Below are positions 1 to 64,000 of a stretch of 64,000 nucleotides of DNA, piece after piece; position 1 is the first letter of the stretch, and each line of letters starts with the position of its first letter. Source of the DNA: Pseudonocardia sulfidoxydans NBRC 16205. Lineage in GTDB: Bacteria > Actinomycetota > Actinomycetes > Mycobacteriales > Pseudonocardiaceae. The notes below the pieces were generated by a model. It saw nothing but the letters and a program-made list of their open reading frames with translations. It searched no databases and was not told where the DNA came from. The DNA lies in the NCBI RefSeq assembly GCF_007989085.1, contig NZ_BJVJ01000019.1, positions 1 through 64,000 on the forward strand, given 5' to 3'. The translations under genes were made by a program, and so were the position numbers.

Positions 1-65
1 CCTCCCGCGCGGACGGCGGCCGAACGTGCGCGCCGGTGCGGCAGCGGGTCCGCCGCATCACGAAG

Positions 66-90
66 GTCTGACTCCTGTCGTGGTGGGTAG
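66..90 (+). promoter_or_regulatory. Candidate SigF/SigB-type promoter of the lipoprotein gene
   Basis: GTCT (66-69) and GGGTAG (85-90) are separated by 15 bases. This fits the actinobacterial SigB/SigF form GNNT-N14-16-GGGTA. It lies 37 bases before the ATG at 127. The -35 half is weak, so this is inference from the motif and from the same motif before many genes in the window. Confidence 0.4.
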
Positions 91-126
91 GCGTCGATCA
101 CCGTCCGGAACGAGAGGGAGATCGAC

Positions 127-501
127 ATGGGCATCGACACGGGCCGCCGGCCCGCCCACCGCGTCGCCGCCGCCGTGCTGGCGGTGGCGCTCGCGACCGT
201 CGTGGTCGCGGGGTGCGAGGGCGGCTCGCGGAGCGGGAGCGACAACCCGGGCGCCGCCGTCGCCACCCCGACCGGGGTCGCTCCGCAGAAGACGTCGATC
301 AACGACGCGTCGGAGAAGGACCTGGCCGCGACCCTGCGCGACGCCGGGGTCAGCGATCCCGGCATGTGGGCCCAGACGCTGGTGCAGTACCGGCCCTACC
401 CGGCAGGTGATGCCGGCGCCACGCGCATCAAGGAGGTCCTGGACCAGTTCCGGGCCGACCCGGACACCGTCGCGAAGGTGACGGCGACCGTGACGGCCTG
501 A
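127..501 (+). CDS. Small secreted lipoprotein of unknown function
   Basis: The 124-aa protein has a basic N-terminus, one hydrophobic segment (about residues 13-28) and a lipobox VVAGC, so Cys29 or its neighbour should be lipidated and the protein anchored outside the membrane. A Gly/Ser-rich linker follows, then a small, mostly helical acidic domain. I do not recognise the family. The ATG at 127 is preceded by GAGAGGGAGATCGAC, an acceptable ribosome binding site. It may be stress-induced given the upstream GGGTAG motif. No partner gene is evident; the PASTA-like gene downstream is read in the same direction. Confidence 0.75.
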   Translation: MGIDTGRRPAHRVAAAVLAVALATVVVAGCEGGSRSGSDNPGAAVATPTGVAPQKTSINDASEKDLAATLRDAGVSDPGMWAQTLVQYRPYPAGDAGATRIKEVLDQFRADPDTVAKVTATVTA

Positions 502-583
502 CCCGTCGGTCGTGCCCGATGTTTGACGGGCCTGCTCCTGGAGGGACCCTCCGGTGAGCGGCTCTCGGTTCGAGGAGGCATGG

Positions 584-856
584 ATGCGGACGACGCTGGT
601 CCCGGCGCTGGTGGGGCTCGACAGCGGGGAGGCCATCGCGCTGTCGATGGAGGCCGGCGTGGTGATCGTGGCCGAACGTGAGGGCGCGCTCGCCGAGGGC
701 GGGCAGGTCGTGGCGCAGGTGCCGGCGGCCGGGACGCAGGTGGAGGCCGCGAGCCAGGTGCGGGTGGCGATGTCGGGCGGTGGGGGCGGCGGTGGGCCCG
801 CGGTGCCCGACCCCGTTCCGCCGCTCGGCCCGTCGGGCGCGAAGACCGTCGACTGA
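584..856 (+). CDS. Short PASTA-like domain protein
   Basis: The 90-aa protein resembles one PASTA-type repeat: a VPALVGLDSGEAIALSMEAG stretch, then a VVAQVPAAGTQVEAASQVRV stretch, followed by a Gly- and Pro-rich tail. PASTA domains usually occur in several copies on the outside of Ser/Thr kinases and penicillin-binding proteins and bind peptidoglycan fragments or beta-lactams. Here there is neither a signal peptide nor a kinase domain, so the protein is probably cytoplasmic and its role is unknown. I chose ATG 584 because GAGGAGG (572-578) sits five bases upstream; a GTG at 554 would add ten residues. Confidence 0.65.
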   Translation: MRTTLVPALVGLDSGEAIALSMEAGVVIVAEREGALAEGGQVVAQVPAAGTQVEAASQVRVAMSGGGGGGGPAVPDPVPPLGPSGAKTVD

Positions 857-904
857 CCGACGGCCGGGTCGCACCCGACCGGGCAGCCGAGGGCGCCCCG
901 GCCC

Positions 905-2710
905 TCACCCGTTGCCCGGCAGCAGCTCCCGCAGTTTCGTCCGGATGCCCTGGGCCACGAGGTGACCGGCGTCCGGGTCTCCCTTGAGGACGGCCTGCAG
1001 CACCGAGATCGCCTGGTCCGGTGTCGCGTGCGGCGGGATCGGGGGCACGTCGGGGTCGCAGTGCACGTCGATCACCGACGGCCGGTCCGCCGCGAGCGCG
1101 GCGTCCCAGGCGGGGCCCAGCGCGTCGGGATCGTCGACGGTCACGGCGTGCAGCCCGATGCCGGCGGCGAAGTCGGCGTAGGAGACGTCGGGAAGCGCCT
1201 GCGACTCGTCGAACCGCGGCGCCCCACCCATTGCGCGCAGCTCCCAGCTGACCTGGGTGAGGTCGTTGTTGTGCAGGACGCACACGATCAGCCGCGGGTC
1301 GGCCCAGCGTGGGGCGTAGCGGGCGATGGTCAGCAGCTCGGCGAGGTTGTTCATCTGCATCGCACCGTCCCCGACCAGGGCGATCGCGGGCCGGTCGGGG
1401 TGGGCGAACTTGGCGCCGATCGCGTAGGGCACCGCGGCGCCCATCGTCGCGAGCGTGCCCGACAGCGAGCAGCGGACGTCGCCGTGGACCTTCAGCAGTC
1501 GCGCGTACCAGTTGGCGACGGACCCGGAGTCGGCGGCGACGATCGCGTTCGCGGGCAGGCGTTGGGAGAGCTCCCGGACGATCCGCATGGGGTTGACCGG
1601 CTTCGCGTCGACCAGCGACTGGGCGTCGATGGTCTCCCACCAGCGGGCGACGTTGGACTCGACGGTCTCGCGCCATGACCGGTCGGCGGGCCCGGACAGC
1701 CGTGGCAGCAGCGCGTGCAGGGTCGCCCCGGCGTCGCCGACCAGGGTGACCTCGGTCGGGTAGCGCATCCCGACGCGGCTGCCGTCGAGGTCGATCTGCA
1801 CCGCCCTGGCCTGCGGCGTCCCTTCCTTGAACTCCGGGAGGAACTGCGAGTACGGGAAGCCGGTGCCGACCATCAGCAGGGTGTCGCAGTCGCGCATCAG
1901 CTCGTAGCTGGCCCGGGTGCCCAGCAGGCCGATCGCCCCGGTGACCCAGGGCAGGTCGTCGGGCAGGACGTCCTTGCCCAGCAACGCCTTCGCCACCCCG
2001 GCGCCGAGGATGTCGGCGACCGCGGTGACCTCCGCCGAGGCACCTCGGGCGCCCTGCCCGACGAGGATCGCGACCTTCTCGCCGGCGTTGAGCACCTCGG
2101 CGGCGCGGTCGAGCTCGTCGTCGGGTGGTACGGCCGTCGGCGTCCGCAGCACGGTCGTCCCGCCGGCCGGGACGTGCTTGAACTCGTGCGCCGGGGCGCT
2201 GTAGGTCTGCTCCTGCACGTCGCTGGGCACGATGATCGCGGTCGGGGCGCGGTGGGTCAGGGCGGTGCGGACGGCCCGGTCGACCGCGTTGGGCAGCTGC
2301 TCGGGGACGTTCACCTCGACCAGGAAGGCGCTCGCCACGTCGGCGAACAGCGTGTGGAGGTCGACCTCCTGCTGGTAGGCCCCGCCCATCGCGCTGCGTT
2401 CGGTCTGCCCGACGACGGCGACGACCGGTACGTGGTCGAGCTTCGCGTCGTAGAGGCCGTTGAGCAGGTGGATCGCGCCGGGCCCGGACGTCGCGGCACA
2501 CACCCCGACGCCGCCGGAGAACTTGGCCTGGCCGACCGCGGCGAACGCGGCCATCTCCTCGTGGCGGACCTGGATGAACGACGGGTCGTCGTCGGCCCGG
2601 CCGAAGGCCGTCACGAGCCCGTTGATGCCGTCGCCCGGGTACGCGAACACCTCCCGCACCCCCCAGTCGCGCAGCCGCGCGAGCAGCACGTCGCCGACGG
2701 TGTCCGCCAT
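905..2710 (-). CDS. ThDP-dependent pyruvate oxidase/acetolactate-synthase-like enzyme
   Basis: The 601-aa protein has the three-domain layout of the ThDP enzyme family: N-terminal Pyr domain with the cofactor-activating Glu in RHEEMAAF (about residue 51), a central domain, and a C-terminal PP domain with the metal/ThDP motif GDGAMQMNN followed by HNNDL. Length and the YPGDGINGL and SGPGAIHLLNGLYDA motifs match the POX/pyruvate dehydrogenase (cytochrome)-like group, which decarboxylates pyruvate to acetate, rather than biosynthetic IlvB. The substrate is not proven. GAGGTGACAG precedes the ATG. No partner subunit lies nearby, so it probably acts as a homo-oligomer. Confidence 0.85.
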   Translation of the reverse strand: MADTVGDVLLARLRDWGVREVFAYPGDGINGLVTAFGRADDDPSFIQVRHEEMAAFAAVGQAKFSGGVGVCAATSGPGAIHLLNGLYDAKLDHVPVVAVVGQTERSAMGGAYQQEVDLHTLFADVASAFLVEVNVPEQLPNAVDRAVRTALTHRAPTAIIVPSDVQEQTYSAPAHEFKHVPAGGTTVLRTPTAVPPDDELDRAAEVLNAGEKVAILVGQGARGASAEVTAVADILGAGVAKALLGKDVLPDDLPWVTGAIGLLGTRASYELMRDCDTLLMVGTGFPYSQFLPEFKEGTPQARAVQIDLDGSRVGMRYPTEVTLVGDAGATLHALLPRLSGPADRSWRETVESNVARWWETIDAQSLVDAKPVNPMRIVRELSQRLPANAIVAADSGSVANWYARLLKVHGDVRCSLSGTLATMGAAVPYAIGAKFAHPDRPAIALVGDGAMQMNNLAELLTIARYAPRWADPRLIVCVLHNNDLTQVSWELRAMGGAPRFDESQALPDVSYADFAAGIGLHAVTVDDPDALGPAWDAALAADRPSVIDVHCDPDVPPIPPHATPDQAISVLQAVLKGDPDAGHLVAQGIRTKLRELLPGNG

Positions 2711-2773
2711 CTGTCACCTCGTCATCCGCATCGGGGTACCGCGGCGGGCCGGTGGCCCGCCGATGTCCGTCGG

Positions 2774-2798
2774 CTACCCCGCCGACGACGGCCCACAC
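2774..2798 (-). promoter_or_regulatory. Candidate SigB/SigF-type promoter of the ThDP enzyme gene
   Basis: On the minus strand, GTGT (2795-2798) and GGGTAG (2774-2779) are 15 bases apart, fitting GNNT-N15-GGGTA. The site is about 65 bases upstream of the start at 2710. The -35 match is weak; the -10 match is good. Confidence 0.4.
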
Positions 2799-2902
2799 GT
2801 GGTGTCGCAACGGCGGCCGAGCAGATCACGCTCGCCCTGGTGCGTGTCGGGGAGTACCGGCCGGTCCTGGCGGGGCCGCGGACACCCGGGTGCGCTCCCG
2901 GG

Positions 2903-3725
2903 TCAGGGCTGGTTGTCGAGCATTCCTGCGCGCAGCTTCTGCAGGGTGCGGCTGAGCAGTCGCGACACGTGCATCTGCGAGATGCCGATCTCCTCACCGA
3001 TCTGCGACTGGGTGCGGCCGTCGAAGAAGCGCAGGACGAGGATGCGGCGTTCGCGCTCGGAGAGGCGGGCGAGCAGCGGCCGCAGCGTCGCCAGGTCGTC
3101 GACGAGACCGAGCCGGGGGTCGAGCTCGCCGATGCGCTCGCCGGGCGGGATGTCGTCCGGCCCGGTGGCGGCGTCGAGTGTCGCGGCCTGGTGGTTGTCC
3201 TCGGCGTGCAGGGCCTCGACGATCTCCTCCAGGTCGACGTCGAGGCGGCGAGGCCAGCTCCGACGGCTTCGGCGCGCGGCCCAGCTCCTGGGTCAGCGGG
3301 CCGGTGGCCTGGCGGATCGCGACGGAGACGTCCTTGAGCCGGCGCGGCACCCGCACGCTCCACGACTGGTCGCGGTACCAGCGCAGGATCGCCCCGCGCA
3401 CGCACGGCACGAGGTAGCCGAGGACGTCACCGCGAGCACGGTCGGGATCCCAGTGGTCGACGGCCCGCACGACGGCCTCCGACGCCGCCTGCCCGATGTC
3501 GTCCCGCGACCAGGGCCGGGTGCCCGAGTAGCGGCCGGCGATCCGGCCGGCGACGGGCAGGAACGCGACGATCAGCTCGTCGCGCAACGCGGCGCGGGCG
3601 GGGTCGTCGGGCGGCAGTGAGGCGAGGCGCTGCAGCTGCGTCAGCTCGGCGGCGAACGGGCGGGTGTCGTCGACGGACACGGCGACCGGTGGCGTGTCGG
3701 GGAGGACGGGGGTTGCTGAGGGCAC
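2903..3725 (-). pseudogene. SigF/SigB-family RNA polymerase sigma factor, frameshifted
   Basis: From the GTG at 3725 the protein reads as a normal SigF-type sigma factor through regions 2 and early 3 (GRYSGTRPWSRDD, RDQSWSVRVPRRLKD, LGRAPKPSELA). At about 3246-3254 one extra base (a seven-base stretch where six are expected after the ELA codons) shifts the frame. The neighbouring frame then continues the same family without break: LDVDLEEIVEALH, LSERERRILVLRFFDG, and a region 4 helix-turn-helix SQIGEEIGISQMHVSRLLSR, ending at the TGA at 2903. As written, the product loses region 4 and cannot contact -35 elements. It could be a true pseudogene, a programmed shift or a sequencing error. Two intact paralogues occur at 12595 and 23981. 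Confidence 0.8.
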
Positions 3726-3752
3726 GGCGCCTCCGCATCGCAGGAGGGCGGA

Positions 3753-3772
3753 GAGGCGACCGGTTGCACCTC
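3753..3772 (-). promoter_or_regulatory. Conserved 20-bp element upstream of a sigma gene, copy 1
   Basis: GAGGCGACCGGTTGCACCTC on the plus strand lies 28 bases upstream of the start at 3725. Near-identical sequences sit at almost the same distance before the other two SigF-type genes (13484 and 24886). The GAGG/CCTC ends form a short inverted repeat. The role is unknown: leader element, operator or part of a promoter. Confidence 0.5.
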
Positions 3773-3868
3773 GACGGCCGGGAGCGCCGACCGAGCGTCA
3801 GACCATACTCCCGATCGGTCCCGCGCGCACCGTGCCCGGCGCCGCCGCGCGGCGGTCCGGGCGCGCGG

Positions 3869-5473
3869 TCAGGGCTGGTCGGGCGGGTGGATGCGCCTGT
3901 GCACCGCCCGGACCGCCGCCCGGTACAGCGGTCCTGCGGCACCCGATGCGGCGAGCGCGGCGCGGGCCGCGTTGGCACCCGGGGCGCCGTGGACGGCACC
4001 ACCCGGGTGCGCCGACGCGCCTGCGAGGAACAGCCGGTCGACGGGGGTGTCGGCGCGCCCGGTCCCGGGGACGGGCCGGAACACCAGCTGCTGGTGGATG
4101 GCGGCCGTCCCGGCGTTGATGGCTCCGTCGACGAGGCTGGGGTTGCGTGCCTGCAGGTCGGCGGGGCCGGCGATGCTGCGGGCGCGGACCAGGCCGGCGA
4201 AGCCGGGGGCGTTGCGCTCGACGAGGGCCTCGACGAGGTCGGCGTGGCGGCGGGCGTCGTCGGCGGTCCAGCCGAGGTCGCGCGGCACGTGGGTGTAGGC
4301 CCAGGCCGACTCGGTGCCCGTCGGCGACCGGGTCGGGTCGGTCGTGGTCATCTGCCCGAACAGCACGAACGGCTCCCGGGGCACCCGCCCGGCGGACAGG
4401 TCGGCGGCGTAGCCGCGCAGCCCGTCGAGGCCGACGCCCAGATGCACCGTGCCGGCGTCGCGGGCTCCCGGCGCGGTCCAGGGCACGGGGGCGTCGAGCG
4501 CCCAGTCGACCTTGACGGTGGCGAGGTCCCACTCGAAGCGGCGCAGGTCGTCGACGAACCGGCCCGGCAGGTGCTCCTCCCCCACGAGGTCCCGGTACAG
4601 GACGGGGGCGGCGACGTCGGCGAGCACGGCACGCCGCGCGCGGACCGCGACCCCGTCGCCGTCGCGGACGCCGAGCGCGCGGCCGCCGGCGACCAGCACC
4701 CGCGACACCGGACGGCCGACGTCGATGCGGCCGCCGCGGCCGCCGAAGCGGGTGACGAGCGCGTCGGTCAGCCGGCCCGCCCCGCCCTGCGGGACCGGGA
4801 AGCCGACGTCCTGGCCCAGCATCGCGAGCAGCCAGCCGAACACGGCGCTGCCGGGGGCGTCGGGGCCGACGTCGGTGTGCAGGGCGTTGCCCGCGAGCAG
4901 CAGGCCGGCGCCGTCGCCGGTGAAGTGCTCGCGGCCGAACGTGGTGACGGGCTGGACCAGCATCCGCGCGAACCGCAGCGCCTCGGCGGTACCCAGGGCC
5001 CGCAGCAGCCGCGGTGTGCCGCGCAGCGGCGGGAACGGTCGCAACACGGTGTCCAGCAACGGTTCCCGGATGCGCTGCCATTGCGCGACCAGCGCCCGCC
5101 ACGCGTCGCCGTCGCCGGGTGCCCAGGCGTCGAGCCCGGCGGCGGTGGTGTCGAGGTCGCGCGACAGGACGGCGCACCGGTCGTCCGGGGTGACGTGGGC
5201 CAGGACCGCGGGGGCGTGCCGCCAGCGCAGGCCGTGGTGTTCCAGGTCGAGCTCGCGCAGCACCGGCGAGGCCGCGCCGAGCGGGTAGAAGGCGCTGAAC
5301 AGGTCGTTGACGAACCCGGGGGCGGTGACCTCGGCGCTGCGCACGGCTCCGCCGGGCGCCTCGGACGCCTCGCACACGAGCACGTCCCAGCCGGCGTCGG
5401 CGAGGATGTTCGCGGCGACGAGCCCGTTGTGCCCGGCGCCGACGACGACCGCGTCGACGACGGTGTCGCTCAC
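3869..5473 (-). CDS. FAD-dependent phytoene-dehydrogenase-like oxidoreductase
   Basis: The 534-aa protein begins with a Rossmann dinucleotide-binding motif VVGAGHNGLVAAN (about residues 8-20) followed by an acidic CEAS segment, and ends with LFLAGASAHPGGAVHG and PGANAARAAL, the C-terminal FAD contacts of the CrtI/NAD(P)-dependent amine oxidase superfamily. This places it with the 'phytoene dehydrogenase-related' proteins common in actinobacteria. No carotenoid genes are nearby, so the substrate is unknown. I chose the GTG at 5473, which has GGAGG eight bases upstream. A good stress-type promoter lies just upstream, which suggests SigF-type control. Confidence 0.8.
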   Translation of the reverse strand: MSDTVVDAVVVGAGHNGLVAANILADAGWDVLVCEASEAPGGAVRSAEVTAPGFVNDLFSAFYPLGAASPVLRELDLEHHGLRWRHAPAVLAHVTPDDRCAVLSRDLDTTAAGLDAWAPGDGDAWRALVAQWQRIREPLLDTVLRPFPPLRGTPRLLRALGTAEALRFARMLVQPVTTFGREHFTGDGAGLLLAGNALHTDVGPDAPGSAVFGWLLAMLGQDVGFPVPQGGAGRLTDALVTRFGGRGGRIDVGRPVSRVLVAGGRALGVRDGDGVAVRARRAVLADVAAPVLYRDLVGEEHLPGRFVDDLRRFEWDLATVKVDWALDAPVPWTAPGARDAGTVHLGVGLDGLRGYAADLSAGRVPREPFVLFGQMTTTDPTRSPTGTESAWAYTHVPRDLGWTADDARRHADLVEALVERNAPGFAGLVRARSIAGPADLQARNPSLVDGAINAGTAAIHQQLVFRPVPGTGRADTPVDRLFLAGASAHPGGAVHGAPGANAARAALAASGAAGPLYRAAVRAVHRRIHPPDQP

Positions 5474-5495
5474 CTGCACCACCTCCGCCACGGTT

Positions 5496-5521
5496 CTACC
5501 CCGGGCAGGTGCTGGCGGAAC
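5496..5521 (-). promoter_or_regulatory. Candidate SigF-type promoter of the FAD oxidoreductase gene
   Basis: On the minus strand, GTTC (5518-5521) is followed after 16 bases by GGGTAG (5496-5501), close to the actinobacterial SigF consensus GTTT-N15-17-GGGTA. The -10 ends 22 bases before the start at 5473. Confidence 0.6.
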
Positions 5522-5606
5522 GGCCCGGTGGAACGGCCCGGTGGAACACGGCGGCGCGTGCGACCATGCGGAGGTCTGCTCCGGCGCACGAGGAAAGGTC
5601 CCCGAC

Positions 5607-6110
5607 GTGGCCGCAGATTCCGATCCGCCTGCCGACGCGGCGTGGAACGAGGCCGCGCGTGACGAGACGGAGACCGAGCGTCTCGACCGCAACTGGAACG
5701 ACCTGCTGCAGGAGCTGCGCGTCGCCCAGACCGGTGTGCAGCTGCTGACGGGGCTGCTGCTGACCGTGCCGTTCCAGAGCCGGTTCCCCGACCTGCTCAC
5801 CCATCAGCGGGTCGTCTACCTCGTCGCGCTCGGGCTGTCGATCACCGCGACGGGGCTGCTGATCGCGCCGGTCCTGCTGCACCGTCTGCTGTTCCGCCTG
5901 CACGCCCGGCGCCCGCTGGTCGCGGCCGGTCAGGCTTTCGCGATCGCGGGGCTGGGGACGCTCGGGTTCGCGGTCGTCGCGGTCGTGGACCTGATCTTCG
6001 ACGTCGTGCTCGGCGCCGCGGCCGGCGTGATCGCCGCGGCGTGTGCGCTGGCCGTGTTCGCGGCGTTGTGGCTCGTCTTCCCGATGGTGGTGCGTCGCCG
6101 CGTCGGCTGA
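5607..6110 (+). CDS. Four-helix membrane protein, DUF6328-like
   Basis: The 167-aa protein has an acidic N-terminus with RLDRNWNDLLQELRVAQTG, then about four hydrophobic segments (roughly residues 45-60, 70-92, 108-128 and 133-155) and a short basic C-terminus. The pattern 'NELLQELRVxQTGVQ...LTVPFQ..F' is typical of the DUF6328 family, small actinobacterial inner-membrane proteins of unknown role. I chose the GTG at 5607 because AGGAAAGG lies eight bases upstream. It is divergent from the FAD oxidoreductase gene. Confidence 0.75.
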   Translation: MAADSDPPADAAWNEAARDETETERLDRNWNDLLQELRVAQTGVQLLTGLLLTVPFQSRFPDLLTHQRVVYLVALGLSITATGLLIAPVLLHRLLFRLHARRPLVAAGQAFAIAGLGTLGFAVVAVVDLIFDVVLGAAAGVIAAACALAVFAALWLVFPMVVRRRVG

Positions 6111-6155
6111 CCTCGGCCGAGGGACAGGGAGCGGTGTCGGGGCCCGCCCACCGGA

Positions 6156-6180
6156 GTTTCATGCCCGGGCGGCCGGGTAG
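6156..6180 (+). promoter_or_regulatory. SigF-type promoter upstream of the flavodoxin-like gene
   Basis: GTTT (6156-6159), 15 bases, then GGGTAG (6175-6180) is a near-perfect match to the actinobacterial SigF consensus. The ATG follows at 6190, so transcription should begin within a few bases of the start codon and the mRNA would be leaderless or nearly so; no ribosome binding site is visible. Confidence 0.75.
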
Positions 6181-6189
6181 CGACTCGTC

Positions 6190-6804
6190 ATGCCAGAACT
6201 CTCCGTCGTCGCCCTGAACTGCACGTTGACGCCCTCGCCCGGGGAGTCGAGCACGCAGAAGCTGCTCGACGAGGTGCTGGTCTCCCTCGCGACCCGCACG
6301 ACCATCGCCTCCGACGTCGTGCGGCTGGTCGACCACGACGTCAAGCCCGGGGTGGAGCCCGACATGGGTCCGGGCGACGAATGGCCCGCGATCCGCGACC
6401 GCATCCGGGCCGCCGACGTCCTGCTCGTCGCGACGCCGACGTGGCTGGGACACATGAGCTCGGTCGCCCAGCGGATGCTGGAGCGCCTCGACGCCGAGCT
6501 GTCCGAGACCGACGACGACGGCCGCCCGATCATGTTCGGCAAGGTCGCCGTCGTCGCGGTCGTCGGGAACGAGGATGGCGCCCACAAGATCGTCGCCGAC
6601 ATGCAGCAGGCGTTGAACGACGTCGGGTTCAGCCTGCCGGCCCAGGGCTCGGTGTACTGGAACGGCGAGGCGATGTCGGGTGTGGACTACAAGGACCTCG
6701 ACGAGGTCCCCGAGGCCGTCTCGTCGGCGACCGCGACGCTGACCGCGAACGCCGCGCACCTGGCCGCGCTGCTCGGTGCGCAGCAGTACCCCGCCGCGTC
6801 CTGA
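6190..6804 (+). CDS. Flavodoxin-like/NAD(P)H-dependent FMN reductase family protein
   Basis: The 204-aa protein has a flavodoxin-like fold signature: strand VVALNCTLTPSPGESST (FMN phosphate loop), a middle LLVATPTWLGHMSSVAQRMLERLD segment typical of NADPH-dependent FMN reductases and WrbA-like proteins, and KVAVVAVVGNEDGAHK. It probably binds FMN and reduces quinones, disulfides or other small acceptors in the cytoplasm; the acceptor cannot be read from sequence. The strong SigF-type promoter only ten bases upstream suggests induction under stress and a leaderless transcript. Confidence 0.8.
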   Translation: MPELSVVALNCTLTPSPGESSTQKLLDEVLVSLATRTTIASDVVRLVDHDVKPGVEPDMGPGDEWPAIRDRIRAADVLLVATPTWLGHMSSVAQRMLERLDAELSETDDDGRPIMFGKVAVVAVVGNEDGAHKIVADMQQALNDVGFSLPAQGSVYWNGEAMSGVDYKDLDEVPEAVSSATATLTANAAHLAALLGAQQYPAAS

Positions 6805-6805
6805 C

Positions 6806-6827
6806 CCGGGCCCACGGGCCGGCCCGG
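6806..6827. terminator. Hairpin between convergent genes
   Basis: CCGGGCC (6806-6812) and GGCCCGG (6821-6827) form a 7-bp GC stem with an 8-base loop directly between the stops of two convergent genes. There is no T-tract, as is common in high-GC actinobacteria. Confidence 0.5.
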
Positions 6828-7550
6828 TCAGCCCGTGACCGACGCCGCGGGCGAGTCCGACGGCGCCGTCGCCACCGACGGCGAGCCGGCGAGCACCGCG
6901 TCGAGGTCGTCGCACAGGTCGCCGACGGAGTCGTAGACCGCCTTCGCCCCCGCGTCGCGCAGCTCGGCCGCGGAGAACCCGCCGGTCCGGACGGCGACGC
7001 AGTCCTGACCCGCGCGGGCGGCGGCCTCCATGTCCCACACCGTGTCACCGACGACGAGCGCGTCGCCCCCGCCGACCTGCTCGAGCGCGGCGGCGACGAG
7101 GTCGGGCTCGGGCTTCGTCCGCTCCACGTCCTCGCTCGTCGTCCACGCGGCGGCCAGCTCACGGCCGTCGAACAGGTCCAGGTAGGCGTCGACGTGGTCG
7201 GGTTTGCCCGAGCTGGCCAGCACGACGGTCGGGCCGCGGTCGCCGACGGCGCGCAGCAGCTCCCGCACCCGCTCGAACGCGGCGACCTCGCCCAGCATCG
7301 GCTCGAACTCCTCGGCCCACGCCGCGCGCAGCGTGTCGCCGTGCTCGTGTTCGGCGTCGTCACCGGCGACGGCGGCGACGAGCTGGTCGCCGCCCATGCC
7401 GATCGCGCGGTGCAGCCGCCACACCGGCAGCGTGATCCCGACCCGGCGGAACGCCCGGTACCAGGCCAGCGCGTGCTGGTAGTTGGTGTCGACGAGGGTG
7501 CCGTCGACGTCGAGGACGACGGCGTCGTAGACCGTGCGCCGACCGCTCAC
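6828..7550 (-). CDS. HAD-superfamily (subfamily IA) phosphatase
   Basis: The 240-aa protein carries HAD motif I LDVDGTLVD (Asp14 nucleophile, Asp16 acid/base), a helical cap after it, motif II VVLASSG, and motif III/IV KPEPDLV and ALVVGDTVWDM. This is the beta-phosphoglucomutase/phosphoglycolate-phosphatase type of hydrolase. It should hydrolyse a small phosphate ester in the cytosol; the substrate is not identifiable. Its start overlaps the stop of the upstream 78-aa gene by four bases, so the two are probably translated together. Confidence 0.85.
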   Translation of the reverse strand: MSGRRTVYDAVVLDVDGTLVDTNYQHALAWYRAFRRVGITLPVWRLHRAIGMGGDQLVAAVAGDDAEHEHGDTLRAAWAEEFEPMLGEVAAFERVRELLRAVGDRGPTVVLASSGKPDHVDAYLDLFDGRELAAAWTTSEDVERTKPEPDLVAAALEQVGGGDALVVGDTVWDMEAAARAGQDCVAVRTGGFSAAELRDAGAKAVYDSVGDLCDDLDAVLAGSPSVATAPSDSPAASVTG

Positions 7551-7783
7551 GACGTCCCGTTGCGCCGGATCTCGGCACCCGTCTCCCCGGCGAAGCCCTC
7601 GTCCTGGCCCGCGGCGCGGCCGACGAACTCCTCCGAGCGGCCGACGCCGGTGGTGGACCCGCTGTCGCCGCGCTCGGTGTCGCGCCCACCCGTCTCGCGG
7701 GTGCGGGCGACGTCGGCGTCGGGTCGGACGTCGTCCTCGGCGGTGCGGGGCTTGCCGAGCAGCGATCGGAGACGGTCGAACAC
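7547..7783 (-). CDS. Small disordered hydrophilic protein
   Basis: The 78-aa protein starts FDRLRSLLGKP and continues as an Asp/Glu/Arg/Gly/Thr-rich, probably disordered chain. I do not recognise a family. GTG 7783 has GGAGG six bases upstream, and the stop overlaps the HAD phosphatase start. Such short acidic proteins often occur in stress regulons; a candidate SigF-type promoter at 7831-7856 supports that reading. Confidence 0.6.
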   Translation of the reverse strand: MFDRLRSLLGKPRTAEDDVRPDADVARTRETGGRDTERGDSGSTTGVGRSEEFVGRAAGQDEGFAGETGAEIRRNGTS

Positions 7784-7821
7784 AGCGGACCTCCAGGTGG
7801 GAGAGGGGGCAGCGGGTGCGG

Positions 7822-8343
7822 TCACTCGGCGTACCCGCGCGCCCGCGCGGTCACACCTGGGCCGGGCTCGCGGCGGCCGCCGACCCGGGCCAGTACGCCT
7901 GCCAGCACGTCCTCCGCGACCGCGCCGGGCAGGTCGGAGCCGAGCCGCCGCTGCAGCGCGGCCCGCAGGTGGACCCCGCCGACGGCCGACGCCGCGGCGG
8001 CCGCCGTCGCCACCAGGGCGTTCAGCGCGGTCCAGCGGTCGGGGCGGGCGCCGTCACGACGGTCGGCGGCGGCCGCGGCGACCGGCGCCAGCAGCAACCG
8101 GGGGACGAGACCGGGCGGGTCGCTGCGCGGCGGGGCGACGGGCAGCTTGTCGACGACGAGCTCCCCCGCCGCCGCGACACCGGCGGCGATCTTCGCCGGT
8201 ACCGTCGCGAGCCGGTCGAGCGGCGCCGGGTCGGTCGGCATCGCCGTCAGGACGAGCGCGGTGGCCGCGGACGTGCTGCGGGCGCCGGTGGCCAGCCCGA
8301 TCGCCGCGGCCCGGACCAGCACCCCCCTCAGGAGAAGTCCCAT
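7822..8343 (-). CDS. Ala-rich hypothetical protein, possibly membrane-associated
   Basis: The 173-aa protein has an N-terminal hydrophobic run (LLLRGVLVRAAAIGLATGA) and a second moderately hydrophobic region around residues 84-95, plus KLPVAPPRSDPPGLVPRLLL, resembling DUF4126-like small membrane proteins; this is a weak likeness. ATG 8343 has GGAGGG five bases upstream. It is transcribed away from dps and toward the 78-aa gene. Confidence 0.6.
   Translation of the reverse strand: MGLLLRGVLVRAAAIGLATGARSTSAATALVLTAMPTDPAPLDRLATVPAKIAAGVAAAGELVVDKLPVAPPRSDPPGLVPRLLLAPVAAAAADRRDGARPDRWTALNALVATAAAAASAVGGVHLRAALQRRLGSDLPGAVAEDVLAGVLARVGGRREPGPGVTARARGYAE
7831..7856 (-). promoter_or_regulatory. 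Candidate SigB/SigF-type promoter inside the end of the upstream gene
   Basis: On the minus strand, GTGT (7853-7856), 16 bases, then GGGTAC (7831-7836). It sits in the last codons of the 173-aa gene and about 48 bases before the GTG at 7783. Confidence 0.4.
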
Positions 8344-8477
8344 GCGGACCCTCCTACCCCGCCGGGACCCGGAGAACCACACGCACCGGTGACGTTTCAC
8401 CTCGCACGTACCGGGGCACGCCGACGTCGCACCCCCGCCCCGCATCGACCATCGAGAGAACTCGGGAGAGAGGAACC

Positions 8478-9029
8478 ATGACCCACACCGCTCGCGTCCA
8501 CTACACCGTGCCCGGCCTGGACGCCGGGGCCGCAGGCGACGTGATCACGCTGCTGCAGGGTCGGCTCAACGCGCTCAACGACCTCGCACTGACGCTGAAG
8601 CATGTGCACTGGAACGTGACCGGACCGCATTTCATCGCCGTCCACACCATGCTCGACCCGCAGGTCGACGGGGTGCGGGCGATGGTCGACGACGTCGCCG
8701 AGCGCATCGCCACCCTCGGTGGCTCGCCGGTCGGGACGCCGGGCGCGCTCGTCGAGCAGCGGACCTGGGACGACTACTCGATCGGTCGTGACGACGCGAT
8801 CGCCCACCTCGGTGCGCTCGACCTCGTCTACGCCGGCGTGATCGGCGACCACCGGTCCGCGATCGACACGACCGACAAGCTCGACCTGGTCACCCAGGAC
8901 ATGCTGATCTCGCAGGCGGGCGAGCTCGAGCAGTACCAGTGGTTCGTCCGCGCGCACCTCGAGTCGTCGGACGGGCGGCTGAGCACCGACGCGGCCGACA
9001 CCGAGGAGGACGCCGCGCAGAAGGCATGA
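8478..9029 (+). CDS. dps: Dps family ferritin-like DNA-protection protein
   Basis: The 183-aa protein has the intersubunit ferroxidase residues of Dps in the right spacing: His44 (HWNV), His56, Asp60, Asp71 and Glu75 in KHVHWNVTGPHFIAVHTMLD and the next helix. It should form a 12-subunit shell that oxidises Fe(II) with H2O2 and stores it, protecting DNA. The C-terminal tail (STDAADTEEDAAQKA) is acidic rather than Lys-rich, so direct DNA binding through that tail is unlikely. ATG 8478 is preceded by GAGAGAGGAA. Confidence 0.92.
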   Translation: MTHTARVHYTVPGLDAGAAGDVITLLQGRLNALNDLALTLKHVHWNVTGPHFIAVHTMLDPQVDGVRAMVDDVAERIATLGGSPVGTPGALVEQRTWDDYSIGRDDAIAHLGALDLVYAGVIGDHRSAIDTTDKLDLVTQDMLISQAGELEQYQWFVRAHLESSDGRLSTDAADTEEDAAQKA

Positions 9030-9050
9030 CGGCGATCGGGCAACCGGTCC

Positions 9051-9082
9051 CGGGCGGGCGTCGCGGTCGCGGCGCCCGCCCG
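9051..9082. terminator. Strong hairpin between dps and the leftward glycosyltransferase
   Basis: CGGGCGGGCG (9051-9060) and CGCCCGCCCG (9073-9082) form a perfect 10-bp stem with a 12-base loop between convergent genes. It is followed by TTCG rather than a T-run. It could end transcription from both sides. Confidence 0.65.
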
Positions 9083-9102
9083 TTCGTACCGTCGGCGCAT
9101 GG

Positions 9103-9885
9103 CTAGCCCGGCTCGGCCCGGACACCCCCGACGCGGGCGAGGTCCCGCAACAGGTCGGCCAGCCCGCCGGCGGCGCGGCCGCGGGTGCGGGCGCTGGTGT
9201 GCACGCACAGGTCGAGCGGTGTCGCGACCCGCCTGCCCGCGGCCCGCAGCTGCGCGAGCAGGGCGTGCTCCTCCCCCGCCGCGACGACGGGGAACCCGCC
9301 CGCGGCGACGAACGCGTCGGCGCGCACCCCGAGGTTCGCGGCGTAGGCGTGGGTGTGCGCGTCGACGGTCGTGCCGGCGTCGACGATCGCGGTGTAGCGG
9401 CACTGCACGTCGGTGGGCAGCTCGTGGAACCCGTCGAGGTCGACGAGCCCGACCACCGCGTCGGCCCCGGCGTCGGCCAACCGCAGATGGTCGCGGATCC
9501 ATGTCGGTGGGACGCGGGTGTCGGCGTCGGTGGACAACAGCCACACCCGGTCGGTGGGGACAGTCCTGTCGGCCGCGCAGCCGAGGCGGCGAAACCCGTC
9601 GTCGAGGCCGAGGGTGCGCAGCTCGCCGACCGTGCGCGGCGTCCCGCTGACGAGGGTGGCGACGGTCCCGGGACGGAACCGGCGCCGGACGGTGTCGCGG
9701 ACGACGTCGGCGGTGCCGTCGGTGCAGCGGTCGAGGACGACCGTAACGACGACCCCGAGGTCGTCTCGCGCAACGGCGTCGACGGACACGGCGAGCGCGT
9801 CGAGGCATGGCCCGATCAGGGTCTGCTCGTCGTGGGCGGGCACGACGACGGCGACGCCTCGCACCGGCAGGTGTGCGCGGCTCAC
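9103..9885 (-). CDS. Family 2 glycosyltransferase
   Basis: The 260-aa protein has the GT2/GT-A fold features: VAVVVPAHDEQTLIGPCLDAL at the N-terminus, LDRCTDGTADV, and a DXD-like STDADTRVPPTW motif for metal/nucleotide-sugar binding, then GLVDLDGFHEL and a catalytic-like GEEHAL. There is no membrane segment. Its GTG overlaps the stop of the PIG-L/methyltransferase gene by four bases; the three genes 12202-9103 form one leftward operon. Donor and acceptor are unknown. Confidence 0.85.
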   Translation of the reverse strand: MSRAHLPVRGVAVVVPAHDEQTLIGPCLDALAVSVDAVARDDLGVVVTVVLDRCTDGTADVVRDTVRRRFRPGTVATLVSGTPRTVGELRTLGLDDGFRRLGCAADRTVPTDRVWLLSTDADTRVPPTWIRDHLRLADAGADAVVGLVDLDGFHELPTDVQCRYTAIVDAGTTVDAHTHAYAANLGVRADAFVAAGGFPVVAAGEEHALLAQLRAAGRRVATPLDLCVHTSARTRGRAAGGLADLLRDLARVGGVRAEPG

Positions 9886-11183
9886 CGGCGGCGGTGCACG
9901 TGCAGTGCGAAACCGTCGTCGACGTGCTCGACGACCGGGGTGTACCGGTCGTCGGCGTCGAACCGTGCCCGGACCGCGCGCGCGTCGTGGGGCGCCTCCT
10001 CCGGCCAGCCCCGCCAGTGCACGACGAGCACGTCGCCACCGGGGACGACCGCGTCGGCGAGCCGGTCGAGCGTCGCGTCGAGATCGGCGGCGGACAGGTA
10101 GTAGAGGACCTCGGACAGGACGGCGAGGTCGATCCCCGCCGGCAGCGCGGCGACCTCGGGCAGTGCGGCCTCGGCCACGGTGACGTGGCCGGCGCCGTCC
10201 ACGGCCGCCCTGGCCGCGACGACGGCGGCCGGCGCGAAGTCGGAGGCGTGCACGGCGTCGCACCGGTGGGCCAGCTCGCGGGTGAGCTCGCCGGTCCCGC
10301 AGCCGGGTTCGGCCGCCGACCGGTAGCGCTCCCGGGGCAGGCAGGCCAGCGCCACCGCGCGCTTGCGCCGTTCGTACCAGCTGGTGCGGGTGTCCCACGG
10401 GTCGCCGTCGCGGGTCGCGTAGAGGTCGGCGAACCGGGCCGCCGGCGCCCCCGCCCGTCGCGGCGCCCGCAGGAACAGCTCGACGCCGGAGTCGAAGTGC
10501 GCCAGCACGTCCGGGGCCAGGACCGGTGGGCCGCCGTCGGGGGCGGCCCCGACCTGGGACGTGAACGCGGCGATCGCGGTGCGCTTGCGGGCGGCAGCGT
10601 CGGCGTCGAGGTCGTGGCGGGCGGCGCGCTCCCACGGGACGGGCACCTCCCCGGGTGTGCCCCACACGCACACCCAGACCGGGAACGCCCAGCAGGCGGC
10701 CGTCACGGGGGCGACGGCCGCCGCGGCGGCACCCACGGCGGCGTGGTCGGGGTGCGGGTCGTCGGCCCACGGCGTGAGCACGGTCGCGGCACCGTCGAGG
10801 AGGGGGCGGACGGCGTCGGCGAGCTCGTCGCGACGCTGCTGGAGCCCCGAGTCGGGCAGGCCCAGCCACGTGACGTCGACGTCGTGCAGGCCGAGCCCGC
10901 GCAGCGCGTCGTCCAGCTCCGCGCGGCGGGCCCGGGCCAGCGCGGCCCGGCCGGCGGAGTCGAGGCCCGGGAACGCTGCCTCGCCGTCGGTGGCCACGAC
11001 GAGGCGGACGTCGGTACCGGCAGCGTGCGTCGTGGCGAGGTAGCCGGCGGCGCCGAGCGTCTCGTCGTCGGGATGGGCGACGACCACGACGAGCGGGCCC
11101 GCCGGCAGGTCCATCGCGGGCAGCTCGTGTGCGGCCAGGGCGTCGGCCCACACCGCAGGTGACACGACGGTCCGTGCGGTCAC
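9882..11183 (-). CDS. PIG-L deacetylase-methyltransferase fusion
   Basis: The 433-aa protein joins two domains. Residues about 30-235 are a PIG-L/LmbE-type Zn-dependent N-acetylglucosamine deacetylase with the AHPDDE metal motif (His37-Glu41) and the second ligand PHPDH (about 144-147). Residues about 255-430 are a class I SAM methyltransferase with motif I AEPGCGTGEL (about 291-300) and an acidic SEVLYYL motif. Together with the flanking glycosyltransferase and acyl-CoA-dehydrogenase-like genes, it likely modifies an amino sugar, but the product is unknown. It has four-base overlaps with both neighbours, indicating translational coupling. Confidence 0.85.
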   Translation of the reverse strand: MTARTVVSPAVWADALAAHELPAMDLPAGPLVVVVAHPDDETLGAAGYLATTHAAGTDVRLVVATDGEAAFPGLDSAGRAALARARRAELDDALRGLGLHDVDVTWLGLPDSGLQQRRDELADAVRPLLDGAATVLTPWADDPHPDHAAVGAAAAAVAPVTAACWAFPVWVCVWGTPGEVPVPWERAARHDLDADAAARKRTAIAAFTSQVGAAPDGGPPVLAPDVLAHFDSGVELFLRAPRRAGAPAARFADLYATRDGDPWDTRTSWYERRKRAVALACLPRERYRSAAEPGCGTGELTRELAHRCDAVHASDFAPAAVVAARAAVDGAGHVTVAEAALPEVAALPAGIDLAVLSEVLYYLSAADLDATLDRLADAVVPGGDVLVVHWRGWPEEAPHDARAVRARFDADDRYTPVVEHVDDGFALHVHRRR

Positions 11184-12202
11184 CGGGCACCGTCCAGGAC
11201 CGCGGCGCCGAGTGCGGCGAGATCGCGTTCGCCGTGGTGTTGCCGAACGTAGACGCCGAGGTCGGCGAGGCGGCCGGCGAGCGGGCCGCCGCGGGTCAGG
11301 GCGGCGACCCCGGCGAGGCGGGGCGCAACGTCGAGCACGCGGCGGCACACCGACTCGACGGCCGCGCGGGCGGTCCACACGGCGTCGCGGTGCGGGTCGG
11401 CGGGGTCGTCGTCGAGGGCCGCGGCGGTGGTGAACAGCAGCGCCTCGGCCGCCGCGACACCGGCGTGCAGCTCGCCGAGCAGGGCGAGCCGATGCGGGTC
11501 CGGCTCGGTGCCGGTGAGCCCGGCGAGCAGGTCGTCGACGACGCCGGCGGCGCCGCCCAGCCACACCGCCGCGACGCCCGCGCCGCCGTGCCAGAACCCG
11601 GCGCGCGCCGTGTACCAGCCGGGGCCGCCGAGCAGGGCGTCGTCGGCGACGGGAACGTCGTCGAACTCGACGTCGGCACTGTCGCTACGGGCCATGCCGA
11701 CGGTCTCCCAGGTCCCCTCGACCGGCCGCACACCGCGACGGCGCAACGCCACGCCGGCGACGCGGCTGCCGTCGGCGGTCAGCGCGACGACGAGCGCACG
11801 GTCCAGGTCGTGGGCGCCCGAGCAGAACCGCACCCGGCCACGCAGCCGCCAGGTGCCGGGGCCGCCGTCGAGCACGGCGCCGGTTCCGCTCGAACGTGCC
11901 GCCCACACCCCGTAGCCGGCCGATGGCTCGGGGGCCCGGCCGGCCTCGGCGAGGATCGCGACGGCGTCGGCGTGGCCCTCGGCGAGCCGTGCGAACGAGA
12001 GATCGGTCCGGCCCCAGCGCGCCAGCGCGGCCCACCGGCGCGCCGTCGCTCCCCCGGCGGGCAGCGGCAGGTCGGCGCCACCGGCCGCGACGAGGGCGCG
12101 CAGCTGCGCGACGGCGGAGGTCGCACCGGGCTGGAACGGCAGCGGATCGGGCGGTACTGCGTCGAGCAGGCGGGTGCGGACACCGGGCGGTGAGACGGTC
12201 AT
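11180..12202 (-). CDS. Acyl-CoA-dehydrogenase-like flavoprotein
   Basis: The 340-aa protein resembles the N-terminal and middle domains of acyl-CoA dehydrogenases (RFCSGAHDLDRALVV, WETVGMARSDSADVEFDDVPVADDALLGGPGWYTARAGF) followed by a shortened helical C-terminal domain. It lacks the clear catalytic Glu context and is shorter than the usual 380 residues, so it may bind FAD but act on a non-CoA substrate, as seen for acyl-CoA dehydrogenase relatives in secondary metabolism. ATG 12202 has GAGGAG ten bases upstream. It is first in the three-gene leftward operon, below a good SigF-type promoter. Confidence 0.75.
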   Translation of the reverse strand: MTVSPPGVRTRLLDAVPPDPLPFQPGATSAVAQLRALVAAGGADLPLPAGGATARRWAALARWGRTDLSFARLAEGHADAVAILAEAGRAPEPSAGYGVWAARSSGTGAVLDGGPGTWRLRGRVRFCSGAHDLDRALVVALTADGSRVAGVALRRRGVRPVEGTWETVGMARSDSADVEFDDVPVADDALLGGPGWYTARAGFWHGGAGVAAVWLGGAAGVVDDLLAGLTGTEPDPHRLALLGELHAGVAAAEALLFTTAAALDDDPADPHRDAVWTARAAVESVCRRVLDVAPRLAGVAALTRGGPLAGRLADLGVYVRQHHGERDLAALGAAVLDGAR

Positions 12203-12287
12203 CGGGGCCGGTCTCCTCACACCGCCCCTGCCGGGCGGAACGACGACGGAGCCGGGCCGTGGCTCGACCCGGCGGGACGAGAGGGCT

Positions 12288-12312
12288 CTACCCCGGGGCG
12301 ACGCGACACAAC
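12288..12312 (-). promoter_or_regulatory. SigF-type promoter of the PIG-L/glycosyltransferase operon
   Basis: On the minus strand, GTTG (12309-12312), 15 bases, GGGTAG (12288-12293). This fits the SigF consensus well and lies about 86 bases upstream of ATG 12202. Confidence 0.6.
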
Positions 12313-12328
12313 CGCGTCGGCCGCGGGG

Positions 12329-12353
12329 GTTTGCCGACACCTGCCCGCGGTAC
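12329..12353 (+). promoter_or_regulatory. Candidate SigF-type promoter facing right
   Basis: GTTT (12329-12332), 16 bases, GGTAC (12349-12353). It overlaps nothing coding and ends ten bases before ATG 12363, so a near-leaderless message is expected. It is divergent from the promoter at 12288-12312. Confidence 0.45.
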
Positions 12354-12362
12354 GCCCCGGTC

Positions 12363-12557
12363 ATGAGCCAGGACCGGAAAGGCTCGGCCGACACCTTTCC
12401 CCGCGACGAACCCGACGCGCTGCAGCCGCAGCGCGGCCGGACCGACGACGAGTCCGACGACCGCGACGAGAACCGTCCGCAGGGACCGCCCGACTCCGGC
12501 ACCAGCTCGCGGACACCGTCGACATCCGAGACGACGCCCCCCGAGGAAGAGCCCTGA
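12363..12557 (+). CDS. Small acidic disordered protein
   Basis: The 64-aa chain is rich in Asp, Glu, Arg, Pro and Thr, with no hydrophobic core; it should be disordered. No family is recognised. Support comes from a clean ATG just after a candidate promoter and from the absence of another credible ORF here; there is no Shine-Dalgarno site. It could be a small stress protein, or spurious. Confidence 0.45.
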   Translation: MSQDRKGSADTFPRDEPDALQPQRGRTDDESDDRDENRPQGPPDSGTSSRTPSTSETTPPEEEP

Positions 12558-12562
12558 CCGGT

Positions 12563-12576
12563 CGGTGCCGGCACCG
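12563..12576. terminator. Short GC palindrome between convergent genes
   Basis: CGGTGCC followed directly by GGCACCG is a perfect 14-bp palindrome, flanked by a wider GACCGG/CCGGTC pair, between the stops at 12557 and 12595. Confidence 0.35.
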
Positions 12577-12594
12577 GTCGCTCGGGCACGCGCG

Positions 12595-13455
12595 TCAGGC
12601 CGTCCGCCGAACCGTTCGGGACCGGGCGTCGCCCGGCTCGGCGGTCAGCCCCTCGCGCAGCCGCTGCAAGGTCCGCGCCAGCAGCCGTGACACGTGCATC
12701 TGCGACACCCCGATCTGCTCGGCGATCTGCGACTGGGACTGGTCGCCGAAGAACCGCAGCAACAGGATGCGGCGCTCCCGCTCGGGGAGGTCCTCGATCA
12801 ACGGCCGCAACGCCTCGCGGTACTCGACGCGGCTGTAGGCCTCCTCGACGGCGCCGATCGTCTCGGTCGTCGCGGCGCCGCCGGGGTTCTCGTCGACGGG
12901 GAACAGCGGTGCCGCGTACCGCTCCGACCGCGCCGCGAGGGCCTCGATGATCTCCTCGCGCCCCACGCCCAGACGCGCGGCGAGCTCACTGGGTCGCGGC
13001 GCGCGGCCCAGCTCCTGGGTCAGCGGACCCGTCGCCTTCCCGATCGCCACACCGAGGTCCTTGAGCCGCCGCGGCACCCGCATCGACCACGTCCGGTCGC
13101 GGAAGTAGCGCAGCATCTCCCCCCGGACGCACGGGATCAGATACCCGAGGAACTCCCCCTGCGCACGTTCGGGATCCCAGCGGTCGATCGCGGAGATCAG
13201 GGCGACGGTCCCGGTCTGCACCAGATCGTCGTGACCGACGAGACCGGTGCCGTGCCGCCGCGCGAGATGGCGGACCACCGGCAGGAACGTCATGACGAGC
13301 GACGCGCGCAGGTCGTCGCGTTCGGGATCGCCCGCGGGCAGCGCCGCGAACCGGCGCAGCAGGGGCATCTGGTCGGCGTACTCGCTCGGACCGAGATCGC
13401 CCCGGGCCGGGGCGTCGGCGGGATCGGACGTGGACGCGGCAACACTCGTGGGCAC
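12595..13455 (-). CDS. SigF/SigB-family RNA polymerase sigma factor
   Basis: The 286-aa protein is an intact group 3 (SigB/SigF/SigG type) sigma factor. Region 2 runs through HLARRHGTGLVGHDDLVQTG and the -10 contact helix FRDRTWSMRVPRRLKDLG; region 3 includes LGRAPRPSELAARLGV; region 4 has RERRILLLRFFGDQSQSQIAE and HTH GVSQMHVSRLL. Such factors direct general-stress or developmental genes and are held by RsbW-like anti-sigma kinases. None lies beside this gene; the nearest candidate is at 25066. It starts with GTG 13455, with a weak AGGGAAG upstream. It shares a leader element with two paralogues. Confidence 0.92.
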   Translation of the reverse strand: MPTSVAASTSDPADAPARGDLGPSEYADQMPLLRRFAALPAGDPERDDLRASLVMTFLPVVRHLARRHGTGLVGHDDLVQTGTVALISAIDRWDPERAQGEFLGYLIPCVRGEMLRYFRDRTWSMRVPRRLKDLGVAIGKATGPLTQELGRAPRPSELAARLGVGREEIIEALAARSERYAAPLFPVDENPGGAATTETIGAVEEAYSRVEYREALRPLIEDLPERERRILLLRFFGDQSQSQIAEQIGVSQMHVSRLLARTLQRLREGLTAEPGDARSRTVRRTA

Positions 13456-13483
13456 AGGCCACTTCCCTACGTGGGGTCGGAGG

Positions 13484-13503
13484 GAGGCAGCTGTCTGTAC
13501 CTC
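13484..13503 (-). promoter_or_regulatory. Conserved 20-bp element upstream of a sigma gene, copy 2
   Basis: GAGGCAGCTGTCTGTACCTC on the plus strand, 29 bases upstream of the GTG at 13455. It matches copy 3 at 17 of 20 positions. Confidence 0.5.
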
Positions 13504-13659
13504 GAGGGTCGGGCGCCGGTCAGGCAGGCGCCCTCATGGGCACTGTTCCCACGATCGTGACGGCCCAACCCTCCGACCGCCGGGACCCGCCGCGAGCGGA
13601 GACGCGGCACGCCGTCAGCAACGGTGCTGCGGAGCCACGCAGCGGCGCCCGCGACGCCT

Positions 13660-13683
13660 GATTCCGGACCATTCCCCGGAATC
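13660..13683. repeat. Perfect inverted repeat with GGAATGG motifs
   Basis: GATTCCGG (13660-13667), 8-base spacer ACCATTCC, CCGGAATC (13676-13683). The spacer is itself the complement of GGAATGG, which recurs downstream toward the gene at 13790. Operator-like, but no regulator is identified. Confidence 0.4.
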
Positions 13684-13789
13684 GTCCCGTGCGCCGCGCC
13701 GGAATGGACGGCGTGTTCTACAGTCGTCCGGCCGTCACACGACGATTCCACGGCGGAATGGTCGTCCTGAGACACGGGAGGTCGCCAGG

Positions 13790-14053
13790 ATGGGCCGTCG
13801 CCTTTCCGACATCGCATTCGAGGAGCAGCATTCCCTCGACGACGTGCGGGCCGCCGTCGCAGAACTCGTCGCCGATCCGGGCACGGCCCCGGACACGGTC
13901 ATCGCCGACCCGGGGACCGATCGGGAGCGCGTGGAGACGGCCTCGGGAATCTACGCCGACCAGCAGCTGACCGATGCCGGCGACAAGGCCGTGACCGAGA
14001 TGCTCTCGCGTCTGCACTCCGGCGGCGGCACACCGGAGCACCCGGCGTTCTGA
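13790..14053 (+). CDS. Small hypothetical protein
   Basis: The 87-aa protein is hydrophilic and helical, rich in Asp and Ala, with no membrane segment or known motif: it begins MGRRLSDIAFEEQHSLDDV and ends HSGGGTPEHPAF. I do not recognise the family. ATG 13790 has GGGAGG eight bases upstream, and the upstream region contains an operator-like inverted repeat. It is convergent with the gas vesicle operon. Confidence 0.6.
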   Translation: MGRRLSDIAFEEQHSLDDVRAAVAELVADPGTAPDTVIADPGTDRERVETASGIYADQQLTDAGDKAVTEMLSRLHSGGGTPEHPAF

Positions 14054-14156
14054 ACGCGCGCATTCCCGCCGAGGGCGACCCTTTCGTGGTCGGCGTGATT
14101 CCCGGGTCCCTTTTCAGTGGGAACGCCGGCGTATCTGCGCGTCCCGGTTCTTTCCG

Positions 14157-14453
14157 TCAGCGTTGCCCCGCCTCCGGACCCAGCAGGTTCCCGAGCGGGC
14201 CGAGGTCGATGTTCAGGTCCCCTGGCTCCAGCCCGAAGTGCTCGCGCAGGTCCACCATCGCCTCCTCCAGCCGCATGAGGCCGACGCCGAGCGCCTCGAT
14301 CTTCTCCTCGGGCAGGTCACCGGCGTCCACCCGCCGCAGCGCCTGCCGTTCCATCAGCTGGCGCAGCAGCTCGACGATCGTCAGCACCAGCCGCCCCAGG
14401 TCCCGGGCGACGGTGTCGGGCTGGGCGTCGATACGGTCCGGCAGCTCAGGCAC
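14157..14453 (-). CDS. gvpK: Gas vesicle protein GvpK
   Basis: The 98-aa protein has the GvpK signature: RDLGRLVLTIVELLRQLMERQALRRVDAGDL followed by KIEALGVGLMRLEEAMVDLRE. GvpK is an essential minor component of gas vesicle assembly in many bacteria. It is the last gene of the leftward gas vesicle operon. It starts with GTG 14453, eight bases inside the end of the preceding gvp gene, so translation is coupled. Confidence 0.9.
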   Translation of the reverse strand: MPELPDRIDAQPDTVARDLGRLVLTIVELLRQLMERQALRRVDAGDLPEEKIEALGVGLMRLEEAMVDLREHFGLEPGDLNIDLGPLGNLLGPEAGQR

Positions 14454-14652
14454 CGGGCTCTCCCGGCCTGCCCTGCTGCAGCGTCGACACCGAGCTGATC
14501 AGCGCCCGCAGCGACACGTGGACGAGGTCGACCTCGGCGAGGGAGATCGTCACCTCACCGGTGAGCACCACCCCACCCGCGAGCAGCCGGTCGAGCAGGT
14601 CGACCAGGCTCAGCTCGTCGTCGGGGTGCGACAGCGACACCGGACCACTCAC
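14446..14652 (-). CDS. gvpS: Gas vesicle protein of the GvpA/J/S family (GvpS)
   Basis: The 68-aa protein is a short GvpA-like chain: LSLVDLLDRLLAGGVVLTGEVTISLAEVDLVHVSLRALISSV, the conserved alpha-beta-beta-alpha pattern of gas vesicle shell proteins. Position between gvpL and gvpK matches gvpS of Streptomyces clusters. It is probably a minor shell or nucleation protein. GTG 14652 overlaps the stop of gvpL by four bases. Confidence 0.85.
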   Translation of the reverse strand: MSGPVSLSHPDDELSLVDLLDRLLAGGVVLTGEVTISLAEVDLVHVSLRALISSVSTLQQGRPGEPGA

Positions 14653-15410
14653 GACTGCCCCTCGTCGGCGAAGGAGAACGGCGGCCACGGCCCCGTCATC
14701 TCGACGACCGCGCCCGCGCCCGCAGCCGAGACCGCGTCGCGGAACTCCTGCTCACGCGCCCTGTCGACGAGGAAGGTCGCGTTGAGCACGATCTCCTGGT
14801 CGCGGCCGGACAGCCGCGCGTCCTGCGGGGCGAACCGGCGGACGTCCACCGCGTGCTCCCGGGCGACGCCGGCGACGCGGTCCGCGACGGCCCGCGCACT
14901 TGCGCGTACCGCCGCACTCCGGTCACGATCCGCCCTGCGGCGCAACAGGTACGAGGTCCCCGGCCGGTCCGCGGCGGCCGCCGGGCCCGGCTCCGACGCG
15001 GGTTCGCGCCCGGCGGCCGCGCCGTCGACGTAGACCTTCACACCCCACTCCCGACGCTCACGGATGCGGTCGAGCACGTCGCAGAAGGCGTCGCCGCGCT
15101 CCCGCAGCATGTGCACGACCGCGTCGTCGTCGCGGAACACGGTCGCCAGCCGGACCGGGGCCACCGTCCGGTCCTCCGCCGTCGCGGCGACGACGCCGTG
15201 GTGCGCGCGCACGAGCATCTCGATCCGCGCGAGGTCCTCCATCGCGGCCGCCAGCCCGGCCTCGTCGAAGCCGTCGTCGGCGACGGTGCCCACCACCGCA
15301 CCGAGCCGCTCCGTGCCGACGATGCGCGGCCGCTCACCGTCCACACCGGACACCTGAGGGGCGTCGCCGGCACCGGATTCCTGGACCGCGTACACCCACA
15401 CCAGGCTCAT
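14649..15410 (-). CDS. gvpL: Gas vesicle protein GvpL/GvpF family
   Basis: The 253-aa protein has the GvpL/F pattern: an N-terminal WVYAV strand, VVGTV, MEDLARIEMLVRAHHGVV, APVRLATVFRDDDAV and RDQEIVLNATFLVDRAREQEFRDAV. GvpF/L proteins interact with GvpA and other accessory proteins during assembly. A second, family member is at 16684. The start overlaps the stop of gvpJ by four bases. Confidence 0.9.
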   Translation of the reverse strand: MSLVWVYAVQESGAGDAPQVSGVDGERPRIVGTERLGAVVGTVADDGFDEAGLAAAMEDLARIEMLVRAHHGVVAATAEDRTVAPVRLATVFRDDDAVVHMLRERGDAFCDVLDRIRERREWGVKVYVDGAAAGREPASEPGPAAAADRPGTSYLLRRRADRDRSAAVRASARAVADRVAGVAREHAVDVRRFAPQDARLSGRDQEIVLNATFLVDRAREQEFRDAVSAAGAGAVVEMTGPWPPFSFADEGQS

Positions 15411-15802
15411 TCGTCGGACTCCGGCTGCGCACGCCGCTTCGCCGCGGCCCTCTTGCGTGGGGGCGGCTCGTCGAGCTGCGCGGTGCGGTCGGCCTCCAGC
15501 TCGCCGATGCGCTGGCGCAGCCTGCGGTTCTCCTCGTGGACGTCACGCTCGCCGGAGCTGAGACTGGGGTCGTGCTCCCACCAGTCGATCCCCATCTCGC
15601 GCGCCTTGTCCACCGACGCCACCAGCAGCCTGATCTTGATCGTGAGCAGCTCGATGTCGAGCAGGTTCACCCGGATGTCGCCGGCGATCACGATCCCCTT
15701 GTCGAGGACCCGTTCGAGGATGTCGGCCAGGTTCGTCGACTCGACGCGGTGCTCGGCCGGTCTGGCGACGCGGCCGGGCATCGGGATGCCACCGCTGGTC
15801 AT
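15407..15802 (-). CDS. gvpJ: Gas vesicle protein GvpJ (GvpA-like)
   Basis: The 131-aa protein contains a GvpA-like core NLADILERVLDKGIVIAGDI and LLDIELLTIKIRLLVASVDKA, then WWEHDP, a coiled segment and a basic tail PPPRKRAAAKRR. The extended C-terminus and WWEHDP segment match GvpJ rather than the main shell protein. It probably helps nucleate the conical tips. The start overlaps the stop of gvpO by four bases. Confidence 0.85.
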   Translation of the reverse strand: MTSGGIPMPGRVARPAEHRVESTNLADILERVLDKGIVIAGDIRVNLLDIELLTIKIRLLVASVDKAREMGIDWWEHDPSLSSGERDVHEENRRLRQRIGELEADRTAQLDEPPPRKRAAAKRRAQPESDE

Positions 15803-16413
15803 CGTCCTCCTCCCTGCTGGACGCGGCCGCGGCTGTAGCGGCCGAGACGGCGGAACTCCGCCAGGTCACCGTGTTCGTCGACGCACACCTCGAACATCGC
15901 GAGGATGTCGGCCGAGTCGGGGATGCGGCGGGTCTCGACTACCTCGATGCCGATCCGCCATCCGCCCTCGTCGCGGTCGCGTTCGACCGACACGACGCCC
16001 TCCAGCTCGCGTCCGGTGAGGACGACGATCTGCTCGGCGGCACGACGGGCCGCGGCAGCGGGGAGCAGCGCCCGGTTGCCACGGCGCGGGGACGGGCCGG
16101 GCTTCGACGGCGTCCGCTTCGGCCCCGGGTCGGCCCGGCGGGGGCGGCGAGCGCTGCGCGTGCGACGGGCGCCGTCGCGTGGGGCGGGTTCCCCCTCGGG
16201 CTCGCCGGCCTCGTCCTCGAACTCGTCCCGGGACTCGGCCTCGGACCCGGCCCCGTCCGGCTCGTCCTCGGCGGCCCGGTCCTCGGTGTCGTCGCGTTCG
16301 GTGTCGTCGCGTTCGGTGTCGTCGCGTTCGGTGTCGTCGCGTTCGGTGTCCTGCCGTCGGCTCGGGCGCCGGCCTGCGGTGGGCCGACGGCGGGGGCGGT
16401 CGTCGTCGGTCAT
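15799..16413 (-). CDS. gvpO: Gas vesicle protein GvpO with a repeat-rich N-terminus
   Basis: The 204-aa protein has a long charged, disordered N-terminal half and a C-terminal GvpO domain (about 115-200: AARRAAEQIVVLTGRELEGV, GWRIGIEVVETRRIPDSADI, YSRGRVQQGG). The N-terminal half holds four tandem copies of DTERD, coded by a 15-bp repeat at 16284-16343, so length variation between strains is likely. GvpO is an accessory protein found in actinobacterial clusters. Confidence 0.85.
   Translation of the reverse strand: MTDDDRPRRRPTAGRRPSRRQDTERDDTERDDTERDDTERDDTEDRAAEDEPDGAGSEAESRDEFEDEAGEPEGEPAPRDGARRTRSARRPRRADPGPKRTPSKPGPSPRRGNRALLPAAAARRAAEQIVVLTGRELEGVVSVERDRDEGGWRIGIEVVETRRIPDSADILAMFEVCVDEHGDLAEFRRLGRYSRGRVQQGGGR
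16284..16343. repeat. 15-bp tandem repeat inside gvpO
   Basis: Four perfect copies of CGGTGTCGTCGCGTT in register, coding DTERD on the minus strand. It is in frame, so copy change alters length without breaking the gene. Confidence 0.85.
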
Positions 16414-16446
16414 GTGTGGCCGGTTCCTCTCGTCACGTGCTGCCGG

Positions 16447-16677
16447 TCAGGTCCGGCGGACCATCAGTCGTTGCAGCAACTCGTTCTCCCGCTCGACGCA
16501 CTCCTGCTCCGAGAGCGCACCGCTGCGGCGCGCCTCGTCGACGGCCTCGAGCTCGGCCCGGATGCGGGCCGGGTCGTAGTACTGCTCCTCCGCCTGTTCC
16601 TGGATCTGCTGGGCCAGCCACAACACCCCGCGCACCGGGGCGAGGGGCAGACCCAGGAGACCGGATACCACTCCCAC
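16447..16677 (-). CDS. gvpG: Gas vesicle protein GvpG
   Basis: The 76-aa protein matches GvpG: LLGLPLAPVRGVLWLAQQIQ, then a charged coiled helix EEQYYDPARIRAELEAVDEA and GALSEQECVERENELLQRL. GvpG is a small helical accessory protein. GTG 16677 lies six bases downstream of the gvpF stop. Confidence 0.9.
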   Translation of the reverse strand: MGVVSGLLGLPLAPVRGVLWLAQQIQEQAEEQYYDPARIRAELEAVDEARRSGALSEQECVERENELLQRLMVRRT

Positions 16678-16683
16678 GGTGAA

Positions 16684-17418
16684 TCAGTCCTCCGCCGGCA
16701 CGAAGTCGTAGGGCGCGAGGGGCCCGAGCAGCCGCAGCCGCAGCCACTCGTGGGTGTCGCCACCGAGTTCCTCGACCTCCCGCTCGAACTCCTCCGCCTT
16801 GTCCCGCGCCACCAGGAACGCCGCCTCGACGACGTCGTCGGGCTGTGCGGGCGTCGAGCTCGACACCTGCTCGGCGAAGGGACCGATGCGCTCGAGGACA
16901 TCGCGGGCGTCGACGTCGCGACGCTGCTCCATCGCCCTGGCCACGATCTCGCCCAGCTTGACCCGGTCGTAGTAGGAGGCGTCCTCGGGCACGCCGCGGA
17001 TGCGTTCCTGCAGGTCGGCGACCGCCGGTTCCTCCTCGACGATCTCCTGCACGAGCACCTCCTGCACGTAGCGGCCCTTGAGCGAGTACTGGACGAGCCC
17101 GTCGAGGGCGTCCAGGGCCCGCAGGAACCGGTCGCGGTGCGGGGCGAGCAACTCGTCGACGACCTGGTCGTCCTCGACGACGGCCGGGAACCGCATGGGC
17201 AGCACAGTCGTCGCCGCGGCGACCTTGTCGACGACGGCCTCGTGCGCCATCAGGTCGTCGCGGGTGCCGAGCGGCCGGTCGGACGGGACGTCGCCGACGA
17301 GTGCGGCGACCCCGTCGTGCTCGACCGTCCGCACCTCACCCGAGGGCCCGAGGCCGACGAGTCCGTCCGGGAGGTCGGCACCGGCGGCCACCAGGCCGTA
17401 GACGTAGGTGGCCGTCAC
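16684..17418 (-). CDS. gvpF: Gas vesicle protein GvpF
   Basis: The 244-aa protein starts TATYVYGLV and carries [35 protein letters not shown] and [20 protein letters not shown], the GvpF/L family core. Its position directly after gvpA matches gvpF in Streptomyces. It probably binds GvpA before assembly. The start overlaps the gvpA stop by four bases. Confidence 0.9.
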
Positions 17419-17861
17419 CGTTCACGCTCCCGGGCGCGCTGCCGCGGCCGCCTGCGGACGGGCTCGTCCTCCTCGTCGTCGCGGTCACCGTTGCGGTTCC
17501 CGCCGAGGACCTCCTCGACCTTGTCGACGGCCGCGTCGAGCACGCCGGAGGTCTTGCCCTTGGCGCCGCCCTCCATCATCCCCTGGGTCAGCTGTGTGAG
17601 GTCCTTGCCACCCTTGCCCTCTCCGTAGAGATCGAGGCGGTTGGTGGCCTCGGCGAACCGCAGGAACGTGTCCACACTGGCCACGACGATCCGTGCGTCG
17701 ATGGTGAGGATCTCGATCCCGACCAGGGACACCCGGACGAAGACGTCGATGACCAACCCCTTGTCGAGGATCAGTTCGACGACGTCGGCCAATCCGCTGG
17801 AGCCACCGCCTCCGCCGCGGTCGACGTAACCGCCACCGGTGGGCTGTGTCGCGACGGTCAT
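17415..17861 (-). CDS. gvpA: Main gas vesicle shell protein GvpA
   Basis: The 148-aa protein has the GvpA core [20 protein letters not shown] and [20 protein letters not shown], which packs into the ribbed amphiphilic shell. It has an extra Gly-rich N-terminus and a long charged C-terminal tail ([20 protein letters not shown]), longer than cyanobacterial GvpA (about 70 aa) but as in actinobacterial versions. ATG 17861 begins directly after the stop of the SRPBCC gene, with GGAAGGAG upstream. Confidence 0.9.
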
Positions 17862-19094
17862 TCATCGGCTCCTTCCGGCTGTCGCGGGCCGACGCCGCGC
17901 GTTGCGCCGACGGGCCGGCGGCTCGTCCTCCGGCTCGTCGTCCGCGTCGTCCGCGTCGTCGTCGTAGTCCTCGTAGTCGTCGTACTCGTCGTCGCCTGTG
18001 TCGTCGGCGCCGTCTTCGTACTCGTCGTCCGCGTACTCGTCGTCCGCGCCGTCCACGTCGTCGGGCTCGTCGTCGTCGCGGTACCCGTCGTCCGCGCGGT
18101 CGGCGTCGTCCTCGTCGGCGTAGTCATCATCGGCGTACTCGTCGTCGGCACCCTCGGCGTCACGCTCGTCGGCGTCACGATCCTCGGCATCGGGATCCTC
18201 GGCGTCGGGATCCTCCGCCTCGAGCGCCTCCTCGTGCGTCGTGACGACCTCACTGTCGCGGATCTCGCCGCGCCAGCCCTCGATCTCGTCCTGACGCAGC
18301 AGCGCCGACGCCATCGCGTGCCGGCGGAAGTGCTTGAACTCCAGCCGGGCCCGGCGGCCCTGGGCGCGCCAGATGTTGCCGGTGCGCTCGAACAGGCCCT
18401 GCGGCCAGTACTCCAGCACCAGCAGGATCCGCGTCAAGTTCGGGCCGATCTCGGTGAACGCGACCGCGCCGTCGACGTGTCCCTTCGCGCCCTTGGACCG
18501 CCACACGATGTGCGAGTCGGGGACCTGCTCGAGGGTCGTCGCCTCCCACTCGCGGTGGGACAGGAAGATCTGCGCCTTCCACTGGGTCTTCTCGTCGGAG
18601 ACCTGCTCGACGCTCTCCACCTTCTTCATGAAGCTGGGGAAGTCGGACAGCTGCGTCCACAGGTCGTAGGTGGTGCGCAGCGGCAGGCCGACGTCGATCT
18701 CCTCGACGATGTTGGTGACCTTCAGCTTCTTGCCGCTGCCGGAGCCGCCACCACCGCCACCGCCGGAATCGCCGCCGAACATGCCCGACACCTTGTCCTT
18801 GAGGCCGGCGAAGAACCCGCCGCCGGACCCGTTGTCCGAGTCGCCGTCATCACGATCGCCGTCGCGGTCGTCATCATCGTCACGGTCACGATCGTCGTCG
18901 TCCTCGCCGCGGCCGAGCGCCTTGCGGACGCCGGTGCCGCCGTTCTCGGTGATGCCGTCGAGCCGGTCGGTCAGACCGCTGACCCGATCGGTCGCCGCCT
19001 CGGCGGCGCGCTGCACGAGCAGGGTCAGCAGGCGCTGGCCGGACTCCTTGAGCGCGTCGGTCGCCAGCGCGTCGGTGAGCTTGGTGTCAGGCAT
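17862..19094 (-). CDS. Gas-vesicle-operon SRPBCC (START/COQ10-like) protein
   Basis: The 410-aa protein has a helical N-terminus (1-60), a low-complexity Asp/Arg and Gly linker (61-121), an SRPBCC domain (about 123-265: IVEEIDVGLPLRTTYDLWTQ, FPSFMKKVESVEQV, WEATTLEQVPDSHIVWRSKG), and a very acidic 140-residue tail of Asp/Glu/Tyr ending in Arg. SRPBCC folds bind hydrophobic ligands. Related proteins accompany gvp genes in actinobacteria; their role in gas vesicles is unproven. The start overlaps the upstream gene by eight bases. Confidence 0.75.
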   Translation of the reverse strand: MPDTKLTDALATDALKESGQRLLTLLVQRAAEAATDRVSGLTDRLDGITENGGTGVRKALGRGEDDDDRDRDDDDDRDGDRDDGDSDNGSGGGFFAGLKDKVSGMFGGDSGGGGGGGSGSGKKLKVTNIVEEIDVGLPLRTTYDLWTQLSDFPSFMKKVESVEQVSDEKTQWKAQIFLSHREWEATTLEQVPDSHIVWRSKGAKGHVDGAVAFTEIGPNLTRILLVLEYWPQGLFERTGNIWRAQGRRARLEFKHFRRHAMASALLRQDEIEGWRGEIRDSEVVTTHEEALEAEDPDAEDPDAEDRDADERDAEGADDEYADDDYADEDDADRADDGYRDDDEPDDVDGADDEYADDEYEDGADDTGDDEYDDYEDYDDDADDADDEPEDEPPARRRNARRRPATAGRSR

Positions 19095-19977
19095 TGCTCG
19101 TCCTCCGTCGCGCGGTGCCCTTGCCCGCCGCGCTGGACCCCGACTTCGCCGCGGACCGGGTGGTCTTCGCGGCACCGCCCGCGGTCTTCGCGGCGGTCCG
19201 GGTCGTCTTCGCCGCGGTCCGGGTCGCCTTGCCCGCGGTGCCCGATGCCCGTGACGCCGCGCCGCTGCGCGAACGCGTCGCGCGGGTCGCCGTCTCCTCG
19301 GCACCACGCTTGCCCGCGGCAGCGGTGCGCCGGGCCCCGCCGGTGGCCTTGGCGGCGCGCCGGCGCGGCGCCGGGGCCTGCTCGGCCTCGTCGTCGGCCT
19401 CGTCGGCGGCCTCGTCGGCGGCCTCGTCGGCGGCCTCACCGGAGGCGTCGGCACGGTCGGCGCCGTCCTGCTCGTCGTCCCGGTCCTCGGCGCGCTCGTC
19501 GGCGCGGTCCTCTGCCCGGTCCTCGTCGTCACGGTCCCCGTCGTCACGGTCCTGGTCGTCGGCGGACCGGCGGCGGCCGCGCGCCGTGTCGGAGACCGTG
19601 CTGCCGGCCGCCGATGCGGTGTCCCGGGCCGACGACGCGGCATCCGTGCCCGCGTCCTTCGCGCCGGAACCTATGTCGCCCAGCGACTCCACCCTCTTGC
19701 CGACCTTGTCGGTCAACGCAGTGACCTGCCGGGCCGCGACTGCCATCGCGGCACCCTTGCCGGCGTCGAGCAGCCGGCCGCGGACCTGGTCGGTCAGCGC
19801 CGCGAGCTCCGGCGACTTGCCGAGCAGCTTGCTGCCCTCGGCGAGAAGCTCACCCGGGCCACCTGCGCGTCGACCCGCTGCCATCCCACCGAGCATCAAG
19901 GCGAGCTTCATCTTCTTGGTGCGGCCCAGGAAGTAGCCACCGGCCACCCCGAGAGCGACGCGTGCGCCGCATTTCAT
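19087..19977 (-). CDS. First gene of the gas vesicle operon: histone-like-tailed protein of unknown role
   Basis: The 296-aa protein begins with ALGVAGGYFLGRTKKMKLAL, a membrane-like Gly-rich helix, then a helical region (45-100), a strongly acidic segment (about 140-205) and a Lys/Arg/Ala/Thr tail with KTTRTAAKT-like repeats resembling the tail of histone H1-like proteins. It may tether charged polymers or vesicles; this is inference. Three 12-bp copies at 19398-19433 code an EAAD repeat. ATG 19977 has GGAGGAACG upstream. It follows a leader with an inverted repeat and a GGGTAA -10. Confidence 0.65.
   Translation of the reverse strand: MKCGARVALGVAGGYFLGRTKKMKLALMLGGMAAGRRAGGPGELLAEGSKLLGKSPELAALTDQVRGRLLDAGKGAAMAVAARQVTALTDKVGKRVESLGDIGSGAKDAGTDAASSARDTASAAGSTVSDTARGRRRSADDQDRDDGDRDDEDRAEDRADERAEDRDDEQDGADRADASGEAADEAADEAADEADDEAEQAPAPRRRAAKATGGARRTAAAGKRGAEETATRATRSRSGAASRASGTAGKATRTAAKTTRTAAKTAGGAAKTTRSAAKSGSSAAGKGTARRRTSNA
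19398..19433. repeat. 12-bp tandem repeat in the first gene of the gas vesicle operon
   Basis: Three copies of CCTCGTCGGCGG code Glu-Ala-Ala-Asp repeats in frame on the minus strand. Confidence 0.75.
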
Positions 19978-20013
19978 CGTTCCTCCTTCTCCGTGGCCCG
20001 CGCCGGGAGTCCG

Positions 20014-20034
20014 CGATCACGAATTCGGTGATCG
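20014..20034. promoter_or_regulatory. Perfect inverted repeat in the gas vesicle operon leader
   Basis: CGATCAC (20014-20020), spacer GAATTCG, GTGATCG (20028-20034). It is 37 bases upstream of ATG 19977 and downstream of the candidate -10, so it would be an RNA hairpin or a repressor site over the leader. Confidence 0.5.
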
Positions 20035-20078
20035 AATTCGACGAGCGTGGGGGGTGGGCGAACCATGCACGCCTCCAA

Positions 20079-20104
20079 TTACCCGGAGCACTACCGACAC
20101 ACAC
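20079..20104 (-). promoter_or_regulatory. Candidate SigB-type promoter of the gas vesicle operon
   Basis: On the minus strand GTGT is followed after about 16 bases by GGGTAA (20079-20084), fitting GNNT-N14-16-GGGTA. It leaves a leader of about 95 bases. The same GGGTAATT core occurs before the gene at 20760. Confidence 0.45.
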
Positions 20105-20316
20105 CTTCGGGGCTGTTCTCACTGATTTTTGCGCCGTTCGGCGGAGAGCACCGTGGCATTTCACGGAGATGATCGTGAATCAACCGGGTGACGTGCGCCC
20201 GAACGTCGGAATCTCCCGTCGGCGATCCGCTGCACCCCGACAGGTGGTTGCGCACGCGCGGCGAACCCGGGAGCGGGCACGCACGCACATGACGACCGGC
20301 GGAGCAGGCCGCTCGG

Positions 20317-20760
20317 TCAGGACGAGGACTTCGTCGCGGCGACGATCACCAGGACGATGAGCGCCACGAGCAGGAGCACCACGGTGATCGGCAGGAGCAG
20401 GATCGCGAGCACGAGGATCCCGACCAACGCGGCCCGCATGCCGGGGCTCAGCGCGCCGATGGCCCCCTTGAACGCACCCCAGACGGGGTTGCCACCCTGC
20501 ATTCCTGCACGTACACCGCCGAGCAGGCCGCCGACGGCCGGCCCGCCGGCGGCCGCCGCCCGGCCCAGCGTGGCGGCCAGGCCCTCCACCTGGTCCAGCG
20601 CGATGCCCGTCGTCGCGCGCAGAGCCGACCGGAGGAGCTCCTTCAGACTGTCCTTGAGGTCGGCGAGAGCCGCGGCCCGCCGTTCGGCGTCGGACGGCCG
20701 GTGGCCGTTCGTCGAGACGTGCCGTTCGGCGTCGATCTCCAGAGCCGTCGTCGGCCGCAT
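20317..20760 (-). CDS. Tail-anchored membrane protein of unknown function
   Basis: The 147-aa protein has a charged helical N-terminal half (RRAAALADLKDSLKELLRSAL), a Gly-rich hinge (GGPAVGGLLGGVRAGMQGG) and one strong hydrophobic C-terminal segment (about 108-140, LVGILVLAILLLPITVVLLL), ending KSSS. It is probably anchored by the C-terminus. No family is recognised. ATG 20760 has GGAGGGG six bases upstream. A GGGTAA -10 lies 55 bases upstream. Confidence 0.65.
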   Translation of the reverse strand: MRPTTALEIDAERHVSTNGHRPSDAERRAAALADLKDSLKELLRSALRATTGIALDQVEGLAATLGRAAAAGGPAVGGLLGGVRAGMQGGNPVWGAFKGAIGALSPGMRAALVGILVLAILLLPITVVLLLVALIVLVIVAATKSSS

Positions 20761-21141
20761 GCGTCACCCCTCCGCTCCGCCCCACGCCCACTGCGGTGGG
20801 GCGACGCACGCGAATTACCCGACCAGGGTGGCGCGTTACGCGTTCCCGGCCCGAAATTCGCGGATTTCAACCGGCCGTCGCAATGAACGGGTCATCCGGT
20901 GGCCGCCGCGCACCGCCGTCCGGGAGGCCGGACGTTCGCGAGTGGCGGCCCACCGGCAGCCACGAATTCATGCTCACCTGCCGATTTCGATCATCGCCGC
21001 GGTGATGTGTTCGCCGGTGTCGACCGGCGACATGTCCGGCACCGTCCGCCGACATCAGCGCGTCCGCCGTTCCCGTCGGAGGCCGCCGCGGGCTCCGTTT
21101 TCCCGGCCGCACCCACAGGCCGCGGCGCGGGCCCAGCGGTG
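20761..21141. other. Intergenic region with a stress-type -10 and a hairpin
   Basis: This 381-bp gap contains GGGTAA on the minus strand (20815-20820), preceded 15 bases away by GTAA, upstream of the gene at 20760. It also has a perfect hairpin TCGCCGGT/ACCGGCGA (21011-21018 and 21023-21030), 112 bases past the pfkB stop. No ORF with coding character was seen. Confidence 0.5.
21011..21030. terminator. Hairpin downstream of the PfkB-family gene
   Basis: TCGCCGGT, loop GTCG, ACCGGCGA: an 8-bp perfect stem with no T-run. A possible terminator for the leftward kinase gene. Confidence 0.35.
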
Positions 21142-22077
21142 TCAGCGGTGGGCGGCCAGTTCGACCCGGGCCGCGAGGACGTCGACGGTCTCGTCACGGC
21201 CGGTGCCGAGACCGTGCCGGACGACGTTGAGGGCGCCGCACGCCGCGCCGATGCGCAGAACGTCCTCCCAGTCGCCACCGGCCGCGAGCCGGGCCGTCAT
21301 GCCCGCGGTCTGCGAGTCCCCGGCGCCACGCGGGTCGGCCGCGGTCACCGGGGGTGGAGTGACGACGAGGACGCGCTCGCCGTCCACGGCGACGGCCGGC
21401 TCGTGGGCGCGGCTCACCACGACGCGGTCGACGCCCTCGTCGCGCAGCACGCGCGCGGCCCGCACGATGTCCTCCAGCGAGCGTGAGTCGGCGCGGTCGT
21501 GCTCGACGAGCTCCTCGTCGCTGACCTTGAGCAGGTCGAGGCCGCCCTCGACCGCGGCCTCGAGCCGTTCGCCCGACAGGTCGGCGACGACGCGGACCCC
21601 GTTGGCGCGCAGGTCGGCGGCGAGGCGGCGGTAGATGGACGCGGGCACGACGTCGTCGGCCTGGGCCCCCGAGAGCAGCACCGTGCCCGCGCACAGCCCC
21701 TCGGCGAGGGTGAGCTCGTAGAGTGCGTCGAGCTCGTGGCGGTCGAGCGGTGCGGGGTGCTCGGCGGCGATCTCGGTGCGCTCGTCGCTGCCGCGGCGGT
21801 CGTGGACGTAGCCGCCGTTGCGGCCCGCCGTCGCCACCCAGCGCAGGTCGACGCCGTCGCCGGCGATCATGCGTTCCAGCAGCAGGCCGGTCTCGCCGCC
21901 GAGCCCGGCGCACAGGACGACGGGCGTTCCGAGCGTGGCGAGCATGCGGCTCTGCCAAACCCCCTGGCCGCCGGCGTGGACGTGCAGCTCGGGGCCTCCG
22001 GCACGGTCTTCGATCGTGACGGTGACGATCGGCGAGGGCGCGAACACGACGACGGGCGAACCGTTCTTTTCGGACAC
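21142..22077 (-). CDS. PfkB-family carbohydrate kinase
   Basis: The 311-aa protein is a ribokinase/PfkB-type kinase: HVHAGGQGVWQSRMLATLG near the N-terminus and the C-terminal ATP/anion-hole motif PRGAGDSQTAGM with the catalytic Asp of GAGDS. The substrate is a hexose phosphate, ribose or nucleoside and cannot be read. A GGGTAG -10 (22086-22091) ends nine bases from GTG 22077 and there is no ribosome binding site, so translation of a leaderless mRNA is likely. Confidence 0.85.
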   Translation of the reverse strand: MSEKNGSPVVVFAPSPIVTVTIEDRAGGPELHVHAGGQGVWQSRMLATLGTPVVLCAGLGGETGLLLERMIAGDGVDLRWVATAGRNGGYVHDRRGSDERTEIAAEHPAPLDRHELDALYELTLAEGLCAGTVLLSGAQADDVVPASIYRRLAADLRANGVRVVADLSGERLEAAVEGGLDLLKVSDEELVEHDRADSRSLEDIVRAARVLRDEGVDRVVVSRAHEPAVAVDGERVLVVTPPPVTAADPRGAGDSQTAGMTARLAAGGDWEDVLRIGAACGALNVVRHGLGTGRDETVDVLAARVELAAHR

Positions 22078-22085
22078 ATCAGGCT

Positions 22086-22091
22086 CTACCC
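22086..22091 (-). promoter_or_regulatory. Stress-type -10 for a leaderless PfkB-gene transcript
   Basis: GGGTAG on the minus strand (22086-22091), with GAGT 16 bases further upstream. The expected start of transcription falls within three bases of GTG 22077. Confidence 0.45.
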
Positions 22092-22149
22092 GGGATACGT
22101 GGCCGCTACTCGTGCGCGACCGTTCGACGTCGGGGCGGTCCAGCGGGGT

Positions 22150-22440
22150 TCAGCAGCGCGGCGCACCACCTCCCGACGACATGCGCTGCATGCGCCGCAG
22201 CACGTCGGTGCTCGGGAAGCAGCCTTCCCGGGACTTGTCCGCCAGCAACCGCACGTACTCGGGGACCATCCCCGCCGGGATCGACTCCTCGATCATGTCG
22301 AGCTGTGTCCCACTCGGGTACGGGTCGTCGCGCACGGTGTCGAGCAGCAGTCGGACGAACACCTCGCGAGGGTTCAGGTCGTCCCCAGGATCGGCGTTGT
22401 CGCCGTCACGGTCGTCCTGCCGTCGTCGCGTCGAGGTCAT
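22150..22440 (-). CDS. Small hypothetical protein
   Basis: The 96-aa protein has a charged N-terminus (RRRQDDRDGDNADPGDD) and a compact-looking helical body LNPREVFVRLLLDTVRDDPY followed by MIEESIPAGMVPEYVRLLAD, with one Cys near the C-terminus. I do not recognise the family. ATG 22440 has GGGAG five to six bases upstream. GGGTAC on the minus strand at 22473-22478 may be its -10. Confidence 0.6.
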   Translation of the reverse strand: MTSTRRRQDDRDGDNADPGDDLNPREVFVRLLLDTVRDDPYPSGTQLDMIEESIPAGMVPEYVRLLADKSREGCFPSTDVLRRMQRMSSGGGAPRC

Positions 22441-22552
22441 CGGTGCTCCCGTTCTCGTCGTGGTGGCGTGATGTACCCGGGGTTCCCGCGACACCGCCCC
22501 CGTCAACCGTCGTCTTCCCGGTCGTCGCCGGGATATGCCTGCGCGCGACAGG

Positions 22553-22990
22553 TCATCCGGTGGCGACGCCGTCCGCGGCGGCGCGGCGCAAGGTGCGCAG
22601 CGGCCGTAGGACGAGGGCGACCAGCACCAGGACCACGAGCGCGACGAGCCCGTACCCGGCCAGTGTCCAGCGCACCGGCACCAGGCCCGCGACGGCACCG
22701 GCGACGCCGGCACCGACCGCCGCCGACGTCACCAGCTGCGCGCTCCAGACGGCGGACACCCTGCCGCGCAACGCATCCGGGGTAGCCTCGAGGACGGCGG
22801 CGTACCGGACGACGTCCCCCACCGCACGGCCGAGACTGAAGGCGGCGAGGGCGAGCCCGGTGACGACCGCGGAGGTCGTGGCCCCGGCGGCGGCGAGCCC
22901 CGCGCAGGCGAGCAGGGCGGCGAGCAGCATGGTCGGCCCCACCCTCACCACGGTCCCGGTCCAGCCGCTGGTCAGCGAGCCGATCATCGC
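22553..22990 (-). pseudogene. C-terminal remnant of an MFS transporter
   Basis: The frame encodes about 144 aa with four hydrophobic segments (MLLAALLACAGLAAAG, TSAVVTGLALAAFSLG, LVTSAAVGAGVAGAVAGL, LVALVVLVLVALVLRPL) and the motif ATPDALRGRVSAVWS, typical of the C-terminal six-helix half of EntS-like drug/siderophore exporters, which are about 400 aa. The N-terminal half is missing. Family-like residues PAAGAMIGS extend upstream of the ATG until an in-frame TGA at about 23006, so this is a truncation and not a short gene. The break coincides with a fragment of another ORF on the plus strand. Confidence 0.7.
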
Positions 22991-23315
22991 CCCGGCCGCG
23001 GGTCATGCGGGACCCGTGGCCGCACGTCGCCGACAAGGTCGACCTGGTCCTCGACGGGATCGCGGCCCGCCACCGGGAGTCGCCGGGTCAGGACACCGGC
23101 ACGCGGACGTGACGCTCATGCCGTTCGGCGCGTCCTTCCGTGCGGCGGCCGCCCGGGCGTGCCGCCGCGCCGGCCCACCGCCCAGGGGCGGCCTCTGGCC
23201 GCACGACGACGCCCGCACACCGGCCCGTCGCACGACGCGGTTGCGCGCCGATCACAGCGGGTATCCGATCGACGGTGATCGGGGACCTCGCCCGGTCGAG
23301 CGAGGAGATCGACAC
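22991..23315. other. Junction region with a degraded ORF fragment
   Basis: The stretch begins at the break point of the MFS remnant. On the plus strand, 23008-23112 encodes a 34-aa protein-like piece containing WPHVADKVDLVLDGIAARHR, which reads like the C-terminus of a larger protein that I cannot identify. The rest up to 23315 has no credible gene. GAGGAG at 23302-23307 belongs to the next small gene. Confidence 0.45.
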
Positions 23316-23483
23316 GTGAGCATCGACAACTGCGACCTGCGACTGTGGCGTCCCGCCGCGCCCGGCACCCGCCCCGGATCGCCGCACCGCGCCCTGCGCC
23401 GCGACGACGACCGGCCCACCGCGCCCGACGCCGCGCTCGACGACCGCGCCGACGGGCCCGAGCCCGTCGTGGCGCAGCGGTAG
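23316..23483 (+). CDS. Very small hypothetical protein
   Basis: The 55-aa chain is hydrophilic and Arg/Asp/Pro-rich (SIDNCDLRLWRP at the N-terminus). No family is recognised. Support comes from GAGGAG eight bases before GTG 23316 and from a stop well before the promoter of the next gene. It could be spurious. Confidence 0.4.
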   Translation: MSIDNCDLRLWRPAAPGTRPGSPHRALRRDDDRPTAPDAALDDRADGPEPVVAQR

Positions 23484-23494
23484 CACCGCACCCG

Positions 23495-23520
23495 GTTTCG
23501 TCGTCCGGCACCCCGGGTAC
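23495..23520 (+). promoter_or_regulatory. SigF-type promoter of the DksA-like gene
   Basis: GTTT (23495-23498), 16 bases, GGGTAC (23515-23520). A near-perfect SigF-consensus match, 81 bases before ATG 23602. Confidence 0.75.
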
Positions 23521-23601
23521 GTGCGGGTCCGTCCCCGCACGACCGGACCCGACGGTCCGACGCGTCCGCGAGGAGACACCCCCGATCCTGCGGAGGACCA
23601 C

Positions 23602-23937
23602 ATGGACGACACCCGTGCGCGCACCGCGCTGACCGCCGAGCTCGAGCGGATCGACGCCGAGGCCGCCACCCACCGCGAGCGTGGCCCGCTGCGCCCCGGC
23701 GAGAGCGACCGACGTGCCGTCGACGATGCGGACCAGGCGGCCCGCGCCACCGAGACGATGGAGGCCGACCTCATCGAGAGCACGCTGCGTGAGCAGCGCG
23801 AGCGGGTCGAGGCCGCGCTCGGGCGGCTCGACAGCGGCGACTACGGCCGCTGCGCCGTCTGCGGCCGCGAGATCGACGACGAGCGGCTGCAGGCGCGTCC
23901 GGAGACCGACCGGTGCCGCGACCACGCGGAGGGCTGA
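23602..23937 (+). CDS. TraR/DksA-family zinc-finger protein
   Basis: The 111-aa protein has an N-terminal coiled-coil (about 8-75) and a C-terminal zinc finger with Cys84-X2-Cys87 and Cys105-X2-His108. Typical DksA/TraR fingers use four Cys; here the last ligand is His. The motif LRLDSGDYGRCAVCGREIDD is characteristic (LGRLDSGDYGRC). Family members act in the RNA polymerase secondary channel or in general stress response, usually with acidic residues at the coiled-coil tip. CGGAGGA precedes ATG 23602. It is convergent with the sigma gene. Confidence 0.85.
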   Translation: MDDTRARTALTAELERIDAEAATHRERGPLRPGESDRRAVDDADQAARATETMEADLIESTLREQRERVEAALGRLDSGDYGRCAVCGREIDDERLQARPETDRCRDHAEG

Positions 23938-23980
23938 CGGGCCCCGGAAGCCGCCGCGGCTCGCCGGCCGTCGGCGTCGG

Positions 23981-24859
23981 TCAGTCCGCGGGACGTGACG
24001 GGCGCGCGGGGCCGTCGGCGGTCAGCCCGTCACGCAGCTGCCGCAGCGTGCGGGTGAGCAGCCGCGACACGTGCATCTGCGAGACGCCGACCTGCTCGGC
24101 GATCCGCGACTGCGACTGGTCCTCGAAGAACCGCAGCCGCAGGATGCGCCGCTCGCGCTCGGGCAGCTCGTCGATCAGCGGGCGCAGCGCGAGCTCGTAC
24201 TCGACCTGCTCGTAGGCCTTCTCGACCGTCCCGATCCGCTCCTCGCCGGAGCCCTCGTCGTCGACGGGGTAGAGCGGCGCGGCGTGCCTGTCGGCGCTCG
24301 CGGCCAACGCTTCGATGATCTCCTCGCGGTCCACGTCGAGACGCGCCGCGAGCTCGCTGGGCCGGGGCGCCCGGCCCAGCTCCTGCGTCATCGTTCCCGA
24401 CACCTTGCCGATCGTCACACCGAGCTCCTTGAGCCGGCGCGGGACCCGCATGGACCAGGTCCGGTCGCGGAAGTAGCGGAGGATCTCCCCCCGCACGCAC
24501 GGGATCAGGTAACCGAGGAACTCACCCTTCGCCCGTTCCGGGTCCCACCGGTCGATCGCGGTGATGAGACCGACGGTCCCGGTCTGCACGAGATCGTCGT
24601 AGGCGGCGACCCGGTACCCGTGGCCGTGCCGGCGGGCCAGGTGCTCGACGACCGGCAGGAACGCCATGACCAGCCGGGACCGGATCCGCTCCCGTTCGGG
24701 ATCGTCGGCGGCGAGCGTGGCGTAGCGGTGCAGCAACGGCATCTGGTCGGCGTACTCGCTGGGTCCGGTGTCCGCCGCCGCCCGCCGCGCCGGCGGGTCC
24801 TGGACGGGGGCGGCCCGCGGCTGCAACGGTTCGGGGCTGGTTCCGGCGGCGTGGTGCAT
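23981..24859 (-). CDS. SigF/SigB-family RNA polymerase sigma factor
   Basis: The 292-aa protein closely resembles the sigma factor at 12595: SEYADQMPLLHRYATLAADD, RRHGHGYRVAAYDDLVQTGT, the -10 contact helix FRDRTWSMRVPRRLKELG, LGRAPRPSELAARLDVDREE, and region 4 ERERRILRLRFFEDQSQSRI with HTH GVSQMHVSRLLTRTL. It is intact. ATG 24859 has GAGGAGG four bases upstream. The RsbW-like kinase gene at 25066 lies upstream in the same direction, a typical anti-sigma/sigma pairing. A GGGTAC-type promoter at 24991-25015 suggests autoregulation. Confidence 0.92.
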   Translation of the reverse strand: MHHAAGTSPEPLQPRAAPVQDPPARRAAADTGPSEYADQMPLLHRYATLAADDPERERIRSRLVMAFLPVVEHLARRHGHGYRVAAYDDLVQTGTVGLITAIDRWDPERAKGEFLGYLIPCVRGEILRYFRDRTWSMRVPRRLKELGVTIGKVSGTMTQELGRAPRPSELAARLDVDREEIIEALAASADRHAAPLYPVDDEGSGEERIGTVEKAYEQVEYELALRPLIDELPERERRILRLRFFEDQSQSRIAEQVGVSQMHVSRLLTRTLRQLRDGLTADGPARPSRPAD

Positions 24860-24885
24860 CGAGCCTCCTCGCTGTTGGCGACTGG

Positions 24886-24905
24886 GAGGCAGCTGGTTGT
24901 ACCTC
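24886..24905 (-). promoter_or_regulatory. Conserved 20-bp element upstream of a sigma gene, copy 3
   Basis: GAGGCAGCTGGTTGTACCTC on the plus strand, 27 bases upstream of ATG 24859, between the promoter and the ribosome binding site. See copies at 3753 and 13484. Confidence 0.5.
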
Positions 24906-24990
24906 TGGGCGTCGGATCGGGCGGTTCGGACCGGACACCGGTTCGTCCGTCGTGCGGGGCGTGCACGTGCGCGGTCCCCAACACGAGTGG

Positions 24991-25015
24991 GTACCCCACA
25001 TTCCCCGGCGCAACC
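24991..25015 (-). promoter_or_regulatory. Candidate SigF-type promoter of the third sigma gene
   Basis: On the minus strand GGTT (25012-25015), 15 bases, GGGTAC (24991-24996). It gives a leader of about 125 bases containing the conserved element. Suggests self-activation. Confidence 0.55.
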
Positions 25016-25065
25016 CCCTGTCGCGAAATCGTCCTCCGACCTGCGCAAACCCGATACCAGCGCAC

Positions 25066-25485
25066 TCACGGCCGGGTGGGCAGGCACTCCTCGTCCTCGG
25101 TCCACACGGTCACCCGGGTCCCCGACTCCCCCGTCGTCACGTCCATCCCCCGCGCGATCGCGCGGATCAGCGCGAGCCCGTTGCCGCGCCCGTCCGGGCG
25201 CTCGGCCCCGTCCCGCCACCGTCCCGAATCGGTGACCACCGCCGTGGCCCGGCGACGGCCGGACCGCACCGGCGCCACATCGAGGTCGATCGTCACCCGA
25301 CCCGCGTCCAGTCCCCGGTACGCGTGCTCGACACTGTTGCCGAACGCCTCCACGACCGCGAACACCAGCGCGTCCGTGCCCGAGTCCGGCCACTCCTGGG
25401 CGGCCAGCCACGTCTGCACCGCGCGGCGGACGAGACCGAGCTCGGCAGGTTGGGCGTCGACGCCCAGGTGCAAGTGTGTGTCCAT
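25066..25485 (-). CDS. RsbW-like anti-sigma factor/ATPase of the GHKL type
   Basis: The 139-aa protein is a stand-alone HATPase_c domain: N-box VVEAFGNSVEHAYRG (about 44-58), G1 box VTDSGRWRD (about 84-92) and G2 box GRGNGLALIRAIA. This is the build of RsbW/SpoIIAB/RsbU-pathway anti-sigma kinases, which bind a SigF/SigB-type factor and phosphorylate an anti-anti-sigma protein. No anti-anti-sigma gene is in the window. Its position 206 bases upstream of a sigma gene suggests that factor is its partner. ATG 25485 has GGAGG five bases upstream. Confidence 0.85.
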   Translation of the reverse strand: MDTHLHLGVDAQPAELGLVRRAVQTWLAAQEWPDSGTDALVFAVVEAFGNSVEHAYRGLDAGRVTIDLDVAPVRSGRRRATAVVTDSGRWRDGAERPDGRGNGLALIRAIARGMDVTTGESGTRVTVWTEDEECLPTRP

Positions 25486-25573
25486 GCGACCTCCGTCCGT
25501 CAGGACCGGGGGTTCCCATACCGGGCACGATGATGCGTCCACGCGCACGATCCGTGACGACGGCCCGCGGCCG

Positions 25574-25599
25574 GTTTTCCCCGCCCGGCACCCGGGTAT
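25574..25599 (+). promoter_or_regulatory. SigF-type promoter of the glycosyltransferase operon
   Basis: GTTT (25574-25577), 16 bases, GGGTAT (25594-25599). A near-perfect SigF match, 60 bases before ATG 25660. It implies that the four glycosyltransferase genes are stress-induced. Confidence 0.7.
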
Positions 25600-25659
25600 C
25601 GCCCGCGCCGTGACCCTGACCTCGACTGCCACCGGCCGTGGCGACGCGGACCCGGCGCC

Positions 25660-26775
25660 ATGAGCGGCCCCACCGTCGTGCGCCGTCCGCCGCACCAGGA
25701 CGTCCTCACCGTGGCGTCCGTGCCGGCCGGCCACGTCTACGTCCAGCACCTCTCGGACCCGGTGGAGCGCGACCGGGTGCGCAGGCTCCCGGACCCGCGA
25801 CCGTGCACGGCGCCGAGCGACCAGTCGGTCTGGTGGCCACCGGTGATGCTCGACCCGGCGTGGGTCGCCGCGAACCACGGTTCCTTCGACGTGTTCCACG
25901 TCCACTTCGGATTCGACGCCCAACCCGTCGAGGACCTCCGGGAGCTGGTCGCGACGCTGCGCGCCACCGGGACCCCGCTGGTGCAGACCGTCCACGATCT
26001 CCGCAACCCCCACCACGCGCGGCGCGAGGAGCACGACCGGCACCTCGACGTCCTGATTCCGGCCGCCGACGAGCTGGTCACGCTCACCCGCGGCGCCGCC
26101 GACGAGATCGCCCGCCGCTGGGGGCGTGGGGCCACCGTGCTGCCGCACCCGCACGTCGTGGACCTGACCTCGATCGACGCGCCCCGCGCCGCCCGCGACG
26201 AACGCGTCGTCGGGGTCCATCTGAAGAGCCTGCGCACCAACACCGACCCCCTCCCCGTGGTGGAGACGGTGGCGGCCGCGGTCGCCGACCTCGACGGCGT
26301 GGTGCTGCGCGTCGACGTGCACTGCGACGTCATGGACCCCGCCGGTGAGAACCACGACCCCGAGGTGGCGAGCAGGCTGCGGCAGGCCGAGCGGCAGGGC
26401 CTGCTCCGGCTGGAGGTGCACGATTTCTTCGCCGACGCCGCGCTGTTCGCCTACCTGCGCGACGAGATCGACGTCTCGGTGCTGCCGTACCGCTTCGGCA
26501 CCCATTCGGGCTGGTTGGAGGCCTGCCACGACCTCGGGACGACCGTGGTCGCGCCGGACTGCGGCTACTACCGCGAGCAGCGGCCGTGCCTGAGCTACCG
26601 CACCGACGAGACCACCGGGCTCGACACGGCGTCACTGGCCGACGCCGTGGCGGTGGCGTGCCGGAGCACACCACCGGAGCGGCCGGGCCAGGACCGGCGC
26701 ACGGCGGAACGGGTCGCGCTCGCGCACGCCCACGACCGGATCTACTCCCGCGCACTCCGGCGGGTGCGCGGATGA
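25660..26775 (+). CDS. Family 1/4-type glycosyltransferase
   Basis: The 371-aa protein looks like a GT-B transferase: FDVFHVHFGFDAQPVEDLRE, LVQTVHDLRNPHH in the N-terminal domain and a C-terminal domain with VSVLPYRFGTHSGWLEACHDLGTTVVAPDCGYY. The C-terminal GTHSGWLEAC replaces the usual EGFG/EX7E donor motif, so the donor is uncertain. It is the first gene of a four-gene rightward operon; its stop overlaps the next start (ATGA). Confidence 0.75.
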   Translation: MSGPTVVRRPPHQDVLTVASVPAGHVYVQHLSDPVERDRVRRLPDPRPCTAPSDQSVWWPPVMLDPAWVAANHGSFDVFHVHFGFDAQPVEDLRELVATLRATGTPLVQTVHDLRNPHHARREEHDRHLDVLIPAADELVTLTRGAADEIARRWGRGATVLPHPHVVDLTSIDAPRAARDERVVGVHLKSLRTNTDPLPVVETVAAAVADLDGVVLRVDVHCDVMDPAGENHDPEVASRLRQAERQGLLRLEVHDFFADAALFAYLRDEIDVSVLPYRFGTHSGWLEACHDLGTTVVAPDCGYYREQRPCLSYRTDETTGLDTASLADAVAVACRSTPPERPGQDRRTAERVALAHAHDRIYSRALRRVRG

Positions 26776-27848
26776 GCGTGCTGCGGATCGCGCTCATCGC
26801 GTCGTCGACCCACCCGATCGCCGAGCCCTTCGCGGGCGGTCTGGAAGCGCACACCGCGCTGCTCGCCCGGGAGCTGACGACGCGCGGGCACGCGGTCACC
26901 GTGTTCGCCGCGCCGGGCTCCGACGCGGTACCCGGCGCCCAGGTCGAGGAGATGCGGGCGCTGACGTTCAGCGACGCCGCCCGCGGCGACGGCTCCTGGC
27001 CCGCCGAGCGGTTCATGGCGGAACACCACGCCTACCTCGACCTCATGCTGCGCCTGGCCCGCGGGCGCGAGTTCGACGTCGTGCACAACAACAGCCTCCA
27101 CCACCTGCCGGTGGCGATGGCGCGGACGCTGCCCGTCCCGCTCGTCACGACGCTGCACACCCCGCCGACGCCGTGGCTCGAGTCCGCCGTCGCCGCGGCG
27201 GGCGGGCGCCACGGGGTCCTCACGGCCGTCAGCAGCCACACCGCGGGAGCGTGGCGCCACGTCGCCGAGGAGATCACGGTGATCCGCAACGGTGTCGACA
27301 TCGGGACCCGGCCGCCCGGGCCGGGTGGCGGCCCGCTCGTCTGGGCCGGCCGGATCGTTCCCGAGAAGGGCACGCACCTCGCGGCCCGCGCCGCCCGCGC
27401 CGCGGGCCGTCCGCTGCTCATCGCGGGGCCCGTCAGCGACCCTGCCTACTTCGACGCGATGGTCGCGCCCCTGCTGGGCGATGACGTCCGCCACGTCGGG
27501 CATCTGTCGCACGCCGAACTGACCCGGCTCGTCGCGCACGCCGCGGCGATGCTCGTGACACCGTGCTGGGAGGAGCCGTACGGACTGGTGGTGGCGGAGT
27601 CGCTGGCCTGCGGGACACCCGTCGCCGGGTTCGCCGTCGGCGCGCTGCCCGAGATCGTCGACGACACCTGCGGGCGGCTGGTGCCCGCCGGTGACACCGC
27701 GGCGCTGGCCGCCGTCGTCCCGACCGTCGAGTCGTTGTCCCGCAAGGCCGCCCGTCGCCGGGCCGAGCGTCACTGGAGCCACCGGCGGATGGTCGACGAG
27801 TACGTGGCGCTCTACACGCGGGCCGCGGCCGCGGGGGTGGCGGCGTGA
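26772..27848 (+). CDS. Family 4 glycosyltransferase
   Basis: The 358-aa protein is a clear GT4: N-terminal GGLEAHTALLARELTTRGHAV, acceptor-side HNNSLHHLP and TTLHTPPTPWL, then VIRNGVDIGT, VWAGRIVPEKGTHLA and the donor motif PCWEEPYGLVVAESLACGTP (E-X7-E). It should transfer a sugar from a nucleotide donor in the cytoplasm. Overlaps of four bases on both sides show tight coupling. Confidence 0.88.
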   Translation: MSVLRIALIASSTHPIAEPFAGGLEAHTALLARELTTRGHAVTVFAAPGSDAVPGAQVEEMRALTFSDAARGDGSWPAERFMAEHHAYLDLMLRLARGREFDVVHNNSLHHLPVAMARTLPVPLVTTLHTPPTPWLESAVAAAGGRHGVLTAVSSHTAGAWRHVAEEITVIRNGVDIGTRPPGPGGGPLVWAGRIVPEKGTHLAARAARAAGRPLLIAGPVSDPAYFDAMVAPLLGDDVRHVGHLSHAELTRLVAHAAAMLVTPCWEEPYGLVVAESLACGTPVAGFAVGALPEIVDDTCGRLVPAGDTAALAAVVPTVESLSRKAARRRAERHWSHRRMVDEYVALYTRAAAAGVAA

Positions 27849-28912
27849 TCGGCTACTACGTGCACCACCACGGCCGCGGCCACCTCACCCGCGCCCTGGA
27901 AATCCTCGCCGCCCACGACGGCCCCGCCACGGTGCTGAGCAGCATGCCGCGGCCCACCGACGGGTCGGCCCCCGGCGTCGACTGGGTGGACCTTCCCCGC
28001 GACGACGAGACGCAGCCGCCGCAGGACCCGACCGCGGGCGGGGTGCTGCACTGGGCGCCCCGCCACGACCCGGGTCTGCGGGGGCGGATGGCGGCGATCA
28101 CGGCGTGGATCGAGCGGACCGCACCACGGCTGGTCGTCGTCGACGTGTCGGTGGAGGTCGCGCTCCTGTGCCGGCTGGCGGGGGTGCCCGTCCTGGTCGT
28201 CGCGATGCCCGGGGACCGGACCGACCGGGCCCACCGGATCGCCTACGACGCGGCCGACGCGCTGCTCGCGTGCTGGCCGCGGGAGGTCCTCGACCCGCCC
28301 TGGCCCTCGGCATGGACGGCGAAGACACGGTTCGTCGGCGCCCTGTCCCGCTACGACGACCGGATCGCGACGTCCCCCGCGGCGTTCGACGGCGGCTCGG
28401 CCGACTCCGGGCCCGGACGGTCACAGAACCCGCGCCGCAGCGTCGTCGTGCTCCTCGGGGCCGGCGGCCACGACGTCGGCGACGAGGACCTGGCCGCGGC
28501 CGCGCGCGCGACACCCGGCTGGAACTGGACGGTCCTCGGCGGCGCCGACGGCTGGCTCCCCGATCCGTGGCCGCTGCTGCGCGGCGCCGACGTCGTGGTC
28601 ACCCACGCCGGCCAGAACGCGCTGGCCGAGGTCGCCGCGGCGCGGCGCCCCGCGATCGTCGTCCCCCAGCGGCGACCGCACGACGAGCAGTTCGCCGCCG
28701 CGGCGGCGCTCGCGCAGGCCGGTCTCGCGACCGTCTGCCCGCGCTGGCCCGACCCGGCCGTGTGGCCGACCCTGCTCGACGACGCGACCACCGACGACGG
28801 CGCCCGGTGGCGGCTGTGGTGCCCCGGCGGCGCGGCCGCCGAGGCCGCGGGCCTGATCCGGGAGCTGGCCGGGGACCTGACCGGGGACGCGGCGCCGTGC
28901 ACGTCGCGCTGA
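27845..28912 (+). CDS. Glycosyltransferase of the GT28/MurG-like C-terminal type
   Basis: The 355-aa protein starts IGYYVHHHGRGHLTRALEIL, a Gly/His-rich loop as in MurG-like and UGT-like enzymes, and has the C-terminal donor-binding motif VVTHAGQNALAEVAAARRPAIVVPQ followed by RPHDEQ. It lacks membrane segments. Acceptor is unknown. It ends 16 bases inside the next gene. Confidence 0.8.
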   Translation: MIGYYVHHHGRGHLTRALEILAAHDGPATVLSSMPRPTDGSAPGVDWVDLPRDDETQPPQDPTAGGVLHWAPRHDPGLRGRMAAITAWIERTAPRLVVVDVSVEVALLCRLAGVPVLVVAMPGDRTDRAHRIAYDAADALLACWPREVLDPPWPSAWTAKTRFVGALSRYDDRIATSPAAFDGGSADSGPGRSQNPRRSVVVLLGAGGHDVGDEDLAAAARATPGWNWTVLGGADGWLPDPWPLLRGADVVVTHAGQNALAEVAAARRPAIVVPQRRPHDEQFAAAAALAQAGLATVCPRWPDPAVWPTLLDDATTDDGARWRLWCPGGAAAEAAGLIRELAGDLTGDAAPCTSR

Positions 28913-29739
28913 TCACCGTGGTGCACGGCCGGCACGAGCACCTGCGTCGTCACCAGGCCGGTCTCGCCGACGTCGAGGACCCGCCCACGACCCGGGTCGT
29001 CGTCGCCGTCGACGACCCGGCGGTCGCGACGATCGTCGGCGCCACCGCAGGTCCGCCGACCGTCCGCACCGTCCCGGTCGGCTCCGACGGCCGCGGGCTG
29101 CCCGTCGCGCACGCCCGCAACGTCGGCGCGGACGCCGCGGTCGCAGCCGGGGCCGACCTGCTGGTGTTCCTCGACGTCGACTGCATCCCCGGCCCGGCCC
29201 TGTTCCGCCGCTACCGGGAGGCCGCCGCCGGCGCGGCCGAGAAACTGCTGTGCGGGCCCGTCGCGTACCTGCCACCGCCACCCGAGGGCGGCTACCGGGC
29301 CGACGCGCTGGCCGCGGCCGCCGCACCGCACCCCGCCCGGCCCGCCCCCGCCGACGGGACGGTCGTCGACTCCGACGACCACGACCTGTTCTGGTCGCTG
29401 TCGTTCGCGGTGACGACGCCGGTGTGGACACGCCTCGGCGGGTTCCACGAGGGCTACCGCGGCTACGGCGGCGAGGACACCGACTTCGGGTGCACCGCCG
29501 CCGCGGCCCGGGTGGGATTGCGATGGGTGGGCGGCGCCATGGCCTTCCACCAGCACCATCCGGTGAGCGACCCGCCCGTCGAGCACCTCGACGACATCCT
29601 GCGCAACGGCGCGTTGTTCCGGCGGCGGTGGGGACGGTGGCCGATGACGGGCTGGCTGGAGGCGTTCGCGGCGGCGGGACTCGTCCGCTGCGACCCCGAC
29701 ACCGGCGACTGGGAGAAAATCCGCGCCCCGCAGGCATGA
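28897..29739 (+). CDS. Family 2 glycosyltransferase
   Basis: The 280-aa protein has GT-A features: VALITVVHGRHEHLRRHQAG, a DVD metal motif in LLVFLDVDCIPGPALF, and the later GYGGEDTDFGCTAAAA (ED motif) and MAFHQHHP. It resembles galactosyl/rhamnosyl transferases with the N-terminal GT2 and C-terminal GT7-like ED domain. GTG 28897 is internal to the end of the previous gene. It closes the four-gene operon; terminator 29819-29848 follows. Confidence 0.85.
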   Translation: MHVALITVVHGRHEHLRRHQAGLADVEDPPTTRVVVAVDDPAVATIVGATAGPPTVRTVPVGSDGRGLPVAHARNVGADAAVAAGADLLVFLDVDCIPGPALFRRYREAAAGAAEKLLCGPVAYLPPPPEGGYRADALAAAAAPHPARPAPADGTVVDSDDHDLFWSLSFAVTTPVWTRLGGFHEGYRGYGGEDTDFGCTAAAARVGLRWVGGAMAFHQHHPVSDPPVEHLDDILRNGALFRRRWGRWPMTGWLEAFAAAGLVRCDPDTGDWEKIRAPQA

Positions 29740-29818
29740 CCCGCGCGGGAATGGGTAGAAGGAGCCGATCCGACCCAGGTGCCGGCGCCGACCTCCCCCT
29801 CGAGCCGACACCCACCCC

Positions 29819-29848
29819 GCGCGGGGGCCGGGCCCACGGCCCCCGCGC
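29819..29848. terminator. Strong GC hairpin after the glycosyltransferase operon
   Basis: GCGCGGGGGCCG (29819-29830), loop GGCCCA, CGGCCCCCGCGC (29837-29848): a perfect 12-bp stem between convergent genes. No T-tract. It could stop both directions. Confidence 0.7.
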
Positions 29849-29872
29849 ACCGCGCCCCCGGGCCGGGCGGGG

Positions 29873-30880
29873 TCAGCCGCGCCGGACGCCGATCCCGGGC
29901 TGCTCGGCCTTGCCGAACTCCTCGCGCAGCGCGGGCAGCAGCCGCATCCGGGCGAACTCGCAGAAGTCCGGCTGCATCTGCCCGCCCACCTCGACGAGCG
30001 CGACATGGGTGAACCCGGCGTCGACGAACGGCCGGACGGCCTCGACGACACCGTCGACGGCGGGCCCGCACGGGATCGCGCCGGCGACGTCCTCGCGGCG
30101 CACGAACTGCGACGCCGCCGCGAACCCCGCCGTCCCCGGCAGCTCGGCGTTGACCTTCCAGCCACCGCCGAACCAGCGGAACAGCGCGTGCGCGCGGTCG
30201 GTCGCGGCGTCGGCGTCCGGGCCCCAGCTGACTGGCTGCTGACCGATCTTGGGCAGGTCGGCTCCCGCCGCGGCGTCCCAGCCGCGCACGAGGTCGGCCT
30301 CCGGCTGCACCGCGACCATCGCGTCGGCCACCGGCGCGTACCGCTGCACCGACTGCGTCCCCGACACCGCGATCGCGAGCGGCACCCCCTCGTCGGGGCG
30401 GTCCCACAGCTTCGCCGAGTCGACCCGGAAATGCGCGCCCTCGCGCGTCACGTAGCCGCCCGCGAACAGGTCGCGGATGATCTCGACGGCCTCGTCGAGC
30501 ATCTCCTGGCGGACGTCGGCGGTGGGCCAGCCGCGGCCGACGACGTGCTCGTTGAGGTTCTCCCCCGCGCCGAGACCGAGGGTGAACCGGCCCTCGGACA
30601 GCAAGGACACCGTCGCCGCCTTCTGCGCGACCACGGCCGGGTGGTAGCGCATGATCGGACAGGTCACGTACGTCATGAGCGGCACGTGCTCGGTCGCGGT
30701 GGCGACCGCGCCGAGCACGCTCCACGCGTACGGGGCGTGACCCATCTCGTCGAGCCACGGGAAGTAGTGGTCGCTCATGACCTCGAAGTCGAAGCCGGCC
30801 TGCTCCGCGGCGACCGCGTCGGCGACGAGCTCGCGCGGGCCCCGCTGCTCCGTCATCAGGGTGTAGCCGAAGGACGTCAT
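29873..30880 (-). CDS. F420-dependent LLM-class oxidoreductase
   Basis: The 335-aa protein is a luciferase-like monooxygenase-fold enzyme of the TIGR03557/F420-dependent glucose-6-phosphate-dehydrogenase-like group: FDFEVMSDHYFPWLDEMGHA, TYVTCPIMRYHPAVVAQKAA, SEGRFTLGLGAGENLNEHVV and AIAVSGTQSVQRYAP. It should reduce or oxidise a substrate with coenzyme F420; the substrate is unknown. There is no ribosome binding site; GGGTAG (30890-30895) ends only ten bases before ATG 30880, so the mRNA is probably leaderless. Confidence 0.85.
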   Translation of the reverse strand: MTSFGYTLMTEQRGPRELVADAVAAEQAGFDFEVMSDHYFPWLDEMGHAPYAWSVLGAVATATEHVPLMTYVTCPIMRYHPAVVAQKAATVSLLSEGRFTLGLGAGENLNEHVVGRGWPTADVRQEMLDEAVEIIRDLFAGGYVTREGAHFRVDSAKLWDRPDEGVPLAIAVSGTQSVQRYAPVADAMVAVQPEADLVRGWDAAAGADLPKIGQQPVSWGPDADAATDRAHALFRWFGGGWKVNAELPGTAGFAAASQFVRREDVAGAIPCGPAVDGVVEAVRPFVDAGFTHVALVEVGGQMQPDFCEFARMRLLPALREEFGKAEQPGIGVRRG

Positions 30881-30889
30881 GGCCGCGGC

Positions 30890-30914
30890 CTACCCGGGCG
30901 CGGCGGCCCTACCC
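30890..30914 (-). promoter_or_regulatory. Candidate stress-type promoter, leaderless F420 gene
   Basis: On the minus strand GGGT, 15 bases, GGGTAG (30890-30895), with a second GGGTAG further upstream. The expected transcript starts about three bases before ATG 30880. Confidence 0.4.
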
Positions 30915-30969
30915 CCGGTCCTCGTCGCGCAGGTTGACCCGCACCCCACACCCTGCGAGCATCGGTTCT

Positions 30970-30983
30970 ACCGACCGGTCGGT
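30970..30983. promoter_or_regulatory. TetR-type operator candidate upstream of the SDR gene
   Basis: ACCGACCGGTCGGT is a perfect 14-bp palindrome of the form often bound by TetR-family repressors in actinobacteria. It sits 53 bases before ATG 31037. No TetR gene adjoins it; the only TetR in the window has a different-looking operator. Confidence 0.5.
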
Positions 30984-31036
30984 CGAAAATTCGGCCGCAC
31001 CCGGAACGAACCACACGAACGACCCAGGAGGACGAC

Positions 31037-31825
31037 GTGACACTCGACGGCGAGATCGCGGTCGTGACCGGAGGCGCCAGCGGGATCGGGCTCGCCTGCG
31101 CCCAGCTGCTCGCCGAACGCGGCGCCCGCGTCGTGCTCACCGACATCGACGAGTCCGCCCTGCAGGACGCCGTCGGCACGCTCAAGGGGACCGACCACGT
31201 CACCCGCACCCTCGACGTCACCGACGACGACGCCGTGCGCGCCTGCGCCGACCGCGTCGAGGCCGAGGTCGGACCGGTCTCGATCGTCGTCACCGCCGCC
31301 GGCATCACGCACCTGCCCGTCCCCGCCGAGGAGCTCGCCACCGAGACGTGGGACGAGGTCATGCGCGTCGACGTGCGGGGGACCTGGTCGGCCGCCGTCG
31401 GGTTCGGGAAGGCCATGGTGCAGCGCCGCAGGGGCACCGTCGTCACGATCTCGTCGATCACCGGCCTGCGCTCGACGCCCCTGCACTCCTACGGCATCGG
31501 CAAGGCCGCGGTCATCCGCATGACCGAGAACCTCGCCGGCGAGTGGGGCCGCGCCGGCATCCGGGTCAACGGCGTCGCCCCCGGCTACACGCTGACCCCG
31601 CTGGTCCGGCGCCTCATCGAGGCCGGCGAGCGCGACGCGTCGTCGATCACGAACTCCACCGCGATGGGCCGCATGATCGAGCCCGAGGAGATCGCCGCCA
31701 CCGTCGCGTTCCTCGCGGGCCCCGAGTCGTCGGCGATCACCGGCGTGACCATCCCCGTCGACGCGGGCTGGCTCATCTCGCCGAACTGGCAGACCTACGG
31801 CGGCGTCCGCCCCCACGACAGCTGA
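31037..31825 (+). CDS. Short-chain dehydrogenase/reductase
   Basis: The 262-aa protein has the classical SDR cofactor motif TGGASGIG (residues 11-18), LTDID for the adenine pocket, AAGITH, catalytic Ser in ISSITG, and the YGIGK active-site Tyr-Lys. It should oxidise or reduce an alcohol/ketone with NAD(P)H. CAGGAGGACGAC precedes ATG 31037. A hairpin at 31836-31855 follows. Confidence 0.88.
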   Translation: MTLDGEIAVVTGGASGIGLACAQLLAERGARVVLTDIDESALQDAVGTLKGTDHVTRTLDVTDDDAVRACADRVEAEVGPVSIVVTAAGITHLPVPAEELATETWDEVMRVDVRGTWSAAVGFGKAMVQRRRGTVVTISSITGLRSTPLHSYGIGKAAVIRMTENLAGEWGRAGIRVNGVAPGYTLTPLVRRLIEAGERDASSITNSTAMGRMIEPEEIAATVAFLAGPESSAITGVTIPVDAGWLISPNWQTYGGVRPHDS

Positions 31826-31835
31826 CCCCACGGAC

Positions 31836-31855
31836 CACTGCCCGTTCGGGCAGTG
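31836..31855. promoter_or_regulatory. 20-bp palindrome between the SDR and histidine kinase genes
   Basis: CACTGCCCGTTCGGGCAGTG is perfect (9-bp arms, TT centre). It could terminate the SDR transcript, but a close relative including the flank TGCCGCACC recurs upstream of the penicillin-acylase-family gene (37643-37668), where no gene ends. That favours an operator, perhaps of the adjacent LuxR-type regulator. Confidence 0.5.
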
Positions 31856-31962
31856 CCGCACCACCCCCGTCGGCGGCGTCCCGGCACCGCAGTTCCGCTT
31901 CCGCACCCGTACGGCTTTACTGGAGCCGAGGAGCGTGGGCGGAAGGCTGGGAGGAAGGCACA

Positions 31963-33579
31963 GTGCCCGAGCCGGTGGGTGTCCGTTCGGAGTACCTGCT
32001 GGACGCGGGACGCTCGCACACCATCCACGACGCGCTGCGCCCCGTCCTGTCGGAGATCCGGTCGTTGCTGGACGCGACGACGGCACTCGTCGCCTACCGC
32101 CCCGCAGCTCCCGGCGCCGACCTGCTCGTACTGGCCGCCGACGCGCCCGAGCTCGCCGAACCGCCGCTGCCCAACGAGACCTTCCGCACGGGCGTGCCCG
32201 CCGTCCGCCGGGCCGCGGTGCTCGCCGACCTCGACTTCGTCTCGACGCTGCGCCCCTACCGGTTCCGGCTCCGGTCGGCGGTCGTCGTCCCATGGCGCGA
32301 CGCCTACGGCGACGGGCTGATCGTCGTCGGCCACAGCGAGGAACGGCCCCGGCTGCCCGCCCCCGCCGCCGACCTCGTCCGGCGGCTGCGCGGCGACGTC
32401 CGCCGCGGCATGGTGGCGGGCCGCCGCGACGGCGCCGGGGAGATCAACCGCGGCCTCCAACGGGTCATGAAGGACATCGCCGCCGCCACCGTCGACTGCG
32501 AGGACGTCGGCGAGGCCCTGACCACGCTGCTCGTCTCCGCGAAGTGGTTGTTCGACTCCGAGGTCGCCTACTTCTCGCTGCCGATCGACGACGCGGGCAC
32601 GTTCACGTTCGACCAGATGCTCGGCATCCGGACCCCGGACTTCCGGCACCTGCGCATGGGCGAGGGGCAGGGCCTCGGCGGGCTCGCACGGTCGCTGCGC
32701 AGCCCCGTCCGATCATTGAACTACGGGCGCGACTCCCGGCTCTTCGCGGCGCCGGTCACCGAGACCGCGCAGGAAGGCATCGTGTCGGCGATGGCGGCCC
32801 CCGTCTTCGTCGACGACCAGGTCCAGGCAGTGCTGTACGTGGGAGATCGTGCGTTGCGTCCGTTCAGCGAGACCGACGGCGAGGTCTTCGGCGAGTTCGC
32901 CGAGTACGCCACCCTCGGGCTCAAACGTCAGGCGACGGAGGCCTACCGTCGCGCCGTGCTGCGTCGTCAGGAACAGGAGCGGCTGGCCTACGACCTGCAC
33001 GACACCGCCGTGCGAGGGCTGCTGGAGATCGGGTTCGCCGCCGAGCGGGCCCGCGCCGTCGACCAGGGCACCCCCGACGTGCAGGCCGGGCTCGACACGA
33101 TCGCCTCGGCGGCGGAACGGTGCATGGAGGCGCTGCGCGGGCAGCTCGACCTGCTCGTCGCGGGCACGTCGGGCCGCAGCGCCGACACCGTCCTCGAGGA
33201 GATCGCCGAGGCGTCGGTGCGCCCCGAGGTGCGCCACCGCTACGTCACCGACGCCTCCGACGGGCTGCTGCCCGACCCGGTCGCCGACGCGCTGGTCCGG
33301 ATCGGCCAGGAGGCGCTGGTCAACGTCGACGTCCACGCTGCGGGCGGGGCCGCCGAGGTCAGCCTGCGTGTGACCCCGGACGAATGGGTGCTCTCGATCG
33401 TCGACGACGGCAGCGGCCGCCCGGCCCGGGCCACACCGACCGACGACACCCGCGCCCACATCGGACTCCTCGCCATGCAGCGGGCCGCGGACCGGGTGCT
33501 GGGCCGTCTCGAACGGTTCGACCGGCCGGGCGGCGGGCACATCGTCCGCGTCGTGGTGCCGAAGAGCGGCGGCCGGTGA
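31963..33579 (+). CDS. GAF-domain sensor histidine kinase (NarL/HPK7 type)
   Basis: The 538-aa protein has an N-terminal segment (1-160), a GAF-like domain (about 181-320) and a HisKA_3-type dimerisation helix with phospho-acceptor His346 in LAYDLHDTAVRGLLEIGFAA, followed by a HATPase with N-box IGQEALVNVDVHA and VDDGSGRP. No membrane segment is evident, so it senses an intracellular ligand or redox state. The GTG at 31963 has GGAGGAAGG upstream. The stop overlaps the response-regulator start (GTGA). Confidence 0.85.
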   Translation: MPEPVGVRSEYLLDAGRSHTIHDALRPVLSEIRSLLDATTALVAYRPAAPGADLLVLAADAPELAEPPLPNETFRTGVPAVRRAAVLADLDFVSTLRPYRFRLRSAVVVPWRDAYGDGLIVVGHSEERPRLPAPAADLVRRLRGDVRRGMVAGRRDGAGEINRGLQRVMKDIAAATVDCEDVGEALTTLLVSAKWLFDSEVAYFSLPIDDAGTFTFDQMLGIRTPDFRHLRMGEGQGLGGLARSLRSPVRSLNYGRDSRLFAAPVTETAQEGIVSAMAAPVFVDDQVQAVLYVGDRALRPFSETDGEVFGEFAEYATLGLKRQATEAYRRAVLRRQEQERLAYDLHDTAVRGLLEIGFAAERARAVDQGTPDVQAGLDTIASAAERCMEALRGQLDLLVAGTSGRSADTVLEEIAEASVRPEVRHRYVTDASDGLLPDPVADALVRIGQEALVNVDVHAAGGAAEVSLRVTPDEWVLSIVDDGSGRPARATPTDDTRAHIGLLAMQRAADRVLGRLERFDRPGGGHIVRVVVPKSGGR

Positions 33580-34205
33580 TCCGGTTCTGCGTCGTCGACG
33601 ACCACGAGATCGTCCACGACGGCCTGCGCGCCATGGCCGACCGCGAGGCCGACCTCGAGTTCGCGGGCTCGGTGACGACCGCGGACGAGGCCGAGGGGCT
33701 CGTCGCCGGCGCCCGCCCCGACGTCCTGCTGCTCGACATGCGGCTGGCCGGCGGCAACAGCACCGACACCTGCGCCGCGCTGGCGGCGGCGTTCCCGGAA
33801 CTGAAGATCGCCGTGTTCAGCGGGTACGGCAACCCGGAGCTGCTGGAGCAGGCCATCCGCGCGGGGGCGGCCGGCTACATCCTCAAGGAGACGACGACCG
33901 CGCGGCTGCCCGACATCATCCGGGAGCTGGCGTCGTCGGGAAGCTACTTCGACCCGCGGCTGGCCAGCGGCCTGCTGCGCCGGGCCGCGGGGTCGCGGCA
34001 GCCGGCGTTCAACGAGCGCGAGCTGGAGATCGTCCGGCTCATCGCCCGGGGCCTGGACAACCACGGCATCGGTGAGCAGGTGTGCATCAGCCCGCACACG
34101 GTCAAGTTCCACGTGACGGCGATGCTGCGCCGCCACGAGCTGGGCCGCCGCGCCGAGCTGGTGCGCCTCGCGATGGACCTGCACCTGATCGACGACACGC
34201 GCTGA
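33576..34205 (+). CDS. LuxR/NarL-family response regulator
   Basis: The 209-aa protein has a receiver domain with Asp8, Asp9 and phospho-acceptor Asp54 (LLLDMRLAGG), a Lys in YILKE, and a C-terminal LuxR-type HTH (FNERELEIVRLIARGLDNHG, ISPHTVKFHVTAML). It is cotranscribed with the GAF kinase at 31963, its likely partner. The palindrome at 31836-31855 is a candidate binding site. Confidence 0.9.
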   Translation: MIRFCVVDDHEIVHDGLRAMADREADLEFAGSVTTADEAEGLVAGARPDVLLLDMRLAGGNSTDTCAALAAAFPELKIAVFSGYGNPELLEQAIRAGAAGYILKETTTARLPDIIRELASSGSYFDPRLASGLLRRAAGSRQPAFNERELEIVRLIARGLDNHGIGEQVCISPHTVKFHVTAMLRRHELGRRAELVRLAMDLHLIDDTR

Positions 34206-34227
34206 GCCCTCGCCGCAGAACGTACGA

Positions 34228-34277
34228 ACCCTGTGAGTGGCAATAGTCGCTATAGCGACTATTGCCACTCACAGGGT
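34228..34277. repeat. Perfect 50-bp palindrome, copy 1
   Basis: Two 25-bp arms with no spacer: the left begins ACCCTGTGAGTGGCAATAGT and the centre is GTCGCTATAGCGAC. It lies between the response-regulator stop (34205) and the deacetylase stop (34281), so as RNA it could end both transcripts. A second copy with two differences is at 37680-37729. Confidence 0.95.
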
Positions 34278-34280
34278 CGG

Positions 34281-35204
34281 TCAGCCTCGCGCGAAGCTCG
34301 AGTCCGCGGGCGGCGCCTCGACGCCACGCACGTCGGGCAGCGACATGAGCCGCTTGTCCTCATCGTCGTCGACCCACGCCTTCGCGATCTCCTCGCAGGT
34401 CGCGAACCAGACACCGTCATGGCCAGCGATGTGCTGGATCAGCTTCTCGTACCACATGATGTTGTGCGCCTGGCCGATGATCTGCGGGTGCACGCACGAC
34501 GCGAACACCGGGTGCGCGACGTTCTGGTAGGCGTAGTCGAAGATGTCGCGCCAGCGCCGGAAGATCGTCTCGGTGTCCTGCATGCCGGTCGAGACGCCGG
34601 TGTAGGCGAGCGGCGGGAAGTCGTCGAGGTACCAGTTGACGGGGATCTCCAGGACCGCGCTCGCGACGCCGGCGACGTTGGGCTTCTCCCAGTTGATCTG
34701 CCAGCGCTGCGGGTGGTACGGCACCAGGTCGCGCGCCATCAGGCTGGTGTCGTAGAGGAAGCCCGACTCCTCGATGATGTCGAGGGTGTTCTCGCTGTAG
34801 TCCCAGTACGGCGAGCGGTAGCCGGTGGGGCGCAGGCCGAGCACGTTCTTGTAGCTCGCGAACGCGAGGTCGACGAGGCGGCGTTCGGTGTCGCGTTCGA
34901 TGCCCGGCGGGATCTCGTGGTAGTAGCCGTGGTGGCCGATCTCGTGGCCCGCCTCCACCACGTCCTTGCACTGCTGCGGGAACGTGTCGACGGAGTGGCC
35001 CGGGGTGAACCAGGTCGTCGTCACGTCGTAGCGGCGGTAGAGCTCCAGCAGGCGGGGGACGCCGACCTCCGCGCCGAACTGGCCGCGGGACATGAACGAC
35101 TGGGTCGGCCGGTTGAACCCGCCCAGCCACAGCGCCTGGGCATCGAAGTCGGTGCCGAGGTTGACGGCGATCTTCTTGCCCTCGGGCAGTTGCAGGTGGC
35201 CCAT
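34281..35204 (-). CDS. NodB-type polysaccharide deacetylase
   Basis: The 307-aa protein is in the carbohydrate-esterase-4/PgdA-like group: NLGTDFDAQALWLGG near the N-terminus (catalytic/metal Asp), TTWFTPGHSVDTFPQ, the metal-ligand motif GHEIGHHGYYHE and RSPYWDYSENT. HGYYH-type motifs also occur in allantoinase-like and peptidoglycan deacetylase-like proteins without a signal peptide. There is no signal peptide here, so the substrate is likely a small intracellular amide. It follows the penicillin-acylase-family gene by 26 bases, with GAAGGAGACC before ATG 35204. Confidence 0.85.
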   Translation of the reverse strand: MGHLQLPEGKKIAVNLGTDFDAQALWLGGFNRPTQSFMSRGQFGAEVGVPRLLELYRRYDVTTTWFTPGHSVDTFPQQCKDVVEAGHEIGHHGYYHEIPPGIERDTERRLVDLAFASYKNVLGLRPTGYRSPYWDYSENTLDIIEESGFLYDTSLMARDLVPYHPQRWQINWEKPNVAGVASAVLEIPVNWYLDDFPPLAYTGVSTGMQDTETIFRRWRDIFDYAYQNVAHPVFASCVHPQIIGQAHNIMWYEKLIQHIAGHDGVWFATCEEIAKAWVDDDEDKRLMSLPDVRGVEAPPADSSFARG

Positions 35205-35230
35205 TTGGTCTCCTTCTCAGGGGCGGATTC

Positions 35231-37555
35231 TCAGGGGCAGAGTTCGATGACGTGCTCTGTCGCCGCGTCGACCTGCTCACGGCTGTAGAGCAGCGGGAAC
35301 GCCTCGTTGCGGGCCCACGGACCGAAGAGGTCCGCGGCATGGGGGTCGCCGAGCCTGCCCGACTGGCCGGGCGCGTTCATCGCCAGCGACGAGTCCCATT
35401 CCCCCACGTCGACGACGAGGCGGAACGTGGAGCCCGCGCTCTGCACGAAGTTGGGCCCGTAGGCGGTGTTGCCGACGGTGTCTCCGCTGCCGCCGCGCGG
35501 CTCCGGGCCGGCGGCGAGGTGCCCGGCGGGCAGGTCGGTCAGCAGCGCGGCGAGGGGGTGGCGGGCCACCGCGACGTGCAACCGGCCCCAGCCCCACGTC
35601 GCACGGTCCGGGCCGAGCAGCGCCGCGACCTCGGCGACCGCCGCGGGCAGCGTCTGCGCGACCGTCTCGACCAGGAACTTGTCCGGGTCCGGGCCGAGCC
35701 GCTCCCCCGGGTGCTCGACCAGCTCCAGGTCGATCCGGGAGTCGGCGAGCAGGTCCTCGGCCGGGGAGATCCGGGCGGCGACCGCGGCGGGGTCGTCGAC
35801 GTGTCCGTCGAGGGCCCCGGCCAGCAGGGCCGGGCGCAGGTGGCGTCGGTACCAGACCTCGAAGACCGCGGCGGCGGCCGAGTCGGCGGCGAGTGTCGCG
35901 TCCCAGTCCAGGAGCAGGGCGAGGCCGTCGGTGTCGGCGGGCACGGCCAGCTCGCGGACCTTCGCGAGGATGCGCCGGGCCGGGACGCTCAGGAAGTCGG
36001 CCTGCAGCGCGACCATCGACTCCGGCGTCGCATCCGTCGTCTCGGCGAGGACCTCGTCGAGCCGGTGGCGCCGCGACGGCGCGTACCAGTCGTAGGTGAT
36101 GTGCCGGTCGGCCGGGAAGTCGGCGGGCAGGTTGCACTCGTTCGCCGTCGCCAGGAAGCCCTGCTCGGGGTTCACGTCGCCGGGCAGCTGGTCGGCGTCG
36201 TGGAAGCCCGCCCACTCGTAGCGGCCGTCGCCGGGCACCGGGAGCGTGCCGTCCCAGTTGGGGCGGATCGGGGTCAGGCCGCCGGTCTTCCACGCGATCG
36301 TGCCGTCGGTGTCGGCGAAGACCTGGTTCTCCGGCGGCGCGCCCCAACGGTTCATCGCGGCCAGGAACTCGTCGTAGTTGCGCGCCCGCATGTAGTCCAT
36401 GCTCCCGAGATACGGCGCCATCCCCGGCTCCAGCCACGCCGCCCGCACCACGAACGCGGTGTGCCGCACCGGGTCCTGGTGGATCACCGGGCCGTGGCGG
36501 GTGAACAGCAGCTCCACCTCGACGGGTTCGCCGCCGCGGACCTGCACGGTCTCGGTGACGCGGCGCATCGGTTCCCAGCGGTTCTCGTAGCGGTAGGACT
36601 GCGGGTCGTCCGGGTTCGTCTCGTAGACGTAGAGGTCCTCCTGGTCGATCGCGAAGATCGTCAGGCCGAACGCAATGCGCCCGTTGTGCCCGATGGAGAT
36701 CCCGGGAAGTGCGGGCTCGCCGCCGCCGATGACGTCGAAACCAGGGGCGGACAGATGCGCGATGTAGCGCAGGCCCGGCAGCGCCGCCGCGGCACGGTGC
36801 GGGTCGTTGGCCAGCAGTGGCCGGCCCGACCGGGTCCGTGACCCGGCGAGCACCCAGTTGTTGCTGCCCTCCGGCAGGACGTCACCCTGCGGGTCGAGCG
36901 GGGCCGACGGGCCGAATGCGGGCGCCGACGTCGCCAGGTCGTAGACGGCGAGCACGTCGTCCGGGATGAGGTCGAGGTCCAGCCCCTCGGGGATCGTCAG
37001 CTCACGCTCGGGCTGGCGACGCCGCCGCAGCTCCTCGACCTCCCGGGGCAGGTCACGCAGGGTGCGGGCGCGGGCCACCTCGTCACGGACGTTGTAGAAC
37101 AGCCCGTGGCTGCGGATGCGCGCGACGTCGGCCGGCTCCCACAGGGCCGGCTCGTAACCCAGCTCGCGGAACTCCACCGGCAGCAGCGAGGGGTCGCGGC
37201 GGGTCAGCTCGACGAACGCGTTCACCCCCTCCACGAAGGCGGTCGCCGCCCGCTTGGTGTCCGACCCGTAGGACAGCCACTCCTGACGCATGTCGCCGCG
37301 GTAGAGGAACAGCCGCGCCGCCCGGTCGCGCTCGACGTGCTCGGCGCCGAACACCTCGGCGAGCCGGCCCAGCCCGCGGCGGCGCCAGAAGTCGATCTGC
37401 CACAACCGGTCGCGCGCGGCGTTGAAGCCCTGCGCGCGGAAGGCGTCGTAGGTGTCGGTCGCGTAGATGTGCGGCACGCCCCAACGGTCGACGAGGATCT
37501 CGACCGGACCGCTGAGCCCCGGCACCGTGTAGGTGGTCCTGCTCTGCGTCGCCAC
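35231..37555 (-). CDS. Penicillin-acylase-family Ntn hydrolase
   Basis: The 774-aa protein has the full length of the family: an alpha chain part (VDRWGVPHIYATDTYDAFRA, QGFNAARDRLWQIDFWRRRG), a spacer, and the beta chain starting at Ser231 in LPEGSNNWVLAG, the self-processing nucleophile, with FADTDGTIAW and other conserved segments after it. It lacks a signal peptide. Family members cleave acyl amides such as penicillins, acyl-homoserine lactones or N-acyl amino acids; the substrate is open. I chose GTG 37555 because GGAGG is five bases upstream. Confidence 0.88.
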   Translation of the reverse strand: MATQSRTTYTVPGLSGPVEILVDRWGVPHIYATDTYDAFRAQGFNAARDRLWQIDFWRRRGLGRLAEVFGAEHVERDRAARLFLYRGDMRQEWLSYGSDTKRAATAFVEGVNAFVELTRRDPSLLPVEFRELGYEPALWEPADVARIRSHGLFYNVRDEVARARTLRDLPREVEELRRRRQPERELTIPEGLDLDLIPDDVLAVYDLATSAPAFGPSAPLDPQGDVLPEGSNNWVLAGSRTRSGRPLLANDPHRAAAALPGLRYIAHLSAPGFDVIGGGEPALPGISIGHNGRIAFGLTIFAIDQEDLYVYETNPDDPQSYRYENRWEPMRRVTETVQVRGGEPVEVELLFTRHGPVIHQDPVRHTAFVVRAAWLEPGMAPYLGSMDYMRARNYDEFLAAMNRWGAPPENQVFADTDGTIAWKTGGLTPIRPNWDGTLPVPGDGRYEWAGFHDADQLPGDVNPEQGFLATANECNLPADFPADRHITYDWYAPSRRHRLDEVLAETTDATPESMVALQADFLSVPARRILAKVRELAVPADTDGLALLLDWDATLAADSAAAAVFEVWYRRHLRPALLAGALDGHVDDPAAVAARISPAEDLLADSRIDLELVEHPGERLGPDPDKFLVETVAQTLPAAVAEVAALLGPDRATWGWGRLHVAVARHPLAALLTDLPAGHLAAGPEPRGGSGDTVGNTAYGPNFVQSAGSTFRLVVDVGEWDSSLAMNAPGQSGRLGDPHAADLFGPWARNEAFPLLYSREQVDAATEHVIELCP

Positions 37556-37642
37556 TGCGCCCTCCGCTTCGTCGCCGGTACTGCAGCGAGTCAAGCAAGG
37601 GAGGCGGTCGTCGTGTCGGCAGAGTTCACACGCGTTTCGAGC

Positions 37643-37668
37643 GGTGCGGCACTACCCGTTCGGGCAGC
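37643..37668 (-). promoter_or_regulatory. Second copy of the CTGCCCG-CGGG palindromic motif
   Basis: Minus strand CTGCCCGAACGGGTAG followed by TGCCGCACC. It matches the palindrome at 31836 and its flank except at three bases. It is 88-113 bases upstream of GTG 37555. Confidence 0.45.
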
Positions 37669-37679
37669 AGGGCCTGTGA

Positions 37680-37729
37680 ACCTTGTGAGTGGCAATAGTC
37701 GCTATAGCGACTATCGCCACTCACAGGGT
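37680..37729. repeat. 50-bp palindrome, copy 2
   Basis: It is identical to the copy at 34228-34277 except for two bases (the 4th and 36th), which leave 23 of 25 pairs intact. It lies between divergent genes, so it is not simply a terminator. Confidence 0.95.
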
Positions 37730-37901
37730 CGTCGCCCGCGGCAGGCCCGGGGGACGGTGGAGATCGTGGACAACCGAACCGGACAGTGGAAGCCTTTCGG
37801 CACCGTCCGACGACGGACGGCGAGCACCCGGTAGCAGGACCGCACTCACGTCAGGCGGGGTGACGCATGCGATTCCAACGGCTCGTCCCGACGTGCGCGC
37901 C

Positions 37902-38957
37902 ATGAGCGAACTGCCGCACGAGACCACCTCGATCCCCGACCCGCCCCTGGCGCGGTTCTTCCCGGGCTACTTCGCGTTCGTGATGGCGACGGGCGTCGTC
38001 GCGCTCGGGTGCAGCGCGCTCGGCGTGGCGGGCGCGGGCGAGGTGCTCTACGTCGTCGCCGCGGCCGGGTACGTGGTGATCGCCGCGCTGACCCTGGCCC
38101 GGTTGCTGCGCTACCCCGACCGCTTCCGGGCGGACCTGCTCAGCCACGCCAAGGGCTTCGCCTTCACGACGGCCGTCGCCGCGACCGAGGTGATGGGCAC
38201 CTCGAGCGCACTGGTGTTCGGGTGGTGGACGCTCGCCACGGTCCTGTGGGTGGTGGGTGTGGCGCTGTGGGTCGTGCTGCTCTACCCGCCGCTGATCGCC
38301 GTGGTGCTGCGGGTGGACAAGCCGGAGATCGGCGTCGGCATCAACGGGACGTGGTTCCTGCTGACGGTGTCGACGCAGTCGATCTCGGTACTGGGCGCCC
38401 TGCTGGCGCCGCGCCTGCAGAACCCTCTCGTCGCGTTCGTCGCGGTGACGTTCTTCGGTCTCGGAATGTTGCTCTACGTCGTCGTGATGACGATGGTGTT
38501 CACCCGCTGGACGTTTCACCGGTTGAGCCCCGACGAGGAGGACCCGCCCATCTGGATCGCGGCGGGCGCGGTCGCGATCACCACGCTCGCCGGGTCGAAC
38601 CTGCTGCTCGGGGCCGGGGCCGACCCGCTGCTGCAACGGGTCGCGCCCGCCGTCGAGCTCCTCACGCTGATGGCGTGGGCCACGGCGACGTTCTGGTTGC
38701 CGCTCATGGTCGCGATCGGGGTGTGGCGCCACGTCGTGCACCGGGTGCCGCTGCGCTACCACCCGTCGTACTGGTCGCTGGTGTTCCCGATCGGGATGTA
38801 CAGCCTGGCCACCGCGCGGATGCGGACCGCGCTCGACCTCGGGTTCCTGGCCTGGGTTCCCCCGGTCGCGCTGGGGTGGGCACTGCTGGCGTGGCTGGCC
38901 ACCTTCGCCGGGCTCGTCCACACGCTCGTCCGACGACCCGAGGAGGCGGTGCGATGA
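37902..38957 (+). CDS. TDT/SLAC1-type anion transporter
   Basis: The 351-aa protein has about ten hydrophobic segments and the family start PPLARFFPGYFAFVMATGVVALG typical of TehA/SLAC1/tellurite-resistance-dicarboxylate transporters. Plant SLAC1 relatives conduct nitrate and chloride. Here its stop overlaps the narG start (ATGA), and no narK-type transporter is in the window, so it may carry nitrate or nitrite for the nitrate reductase; this is inference. ATG 37902 has no strong ribosome binding site; a start upstream is possible. Confidence 0.8.
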   Translation: MSELPHETTSIPDPPLARFFPGYFAFVMATGVVALGCSALGVAGAGEVLYVVAAAGYVVIAALTLARLLRYPDRFRADLLSHAKGFAFTTAVAATEVMGTSSALVFGWWTLATVLWVVGVALWVVLLYPPLIAVVLRVDKPEIGVGINGTWFLLTVSTQSISVLGALLAPRLQNPLVAFVAVTFFGLGMLLYVVVMTMVFTRWTFHRLSPDEEDPPIWIAAGAVAITTLAGSNLLLGAGADPLLQRVAPAVELLTLMAWATATFWLPLMVAIGVWRHVVHRVPLRYHPSYWSLVFPIGMYSLATARMRTALDLGFLAWVPPVALGWALLAWLATFAGLVHTLVRRPEEAVR

Positions 38958-41900
38958 CAGGCCGGGGCAATGGAAAGGGGGCAGGGACGGGGACCGACGG
39001 TCCGGCGTCGGACCTGCTGCTGCGGACCGGCAGGTTCTTCACCCGCCGCCCGACGTCGGAGGACCTGCGGGCACAGTTCCTCGACGGTGGCCGCGACGGT
39101 GACGTCTTCTACCGGGACCGGTGGAGCCACGACAAGATCGTCCGGTCCACGCACGGCGTGAACTGCACCGGGTCCTGCTCCTGGAAGGTCTACGTCAAGG
39201 ACGGGATCATCACCTGGGAGACGCAGGAGACCGACTACCCGTCGGTGGGGCCGGACTCGCCGGAGTACGAGCCCCGCGGCTGCCCGCGGGGGGCGGCGTT
39301 CTCCTGGTACACCTACTCCCCCACCCGGATCCGCTATCCCTACGCGCGCGGTGTGCTGGTCGAGATGTACCGGGAGGCGAAGGCCCGGCTGGGCGATCCC
39401 GTGCTCGCGTGGGCCGAGGTCACCGGCGACCCGGAGCGCCGGCGCCGCTACCAGCGGGCCCGCGGCAAGGGCGGGCACGTGCGGGTGAGCTGGGCCGAGG
39501 CCGTCGAGATCGTGGCGGCGGCGCACGTCCACACCGTCAGGACCCACGGGCCGGACCGGGTCGTCGGGTTCTCGCCGATCCCGGCGATGTCGATGGTCAG
39601 CCACGCGGCCGGCTCCCGGTTCGTGCAGCTGCTCGGCGGTGTGATGACGTCGTTCTACGACTGGTACGCCGACCTGCCCGTGGCGAGCCCGCAGGTGTTC
39701 GGCGACCAGACCGACGTGCCGGAGTCCGGCGACTGGTGGAACGCCACCTACCTGCTCGTGTGGGGCTCCAACGTGCCCGTCACCCGGACCCCGGACGCGC
39801 ACTGGATGGCCGAGGCCCGCTACAAGGGGCAGAAGGTCGTCGTCGTCTCGCCCGACTACTCCGACGCCACGAAGTTCGCCGACCAGTGGCTGCCCGCCCA
39901 GCCGGGTACCGACGGCGCGCTCGCGATGGCGATGGGTCACGTGATCCTGAAGGAGTTCTTCGTCGACCGGAAGGTGGGGTTCTTCACCGACTTCGTGCGC
40001 CGTACGACGGACCTGCCGTTCCTGGTGACGCTGGAGCAGCGCGACGGCGCGTACGTGCCGGGGAGGTTCCTCACCGCCGCCGACCTCGGCGACACCGGCG
40101 AGGTCGCGGCGTGGAAGACCGTCGTCCTCGACGACCGTAGCGGCGAAGCGGTCGTGCCCAACGGGTCGCTGGGGTTCCGCTACACCGACTCGGGTGCCGG
40201 GCGGTGGAACCTCGACCTCGGGGACGTCGTCCCGCGGCTGAGCGCGCTGGGCAGCGAGGCGGCGGAGGTGCTGTTGCCCCGGCTCGACTCCGCGGACGCG
40301 GGCGTCCTGCGGCGCGGGGTGCCGGTGCGCCGGGTGGGCGGGTCGCTCGTCACCACCGTCCACGACCTGATGCTCGCCCAGTACGGCGTGCACCGACCCG
40401 GGCTGCCCGGCCGCTGGCCCTCGGGCTACGACGACGCCGACGAGCCGTACACGCCCGCCTGGCAGGAGGCGATCACGTCGGTCCCTGCGGCGCAGGCGAT
40501 CCGCGTCGCCCGCGAGCTGGCCACGAACTCCGAGGAGTCCGGCGGCCGCAGCATGATCATCATGGGGGCGGGCATCTGCCAGTGGTTCCACGGCGACGCC
40601 ACCTACCGCGCGGTCCTCGCCCTGCTCATGCTGACGGGCGCCATGGGACGCAACGGCGGCGGCTGGGCGCACTACGTCGGGCAGGAGAAGTGTCGCCCGC
40701 TCACCGGCTGGGCCGCGATGGCGTCGGCGACCGACTGGCAGCGGCCGCCGCGCACCATGATCGGCACCGCGTTCTGGTACACCCACACCGACCAGTGGCG
40801 CTACGACGGCTACCGCGCCGACGCGCTCGCCTCCCCGCTGGGCACCGGCGCGCTCGCCGGGATGTCCACGATCGACACCATCGCGCTGTCCGCGCGGCTG
40901 GGCTGGATGCCGTCGTACCCGCAGTTCGACCGCAACCCCCTCGACCTGGCCGACGAGATCGGCGACGCCGACGTCGGGCCCGCGGTGACCGAGCGGCTGC
41001 GCGACGGCAGGCTCCGCTTCGCGATCGACGACCCGGACGCGCCGGAGAACTGGCCGCGGTGCCTGACGCTGTGGCGGGCCAACCTGCTGGGCTCCTCGGC
41101 CAAGGGCGACGAGTACTTCCTGCGCCACCTGCTCGGTACCCACGACAACCTGCGGGCCGCGCAGACCCCGCCGGACCGCAGGCCCCGTGACGTCGTGTGG
41201 CGCGACGGCGACCCGCCAGAGGGCAAGCTCGACCTGCTGCTCGCGCTCGACTTCCGGATGACCAGCTCGACCCTGCTCGCCGACGTCGTGTTCCCCGCCG
41301 CGACCTGGTACGAGAAGCACGACCTGAACACCACCGACATGCACCCGTTCGTGCACGCCTTCAACCCGGCGATCGACCCGCCGTTCGAGACCCGCACCGA
41401 CTTCGAGGCCTTCCACGCCGTCGCCCGCCGGTTCGACGAGCTCGCCGCCGGGCACCTCGGGGTGCGCCGCGACGTCGTCGCCGTGCCGCTGCAGCACGAC
41501 ACCCCGGGTGAGACGGCGCAGCCGGGCGGGCGGGTCCTCGACTGGCGCGCCGGCGAGTGCGAACCCGTGCCCGGGCGGACCATGCCCGGGTTCACCGTCG
41601 TCGAGCGCGACTACACCTCGATCGCGGACAAGATGGCGAGCATCGGGCCGCTCGTCGACCGGCTCGGCCTGTCGACCAAGGGAATCACCTACCGGCCCGA
41701 CGAGGAGATCGCCGAGCTCGCGCACGTCAACGGCGTCATGCTCGGTGGCGCCGGCGACGGACGACCCGCGATCGACACCGACGCCAAGCTGGCGGAGGCC
41801 ATCCTCGCCCTGTCCGCCACCACCAACGGCCGCCTCGCCGTCCAGGGCTTCCGCGAGCTGGAGCGCCGGACCGGGGTGGGCCTGGCCGACCTCGCCGAGG

Positions 41901-42646
41901 GCAGCGAGGAGCGACGGATCCGGTTCGCCGACACCCAGGCCCGTCCCGTCCCGGTGATCACCAGCCCGGAGTGGTCGGGCAGCGAGTCGGGCGGGCGCCG
42001 CTACGCGCCGTTCACCGTCAACGTCGAGCGCGGCAAGCCCTGGCACACCCTGACCGGCCGGATGCACTTCCTGCTCGACCACGACTGGATGCACGAGCTC
42101 GGCGAGGCGCTGCCGATCTTCCGGGCCCCGCTGGACATGCACCGGCTCTTCGGCGAAGCCCCGGTGGGCACCGCCGAACCCGGCACGTCGGTGGCCGTCC
42201 GCTACCTCACACCGCACTCGAAGTGGTCGATCCACTCCGAGTACCAGGACAACCTGTTCATGCTGTCGCTCTCGCGCGGCGGGCCCGTCGTCTGGATGAG
42301 CCCGCAGGACGCGGCCACCGCGGGTGTGCGCGACAACGACTGGGTCGAGGCCGTGAACCGCAACGGCGTCGTCGTCCTGCGCGCCATCGTCTCCCACCGG
42401 ATGCCCGAGGGAACGGTGTACGTCCACCACGCGCAGGAACGCGTCGTCAACGTCCCCGTCTCGGAGGCGACGGGCCGGCGCGGCGGCATCCACAACTCCG
42501 CCACCCGCATCCTCGTCAAGCCGACGCACCTGATCGGGGGCTACGGCCAGCTGTCCTACGCCTTCAACTACCTCGGTCCGACCGGCAACCAGCGCGACGA
42601 GGTCACCGTCATCCGCCGCCGCGCGCAGGAGGTGCGTTACCGATGA
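38954..42646 (+). CDS. narG: Respiratory nitrate reductase alpha subunit
   Basis: The 1230-aa protein is full-length NarG. The FS0 [4Fe-4S] ligands are in exact spacing: His67-X3-Cys71-X3-Cys75-X34-Cys110. The molybdenum-ligand Asp lies in FYDWYADLPVASPQVFGDQT, and molybdopterin dinucleotide segments run through the protein to SYAFNYLGPTGNQRDE. It reduces nitrate to nitrite on the cytoplasmic side of the membrane, taking electrons from NarH. The start overlaps the transporter stop and its end overlaps narH. Confidence 0.97.
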   Translation: MTGRGNGKGAGTGTDGPASDLLLRTGRFFTRRPTSEDLRAQFLDGGRDGDVFYRDRWSHDKIVRSTHGVNCTGSCSWKVYVKDGIITWETQETDYPSVGPDSPEYEPRGCPRGAAFSWYTYSPTRIRYPYARGVLVEMYREAKARLGDPVLAWAEVTGDPERRRRYQRARGKGGHVRVSWAEAVEIVAAAHVHTVRTHGPDRVVGFSPIPAMSMVSHAAGSRFVQLLGGVMTSFYDWYADLPVASPQVFGDQTDVPESGDWWNATYLLVWGSNVPVTRTPDAHWMAEARYKGQKVVVVSPDYSDATKFADQWLPAQPGTDGALAMAMGHVILKEFFVDRKVGFFTDFVRRTTDLPFLVTLEQRDGAYVPGRFLTAADLGDTGEVAAWKTVVLDDRSGEAVVPNGSLGFRYTDSGAGRWNLDLGDVVPRLSALGSEAAEVLLPRLDSADAGVLRRGVPVRRVGGSLVTTVHDLMLAQYGVHRPGLPGRWPSGYDDADEPYTPAWQEAITSVPAAQAIRVARELATNSEESGGRSMIIMGAGICQWFHGDATYRAVLALLMLTGAMGRNGGGWAHYVGQEKCRPLTGWAAMASATDWQRPPRTMIGTAFWYTHTDQWRYDGYRADALASPLGTGALAGMSTIDTIALSARLGWMPSYPQFDRNPLDLADEIGDADVGPAVTERLRDGRLRFAIDDPDAPENWPRCLTLWRANLLGSSAKGDEYFLRHLLGTHDNLRAAQTPPDRRPRDVVWRDGDPPEGKLDLLLALDFRMTSSTLLADVVFPAATWYEKHDLNTTDMHPFVHAFNPAIDPPFETRTDFEAFHAVARRFDELAAGHLGVRRDVVAVPLQHDTPGETAQPGGRVLDWRAGECEPVPGRTMPGFTVVERDYTSIADKMASIGPLVDRLGLSTKGITYRPDEEIAELAHVNGVMLGGAGDGRPAIDTDAKLAEAILALSATTNGRLAVQGFRELERRTGVGLADLAEGSEERRIRFADTQARPVPVITSPEWSGSESGGRRYAPFTVNVERGKPWHTLTGRMHFLLDHDWMHELGEALPIFRAPLDMHRLFGEAPVGTAEPGTSVAVRYLTPHSKWSIHSEYQDNLFMLSLSRGGPVVWMSPQDAATAGVRDNDWVEAVNRNGVVVLRAIVSHRMPEGTVYVHHAQERVVNVPVSEATGRRGGIHNSATRILVKPTHLIGGYGQLSYAFNYLGPTGNQRDEVTVIRRRAQEVRYR

Positions 42647-44292
42647 AGGTCATGGCCCAGCTGGGCATGGTGATGAACCTCGACAAGTGCATCGGCTGCC
42701 ACACGTGCTCGGTCACCTGCAAGCAGGCCTGGACCAACCGCGCGGGCGTCGAGTACGTGTGGTTCAACAACGTCGAGACCCGGCCGGGTCAGGGCTACCC
42801 GCGCCGCTACCAGGACCAGGACCGCTGGCGCGGCGGCTGGGTGCGCAACCGGCGCGGCCGGCTGACCCTGCGCGCGGGCGGGCGTGTCCGCAAGCTGCTG
42901 TCGATCTTCGCCAACCCGGTCCTGCCGAACATCCGCGACTACTACGAGCCCTGGACCTACGACTACGAGACGCTCGTCGACGCCCCGCTCGGCGACGACT
43001 TCCCCGTGGCCGAGCCGCGGTCGCTGCTGTCGGGCAGGCCGATGGCCGTCGAGTGGAGCGCCAACTGGGACGACGACCTCGGCGGCATCCCCGAGCAGGG
43101 CGAGCTCGACCCGATCGTGGAACGGATCCGGCGCGAGTCCGAGGACAAGGTGCGCTTCGAGTACGAGCAGGCGTTCATGTTCTACCTGCCGCGCATCTGC
43201 GAGCACTGCCTCAACCCCGCCTGCGTCGCCTCCTGCCCCTCGGGGGCGATGTACAAGCGGGTCGAGGACGGCATCGTGCTCGTCGACCAGGACCGCTGCC
43301 GCGGCTGGCGGATGTGCGTCACCGGCTGCCCGTACAAGAAGATCTACTTCAACCACCGCACCGGCAAGGCCGAGAAGTGCACGTTCTGCTACCCCCGCGT
43401 CGAGGTCGGCCTGCCGACGGTCTGCAGCGAGACCTGCGTCGGCCGGTTGCGCTACATCGGACTGTTCCTCTACGACGCCGACCGCGTCACCGAGGCCGCG
43501 TCGGTCGAGGACGAACGTGACCTCTACCAGTCGCAGCTCGACGTGCTGCTCGACCCGCACGACCCCGCGGTGGTGGCGGCCGCGCACCGCGACGGCATCG
43601 ATCCCGAGTGGGTGGAGGCGGCGCAGCGCTCGCCCGTCCACAAGCTGGTGGCGCAGTACCGGGTCGCGCTGCCGCTGCATCCGGAGTTCCGGACCATGCC
43701 GATGGTCTGGTACGTCCCGCCGCTCTCACCCGTCGTCGACCGGCTCACCGAGACCGGCCACGACGGCGAGTCCGCCGGCAACCTGTTCGGCGCGATCGAC
43801 GCGCTGCGAATCCCCGTCGAGTACCTGGCCGAGCTGTTCACCGCGGGCGACCCGGAGCCGGTCACCCGGGTCCTGCGCACGCTCGCCGCGATGCGCGCGT
43901 TCATGCGCGACGTCACCCTCGGCCGGGAGATCGACGAGTCGATCCCCGCCGCCGTCGGGATGGGCGCCGAGGAGATCATGGAGATGTACCGGCTGCTCGC
44001 GATCGCCAAGTACGACGAGCGTTACGTCATCCCGACGGCCCACGTCGGCGAGGCCCACCAGCTGGAGGAGCTGGGCTGCAGCCTCGACGTCGACGGCGGC
44101 CCCGGGATGGGCGGCCCGTTCGGCGAGGCGTCGGGGCGGCCCGCGCCGGTGTCGGTCGAGACGTTCCACGCCCTGCGCGACCGCCAGACCAGCGACACCG
44201 TCGCCGACACCTCCGCGAGCCGCGTCAACCTGCTGAACTGGGACGGCAAGGGCAGACCGGAGGGTCTCTTCCCGCCCCGGGGCCGGCGGTGA
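42643..44292 (+). CDS. narH: Respiratory nitrate reductase beta subunit
   Basis: The 549-aa iron-sulfur protein has four Cys clusters: Cys16, 19, 22, 26; Cys186, 189, 194, 198; Cys219, 225, 229 with Trp222 replacing a Cys (the [3Fe-4S] site as in E. coli NarH); and Cys246, 249, 261, 265. It passes electrons from NarI haems to NarG. The ATG overlaps the narG stop by four bases. Confidence 0.97.
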   Translation: MKVMAQLGMVMNLDKCIGCHTCSVTCKQAWTNRAGVEYVWFNNVETRPGQGYPRRYQDQDRWRGGWVRNRRGRLTLRAGGRVRKLLSIFANPVLPNIRDYYEPWTYDYETLVDAPLGDDFPVAEPRSLLSGRPMAVEWSANWDDDLGGIPEQGELDPIVERIRRESEDKVRFEYEQAFMFYLPRICEHCLNPACVASCPSGAMYKRVEDGIVLVDQDRCRGWRMCVTGCPYKKIYFNHRTGKAEKCTFCYPRVEVGLPTVCSETCVGRLRYIGLFLYDADRVTEAASVEDERDLYQSQLDVLLDPHDPAVVAAAHRDGIDPEWVEAAQRSPVHKLVAQYRVALPLHPEFRTMPMVWYVPPLSPVVDRLTETGHDGESAGNLFGAIDALRIPVEYLAELFTAGDPEPVTRVLRTLAAMRAFMRDVTLGREIDESIPAAVGMGAEEIMEMYRLLAIAKYDERYVIPTAHVGEAHQLEELGCSLDVDGGPGMGGPFGEASGRPAPVSVETFHALRDRQTSDTVADTSASRVNLLNWDGKGRPEGLFPPRGRR

Positions 44293-44882
44293 GCGCCCGG
44301 GTGGTCCTGCAGGCGGCCTCGCTGTGCCTGCTCCACCCCGACGACCCCGGCCGGTGGCCGCTCGTGCGCGCCGCGGTGGCCGAGCTGCCCGCCGGGCCCG
44401 CCCGCGCCGGCCTCGACGCCTTCCTCGACGCCATCGCGCAGCGCCGCGACCTCGCCGAGCACTACGTCGCCGTCTTCGACACCCGTCGGCGCTGCTGCCT
44501 CTACCTGACCTGGTGGACCGACGGGGAGACCCGGCGCCGCGGCGGCGCACTGGCCGCGCTCAAGCAGCGGTACCGGCGGTCGGGGGTCGAGTTCAGGGGC
44601 ACCGAGCTTCCCGACTTCCTGCCCGCGGTCCTGGAGTACGCCGCCACCGCCGACCTCGCCGACGGGCTCGCCCTGCTGCAGGAGCACCGGGCCGGCGTGG
44701 AGCTGCTGCGGCTGGCGCTGCACGAGGCGGCGACCCCGTACGCGCACGTCCTGGAGGCCGTCTGCGCGTTGCTGCCCGGCCCGTCGCCCACCGACGTCGC
44801 CGCCGCCAAGGCCCTCGCGCGCAGCGGGCCACCCCGCGAACAGGTGGGCCTCGAGCTCGCCCCCTTCGGAGGCCCGCGATGA
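44289..44882 (+). CDS. narJ: Nitrate reductase assembly chaperone
   Basis: The 197-aa protein matches the NarJ/TorD family: ASLCLLHPDDPGRWPLVRAA, the conserved HYVAVFDTRRRCCLYLTWW and FRGTELPDFLPAVLEYAA. NarJ helps insert the molybdenum cofactor and docks NarGH to NarI. GTG 44289 overlaps the narH stop. Confidence 0.93.
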   Translation: MSARVVLQAASLCLLHPDDPGRWPLVRAAVAELPAGPARAGLDAFLDAIAQRRDLAEHYVAVFDTRRRCCLYLTWWTDGETRRRGGALAALKQRYRRSGVEFRGTELPDFLPAVLEYAATADLADGLALLQEHRAGVELLRLALHEAATPYAHVLEAVCALLPGPSPTDVAAAKALARSGPPREQVGLELAPFGGPR

Positions 44883-45613
44883 ACGTGCTGCTGTGGGGCG
44901 TGCTGCCCTACGTCATGGTCGCCGTCCTGGTCACGGGCACGATCTGGCGCTACCGCTACGACAAGTTCGGCTGGACGACGCGGTCCTCGGAACTGCACGA
45001 GTCGCGGCTGCTGCGCATCGGCAGCCCGATGTTCCACTTCGGGCTGCTCGTCGTCGTCATCGGCCACGTCATCGGTCTGGTCATCCCCGAGAGCTGGACC
45101 ACGGCCATCGGGCTGTCGGAGCCGGCCTACCACGTGCAGGCGCTCGTGCTCGGCGGGATCGCCGGCGTCTCCACTCTCGCCGGGATCGCCATCCTGATCT
45201 ACCGGCGCCGCACCACCGGCCCGGTCTTCTCCGCGACGACCCGCAACGACAAGCTCATGTACGTCGTGCTCGTGCTGGCGATCGTCGCGGGGCTGTCGAC
45301 GACGCTGCTCGGTGTCGCCGGGGGCGAGGAACACAACTACCGCGTCTCGGTGTCGCCGTGGTTCCGGTCGCTGTTCGTGTTCCAGCCCGACATCGACGCG
45401 ATGGCCGGTTCGAGCCTCGCCTTCCGGATCCACACGCTGATCGGCATGGCGCTGTTCACGATCTGGCCGTTCACGCGGCTCGTGCACGCCTTCTCGGCGC
45501 CGGTGGGCTACCTGTTCCGTCCCTACATCGTGTACCGCTCCCGCTCCGGTGGCCCCGCCGCGGGGCCGCCGCGGCGGGGCTGGGACCGGGTCGGGTCGAG
45601 CGAGCCCCGGTAG
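44879..45613 (+). CDS. narI: Respiratory nitrate reductase gamma subunit (cytochrome b)
   Basis: The 244-aa membrane protein has five hydrophobic segments and four haem-ligand His at positions 53, 63, 185 and 203, matching the E. coli NarI set (56, 66, 187, 205). It oxidises menaquinol and sends electrons to NarH. The ATG overlaps the narJ stop. The MMPL gene ends five bases away on the other strand with no visible terminator. Confidence 0.96.
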   Translation: MNVLLWGVLPYVMVAVLVTGTIWRYRYDKFGWTTRSSELHESRLLRIGSPMFHFGLLVVVIGHVIGLVIPESWTTAIGLSEPAYHVQALVLGGIAGVSTLAGIAILIYRRRTTGPVFSATTRNDKLMYVVLVLAIVAGLSTTLLGVAGGEEHNYRVSVSPWFRSLFVFQPDIDAMAGSSLAFRIHTLIGMALFTIWPFTRLVHAFSAPVGYLFRPYIVYRSRSGGPAAGPPRRGWDRVGSSEPR

Positions 45614-45618
45614 GACGC

Positions 45619-48033
45619 CTAGCCGGCCGGGGTGAGCGCGTCGGGGCGCTGCGCCGCCGCCGGGTGGTCGCGCTCCAGCGAGGCGCCCTCGACGTCGACG
45701 TTCGGCAGGATGCGGTCCAGCCACTTCGGCAGCCACCAGGCGGCGTCGCCGGCCAGGTGCATCAGCGCGGGGATGACGAGCATCCGGACGACGAAGGCGT
45801 CGAACAGCACGCCGAAGGCCAGTCCGAAGCCCATCGGCCGGATCATCGCGAGGTGGGAGAACACGAACCCGCCGAAGACGGAGAACATGATGATCGCGGC
45901 GGCGGTGACGACGGCGCGGCCCGCGTGCAGGCCCTCGGTGACCGCGCGGCGTGCCGGCGAGCCGTGGACGAACGCCTCCCGCATGCCGGAGACCAGGAAC
46001 AGCTGGTAGTCCATGGCCAGGCCGAACAGGATGCCGACGAGCAGGGTCGGCAGGAAGTTCAGCACGGGCCCCGGGTCGTGCACACCGAACACCGGGCCGA
46101 GCCAGCCCCACTGGTAGATCGCGACGACCGCGCCCATCGCCGCGAAGTAGGACAGGACGAACCCGACGGTGGCCGTGACCGGTACCAGGATGGACCGGAA
46201 CACGACGATCATGATCAGCAGCGACAGTCCGACGACGACCGCGAGGTAGATCGGCAGCGCCGCGGCGAGCTTGGCGGAGATGTCGATGTTGCCCGACGCC
46301 GAGCCGGCGACGCCCAGGGGCGTGCCGGGTTCGAACGGCGTCGTCATCGCGCGCAGGTCGTCGACGAGCTGCTCGGTCGCCTCGCTCGTCGGCCCGTCGG
46401 TGGGCACCACCTGGAACAGCGCGAACGACCCGTTCGGTGCGACGGCGACGGGCGCGACGGCCGCGACGTGCTCGGCGTCGCCGATCTGCTGCGCGACCGC
46501 GGCCTGCGCGGCGGTGCGGCCCTGCTCGTCGAGGCCCGGGGGCAGGTCCGCGACGACGACCAGGGGCCCGTTCGCCCCGGCCCCGAACTTGTCGGCGACC
46601 GTCGCGTACGCCTGGTACTGGGTGGAGTCCTGCGGCTCGGACGAGCCGTCGGGCAGCCCGAGGCGCATCGACAGCACCGGGACCGCGATCACGACCAGCA
46701 GCGCGATGCCGCCGACGGCGCGGAGCACGGCCTTGCCCGTCGACATCGGGGCGCGGTGGGGGGTCTGCGGGGCCGGGGGCTGCGAACGGGCCTTGCGCGA
46801 CAACAGCCGCGGCCCGATCAGCGACAGCAGCGCGGGGGTGAGCGTCACCGCGACCAGCACGGCGACGGCGACGCACGCCGCGCCGACGACACCCATCAGG
46901 CCCAGGAACGGGATGCCCGTGATCGTCAGCGCCACCAGCGCGATGACGACGGTGAAGCCCGCGAAGACGACCGCGTTGCCCGACGTGCCGGTGGCCAGCG
47001 CGATCGACTCGCGCAGCGGGACGCCCGCGCGCAGCTGCCTGCGGTGACGGTTCACGACGAACAGCGCGTAGTCGATGCCCACCGCGAGGCCCAGCATGAG
47101 GCCCAGGATCGGGGTCACCGACGTCATCTCGACGAGCCCGGAGAACGCCATCGCGCCGGCCACGCCGACGCCGACGCCGACGAGCGCGGTGAGGATCGGC
47201 AGCCCGGCCGCGACGAGGGTGCCGAGCATGACCAGCAGCACGACCGCGGCGATCACGACGCCGACGACCTCGGCGGGGCCGGCGATGCCGTCGAGGTTCT
47301 GGGTGATCTCGGAGGAGAAGTCGATGTCGACACCCGGGATCGCTGCGTCGCGCATCGCTGCGGTGACGGCGTCCTTCGTCTCGGTGGGGATCGCCGTCTG
47401 CGACGCGCCGAACGCGACCGTGACGACGGCCGCGCTGCCGTCCTCGGAGACCGTGCGGATGCCGGCCGCGAGCGCCGCGAGGGACTCCCCCGCCGTCAGC
47501 TGCGCGGTCCCGGCGTCGAGGCCCGCGCGGGTCTGGTCGAGCTGCTGCTGTTGCGCGGCAAGGGCTTCGGCGGGCACACCCGAGGCCCGGGCGGCGTCGA
47601 GCTGCGCCTGCCCCGCTGTGAGCTGTGCCCGCGCCTGGTCGAGCTGTGCGCGCCCGCCCGCGAGCTGGCGCTCCTGGGCCGCGCGGCTCGCGGCGACGGC
47701 GAACGGGTCGACGACCTGGGTGACGCCGTCGATCCCGCCGACGCGCTGCAGCACCGACGACACCGCGGCGCGCTGCTCGTCGGTGAACGGCCGGCCGTCG
47801 GCCGTCGACAGGACGACCAGTCCGGTGCCGCCACCGGCGCCGGGGAGCTCGGCCTGCAGCCTTTCCGACACCTGCTCGGTCGGGGTGCCCGGGATGGAGG
47901 TCGCGCCCGTCAGGTTGACCCCCGTGACGAGGACGGCGACGACGGCCGCGGCGAGCAGGGCGGCCCAGGCCGTGACGACCCGCCACGGACGACGGGCCGC
48001 GAAGTGGCCGAGGCGGTACAGCAGTTCTGCCAT
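45619..48033 (-). CDS. MMPL-family RND-type membrane transporter
   Basis: The 804-aa protein has the MMPL layout: one N-terminal helix (WRVVTAWAALLAAAVVAVLV), a large extracytoplasmic loop with a coiled segment of Gln/Ala repeats (QLAGGRAQLDQARAQLTAGQ), six helices with GLAVGIDYALFVVNRHR, then a second loop and six helices with FGLAMDYQLFLVSGMREAF. MMPL proteins export lipids or drugs using the proton gradient. The TetR gene 31 bases upstream is in the same direction and probably controls it. Confidence 0.93.
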   Translation of the reverse strand: MAELLYRLGHFAARRPWRVVTAWAALLAAAVVAVLVTGVNLTGATSIPGTPTEQVSERLQAELPGAGGGTGLVVLSTADGRPFTDEQRAAVSSVLQRVGGIDGVTQVVDPFAVAASRAAQERQLAGGRAQLDQARAQLTAGQAQLDAARASGVPAEALAAQQQQLDQTRAGLDAGTAQLTAGESLAALAAGIRTVSEDGSAAVVTVAFGASQTAIPTETKDAVTAAMRDAAIPGVDIDFSSEITQNLDGIAGPAEVVGVVIAAVVLLVMLGTLVAAGLPILTALVGVGVGVAGAMAFSGLVEMTSVTPILGLMLGLAVGIDYALFVVNRHRRQLRAGVPLRESIALATGTSGNAVVFAGFTVVIALVALTITGIPFLGLMGVVGAACVAVAVLVAVTLTPALLSLIGPRLLSRKARSQPPAPQTPHRAPMSTGKAVLRAVGGIALLVVIAVPVLSMRLGLPDGSSEPQDSTQYQAYATVADKFGAGANGPLVVVADLPPGLDEQGRTAAQAAVAQQIGDAEHVAAVAPVAVAPNGSFALFQVVPTDGPTSEATEQLVDDLRAMTTPFEPGTPLGVAGSASGNIDISAKLAAALPIYLAVVVGLSLLIMIVVFRSILVPVTATVGFVLSYFAAMGAVVAIYQWGWLGPVFGVHDPGPVLNFLPTLLVGILFGLAMDYQLFLVSGMREAFVHGSPARRAVTEGLHAGRAVVTAAAIIMFSVFGGFVFSHLAMIRPMGFGLAFGVLFDAFVVRMLVIPALMHLAGDAAWWLPKWLDRILPNVDVEGASLERDHPAAAQRPDALTPAG

Positions 48034-48064
48034 GACGAGGAGACGCTCCCGGGAGGTGTAGCGG

Positions 48065-48694
48065 TCAGCGGCCGAAGCCCGTGCGAAGTGCGCTGGTCAG
48101 ACGGTCGAGCAGGCGGGCCCACTCCCGACGCGAGGCGGCGTCGTCGACGGCTCCGGTGCGCTCCCACCAGTGCCCGTGCAGCACCTGGACACCGGAGAGC
48201 AGGGAGCCGACGACGAGCTGCACGTCGAGCGGGTCGACGCCGGGGTAGCGGGCGGCGACGACGCCGAGCAGGTGCCGGCCGCACCGCCCGAACGCGGCCT
48301 CGACGATCACCTCGACGCGGGCGTCCTGCTCGCCGCGGCCGCCGAGGACGTGGGTCAGGTAGGCCATCGGGCCCACGAGATCGGTGGCGTGCAACGCGCG
48401 GACGACGTCGTCGACCACCGCGGCCAGGCCCGGCTCCCCGGGCGGTGCGGCCGCCGTGGCTTCGACGAACCCGTCGACCAGGACGTCGAGCATCTCCGTG
48501 CAGGCGGCCAGCACGATCTCGTCGAGCGTCGCGAAGTGGTTGAAGACGGTCCGCCGCGACACCCCGGCCCGTTCGGCGACGGCGTCGACGGTGAGCCCCT
48601 GGCGGCCGCGCTCGTCGGTGAGGGCGAGGGCCGCGTCGATGAGCGCACGACGCGTCCGCGCCTTCTGCGCATCACGCACCGTCGGGGCCGTCAC
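48065..48694 (-). CDS. TetR-family transcriptional regulator
   Basis: The 209-aa protein has an N-terminal TetR HTH: ARTRRALIDAALALTDERGR, LTVDAVAERAGVSRRTVFNH and FATLDEIVLAA, then a ligand-binding C-terminal domain. I chose GTG 48694 because the ATG at 48760 would place the perfect TGCACTCAGTGCA operator inside the coding region. It should repress itself and the MMPL gene. Confidence 0.88.
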   Translation of the reverse strand: MTAPTVRDAQKARTRRALIDAALALTDERGRQGLTVDAVAERAGVSRRTVFNHFATLDEIVLAACTEMLDVLVDGFVEATAAAPPGEPGLAAVVDDVVRALHATDLVGPMAYLTHVLGGRGEQDARVEVIVEAAFGRCGRHLLGVVAARYPGVDPLDVQLVVGSLLSGVQVLHGHWWERTGAVDDAASRREWARLLDRLTSALRTGFGR

Positions 48695-48717
48695 CCGGTC
48701 GAGGTTAGGAATCTCGC

Positions 48718-48730
48718 TGCACTCAGTGCA
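48718..48730. promoter_or_regulatory. TetR operator candidate
   Basis: TGCACTCAGTGCA is a perfect 6-1-6 inverted repeat 24 bases upstream of the TetR start. This is the usual place for autoregulation. Confidence 0.7.
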
Positions 48731-48787
48731 ATGAGTCTCGTGCCACTCTTGGTGACGCACGCGTCCTCGTCGCGCTGGGCGTCGTCG

Positions 48788-50389
48788 TCAGTGACGGCGC
48801 TGCCGCAGCTGCGCCTCGTCCAGGTCGAGCTCGCGGCTGATCTCCACCACCGTCTCCCGGCCGATCTCGCCCTCGTCGTGCATCCGCCGCAGCGCCGCCC
48901 GCTCGACCTCGATCAGCCGCAACCGCAGGGCGCGCACGTCGAACGACCCGCCCGACCGGAGGCCGTCGCGGTCGCCGTCACCGGAGCCGTCGAGCCGGTC
49001 ACGCAGGTGGTCGCGCCGAAGCTCCAGCACCTGCCGCAGCTCGTCGACACCCGGCGGCACCGGCTCCTCCCGCTCGGCGACCCCGTCGAGCTCGCGCAAC
49101 GCCGCGTCGACGGCGGCCTGCCGGGCCCGCACCGACTCGGTCCGTTCCCGCGCGCCCGGACGCAGGTCCAGCGCACGCAGCAGCAGCGCCAGCGGCAGCG
49201 TCTGCCCGACGAGCGTCACCAGCACGACGACGACGGTGAGGAACACCAGCAGGTCGCGCCGCGGGAAGGGCGCACCGTCGGGGGTCGTCAACGGCAGCGA
49301 CAGCACGACCGCGAGCGAGACGGCGCCCCGCGGCCCGCACCAGCCGACCGCGAGCCGCTCCCGCCACGGCATCTGCCCGACCGCCTCCTCGCGCACCGGC
49401 AGCAGCGACACCAGCGGCGCGGCCCCCAGCACCCACGCGAGCCGCACGACGACCACGACCACCGTGACCGCCACCGCCGCGCCGACGACAGGCCGGACGG
49501 CCTGGCCCTCGATGCCCCGGAACACCGTCGGCACCTGGACGCCGAGCAGGACGAACAGCAGCGCGACGAGCAGCGTGTTGGGGACGCGCCAGAACGTCTC
49601 GGCGTGCAGCCGGACCGTCGGTTCGACGAGGCCCCGGCCACGCACCCCGAGCCAGACGGCGGCGGTGACGGTCGCGAGCACCCCGGAGGCGTGCACCTGC
49701 TGCGCGGGCACGAACGCCAGGTACGGCACCAGCAGCGACAGCAGCACCTGCACGGCGATGTCGCGGATCCGTCGCCGCACCGCCGCCGCGACGAACCCGA
49801 CGACGAGCCCCAGCCCGATCCCGCCGCCCACCTCGACGAGCAGCGCGAGCCCCACCTCACCGGTGGTCGTCGCCGCCCCGACCGCGCCGACCGCCACGGC
49901 GAACAGGGTGAGTGCGACGCCGTCGTTGACCAGCCCCTCGGCCTCCAGCACGGTGGCCATCCGCCGCGGCACCCCGAACCGGCGGAGCACCGACCCCGCG
50001 GCGACGGGATCCGGGGGCGCCACCGCCGCCCCGAACGCGATCGCCGCCGCCCACCCGACATCGGGGAACACCGCGAGCAGGGTCGCGGCCACGGCGAACG
50101 CGGTGGCGACGACCAGCCCGACGGCCTGACCGACCACCGGGACGAGGTGCCGCACGGTCTCGCGCAGGTCGCTGAAGAACGCGGCGTAGTAGATGAGCGG
50201 GGGCAGGAAGACGAGCAGCACGAAGTCCGGCGACAGCCGCAGCGCCTCCACCCCGGGCACGAACGCGGCGCCGACGCCCAGCAGGACGAACACCGCCGCC
50301 TCGGGCAGTCCGGTGCGCCGGCTGACCAACCGCCCGACGACGACCCCTGCCGCGAGGACGGCGACGACGAGCAGAACCTGCGCGGGCAC
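48788..50389 (-). CDS. CPA1-family Na+/H+ antiporter
   Basis: The 533-aa protein has twelve or so hydrophobic segments (LLVVAVLAAGVVVGRLVS at the N-terminus), the CPA1 motifs FLPPLIYYAAFFSDLR, FGAAVAPPDPVAAGSVLRRF (ion-binding Asp-Pro), EAEGLVNDGVALTLFAVA and GPRGAVSLAVVLSLPL, and a 120-residue hydrophilic C-terminal tail (about 410-533). It exchanges cytoplasmic Na+ or K+ for external H+. It stands alone between two divergently or singly read genes. Confidence 0.93.
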   Translation of the reverse strand: MPAQVLLVVAVLAAGVVVGRLVSRRTGLPEAAVFVLLGVGAAFVPGVEALRLSPDFVLLVFLPPLIYYAAFFSDLRETVRHLVPVVGQAVGLVVATAFAVAATLLAVFPDVGWAAAIAFGAAVAPPDPVAAGSVLRRFGVPRRMATVLEAEGLVNDGVALTLFAVAVGAVGAATTTGEVGLALLVEVGGGIGLGLVVGFVAAAVRRRIRDIAVQVLLSLLVPYLAFVPAQQVHASGVLATVTAAVWLGVRGRGLVEPTVRLHAETFWRVPNTLLVALLFVLLGVQVPTVFRGIEGQAVRPVVGAAVAVTVVVVVVRLAWVLGAAPLVSLLPVREEAVGQMPWRERLAVGWCGPRGAVSLAVVLSLPLTTPDGAPFPRRDLLVFLTVVVVLVTLVGQTLPLALLLRALDLRPGARERTESVRARQAAVDAALRELDGVAEREEPVPPGVDELRQVLELRRDHLRDRLDGSGDGDRDGLRSGGSFDVRALRLRLIEVERAALRRMHDEGEIGRETVVEISRELDLDEAQLRQRRH

Positions 50390-50495
50390 CTGGGCGCGTT
50401 ACCCCGCCGGCGGCCTGTGGACACCCGCGGCGGCGGTCGGTCGCGGTTCGGGGTGCGACCGTGGCGGGGCCCGGGTCAGGGGTGGGCCGGGGTCG

Positions 50496-51431
50496 TCACC
50501 GAACGTGGTCGGCGTCGTCGTGGTCGGCGTCGTGGTCGTGGTCGTCGTCGTGGTCGTGGTCGTCGTCGTGGTCGTGGTCGTGGTCGTCGTCGAAGGCGGC
50601 GGTGCCGCGCTTCCAGTAGCCGGTGATGCTGCAGTCGACACGCGGCACGCCCAGCACGTCGCGGGCCCAGCGGCGCAACGGTTTCACCGCGGCGGCCTCC
50701 CCCGCGATCCAGACGTGGACCCGCGCGTCCTGCGGTACCGCGATCGAGAGCACCGTCCGCACCCAGGTGTCGTCGAGGCCCGGCGCGGCGTCGCCCCGGT
50801 GCACCCACCGCACCTCGACACCCGGTGGCGCCGACAGCTCCGTCTCCTCGGAGGCGTCGGCGACCTCGATCACCGCCCAGCCGCGCGCGTCACGACCCAT
50901 CCGCTCCAGCGACCGCGCGATCGCGGGCAACGCGGTGATGTCGCCGGCGAGCAGGTAGCGGTCGTAGGAGCCCGGTACGGCGAGGCCGCCGGGTGGTCCG
51001 GCGACGTGGACGAGGTCCCCGGGTGCCGCGGTCGCCGCCCAGGTCGCACCGACACCGTTGCCGTGCAGCGCGACGTCGAGATCGAGCTCGAGCGCGTCGG
51101 GATCGTGGCGACGCACGGTGTACTCGCGCGACGGCGGGGACGGCCTGGGCCACCGCAGCCCCGTCCCGTCCTGCTCCGGCAGCCGCAGGGTGCCGTCGGG
51201 ATCCGGGAAGACGACGCGCACGTGCTCGTCGGGGACGTGGCTCACGAACCCCGCCAGCCCGGGGCCGCCCAACGTCAGCCGCCGCAGACCCGAGCCCAGC
51301 GGAGCGGTGCGCAGCACCTCGACGCGGCGGATGCCGATGAGGTAGGCCACCTTGGCGGCCGATGACCCGGCCAGCACCTCGGCGAGCAGATCACGGTGGC
51401 GGCGCCGGTCGCGATCGAGGTCGCGGCTCAT
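50496..51431 (-). CDS. Siderophore-interacting protein with a His-Asp-rich tail
   Basis: The 311-aa protein has the SIP/ferric-reductase-like layout: FAD-binding part with PPSREYTVRRHDPDALELDL and GNGVGATWAATAAPGD, then an NAD(P)H domain with VHVAGPPGG and VWIAGEAAAVKPLRR, and SITGYWKRG near the end. It reduces Fe(III)-siderophores in the cytoplasm. A 31-residue tail (281-311) of Asp and nine His residues suggests metal binding. ATG 51431 has AGGAG five bases upstream. An IdeR-like box lies at 51503-51521. Confidence 0.92.
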   Translation of the reverse strand: MSRDLDRDRRRHRDLLAEVLAGSSAAKVAYLIGIRRVEVLRTAPLGSGLRRLTLGGPGLAGFVSHVPDEHVRVVFPDPDGTLRLPEQDGTGLRWPRPSPPSREYTVRRHDPDALELDLDVALHGNGVGATWAATAAPGDLVHVAGPPGGLAVPGSYDRYLLAGDITALPAIARSLERMGRDARGWAVIEVADASEETELSAPPGVEVRWVHRGDAAPGLDDTWVRTVLSIAVPQDARVHVWIAGEAAAVKPLRRWARDVLGVPRVDCSITGYWKRGTAAFDDDHDHDHDDDHDHDDDHDHDADHDDADHVR

Positions 51432-51502
51432 CTCACTCCTGTCGATCGGGCCGTGCACGGCACCCGCTCCTCCGGGCTCCCGACCGTGCATCGACATTCT
51501 GA

Positions 51503-51521
51503 TTTGGTGAGCCTGCCCTAC
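51503..51521. promoter_or_regulatory. IdeR/DtxR iron box candidate
   Basis: TTTGGTGAGCCTGCCCTAC matches the DtxR/IdeR consensus (TTAGGTTAGGCTCACCTAA, other strand) at 15 of 19 positions. It is 72 bases upstream of the siderophore-interacting protein start, as expected for iron-dependent repression. Confidence 0.7.
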
Positions 51522-51625
51522 GTTGCGCGCCCGCGCAGTGTGACGTGCGCCCGGTTCGCGGGTGCGCGTGCACCCCGGAGGGCGCCCGCCGCGGCCCTCC
51601 CCGCGCGGACGCCCTCCGATGTGGC

Positions 51626-51694
51626 CGGACTCAGGACAGCCGGACTCAGGACCGTCGGGCTCAGGACAGTCGGGCTCAGGACAGTCGGGCTCAG
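51626..51694. repeat. 15-bp tandem repeat at the 3' end of the ABM gene
   Basis: Four and a half copies of CGG(A/G)CTCAGGACAGT-like units (51626-51640, 51641-51655, 51656-51670, 51671-51685, partial to 51694). The last copy includes the stop codon region. In one minus-strand frame a unit reads as LSPTV, but that frame is not the gene frame. Confidence 0.85.
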
Positions 51695-51999
51695 AAGCTG
51701 TCGGCGGTCCCGATGACGCGGTAGCTCGTCGTGCGGGGCGGACCCGAGAGGCCGACCTCGGCGATGACCTTCCGGATGTCGTCCTGCGCGGCGAAGAACG
51801 CGTCGAACTGCTCGCGCGTCTCCCACTCGTCGACGGCCATGACGTCGCCGTTCTCGTTCTCGACGAACATGTGGTGCAGCGCGCCCTTGCTCCGCCCGTC
51901 GGCGGTGATGGCCGTCATCGTCTCCGCGTTCCGCTGGTAGGCAGCGGTGAACGCGTCGACACGGGCACCGGGGAACTCCACGATCACGATCACACTCAT
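51691..51999 (-). CDS. ABM-domain monooxygenase-like protein
   Basis: The 102-aa protein is a single antibiotic-biosynthesis-monooxygenase/Dabb-like domain: VIVIVEFPGARVDAFTAAYQ, HHMFVENENGDVMAVDEWET and EQFDAFFAAQDD. These small dimeric proteins act on quinones, haem or polyketides, or are signal-type dimers. GGAGG lies six bases before ATG 51999. The stop falls in a tandem repeat. Confidence 0.8.
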   Translation of the reverse strand: MSVIVIVEFPGARVDAFTAAYQRNAETMTAITADGRSKGALHHMFVENENGDVMAVDEWETREQFDAFFAAQDDIRKVIAEVGLSGPPRTTSYRVIGTADSF

Positions 52000-52116
52000 C
52001 ACTGACCTCCGTTCTCGTCGGGCTCGGGTCCGAGCGGACAGCGGGTCACAGCGTGGCCCTCCCGGCGGGGTCCGGGGAGGGCCGATGGTCCCGCGCGTGC
52101 GTCGCCGGACCGGTCG

Positions 52117-52383
52117 TCAGACCTGGCTCGCCGGTCGTGGCGCCGCACGCAGGGCTGCGGTCCGGTAGGCGTCCATGATGCTGATCGCGTAGACGAACAG
52201 CCCGCCGGCGAGGCGTCCGATCATCGAGTGGTCGGGTGTCGTCAGGTGGTAGGTGACCACGCCGAGCAGCAGGATGTAGAAGACGAACATCAAGCCGCGG
52301 ACGGGGGTCCGGTTGAGGACGTGACCCGCCCCGGGCGCCACGATCGCAGCCGCGAGGACGAGCAGGGGCCGGCGGGATGTCAT
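52117..52383 (-). CDS. Small membrane protein, last gene of the permease operon
   Basis: The 88-aa protein has about three hydrophobic segments: LLVLAAAIVAPGAGHVL, LMFVFYILLLGVVTYHL and LAGGLFVYAISIMDAYR. I do not recognise the family. Its ATG overlaps the stop of the 227-aa gene by four bases, so it belongs to the same operon. Confidence 0.6.
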   Translation of the reverse strand: MTSRRPLLVLAAAIVAPGAGHVLNRTPVRGLMFVFYILLLGVVTYHLTTPDHSMIGRLAGGLFVYAISIMDAYRTAALRAAPRPASQV

Positions 52384-53063
52384 CGGATGTACTCCCGGGT
52401 CGGGTTCGTGGCACAGGCCGAGGCGAGGGTGTCGAGGCCCGTGAGCAGGGCCGCCAGCGTGAGCGGCGTGAGGGTGGGCATCCCGAAGTCGACGCGGCGC
52501 CCGGCCCGGTAGCGGGTCTGGTCGGCCTCGGCCAACCGGTACACGACGCGGACACCGGCGGGTCCGGCCTCGACCTCCTTGACCCGGTCGTCGCTCGCGA
52601 GTTCCCCGAGCGCCGCGAGCGCGGGTCCGGGCAGCCCGACGGCACGTGACGCCGCGATGCGGGCGGGCACCGGGAAGTCGTCCGGGGTGGGCAGCCGGTG
52701 GGCCAGGCAGGCGTTGCGCGAGAACACCTCCGTCCCGTTGGGACGGGTCAGGACGTCGACCGTCGCGTCGACGGTGACCGGCCGGGACACGGTGACGACG
52801 AGCCACAGCAGCGGCAGCTTGCGGAGCGTGAGGCTGTCGACGACGACCTCCGCCCGCACCGGGTGCCCGTCGTGGGACCCGGTGAGGACGGGGTGGCGGC
52901 CGCCTCCGGTGCTGACGTGGGCGTCGGTGAGCATCCACACGACCGCGTCGAACAGGCCGTCGCGTGCGACCCGTTCGGCCCGCGATCGACGGACCTCCCT
53001 GCAGGCCACCGCGGCCACCACCAGCGCGGCCAGCGTCAGGGTGACGGCCTGCTCAGTAGCCAC
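52380..53063 (-). CDS. Conserved-type hypothetical protein in the permease operon
   Basis: The 227-aa protein starts with one hydrophobic helix (QAVTLTLAALVVAAVACREV) and has a soluble mixed alpha/beta body (LFDAVVWMLTDAHVST, TFRKLP-like LTLRKLPLLWLVVTVS, ASDDRVKEVEAGPAGVRVVY). No family is recognised. It starts at GTG 53063, 11 bases inside the APC permease gene end, so it is coupled to the permease and may be its partner. Confidence 0.6.
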   Translation of the reverse strand: MATEQAVTLTLAALVVAAVACREVRRSRAERVARDGLFDAVVWMLTDAHVSTGGGRHPVLTGSHDGHPVRAEVVVDSLTLRKLPLLWLVVTVSRPVTVDATVDVLTRPNGTEVFSRNACLAHRLPTPDDFPVPARIAASRAVGLPGPALAALGELASDDRVKEVEAGPAGVRVVYRLAEADQTRYRAGRRVDFGMPTLTPLTLAALLTGLDTLASACATNPTREYIR

Positions 53064-54507
53064 GGGGCCGGGGCAGGTCGGCGGTGAACTGGGCGCCGCG
53101 TTTGACGTATCTGTATCGGCGTCGGACGAACCAGATCGACGCGAGCAGGTAGAACGCGAGCAGCGAGAGCAGCGCCGTGCCGTAGCCGAGGAACGTCGCG
53201 AAGAAGACGATGCCCGACAGCAGGAGCAGCGCGATCGCCGGTGCGGGGTGCAGCGGCAGGACGTAGCCACGGGTGATCGTGCCCATCGGCCAGAGCTTGC
53301 GGAACCGGATGAAGTTGGGGCCCATGAAGCTGTAGGTCAGCAGGCCGGACAGGATCGAGAACGTGATGACGGTGGCGAGCAGCGTCGGCTGGTTCAGCAG
53401 CACCGGCAGCAGCGCGAACGCGATCGCGATCGGCACCAGGAACACGACCGAGCGGAACGGCGTGTGGTACCGCGGATGGACCGCGCTGAACCAGGCCGGC
53501 AGGTAGCGGTCGCGGCTCATCGAGAACCAGGCGCGCGAGGCGTCGTTGATGCAGCCGTTGGCCGACGCGATCGTCGCGAACAGGGTGCCGAGCAGCAGCA
53601 GGAGCACGAGCACACCGCTGCCGCTGACGCGCGCGGCGTCGAACAGCGGCGTGATCGACACACCGAGGTAGTGCCACGGGAGCAGGCCCGCGCAGACGTA
53701 CCAGGTGAGGCCGGCGGCGATGATCAGCGTCATGATCCCGGCCATGCTGCCGATCGGGACCGACCGCGACGCCGACCGGCACTCCTCCGCGGCCTGCGCG
53801 GTGCCCTCGATGCCGAGGTAGAACCACATCCCGAACTGGAACGCGGCGATGACCCCTATCCAGCCGTAGGGCAGGCCGTTGTCGAGGCTGCCGATCAGGC
53901 CGTCGAGGTGCAGCGAGACGGCGGGGTTCCAGCCGGAGACGCCGAAGAACAGCACGATGATCGTGACGAACGCGAACCCGGTGATGACGAAGTTGAGCGA
54001 GAGCGCCGCGAAGACGCCGCGGTAGTTGAGCCAGGCCAGCGCCATGATCGCGAGCGTCGCGAACGCGTACGGCGACAGCTCCTCCGAGCTGCCGGTCAGT
54101 GACGACAGCTGGCTGAGCAGGTAGCTGAGGACGTTGGCGTTGGCGGCCTCGAGCATCGTGTAGGCCAGCGTCAGGTAGAGCCCGACGTTGAACGCCATCA
54201 GCGGGCCGACCGTGTGCTTGGCCTGCGCGTACTGGCCGCCCGCGGCCGGGATCGCCGAGGTGACCTCGGAGTTGATCATCACGATGCACGTGTAGAGCAG
54301 GCCGACGAACCAGGCGGCGACCAGCGCTCCGTACATGCCGCCCTTCTCCACCGAGAAGTTCCAGCCCATGAACTCGCCGACGAGGACGATGCCCACACCG
54401 AGAGCCCAGATGTGCATGGGCGACAACACTTTGCGCAGCGCCGGTGCGTGGTGCCCGGGCGTCTGCGTCGCGACGGTGGGGGCACCCGACTCGCCCGCGG
54501 TTGTCAT
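53053..54507 (-). CDS. APC-superfamily amino acid/amine permease
   Basis: The 484-aa protein has about twelve hydrophobic segments and the APC signature MNVGLYLTLAYT-like AFNVGLYLTLAYTMLE, GYGTALLSLLAFYLL and SAIPAAGGQYAQAKHTVGPL (loop of helix 1-2). It resembles ethanolamine/choline-type APC permeases. The substrate is unknown. Its ATG overlaps the 65-aa gene stop by four bases and three small membrane genes precede it; a fourth and fifth follow. Confidence 0.88.
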   Translation of the reverse strand: MTTAGESGAPTVATQTPGHHAPALRKVLSPMHIWALGVGIVLVGEFMGWNFSVEKGGMYGALVAAWFVGLLYTCIVMINSEVTSAIPAAGGQYAQAKHTVGPLMAFNVGLYLTLAYTMLEAANANVLSYLLSQLSSLTGSSEELSPYAFATLAIMALAWLNYRGVFAALSLNFVITGFAFVTIIVLFFGVSGWNPAVSLHLDGLIGSLDNGLPYGWIGVIAAFQFGMWFYLGIEGTAQAAEECRSASRSVPIGSMAGIMTLIIAAGLTWYVCAGLLPWHYLGVSITPLFDAARVSGSGVLVLLLLLGTLFATIASANGCINDASRAWFSMSRDRYLPAWFSAVHPRYHTPFRSVVFLVPIAIAFALLPVLLNQPTLLATVITFSILSGLLTYSFMGPNFIRFRKLWPMGTITRGYVLPLHPAPAIALLLLSGIVFFATFLGYGTALLSLLAFYLLASIWFVRRRYRYVKRGAQFTADLPRPRGY

Positions 54508-54701
54508 CGGCCGTCCTCCTTCGTGGACGGCGCGGCGGGGGCGGCGGCCTGCGGGTCGAGATCGTCGAACATCTCCGCGGCGTTGATCAGGTCCTTCTCG
54601 TCGTGGTTGCGCGAGACGCGGACGACGTCGTGGATCAGCCAGGCGGCGATCACCGCGCTGACGACCCAGGCGAGGAGGTTGAGGATGCTCGCGGTGGTCA
54701 T
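54504..54701 (-). CDS. Small single-helix membrane protein
   Basis: The 65-aa protein has one N-terminal helix (ILNLLAWVVSAVIAAWLIHD) and an acidic/Pro-rich tail. Not in any family I know. It overlaps both neighbours by four bases. It may be a subunit or regulator of the permease. Confidence 0.65.
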   Translation of the reverse strand: MTTASILNLLAWVVSAVIAAWLIHDVVRVSRNHDEKDLINAAEMFDDLDPQAAAPAAPSTKEDGR

Positions 54702-55117
54702 GACGTCGGCTCCCGTTCGCTCGGCCCGAACCGCTCCTCGATGACCTCGCGGTACTCCCGGAACGAGGTGCGGTAGACGAAGGCCAGGTAGATCGCCAGC
54801 AGCGCCGCCGTGCCCAGCAGCGCCCAGACGTTGATCGCGTACTTGTCCTCCCTGTCGGTGTGCGCGTCGATCGCGGCGTTGACGGTGGCGAGGTCGGTGG
54901 TCCCGGAGTCGATGAGGGCCTGGTACTGCTCGCGTTCGGTCGGGTTGACCGGCATCTCGGCGACGGGTCGCTCCGCCGCGGCGGCGTCACCGCCGGACGC
55001 GGTGTCCTGCACCAGGAACGTCGTCACGAACAGGGTGGCGAACAGCAGGACGAGGATGGTCGCGGCGTCGACGAGCTGTCCGCGCCGGCCCTGCTCGGGG
55101 GGCTGGTACTCGGCCAT
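54698..55117 (-). CDS. Two-helix membrane protein
   Basis: The 139-aa protein has a helix near the start (TILVLLFATLFVTTFLVQD), an acidic outside loop with TDLATVNAAIDAHTDRED, and a second helix (YAINVWALLGTAALLAIYLAFVY), ending in EEYREVIEERFGPSERE-like charged tail. Unknown family. ATG 55117 lies four bases after the 99-aa gene stop. Confidence 0.65.
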   Translation of the reverse strand: MAEYQPPEQGRRGQLVDAATILVLLFATLFVTTFLVQDTASGGDAAAAERPVAEMPVNPTEREQYQALIDSGTTDLATVNAAIDAHTDREDKYAINVWALLGTAALLAIYLAFVYRTSFREYREVIEERFGPSEREPTS

Positions 55118-55121
55118 GGGA

Positions 55122-55421
55122 TCAGTCCTGCTTCCCGCGCGCGGCACGGAGCTGGTCGAGGTGCATGACGTCGGGCCGGTAGATCAGGTCGCGGTTGGCC
55201 GCGTACCGCGTGAGCAGCGCGAGCAACGACGCCGTGTTGAACACCCCGAGCAGCAGGGTGGCCACGGCGAGGACGACCGTGATCGCGGGCGTGGGAGCGA
55301 CCGAGGTGGCGGCGAAGAACACGAAGACCAGGACCACCCACATGAGAACGGTGAAGGTGATCGCGAGAATTCGGTCCCGGCGCGCCAACGCGGCCATACG
55401 TGAATCGAGGGATGCGGGCAC
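55122..55421 (-). CDS. Two-helix membrane protein, first gene of the permease operon
   Basis: The 99-aa protein has two helices (ILAITFTVLMWVVLVFVFFA and ITVVLAVATLLLGVFNTASL) and a C-terminal YRPDVMHLDQLRAARGKQD. Unknown family. GTG 55421 has GGAG five to six bases upstream. The long intergenic region 55422-55902 carries an IclR-like palindrome. Confidence 0.6.
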   Translation of the reverse strand: MPASLDSRMAALARRDRILAITFTVLMWVVLVFVFFAATSVAPTPAITVVLAVATLLLGVFNTASLLALLTRYAANRDLIYRPDVMHLDQLRAARGKQD

Positions 55422-55902
55422 GGCGACTCCGTGAGGATGGTGCGGTGTTCGCACAACGAATTCGAACACCGCTCGTCGAATCCGCCGGGAAGCGGACGTG
55501 GCGGCCTCACGACCTGTTCCACACCCGCGGGAGCGGCGGCTGTCTGCTGGTGACGGACGTGTCCGACCCCGCTACGACGAGTCCACCGAATGGTGGAAAC
55601 ACGTTTCCCGACTCATGGACGTCCCCCTTCGACGATGAAGGAATGGCGTGACCCGGTCGTTTCCCGTGCAGCTCCGGGCCGACAATGCCAGGCAACCGCG
55701 AAATGAGATCGGCGGCGCTCCGCGTGCCTCGACAGTAGAGACCGGACCCCCCGCTGCCAACCCTGTGACACGAATCCACGCGAGAATTGTCGGCGCATCT
55801 TTTCCCACCCTGCGAAACATGCCTGTAATGTGCCGCCGGCCGTTCCGGCAAGTACGCTCGCTCCGCTCGTGCCGGTCACCGACGGCAGAAAGGCAGGTGC
55901 GG
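55422..55902. other. Divergent regulatory region between two APC permease loci
   Basis: This 481-bp stretch contains GGAAAC-AC-GTTTCC (55595-55608), TGTTCG/CGAACA arms with an 11-base spacer (near 55441), and no credible small ORF. Promoters for both directions should lie here, but no clear -35/-10 pair was identified. Confidence 0.6.
55595..55608. promoter_or_regulatory. IclR-type operator candidate
   Basis: GGAAACACGTTTCC is a perfect 6-2-6 inverted repeat close to the IclR consensus TGGAAATNATTTCCA. The gene for an IclR-family protein is in the rightward operon (57360), which starts about 300 bases away. Confidence 0.5.
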
Positions 55903-57363
55903 ATGCACGGTGTCGCTCGCCCCGAGCTGCCCACCCGGTCGTCGGTGACCGGGCTCGACCGACGACGCCTCGGACCGCTGCCCGTGCTCGCGCAGTCGGT
56001 CGCCGCCGTGGCCCCGAGCGGCGCCGCCGCGATCATCCCGGCGATCGTCCTGGGGGCGACCGGACCGGGCGCGCTGCTCGCGTTCGTCTGCACGACGGTC
56101 GTGTGCATGCTCGTCAGCTGGTGCATCCAGCAGTTCGCCTGCCGGATGCGCGCTCCGGGCGGGCTCTACAGCTACAGCGCGCGGGCCCTGCATCCCGGCG
56201 GCGCGCTCGTCACGGGCTGGTCCGCGCTGCTCGGCTACGCGGTCGTGGCCATGGCGGGTCTGCTCGCCGTCGGCCTCTACCTGGCCGACCTGGCCCAACG
56301 CCTCGGCGCGCCGGCGTCGATCGGTCCCCCGCTGGCCGCCGGGTTCGTGCTCGTGGCCGGGGTGACGGTCGGCGTCATCCTCGTCGCCGGGATCCGGCTG
56401 TCGGCGCGGGTCACGCTGCTCGTCGAGTCGGTGTCGATCCTGCTGGTGCTCGTCGTGCTGATCATGCTGTTCGTCGTCGTGCTGCCCACGGCCGACCTGT
56501 CGGCGGTGCTCGCGTGGAAGCCCGACATCCGCCCGCTCGCGGTCGGCATCGTCATCGCGATCAGCGCGTTCATCGGTTTCGAGAGCGCGACGACGCTGAG
56601 CGTCGAGGCGGCCAAGCCGCTGGAGTCGGTGCCGCGCGCCGTCCGCTGGACCGTGCCCGCCGCCGGCGTGCTCTACGTGTTCTCCAGCCTCGTGCAGTCG
56701 GTGGCGATGCCGTCGCCGACGATCACCCACGAGGTCACGCCGGTGACCGACCTCGTCTCGCTGCACGAGCCGATGGTCATGTCGATCGTGCTCGACCTGG
56801 CCATCGCGGCGTCGTGGTTCAGCTGTGCACTCGCGTCGTTGAATGCGCTGGTCAGGGTGCTGTTCTGCATGGGCCGCGAAGGGGTGGTCCCCCGCGGGCT
56901 GGGCCACACCCATCCCCGCTACCGCACGCCGTCGCGCGCCCTGGCCGTCGTGCTGCCCCCGGTCGTCGTGACGCCCTTCGTCCTGATCCTGGCCGGCGCG
57001 CAACAACACGCGCTGGCCGACCTGCTCACCCTGTCCGCGCTGGGCTACCTGGGCACCTACGTCGTCGTCTGCGTCGCGACACCGCTGTTCCTGCGGCGCA
57101 TCGGCGAGGCGACCAGGGCGAGCTGGATCGTCTCGGTCACCGCGGCCCTGCTGCTGACGGTGATCATCGCGCTCGCGATCGTGCAGACGTTCAGCGAACA
57201 ACCGGTGCTCGTCTCGGTGTTCCTGGCCGTGCTGTTCGGCAGCGGCTGCCTCGCGCTGGTGTTCCGGCGACGAGCACCCGCGCGGCTGGCGGCCGTCGGC
57301 GTGTACGACGAGACGATCGCCTCGGACGTCTCCCGGGGAGCGCAGCGAGGGATCTTCCGGTGA
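55903..57363 (+). CDS. APC-superfamily permease
   Basis: The 486-aa protein has about twelve hydrophobic segments, with LPVLAQSVAAVAPSGAAAII at the first helix, MRAPGGLYSYSARALHPGGA, FIGFESATTLSVEAAKPLES and CALASLNALVRVLFCMGREG, and C-terminal RTPSRALAVVLPP. It is an amino-acid/polyamine transporter, with unknown substrate. Its stop overlaps the IclR-gene start (GTGA), so the two are co-transcribed. A GTG two codons upstream of ATG 55903 is possible. Confidence 0.88.
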   Translation: MHGVARPELPTRSSVTGLDRRRLGPLPVLAQSVAAVAPSGAAAIIPAIVLGATGPGALLAFVCTTVVCMLVSWCIQQFACRMRAPGGLYSYSARALHPGGALVTGWSALLGYAVVAMAGLLAVGLYLADLAQRLGAPASIGPPLAAGFVLVAGVTVGVILVAGIRLSARVTLLVESVSILLVLVVLIMLFVVVLPTADLSAVLAWKPDIRPLAVGIVIAISAFIGFESATTLSVEAAKPLESVPRAVRWTVPAAGVLYVFSSLVQSVAMPSPTITHEVTPVTDLVSLHEPMVMSIVLDLAIAASWFSCALASLNALVRVLFCMGREGVVPRGLGHTHPRYRTPSRALAVVLPPVVVTPFVLILAGAQQHALADLLTLSALGYLGTYVVVCVATPLFLRRIGEATRASWIVSVTAALLLTVIIALAIVQTFSEQPVLVSVFLAVLFGSGCLALVFRRRAPARLAAVGVYDETIASDVSRGAQRGIFR

Positions 57364-58103
57364 CGTCGGGGCCACTGGGGCGGGGCAGGCCACCCGCGCC
57401 GATCGACGGGGCGATGCGGCTCGTCGAGGGCGTCGCACGGCTGGGCACGGGTGTGACCGCGAAGGAGCTCGCGGCGTTCGTCGGGATGCCGCCCGCGACC
57501 TGCTACCGGCTGCTGAACACGTTGACGGCCAGCGAGTTCCTGGTCCGCGTCGACGACCTGCGCGGCTTCGCCATCGGCCGCAAGATGGACGAGATCGTGA
57601 CGGCGGCGGTGTCGCCGTTCGTGCCGTCGGCCGCCCGCGACGTGCTGGAGGAGCTGCGGGGACGCATCCGGTTCGGGGTGCATCTGATGATCTACCTGGG
57701 CGACACGGTCCGGGTGGGCGACCAGGACCCCGACCGGCCGCTGCACTCCGAGCACGACCTGCTGCGCCATCCGCACGCCTCGGCGGCGGGGAAGCTGCTG
57801 CTCGCGCACCTGCCGGACTGGCGCCAGGCGCTGCCGCACCTGCGACAGCTGACCGAGCACACGATCATCGATCCGGACGTGCTCGACGCCGAGCTCGCGC
57901 AGGTGCGCCGCACCGACGTCGCGCACCAGCGCGGCGAGCTGACCGACGGGATCGCCTGCTGCGCCACGCCGATCCGCAGCCGTGGCGGCGATGTCGTGGG
58001 CGCACTGTGCCTGGCCGGGCCGGCGGCGCGCGCGTCGGTGATGACCGAGCAGATCGGGGCGACGATGGAGGCGGCGAAGCTGTTGTCGGACCTGATCAGC
58101 TGA
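57360..58103 (+). CDS. IclR-family transcriptional regulator
   Basis: The 247-aa protein has an N-terminal winged HTH (GVTAKELAAFVGMPPATCYR, LLNTLTASEFLVRVDD) and an IclR effector domain (LEELRGRIRFGVHLMIYLGD, HASAAGKLLLAHLPDW, TDGIACCATPIRSRGGDV). Overlaps the APC permease stop and the 3' end of the GntR gene (convergent, eight bases). Likely regulates the permease genes and maybe the operon at 52117-55421. Confidence 0.88.
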   Translation: MTSGPLGRGRPPAPIDGAMRLVEGVARLGTGVTAKELAAFVGMPPATCYRLLNTLTASEFLVRVDDLRGFAIGRKMDEIVTAAVSPFVPSAARDVLEELRGRIRFGVHLMIYLGDTVRVGDQDPDRPLHSEHDLLRHPHASAAGKLLLAHLPDWRQALPHLRQLTEHTIIDPDVLDAELAQVRRTDVAHQRGELTDGIACCATPIRSRGGDVVGALCLAGPAARASVMTEQIGATMEAAKLLSDLIS

Positions 58104-58827
58104 CGGTGGTCCCGAAGGACTCCGGCGACGGCGGCTCCGTCGCGAAGACGATCGCCCGCAGCTGTGTGCGGGTGTGCTCGATGTGGTCGCGCATGGCGGC
58201 GGCCGCGGCGTCGACGTCGCCCTTCTCGACGGCCCGGAACACCGTCTCGTGGTCGTCGACCGACTCCTGTACGGGGTCGATGAACGGGAGCAGGTCATGG
58301 GTGTTGAACAGCTCCGCGCGGGTCGACTCGACGGCCGCGCCGAGCCGGGAGCTGCGGGCCGCGCGCGCGAGGGAGGCGTGGAACCGGGAGTCGGCCAGCC
58401 GGAACGCCGTGCGGTCGTGGGCGACGGTGAGGTCCTCGATCGTCGCCCGGACGGCCGCGAGGTCCTCGGGTGCGCGGCGGGCCGCGGCGAGGCGTGCGGT
58501 CTCGGTCTCCAGGCCGATGCGGAAGTCGATGATGTCGTCGAACTCGCCGGACACGGTGCGCATCCGGGCGCGCCAGCGGGCGACGGGCACCTCCAGCTCG
58601 GTGACGTAGGTGCCGCCCCGTGCGCCGCGGCGGACCTCGACGTACCCGTCGTTCTGCAGCGTCTTGAGCGCCTCGCGCAGGCTCAGGCGCGCGATCCCGA
58701 GCTGTTCGGCCAGCTCGCGTTCGGCCGGCAACCGGTCGCCGGGCCCCACCTCGCCCAGGTGGATCAGACGCCGGAGGTGGTCGGCGACGACCTCCGTCAA
58801 CGTCTGCGTGGTGACCCCGTTCGCCAT
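58096..58827 (-). CDS. GntR-family (FadR-type) regulator
   Basis: The 243-aa protein has a GntR winged HTH (LRRLIHLGEVGPGDRLPAER, LGIARLSLREALKTLQNDGY) and a helical FCD-type domain (EFDDIIDFRIGLETETARLA, AFRLADSRFHASLARAARSS, VFRAVEKGDVDAAAAAMRDH). It is divergent from mgsA-like 59023; the operator at 58920-58943 is in the shared region, so it likely controls that cluster. I chose ATG 58827; upstream V or GTG starts are possible. Confidence 0.88.
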   Translation of the reverse strand: MANGVTTQTLTEVVADHLRRLIHLGEVGPGDRLPAERELAEQLGIARLSLREALKTLQNDGYVEVRRGARGGTYVTELEVPVARWRARMRTVSGEFDDIIDFRIGLETETARLAAARRAPEDLAAVRATIEDLTVAHDRTAFRLADSRFHASLARAARSSRLGAAVESTRAELFNTHDLLPFIDPVQESVDDHETVFRAVEKGDVDAAAAAMRDHIEHTRTQLRAIVFATEPPSPESFGTTVS

Positions 58828-58919
58828 GGATTCCACGGTAACCGCCTCTCCCCGGCACCCTCGTCGGCGGCTGCGCCGGACGCCCTTGACATCGGTGGCC
58901 AGGGATGGTGCCCTACAAA

Positions 58920-58943
58920 GGTACAAGGTCTATACCTTGCACC
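58920..58943. promoter_or_regulatory. GntR operator candidate upstream of the C1-nitrogen cluster
   Basis: GGTACAAGGT, spacer CTAT, ACCTTGCACC: 10-bp arms with one mismatch, inside CAAGGT/ACCTTG. It sits about 80 bases upstream of ATG 59023 and 93 bases from the GntR start. A TTGACA at 58886 is near but has no well-spaced -10. Confidence 0.6.
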
Positions 58944-59022
58944 AAAACCTTTCCCGGGCACTCGTCGACGAGGACGTCGTCCACGCGAGTCCGGCTCCCA
59001 CGTCGGAAGGAGGCGGTGGCAC

Positions 59023-59703
59023 ATGTGCGGCATCGTCGGACTGCACCTGAAGAACCCCGCGCTGCAGCCGGAGCTCGGTCGGCTCTTCGTGCCGATGATC
59101 GAGGCGATGACCTCACGCGGCCCGGACAGCGCCGGTCTCGCGCTCTACGACGACACGGGCATGCACGTCGTCAAGGACGTGGGGCTGCCCCGCGACATCT
59201 GCGCCGCGCACGACATCGCCTCGCGCAGCGGCTACCAGGCCGTCGGGCACACCCGGATGGCCACCGAGTCGGCGATCACCCCCGAGCACGCGCACCCGTT
59301 CACCCCGGCGCCCGGTCTCGCGTTGGTGCACAACGGCTCGTTCTCCAACCACGCGTCGGTGCGCCGGAACCTGGCCTTCGACGGGATCACCTGCACCACC
59401 GACAACGACTCCGAGGTCGCGGCGCGGTTCATCGGTCGCGAGATCGCGCGCGGCGCCGACCTCGAGGACGCCATGCGGATGGTGCTCAAGGAGTTCGACG
59501 GGTTCTTCACCCTGCTCGTGACCACCGCGACCCAGTTCGCGGTGTTGCGCGACTCGTTCGCCTGCAAGCCTGCCGTGATCGCCGAGACCACCGACTACGT
59601 TGCGATGGCCTCGGAGTACCACGCCCTGGCCGAGCTGCCGGGGATCACCGACGCCCGGATCGTCGAGCCCGAGCCGGAGAGGGTCTACGCATGGTCGCGC
59701 TGA
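59023..59703 (+). CDS. mgsA: Class II glutamine amidotransferase domain, MgsA/GlxB-like
   Basis: The 226-aa protein begins MCGIVGL with the Ntn nucleophile Cys2, and has MTSRGPDSAGLALYDD, GHTRMATESAITPEHAHPF and HNGSFSNHASVRRNL, typical of GltB/GlxB-type amidotransferase subunits. It releases ammonia from glutamine for the next two subunits. The domain order in this operon matches mgsABC of N-methylglutamate synthase. GGAAGGAGG precedes the ATG. It overlaps the next gene by 13 bases. Confidence 0.85.
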   Translation: MCGIVGLHLKNPALQPELGRLFVPMIEAMTSRGPDSAGLALYDDTGMHVVKDVGLPRDICAAHDIASRSGYQAVGHTRMATESAITPEHAHPFTPAPGLALVHNGSFSNHASVRRNLAFDGITCTTDNDSEVAARFIGREIARGADLEDAMRMVLKEFDGFFTLLVTTATQFAVLRDSFACKPAVIAETTDYVAMASEYHALAELPGITDARIVEPEPERVYAWSR

Positions 59704-60392
59704 ACGCCGGGATCACCCAGGAGCTGAAGATCGACCTCGCCACCAGCTCGATCCGCGAGCTGAACGCCGAGCTGCACGCCCCGACGGCACGGCGCTACGA
59801 GGTGCACAACCCCCGCGGTGCGGAGGCCATCGCGGTCGGCCTGCGCGACGAGATCGACGTCGAGATCCACGGCCCGGCCGGCTACTACTGCGCCGGGATG
59901 AACATGCACGCCGACATCGTCGTGCACGGCAACGTCGGCACCGGCGTCGCGGAGAACATGATGTCGGGCTCGGTGCGGGTCAGGGGCGACGCGTCGCAGT
60001 CCGCCGGGGCCACCGCGCACGGCGGTCTGCTCGTGATCGAGGGCAGCGCGTCGATGCGGTGCGGGATCTCGATGAAGGGCGTCGACATCGTGGTGGGCGG
60101 CAACGTCGGGCCGATGAGCGCGTTCATGGCCCAGGCCGGCCGGCTGGTCGTGTGCGGGGACGCCGGGGAGGGCCTGGGCGACTCGATCTACGAGGCGCGG
60201 CTCTACGTCCGCGGCAGCGTCGCGTCGCTGGGTTCGGACTGCGTCGAGAAACAGATGCGCGACGAGCACGTCGCCGAGCTGACCGAGCTGCTCGCCGCCG
60301 CGGGCATGGACCACGACGTCTCGCAGTTCCGCCGCTTCGGCTCGGCCCGCCGGCTCTACCACTTCGCCGCCCACAACTCGGCCGCCTACTGA
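59691..60392 (+). CDS. mgsB: GltB C-terminal-like subunit, MgsB/GlxC-like
   Basis: The 233-aa protein matches the glutamate synthase beta-helix domain (GXGXXG repeats): NVGTGVAENMMSGSVRVRGD, GGLLVIEGSASMRCGISMKG, GGNVGPMSAFMAQAGRLVVC. The right-handed beta-helix repeat links the amidotransferase and FMN domains in GltB; here it is a separate subunit. Overlaps mgsA-like by 13 bases. Confidence 0.85.
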   Translation: MVALNAGITQELKIDLATSSIRELNAELHAPTARRYEVHNPRGAEAIAVGLRDEIDVEIHGPAGYYCAGMNMHADIVVHGNVGTGVAENMMSGSVRVRGDASQSAGATAHGGLLVIEGSASMRCGISMKGVDIVVGGNVGPMSAFMAQAGRLVVCGDAGEGLGDSIYEARLYVRGSVASLGSDCVEKQMRDEHVAELTELLAAAGMDHDVSQFRRFGSARRLYHFAAHNSAAY

Positions 60393-60422
60393 CCCGCGCC
60401 CGACGTTCCCAGGGAGCCTTCG

Positions 60423-61745
60423 ATGACCGATCCCACCCAGGCCGGGCTGCGCGAGTCCGCCACGTTCGACCGCGCCACCATCGCCGGCATCCAGCGGGCC
60501 GCCGAGACCGGCGTCTACGACATCCGCGGCTGGGGCGCCAAGCGCGCCGTCCCGCACTTCGACGACCTGCTGCTGCTGGGCGCGAGCATGTCGCGCTACC
60601 CGCTGGAGGGCTACCGCGAGCGCTGCGACACCGACGTCGTCCTCGGCGACCGGCACGCGCGCAACCCGCTGCACCTCGACATCCCGGTCACGATCGCCGG
60701 GATGAGCTTCGGCGCCCTGTCCGCGCAGGCCAAGGAGGCGCTGGGCCGCGGCGCCACGGAGGTCGGCACCTCGACCACCACCGGCGACGGCGGGATGACC
60801 CCCGAGGAACGCGGCCAGTCCAAGAACCTCGTCTACCAGTACCTGCCCTCGCGCTACGGGATGAACCCCGACGACCTGCGCTCGGCCGACGCGATCGAGA
60901 TCGTGCTGGGCCAGGGCGCCAAGCCCGGCGGTGGCGGCATGCTGCTCGGGCAGAAGATCAGCGACCGCGTCGCCGGCATGCGCACCCTGCCCGCCGGGAT
61001 CGACCAGCGCAGCGCGTGCCGCCACCCCGACTGGACGGGCCCGGACGACCTGACGATCAAGATCCTCGAGCTGCGCGAGATCACCGACTGGCAGAAACCG
61101 ATCTACATCAAGGTCGGCGCCACCCGCACCTACTACGACGTGAAGCTCGCGGTCGCCGCGGGCGCCGACGTCGTGGTCGTCGACGGGATGCAGGGCGGCA
61201 CCGCCGCCACCCAGGAGGTGTTCATCGAGCACGTCGGAATCCCGACGCTGGCCGCGATCCCGCAGGCCGTGCAGGCGCTCGCGGAGCTGGGCCTGCACCG
61301 CAAGGTGCAGCTGATCGTCTCCGGCGGCATCCGCACCGGCGCCGACGTCGCGAAGGCGATGGCGCTGGGCGCCGACGCCGTCGCGATCGGCACCGCCGCG
61401 CTGATCGCGCTGGGCGACAACCACCCCCGCTACGCCGACGAGTACGCGAAGATCGGCTCGGCGCCGGGCTACTACGACGACTACCAGGACGGGCGCGACC
61501 CCGCCGGGATCACCACGCAGGACCCGGAGCTCTCGGCGCGGCTCGACCCGGTCGAGGGCGGCCGCCGCGTCGCCAACTATCTGCGGGTACTGACGTTGGA
61601 GGCGCAGACCCTCGCGCGGGCCTGCGGGAAGGCGCACCTGCGCAACCTGGAGCCCGAGGACCTCGTCGCGCTGACGATCGAGGCCGCGGCGATGGCCCGG
61701 GTGCCACTCGCCGGCACCTCGTGGATCCCCGGTCAAGGCTTCTAG
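60423..61745 (+). CDS. mgsC: FMN-binding glutamate synthase-like subunit, MgsC/GlxD-like
   Basis: The 440-aa protein is the GltB FMN/synthase domain: MSFGALSAQAKEALGRGATE, TTGDGGMTPEERGQSKNLVY, KPGGGGMLLGQKISDRVAGM and VSGGIRTGADVAKAMALGAD (phosphate/FMN site). It would catalyse transfer of the released amine onto a 2-oxo acid or glutamate with FMN. Sits 30 bases after mgsB. Confidence 0.88.
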   Translation: MTDPTQAGLRESATFDRATIAGIQRAAETGVYDIRGWGAKRAVPHFDDLLLLGASMSRYPLEGYRERCDTDVVLGDRHARNPLHLDIPVTIAGMSFGALSAQAKEALGRGATEVGTSTTTGDGGMTPEERGQSKNLVYQYLPSRYGMNPDDLRSADAIEIVLGQGAKPGGGGMLLGQKISDRVAGMRTLPAGIDQRSACRHPDWTGPDDLTIKILELREITDWQKPIYIKVGATRTYYDVKLAVAAGADVVVVDGMQGGTAATQEVFIEHVGIPTLAAIPQAVQALAELGLHRKVQLIVSGGIRTGADVAKAMALGADAVAIGTAALIALGDNHPRYADEYAKIGSAPGYYDDYQDGRDPAGITTQDPELSARLDPVEGGRRVANYLRVLTLEAQTLARACGKAHLRNLEPEDLVALTIEAAAMARVPLAGTSWIPGQGF

Positions 61746-61778
61746 TACTCGCTCTTCACACCCGATGAAGGAGTTGGC

Positions 61779-63134
61779 ATGAGTGACGGACGGGACGACC
61801 TCGCGGCACGGGCCGACGAGGACGGGATCGAGTTCTTCCTCGCGATGTTCGTCGACATGCACGGCAAGCCGTGTGCGAAGGCGGTACCGCGGTCGAGCCT
61901 GAACATGCTGATGGACGGCGGTGCGGGCTTCGCAGGGTTCGCCGCGGGCGACATCGGCCAGGGCCCGGCCGACCCGGACCTCACGGTGCTGCCCGACGCC
62001 GCGTCCTACACCCGGGTGCCGTGGAAGCCGGGCGTCGCGGTGCTGCACTGCGACCCGCAGGTCGACGGGGAGCCCTGGCCCTACGCGCCCCGGGTCATCC
62101 TCAAGCGGCTGCTGTCCCAGCTCGAGGCCGAGCGCGGGTGGGTGCTCAAGACCGGTGTCGAGGCCGAGTACTCGCTGCTGCGCCGCGCCCCCGACGGCGG
62201 CCTGGAGATCGCCGACGCGCTCGACAGCTCGGCCAAGCCCTGCTACGAGGTCAAGGGCCTGACCCGCATGTGGGACTTCCTCTCGACGCTGTCCACGCAC
62301 ATGAACGAGCTCGGGTGGGGCAACTACGCCAACGACCACGAGGACGGCAACGGCCAGTTCGAGAGCAACTTCACCTACTCCGACGCCGTCACCACGGCCG
62401 ACCGGACGATCTTCTTCCGGTACATGGTCCACATGCTCGCCCACGACGCCGGCATGACGGCGACGTTCATGCCCAAGCCGTTCAGCAACGTCACCGGCAA
62501 CGGCCTGCACACCCACCTGAGCCTGTGGACCGCCGACGACGAGCCGCTGTTCGCGGGCGACGGTGACACGCTCGGCCTGTCCAAGATCGCCTACCAGTTC
62601 GTCGCGGGCCTGCTCGACCACGGCCGCGCGAGCGCCGGCATCATCTGCCCGACCGTCAACTCCTACAAGCGCATCGGCGTCGGCGCCCCGGACTCGGGAG
62701 CCACCTGGGCCCCCGCCTACGTCGCCTACGGCGGCAACAACCGCAGCCTGCTGCTGCGGGTGCCGGAGGGTGGCCGCGTCGAGCACCGCGGCGTGGACGG
62801 TTCGGCCAACCCGTACCTGTCGTCGGCCGTGCTGCTGGCCGGGGGTCTCGACGGCATCGACCGCGCCCTCGACCCGGGCGAGCAGACCACCGACAACCTG
62901 TTCGCGCTCGACCCGTCCGAGGTCGCCGCACGCGGGATCGAGCACCTGCCCCGTTCGCTGGACCGTGCCGTCGACGAGCTCGTCGAGGACTCGGTGCTGC
63001 GCCGCGGGCTGGGGGTCCTGCCCGACGGCAGCGACTTCGTCGACTACTTCGCCGGCGTCAAGCGCGCCGAGTTCGACGCCTACCACTCGACGGTCTCCCA
63101 GTGGGAGATCGACCGCTACCTCACCCAGTTCTGA
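61779..63134 (+). CDS. gmaS: Glutamine synthetase-like ligase, GmaS/type III-like
   Basis: The 451-aa protein is a glutamine-synthetase relative: FLAMFVDMHGKPCAKAVPRS, TGVEAEYSLLRRAPDGG, HEDGNGQFESNFTYSDAVTT, NGLHTHLSLWTADDEPLF and the adenylation/active-site-like stretch NSYKRIGVGAPDSGATWAPA. This is the GMAS/type III group that joins methylamine and glutamate to gamma-glutamylmethylamide, or glutamine. Position after mgsABC favours GmaS, but a true glutamine synthetase role is not excluded. Confidence 0.82.
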   Translation: MSDGRDDLAARADEDGIEFFLAMFVDMHGKPCAKAVPRSSLNMLMDGGAGFAGFAAGDIGQGPADPDLTVLPDAASYTRVPWKPGVAVLHCDPQVDGEPWPYAPRVILKRLLSQLEAERGWVLKTGVEAEYSLLRRAPDGGLEIADALDSSAKPCYEVKGLTRMWDFLSTLSTHMNELGWGNYANDHEDGNGQFESNFTYSDAVTTADRTIFFRYMVHMLAHDAGMTATFMPKPFSNVTGNGLHTHLSLWTADDEPLFAGDGDTLGLSKIAYQFVAGLLDHGRASAGIICPTVNSYKRIGVGAPDSGATWAPAYVAYGGNNRSLLLRVPEGGRVEHRGVDGSANPYLSSAVLLAGGLDGIDRALDPGEQTTDNLFALDPSEVAARGIEHLPRSLDRAVDELVEDSVLRRGLGVLPDGSDFVDYFAGVKRAEFDAYHSTVSQWEIDRYLTQF

Positions 63135-63163
63135 CCCAGACCCAGTTCGGAGAGAAAGCCGGA

Positions 63164-64000
63164 ATGAGCCGCAACGGACAACGCACACCGCGGTACTCCG
63201 CGTGGAGCCTGGTCAGACACGGCCTCGGCGCGGGCGGCGAGTGGGGGCGCGCGTTCCGCCACCACACACCGAGACAGGCCTACGACGTCGTCATCATCGG
63301 TGGCGGCGTGCACGGGCTGGCCACCGCGCACTACCTCGCCGAGAACCACGGCATCACGAACATCGCGGTCCTGGAGAAGTCCTACATCGGGTCGGGTGGA
63401 TCGGGGCGCAACACCGCGATCCTGCGGTCGAACTACCTGACCCCCGAAGGCGTCCGGTTCTACGACCGGTCGGTGAAGCTCTACGAGCACCTCGCCGCCG
63501 ACCTGAACTTCAACGTCATGTTCTCCCAGCGCGGACACATGACGTTGGCCCACAACGACAGCTCGCTGCGCACGATGCACTGGCGCGCCGAGGTCAACAA
63601 GCTGCAGGGCGTCGACTCGTCGGTGATCGACCCGGGCGAGATCAAGAAGCTCGTCCCGTACATGGACGTGTCCGCCTCGACGCGCTACCCGATCCTCGGC
63701 GCGCTCTACCACCCGCCGGGCGGCATCATCCGCCACGACGCGGTGGTGTGGGGCTACGCCCGCTCCGCCGACGCCCACGGCGTGCACATCCACCAGAAGA
63801 CCGAGGTCGTCGGCATCGACGTCACGTCGAACCGGGTGACCGGGGTGCGCACCGCCGACGGCCGCCGGATCAGCGCACCGGTGGTGGTCAACTGCACCGC
63901 CGGGTGGTCGACCCTGATCTCGGACATGGTCGGCGTCGACATGCCGGTGCAGACGTTCCCGCTGCAGGCCGCGGTCACCGAACCGGTGAAACCGTTCCTC
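63164..64000 (+). CDS. Sarcosine-oxidase beta/N-methylglutamate-dehydrogenase-like subunit (partial)
   Basis: At least 279 residues; the gene continues past the window end. A GGGVHG dinucleotide-binding motif (46-51) in VVIIGGGVHGLATAHYLAEN and IGSGGSGRNTAILRSNYLTPEG match the FAD-dependent SoxB/MgdA family. In this context it probably oxidises N-methylglutamate (MgdA) or sarcosine (SoxB); only the genes downstream (mgdB-D or soxDAG) would decide. GGAGAGAAAGCCGG precedes ATG 63164. Confidence 0.85.
   Translation, partial: MSRNGQRTPRYSAWSLVRHGLGAGGEWGRAFRHHTPRQAYDVVIIGGGVHGLATAHYLAENHGITNIAVLEKSYIGSGGSGRNTAILRSNYLTPEGVRFYDRSVKLYEHLAADLNFNVMFSQRGHMTLAHNDSSLRTMHWRAEVNKLQGVDSSVIDPGEIKKLVPYMDVSASTRYPILGALYHPPGGIIRHDAVVWGYARSADAHGVHIHQKTEVVGIDVTSNRVTGVRTADGRRISAPVVVNCTAGWSTLISDMVGVDMPVQTFPLQAAVTEPVKPFL

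What the first reader, a model, noticed from the sequence alone, without database searches (positions are those of the whole stretch)
34228..37729. A 50-bp perfect palindrome occurs twice and brackets a two-gene hydrolase block
Copy 1 (34228-34277) is a perfect 25+25 bp palindrome. Copy 2 (37680-37729) differs at two bases and keeps 23 of 25 pairs. They enclose exactly the NodB-type deacetylase and the penicillin-acylase-family gene. Copy 1 is between convergent genes and could be a terminator; copy 2 is between divergent genes, which excludes a simple terminator role. The conservation of both spacing and flanks (GAACC...CAGGGTCG) suggests a repeated element family, a protein target, or the edges of a mobile cassette.
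Basis: seen in the sequence. Interest (0 to 1): 0.68.

Follow-up and report, generated by a model that had tools for sequence, protein, structure and literature searches.

The report
Repeated 40-base hairpins ending genes
The two palindromes are members of a family of hundreds of near-identical 40-base hairpins that sit right behind genes in some Pseudonocardia, most likely marking where gene copying stops; they are not the edges of a mobile cassette, and why the family keeps one length and fixed ends, also seen in a few other genera, is unexplained.

Summary
The palindromes are real. Their 40-nt core (18-bp stem, 4-nt centre) belongs to a dispersed family: 318 places in this 6.58-Mb Pseudonocardia genome, reversed control 0. 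Two copies in 64 kb is ordinary (3.1 expected). The cassette reading fails: three relatives keep the genes on both sides of copy 1 together without a family copy; two of them fold another hairpin there. In 2.04 Mb, 61 of 114 copies lie between convergent genes, 43 between tandem genes, 7 (copy 2 among them) between divergent genes, 3 in called genes. Median distance to the upstream stop codon is 4 nt; in 47 of 107 the hairpin supplies the stop. Gaps with a copy seldom hold a second hairpin. At orthologous sites 28 pairs changed on both sides and stayed paired, 6 expected. Best reading: a standardised U-less, terminator-like 3'-end hairpin. Termination itself is inferred, and strand evidence for RNA action is mixed. 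Unexplained: how it spread (no REP-type transposase found), and why GTGAGTG ends and exact 40-nt length recur in three other genera.

The parts
34228..34277 (.). copy 1: 50-bp perfect palindrome; family core 34233-34272 (GTGAGTGGCAATAGTCGC-TATA-GCGACTATTGCCACTCAC)
   Evidence: exact member of the family
37680..37729 (.). copy 2: 50-bp palindrome, 23/25 pairs; family core 37685-37724 with one unpaired A/C at pair 10
33582..34205 (+). response regulator (PF00072 + PF00196, LuxR type); stop 27 nt before the copy 1 core
34281..35204 (-). polysaccharide (NodB-type) deacetylase PF01522; stop 8 nt from the copy 1 core
35231..37594 (-). penicillin amidase family gene PF01804 (start 37594 TTG, 37555 in the gene call)
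37892..38957 (+). divergent gene beyond copy 2, no Pfam family found; its called start is 168 nt from the copy 2 core

Best explanation
The palindrome is one copy of a dispersed, sequence-standardised 3'-end hairpin: an 18-bp stem with a 4-nt centre, at or a few nt behind a stop codon, that most likely ends transcription of the gene in front of it (of both genes when they converge) as an I-shaped, U-less intrinsic terminator and/or protects the mRNA 3' end. It takes the place of the one-off hairpins that other genes of the genome have there. Its arms are kept complementary at conserved sites, while fixed length and fixed ends suggest that more than pairing is constrained. Shown: the family, its placement, the shortage of second hairpins beside it, double-sided changes at orthologous sites. 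Inferred: that RNA polymerase stops there. Not explained: how one sequence came to fill hundreds of sites.
For: Placement: 61 copies against 179 convergent gaps >=40 nt, 43 against 574 tandem, 7 against 284 divergent (Fisher p 3e-21 convergent vs divergent). Tandem copies are nearer the upstream stop than the downstream start in 38 of 43; median distance to the nearest upstream stop 4 nt, n=107; stop codon inside the hairpin in 47 of 107 (37 TGA, 10 TAG) vs 4 of 110 other hairpins. Same niche as ordinary hairpins: of 172 convergent gaps of 30-400 nt 56 have a family copy, 53 another strong hairpin, 63 neither; of 241 divergent gaps 4, 6, 231. Second strong hairpin beside a copy: 3/57 convergent vs 12.4 expected from length-matched gaps (p 0.0007), 1/42 vs 3.9 tandem (p 0.09); looser cut-off 8 vs 18.3 (p 0.002) and 4 vs 9.6 (p 0.02). 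At the copy 1 site G024 and G030 fold an unrelated hairpin directly after the regulator's stop codon. In 18 ortholog pairs 28 base pairs changed on both sides and are paired in both genomes (30 changed on both sides in all), 6.0 expected if sides changed independently. Arms coupled within the genome: pair 6 105/112 vs 58 expected, pair 10 109/112 vs 57. The pair just outside the stem follows transcription: T/G 47 vs C/A 17 of 94 oriented copies, p 0.0002. Streptomyces clavuligerus Term-seq: 353 strongly folded 3' ends lacked a U-tract, 182 had one (PMC8269248, passages).
Against: No transcript data. No U-tract: T is 0-6% in the first four bases behind the oriented stem, 14-35% in the next four. 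In the S. clavuligerus paper U-lacking folded ends had more read-through than U-rich ones and may be I-shaped terminators or Rho-dependent ends. A review's reference list cites one paper titled as finding that mycobacterial polymerase requires a U-tract and one titled as finding it dispensable (titles only seen). One-sided mismatches inside the stem show no strand preference (G.U 15, A.C 15, other 12 in the transcribed strand of 94 oriented copies). 7 of 114 copies lie between divergent genes and 3 within called genes. The 4-nt centre is often self-complementary (outer pair 76/114, inner 90/114), which an RNA loop does not need. In another genus 10 of 50 listed elements keep length and ends with only 12-14 of 18 pairs. 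At comparable sites 7 of 18 have no copy in G075 and 3 of 13 none in G017. A generic terminator does not explain one shared sequence. Gene calls were home-made.
Confidence: 0.62

Rival explanations
1. REP/MITE-like mobile palindrome: copies are inserted by an enzyme and merely tolerated behind genes, where they do least harm; any effect on 3' ends is secondary.
For: Hundreds of near-identical copies here, 48-148 in seven other genus genomes and 0-5 in the remaining 54 of 62; centre TATA in 49 of 114 copies here, other centres and pair states at many orthologous sites in G017 and G075; hairpin-supplied stop codons in 47/107 would fit insertion into gene ends; 7 of 18 comparable sites have no copy in G075.
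Against: No Y1 transposase (PF01797) match in the 8 copy-rich genomes; 5 of 62 have one, none of them rich. One 40-mer query found nothing in 72,556 plasmid and 50,697 phage records. Neutral insertion does not predict the shortage of second hairpins or retention with double-sided changes at orthologous sites. Few decayed copies: 112 of 114 within 2 mismatches although up to 8 were allowed.
Confidence: 0.2
2. Target of a sequence-specific DNA-binding protein (nucleoid, roadblock or topology factor) at gene ends; the palindrome is two half-sites.
For: Exact 40-bp length with GTGAGTG ends in four genera; variation mostly at pairs 6, 9, 10, 13; self-complementary centres; no strand bias of mismatches in the stem.
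Against: Half-sites hardly occur alone (225 in pairs, 3 single); the two arms vary together far above independence, which independent half-sites do not need; the flank asymmetry follows transcription; no protein was identified.
Confidence: 0.13
3. Edges of a mobile two-gene cassette.
For: Two copies flank exactly two genes; copy 2 lies near a synteny break with G075; in G024 the deacetylase and the gene cluster beyond copy 2 are about 206 kb apart on one contig.
Against: 318 copies genome-wide, 3.1 expected in 64 kb. Regulator and deacetylase are neighbours across the copy 1 site without a family copy in G024, G010, G030. In G075 the missing stretch is a deletion that leaves acylase remnants.
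Confidence: 0.02

Closest known systems
I-shaped (U-less) intrinsic terminators of Actinobacteria (review PMC12288462, passages; Streptomyces 3' ends PMC8269248, passages)
   Same: stable hairpin within about 50 nt of the stop codon, no U-tract; here also mostly between convergent or behind tandem genes
   Different: the passages describe a structural class; here one sequence of exactly 40 nt is reused hundreds of times, with ends shared across genera
Neisserial DNA uptake sequences paired as terminators (PMC2397512, passages)
   Same: a dispersed sequence whose inverted pairs form terminator hairpins
   Different: here the half-site practically never occurs singly (3 of 228)
REP / palindromic units with RAYT (recalled; no paper read)
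   Same: dispersed palindromes at 3' ends of genes in a limited set of species
   Different: no Y1 transposase match in the copy-rich genomes; few decayed copies, fixed length
Stem-loop sequence families of bacterial genomes (PMC2267715, passages)
   Same: systematic families of repeated stem-loops; that paper discusses a terminator role for the uptake-sequence ones
   Different: the part of its genome table that I saw lists Corynebacterium and Mycobacterium for high-GC Gram-positives; I did not see Pseudonocardia in the passages

Membership tests
Intrinsic terminator, I-shaped | stable hairpin close behind a stop codon | tested here: met
   median 4 nt, n=107; window copies fold with z -7.5 to -10.4
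Intrinsic terminator, I-shaped | found at convergent and tandem gene ends, rare between divergent genes | tested here: met
   61 convergent, 43 tandem, 7 divergent, 3 in called genes, of 114
Intrinsic terminator, I-shaped | stops transcription | not testable with these tools
   no transcript data on hand
Intrinsic terminator, L-shaped (canonical) | U-tract after the stem | tested here: not met
   T 0-6% in the first four and 14-35% in the next four bases behind the oriented stem, n=94
REP / RAYT system | Y1 (RAYT) transposase gene in the genome | tested here: not met
   PF01797: 0 of 8 copy-rich genomes
REP / RAYT system | dispersed intergenic palindrome in high copy | tested here: met
   318 places; 111 of 114 sampled copies not inside called genes
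DNA uptake sequence | single copies abundant | tested here: not met
   225 half-sites in pairs, 3 single
MITE | target-site duplication at clean empty sites | tested here: inconclusive
   7 of 18 comparable sites lack a copy in G075, some with what look by eye like partial arms; no duplication was measured
Known Rfam RNA | match above a family's gathering score | tested here: not met
   window 34000-38000: 8 matches at E<=1, all microRNA-precursor models below their gathering scores

The most novel reading that the evidence does not exclude
A dedicated, lineage-spread termination (or 3'-end) system: a still unknown trans-acting factor reads a 40-nt/bp palindrome with GTGAGTG ends and constant length, and its sites fill gene ends and turn over in concert, so that lineages come to carry their own inner sequence. 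The genera that share length and ends would then hold diverged dialects of one system: either a sequence-specific terminator or roadblock site, or a self-spreading 40-bp element domesticated as terminator.
Probability: 0.3. Interest if true: 0.85.

Novelty: new variant of a known kind. Interest (0 to 1): 0.6.

Why it matters
How polymerase stops in high-GC Actinobacteria, where U-tracts are scarce, is disputed. A genome with hundreds of copies of one 40-nt hairpin at gene ends is a natural test set: the same sequence in hundreds of contexts, with natural single and compensated mismatches. The constant length and ends across genera also raise the question what reads them and how one sequence can come to occupy hundreds of gene ends.

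Tried and rejected
Cassette edges: rejected by copy number and by synteny at copy 1. DNA uptake sequence: rejected by lack of single half-sites. Y1/RAYT-driven REP: no match in the copy-rich genomes; an unknown enzyme remains possible. Canonical U-tract terminator: not met. Strand-specific RNA selection read from G.U vs A.C inside the stem: 15 to 15, no signal. Independent DNA half-sites: arms strongly coupled. Plasmid and phage carriers: one 40-mer query each, no match. Rfam: nothing above threshold. Reports in print, open-licence library only: (Pseudonocardia, palindromic repeat, intergenic) 0 papers; (palindrom, terminator, actinobacteria, convergent genes, hairpin) 1; (Pseudonocardia, intergenic, hairpin, repeat) 3; (Amycolatopsis, intergenic, palindromic, terminator) 2; (REP, RAYT, terminator, dispersed, actinobacteria; four of five) 0; (GTGAGTG, CACTCAC, terminator) 30, of which 15 listed. 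None of the listed titles and abstract starts is about such a repeat; I did not open those papers. Subscription journals are not covered.

Limits. Gene ends come from a gene caller that I wrote (codon log-odds plus start scoring), not from an annotation; single calls, above all the divergent and in-gene ones, may be wrong. The 18 ortholog pairs were picked by synteny; they come from 13 sites of this genome (five sites are compared with both relatives, so a change on this genome's branch can count twice), and three (own C3 28689, 69723, 86407 against G017) had an anchor on one side only. For copy 1 in G010 the best fold of the stretch shows no hairpin directly behind the stop codon, unlike G024 and G030. 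One-strand orientation was possible for 94 of the copies gathered. I saw inner sequences for g26 genomes and for G221; none of G310 (g37) was listed.
Full report
Observation. In the window the 40-nt core occurs only there, with none in 100 shuffles.

Family. The window is contig C19 of a 6.58-Mb, 209-contig genome. Within three mismatches of copy 1's 40-nt core there are 193 places, and 318 within three mismatches of the degenerate core GTGAGYGGYRATRGTCGC-NNNN-GCGACYATYRCCRCTCAC; the patterns read backwards give 0. The average is one copy per 20.7 kb, so about 3.1 are expected in 64 kb; two is ordinary. I took 2,044,804 bases of this genome (31%) and found 114 copies allowing up to 8 mismatches: 102 exact, 6 with one, 4 with two, 2 with six; control 0. 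Length is fixed: of 181 matches to GTGAGTG-N16..46-CACTCAC, 179 remain when exactly 26 bases are asked for between the ends. A member with a longer centre was met at C9:46119.

Taxonomy. Of 62 genus genomes 14 have any match and 8 have many: 318 (own), 148, 126, 113, 85, 85, 79, 48.

Placement. With home-made gene calls, 61 copies lie between convergent genes, 43 between tandem genes, 7 between divergent genes, 3 inside called genes. Gaps of 40 nt or more number 179, 574 and 284, so copies amount to 34% of convergent and 2.5% of divergent gaps (Fisher p 3e-21). The hairpin's edge is a median 4 nt from the nearest upstream stop codon, n=107; many distances are -14, -4 or +4 to +7, because the hairpin's own TAG (positions 12-14) or TGA (positions 2-4) is the stop in 10 and 37 cases. 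Other strong hairpins of the genome have the stop inside in 4 of 110 and lie at a median of 13 nt. Copies in the named Pseudonocardia loci behave alike: 39 convergent, 17 tandem, 1 divergent, 6 in gene, 14 at locus edges, of 77.

Same niche as ordinary hairpins. In gaps of 30-400 nt, a family copy or another strong hairpin is found in 109 of 172 convergent, 98 of 569 tandem and 10 of 241 divergent gaps; shuffled gaps reach that strength in 1, 2 and 1. Beside a family copy a second strong hairpin is scarce: 3 of 57 convergent against 12.4 expected from gaps of similar residual length (p 0.0007), 1 of 42 tandem against 3.9 (p 0.09); at the looser cut-off 8 against 18.3 (p 0.002) and 4 against 9.6 (p 0.02). 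So a copy tends to replace, rather than join, the usual hairpin.

Copy 1 in relatives. In G024 (G065 has the same letters there), G010 and G030 the response regulator and the deacetylase are neighbours as here, without a family copy. Directly after the regulator's stop codon G024 and G030 fold other hairpins; in G010 a possible one is visible by eye but is not in the best fold. This refutes the cassette edge at copy 1.

Copy 2. In the nearest relative by this test, G075 (96% over 5 kb of the gene cluster beyond copy 2), synteny ends 26 bases past copy 2 and continues in a piece of the acylase gene, 93% alike; copy 2 and part of the acylase gene are deleted there, and no deacetylase relative at E <= 1e-60 was found in G075. 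In G024 the deacetylase and that gene cluster lie about 206 kb apart on one contig. Copy 2's divergent place may thus follow from rearrangement; this is inference.

Conservation and covariation. Own contig C3 holds 23 copies in the part compared. Against G075, 18 sites are comparable (5 are not, for lack of anchors or long gaps): 8 have a family copy, 3 a hairpin with the same kind of ends but another inside, 7 none. Against G017, 13 are comparable: 9 have a family-like copy (two with longer centres), 1 an expanded relic, 3 none (my reading of the printed segments). In 18 ortholog pairs from 13 sites, 30 base pairs changed on both sides, 28 of them Watson-Crick in both genomes, where 6.0 were expected if sides changed independently; 28 changed on one side; 33 of 72 centre bases changed. 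Changes fall mostly on pairs 6, 9, 10 and 13. Inside this genome the arms vary together: pair 6 105 of 112 against 58 expected, pair 10 109 against 57, pair 13 104 against 86. All four combinations of states occur for pairs 6 and 10, 6 and 13, 10 and 13, so copying from a single master is not enough. Near-constancy of the other pairs points to constraint beyond pairing, or to copying from a few masters; the data do not separate these.

RNA or DNA? For RNA: the pair just outside the stem, read along transcription in 94 oriented copies, is T/G 47, C/A 17, C/G 13, T/A 12, others 5; T/G is a wobble in the transcript where C/A would be a mismatch (p 0.0002). Against: mismatches inside the stem are 15 G.U, 15 A.C and 12 others in the transcript strand, and the 4-nt centre tends to be self-complementary, which an RNA loop does not need.

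Beyond the genus. GTGAGTG-N18..36-CACTCAC occurs in 54 of 298 genomes of the order; apart from Pseudonocardia, counts are high in genus g26 of the same family (10 genomes, 9 to 194), in g37 (one genome, 142) and in one genome of another family (G221, g54, 25); controls 0-4. Fixed to exactly 40 nt most remain: 191 of 194, 185 of 185, 137 of 143, 137 of 142, 23 of 25; fewer in small sets (16 of 25, 6 of 9); control 0 in 13 of 13 genomes. The insides that I saw, for g26 genomes and G221, differ from Pseudonocardia's; those of g37 were not listed. In the class, 5 of 296 genomes match, and the three outside the order have one hit each. In the 50 listed elements of G151 (of 137), 38 form at least 16 of 18 pairs and 10 form 12-14 while keeping ends and length; in G221 19 of 23 form at least 17. 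Whether these too lie at gene ends was not tested.

Mechanism. Best supported: a 3'-end hairpin that ends transcription without a U-tract. U-lacking strongly folded 3' ends outnumber U-rich ones in S. clavuligerus Term-seq (353 against 182), though with more read-through, and that paper leaves open I-shaped terminators or Rho-dependent ends (PMC8269248, passages). A comparison of Term-seq sets finds few U's and the most stable, longest hairpins in Streptomyces, with transcript ends a median 66-76 nt from the gene (PMC12207403, passages), somewhat farther than a hairpin sitting 4 nt behind the stop. A review describes U-less 'I-shaped' terminators within 50 bp of stop codons in mycobacteria (PMC12288462, passages); its reference titles show that the need for a U-tract is disputed. 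The spread of one sequence remains unexplained: no Y1 transposase match in the copy-rich genomes, no plasmid or phage record with the 40-mer queried, hardly any single half-site.

Verdict. Finding confirmed, cassette rejected, repeat family established, terminator-like role likely. The fixed 40-nt length and ends across genera are the surprising part.

Noticed in passing
own genome C2:55440, C3:177504, C4:162527, C5:94516, C10:8310 and others: A second dispersed hairpin type (CGCGCAACCTCACGGTC...GACCGTGAGGTTGCGCG) at gene ends: a cluster of 16, about 14 true members by eye, 9 of the 16 convergent.
   Followed up: partly
own genome C3:72398, C4:59832, C6:60272, C9:49979, C9:66619, C9:66694: A third dispersed hairpin type (ACGAACGGCACAGT...ACTGTGCCGTTCGT), cluster of 6, 4 convergent.
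   Followed up: partly
G075 stretches L235-L244 joined, 77054 and 138067; own C2:8843: Hairpins with the same GTGAGTGG ends but another inner sequence; the two in G075 lie at sites where this genome has the main family.
   Followed up: partly
L224 7747-8001: In G075 the acylase gene beside the gene cluster is present only in pieces, with deletions.
   Followed up: no
genome G151 (genus g26): 10 of the 50 listed 40-mers have non-complementary middles, as if arms of different sub-types had been combined, with ends and length kept.
   Followed up: partly
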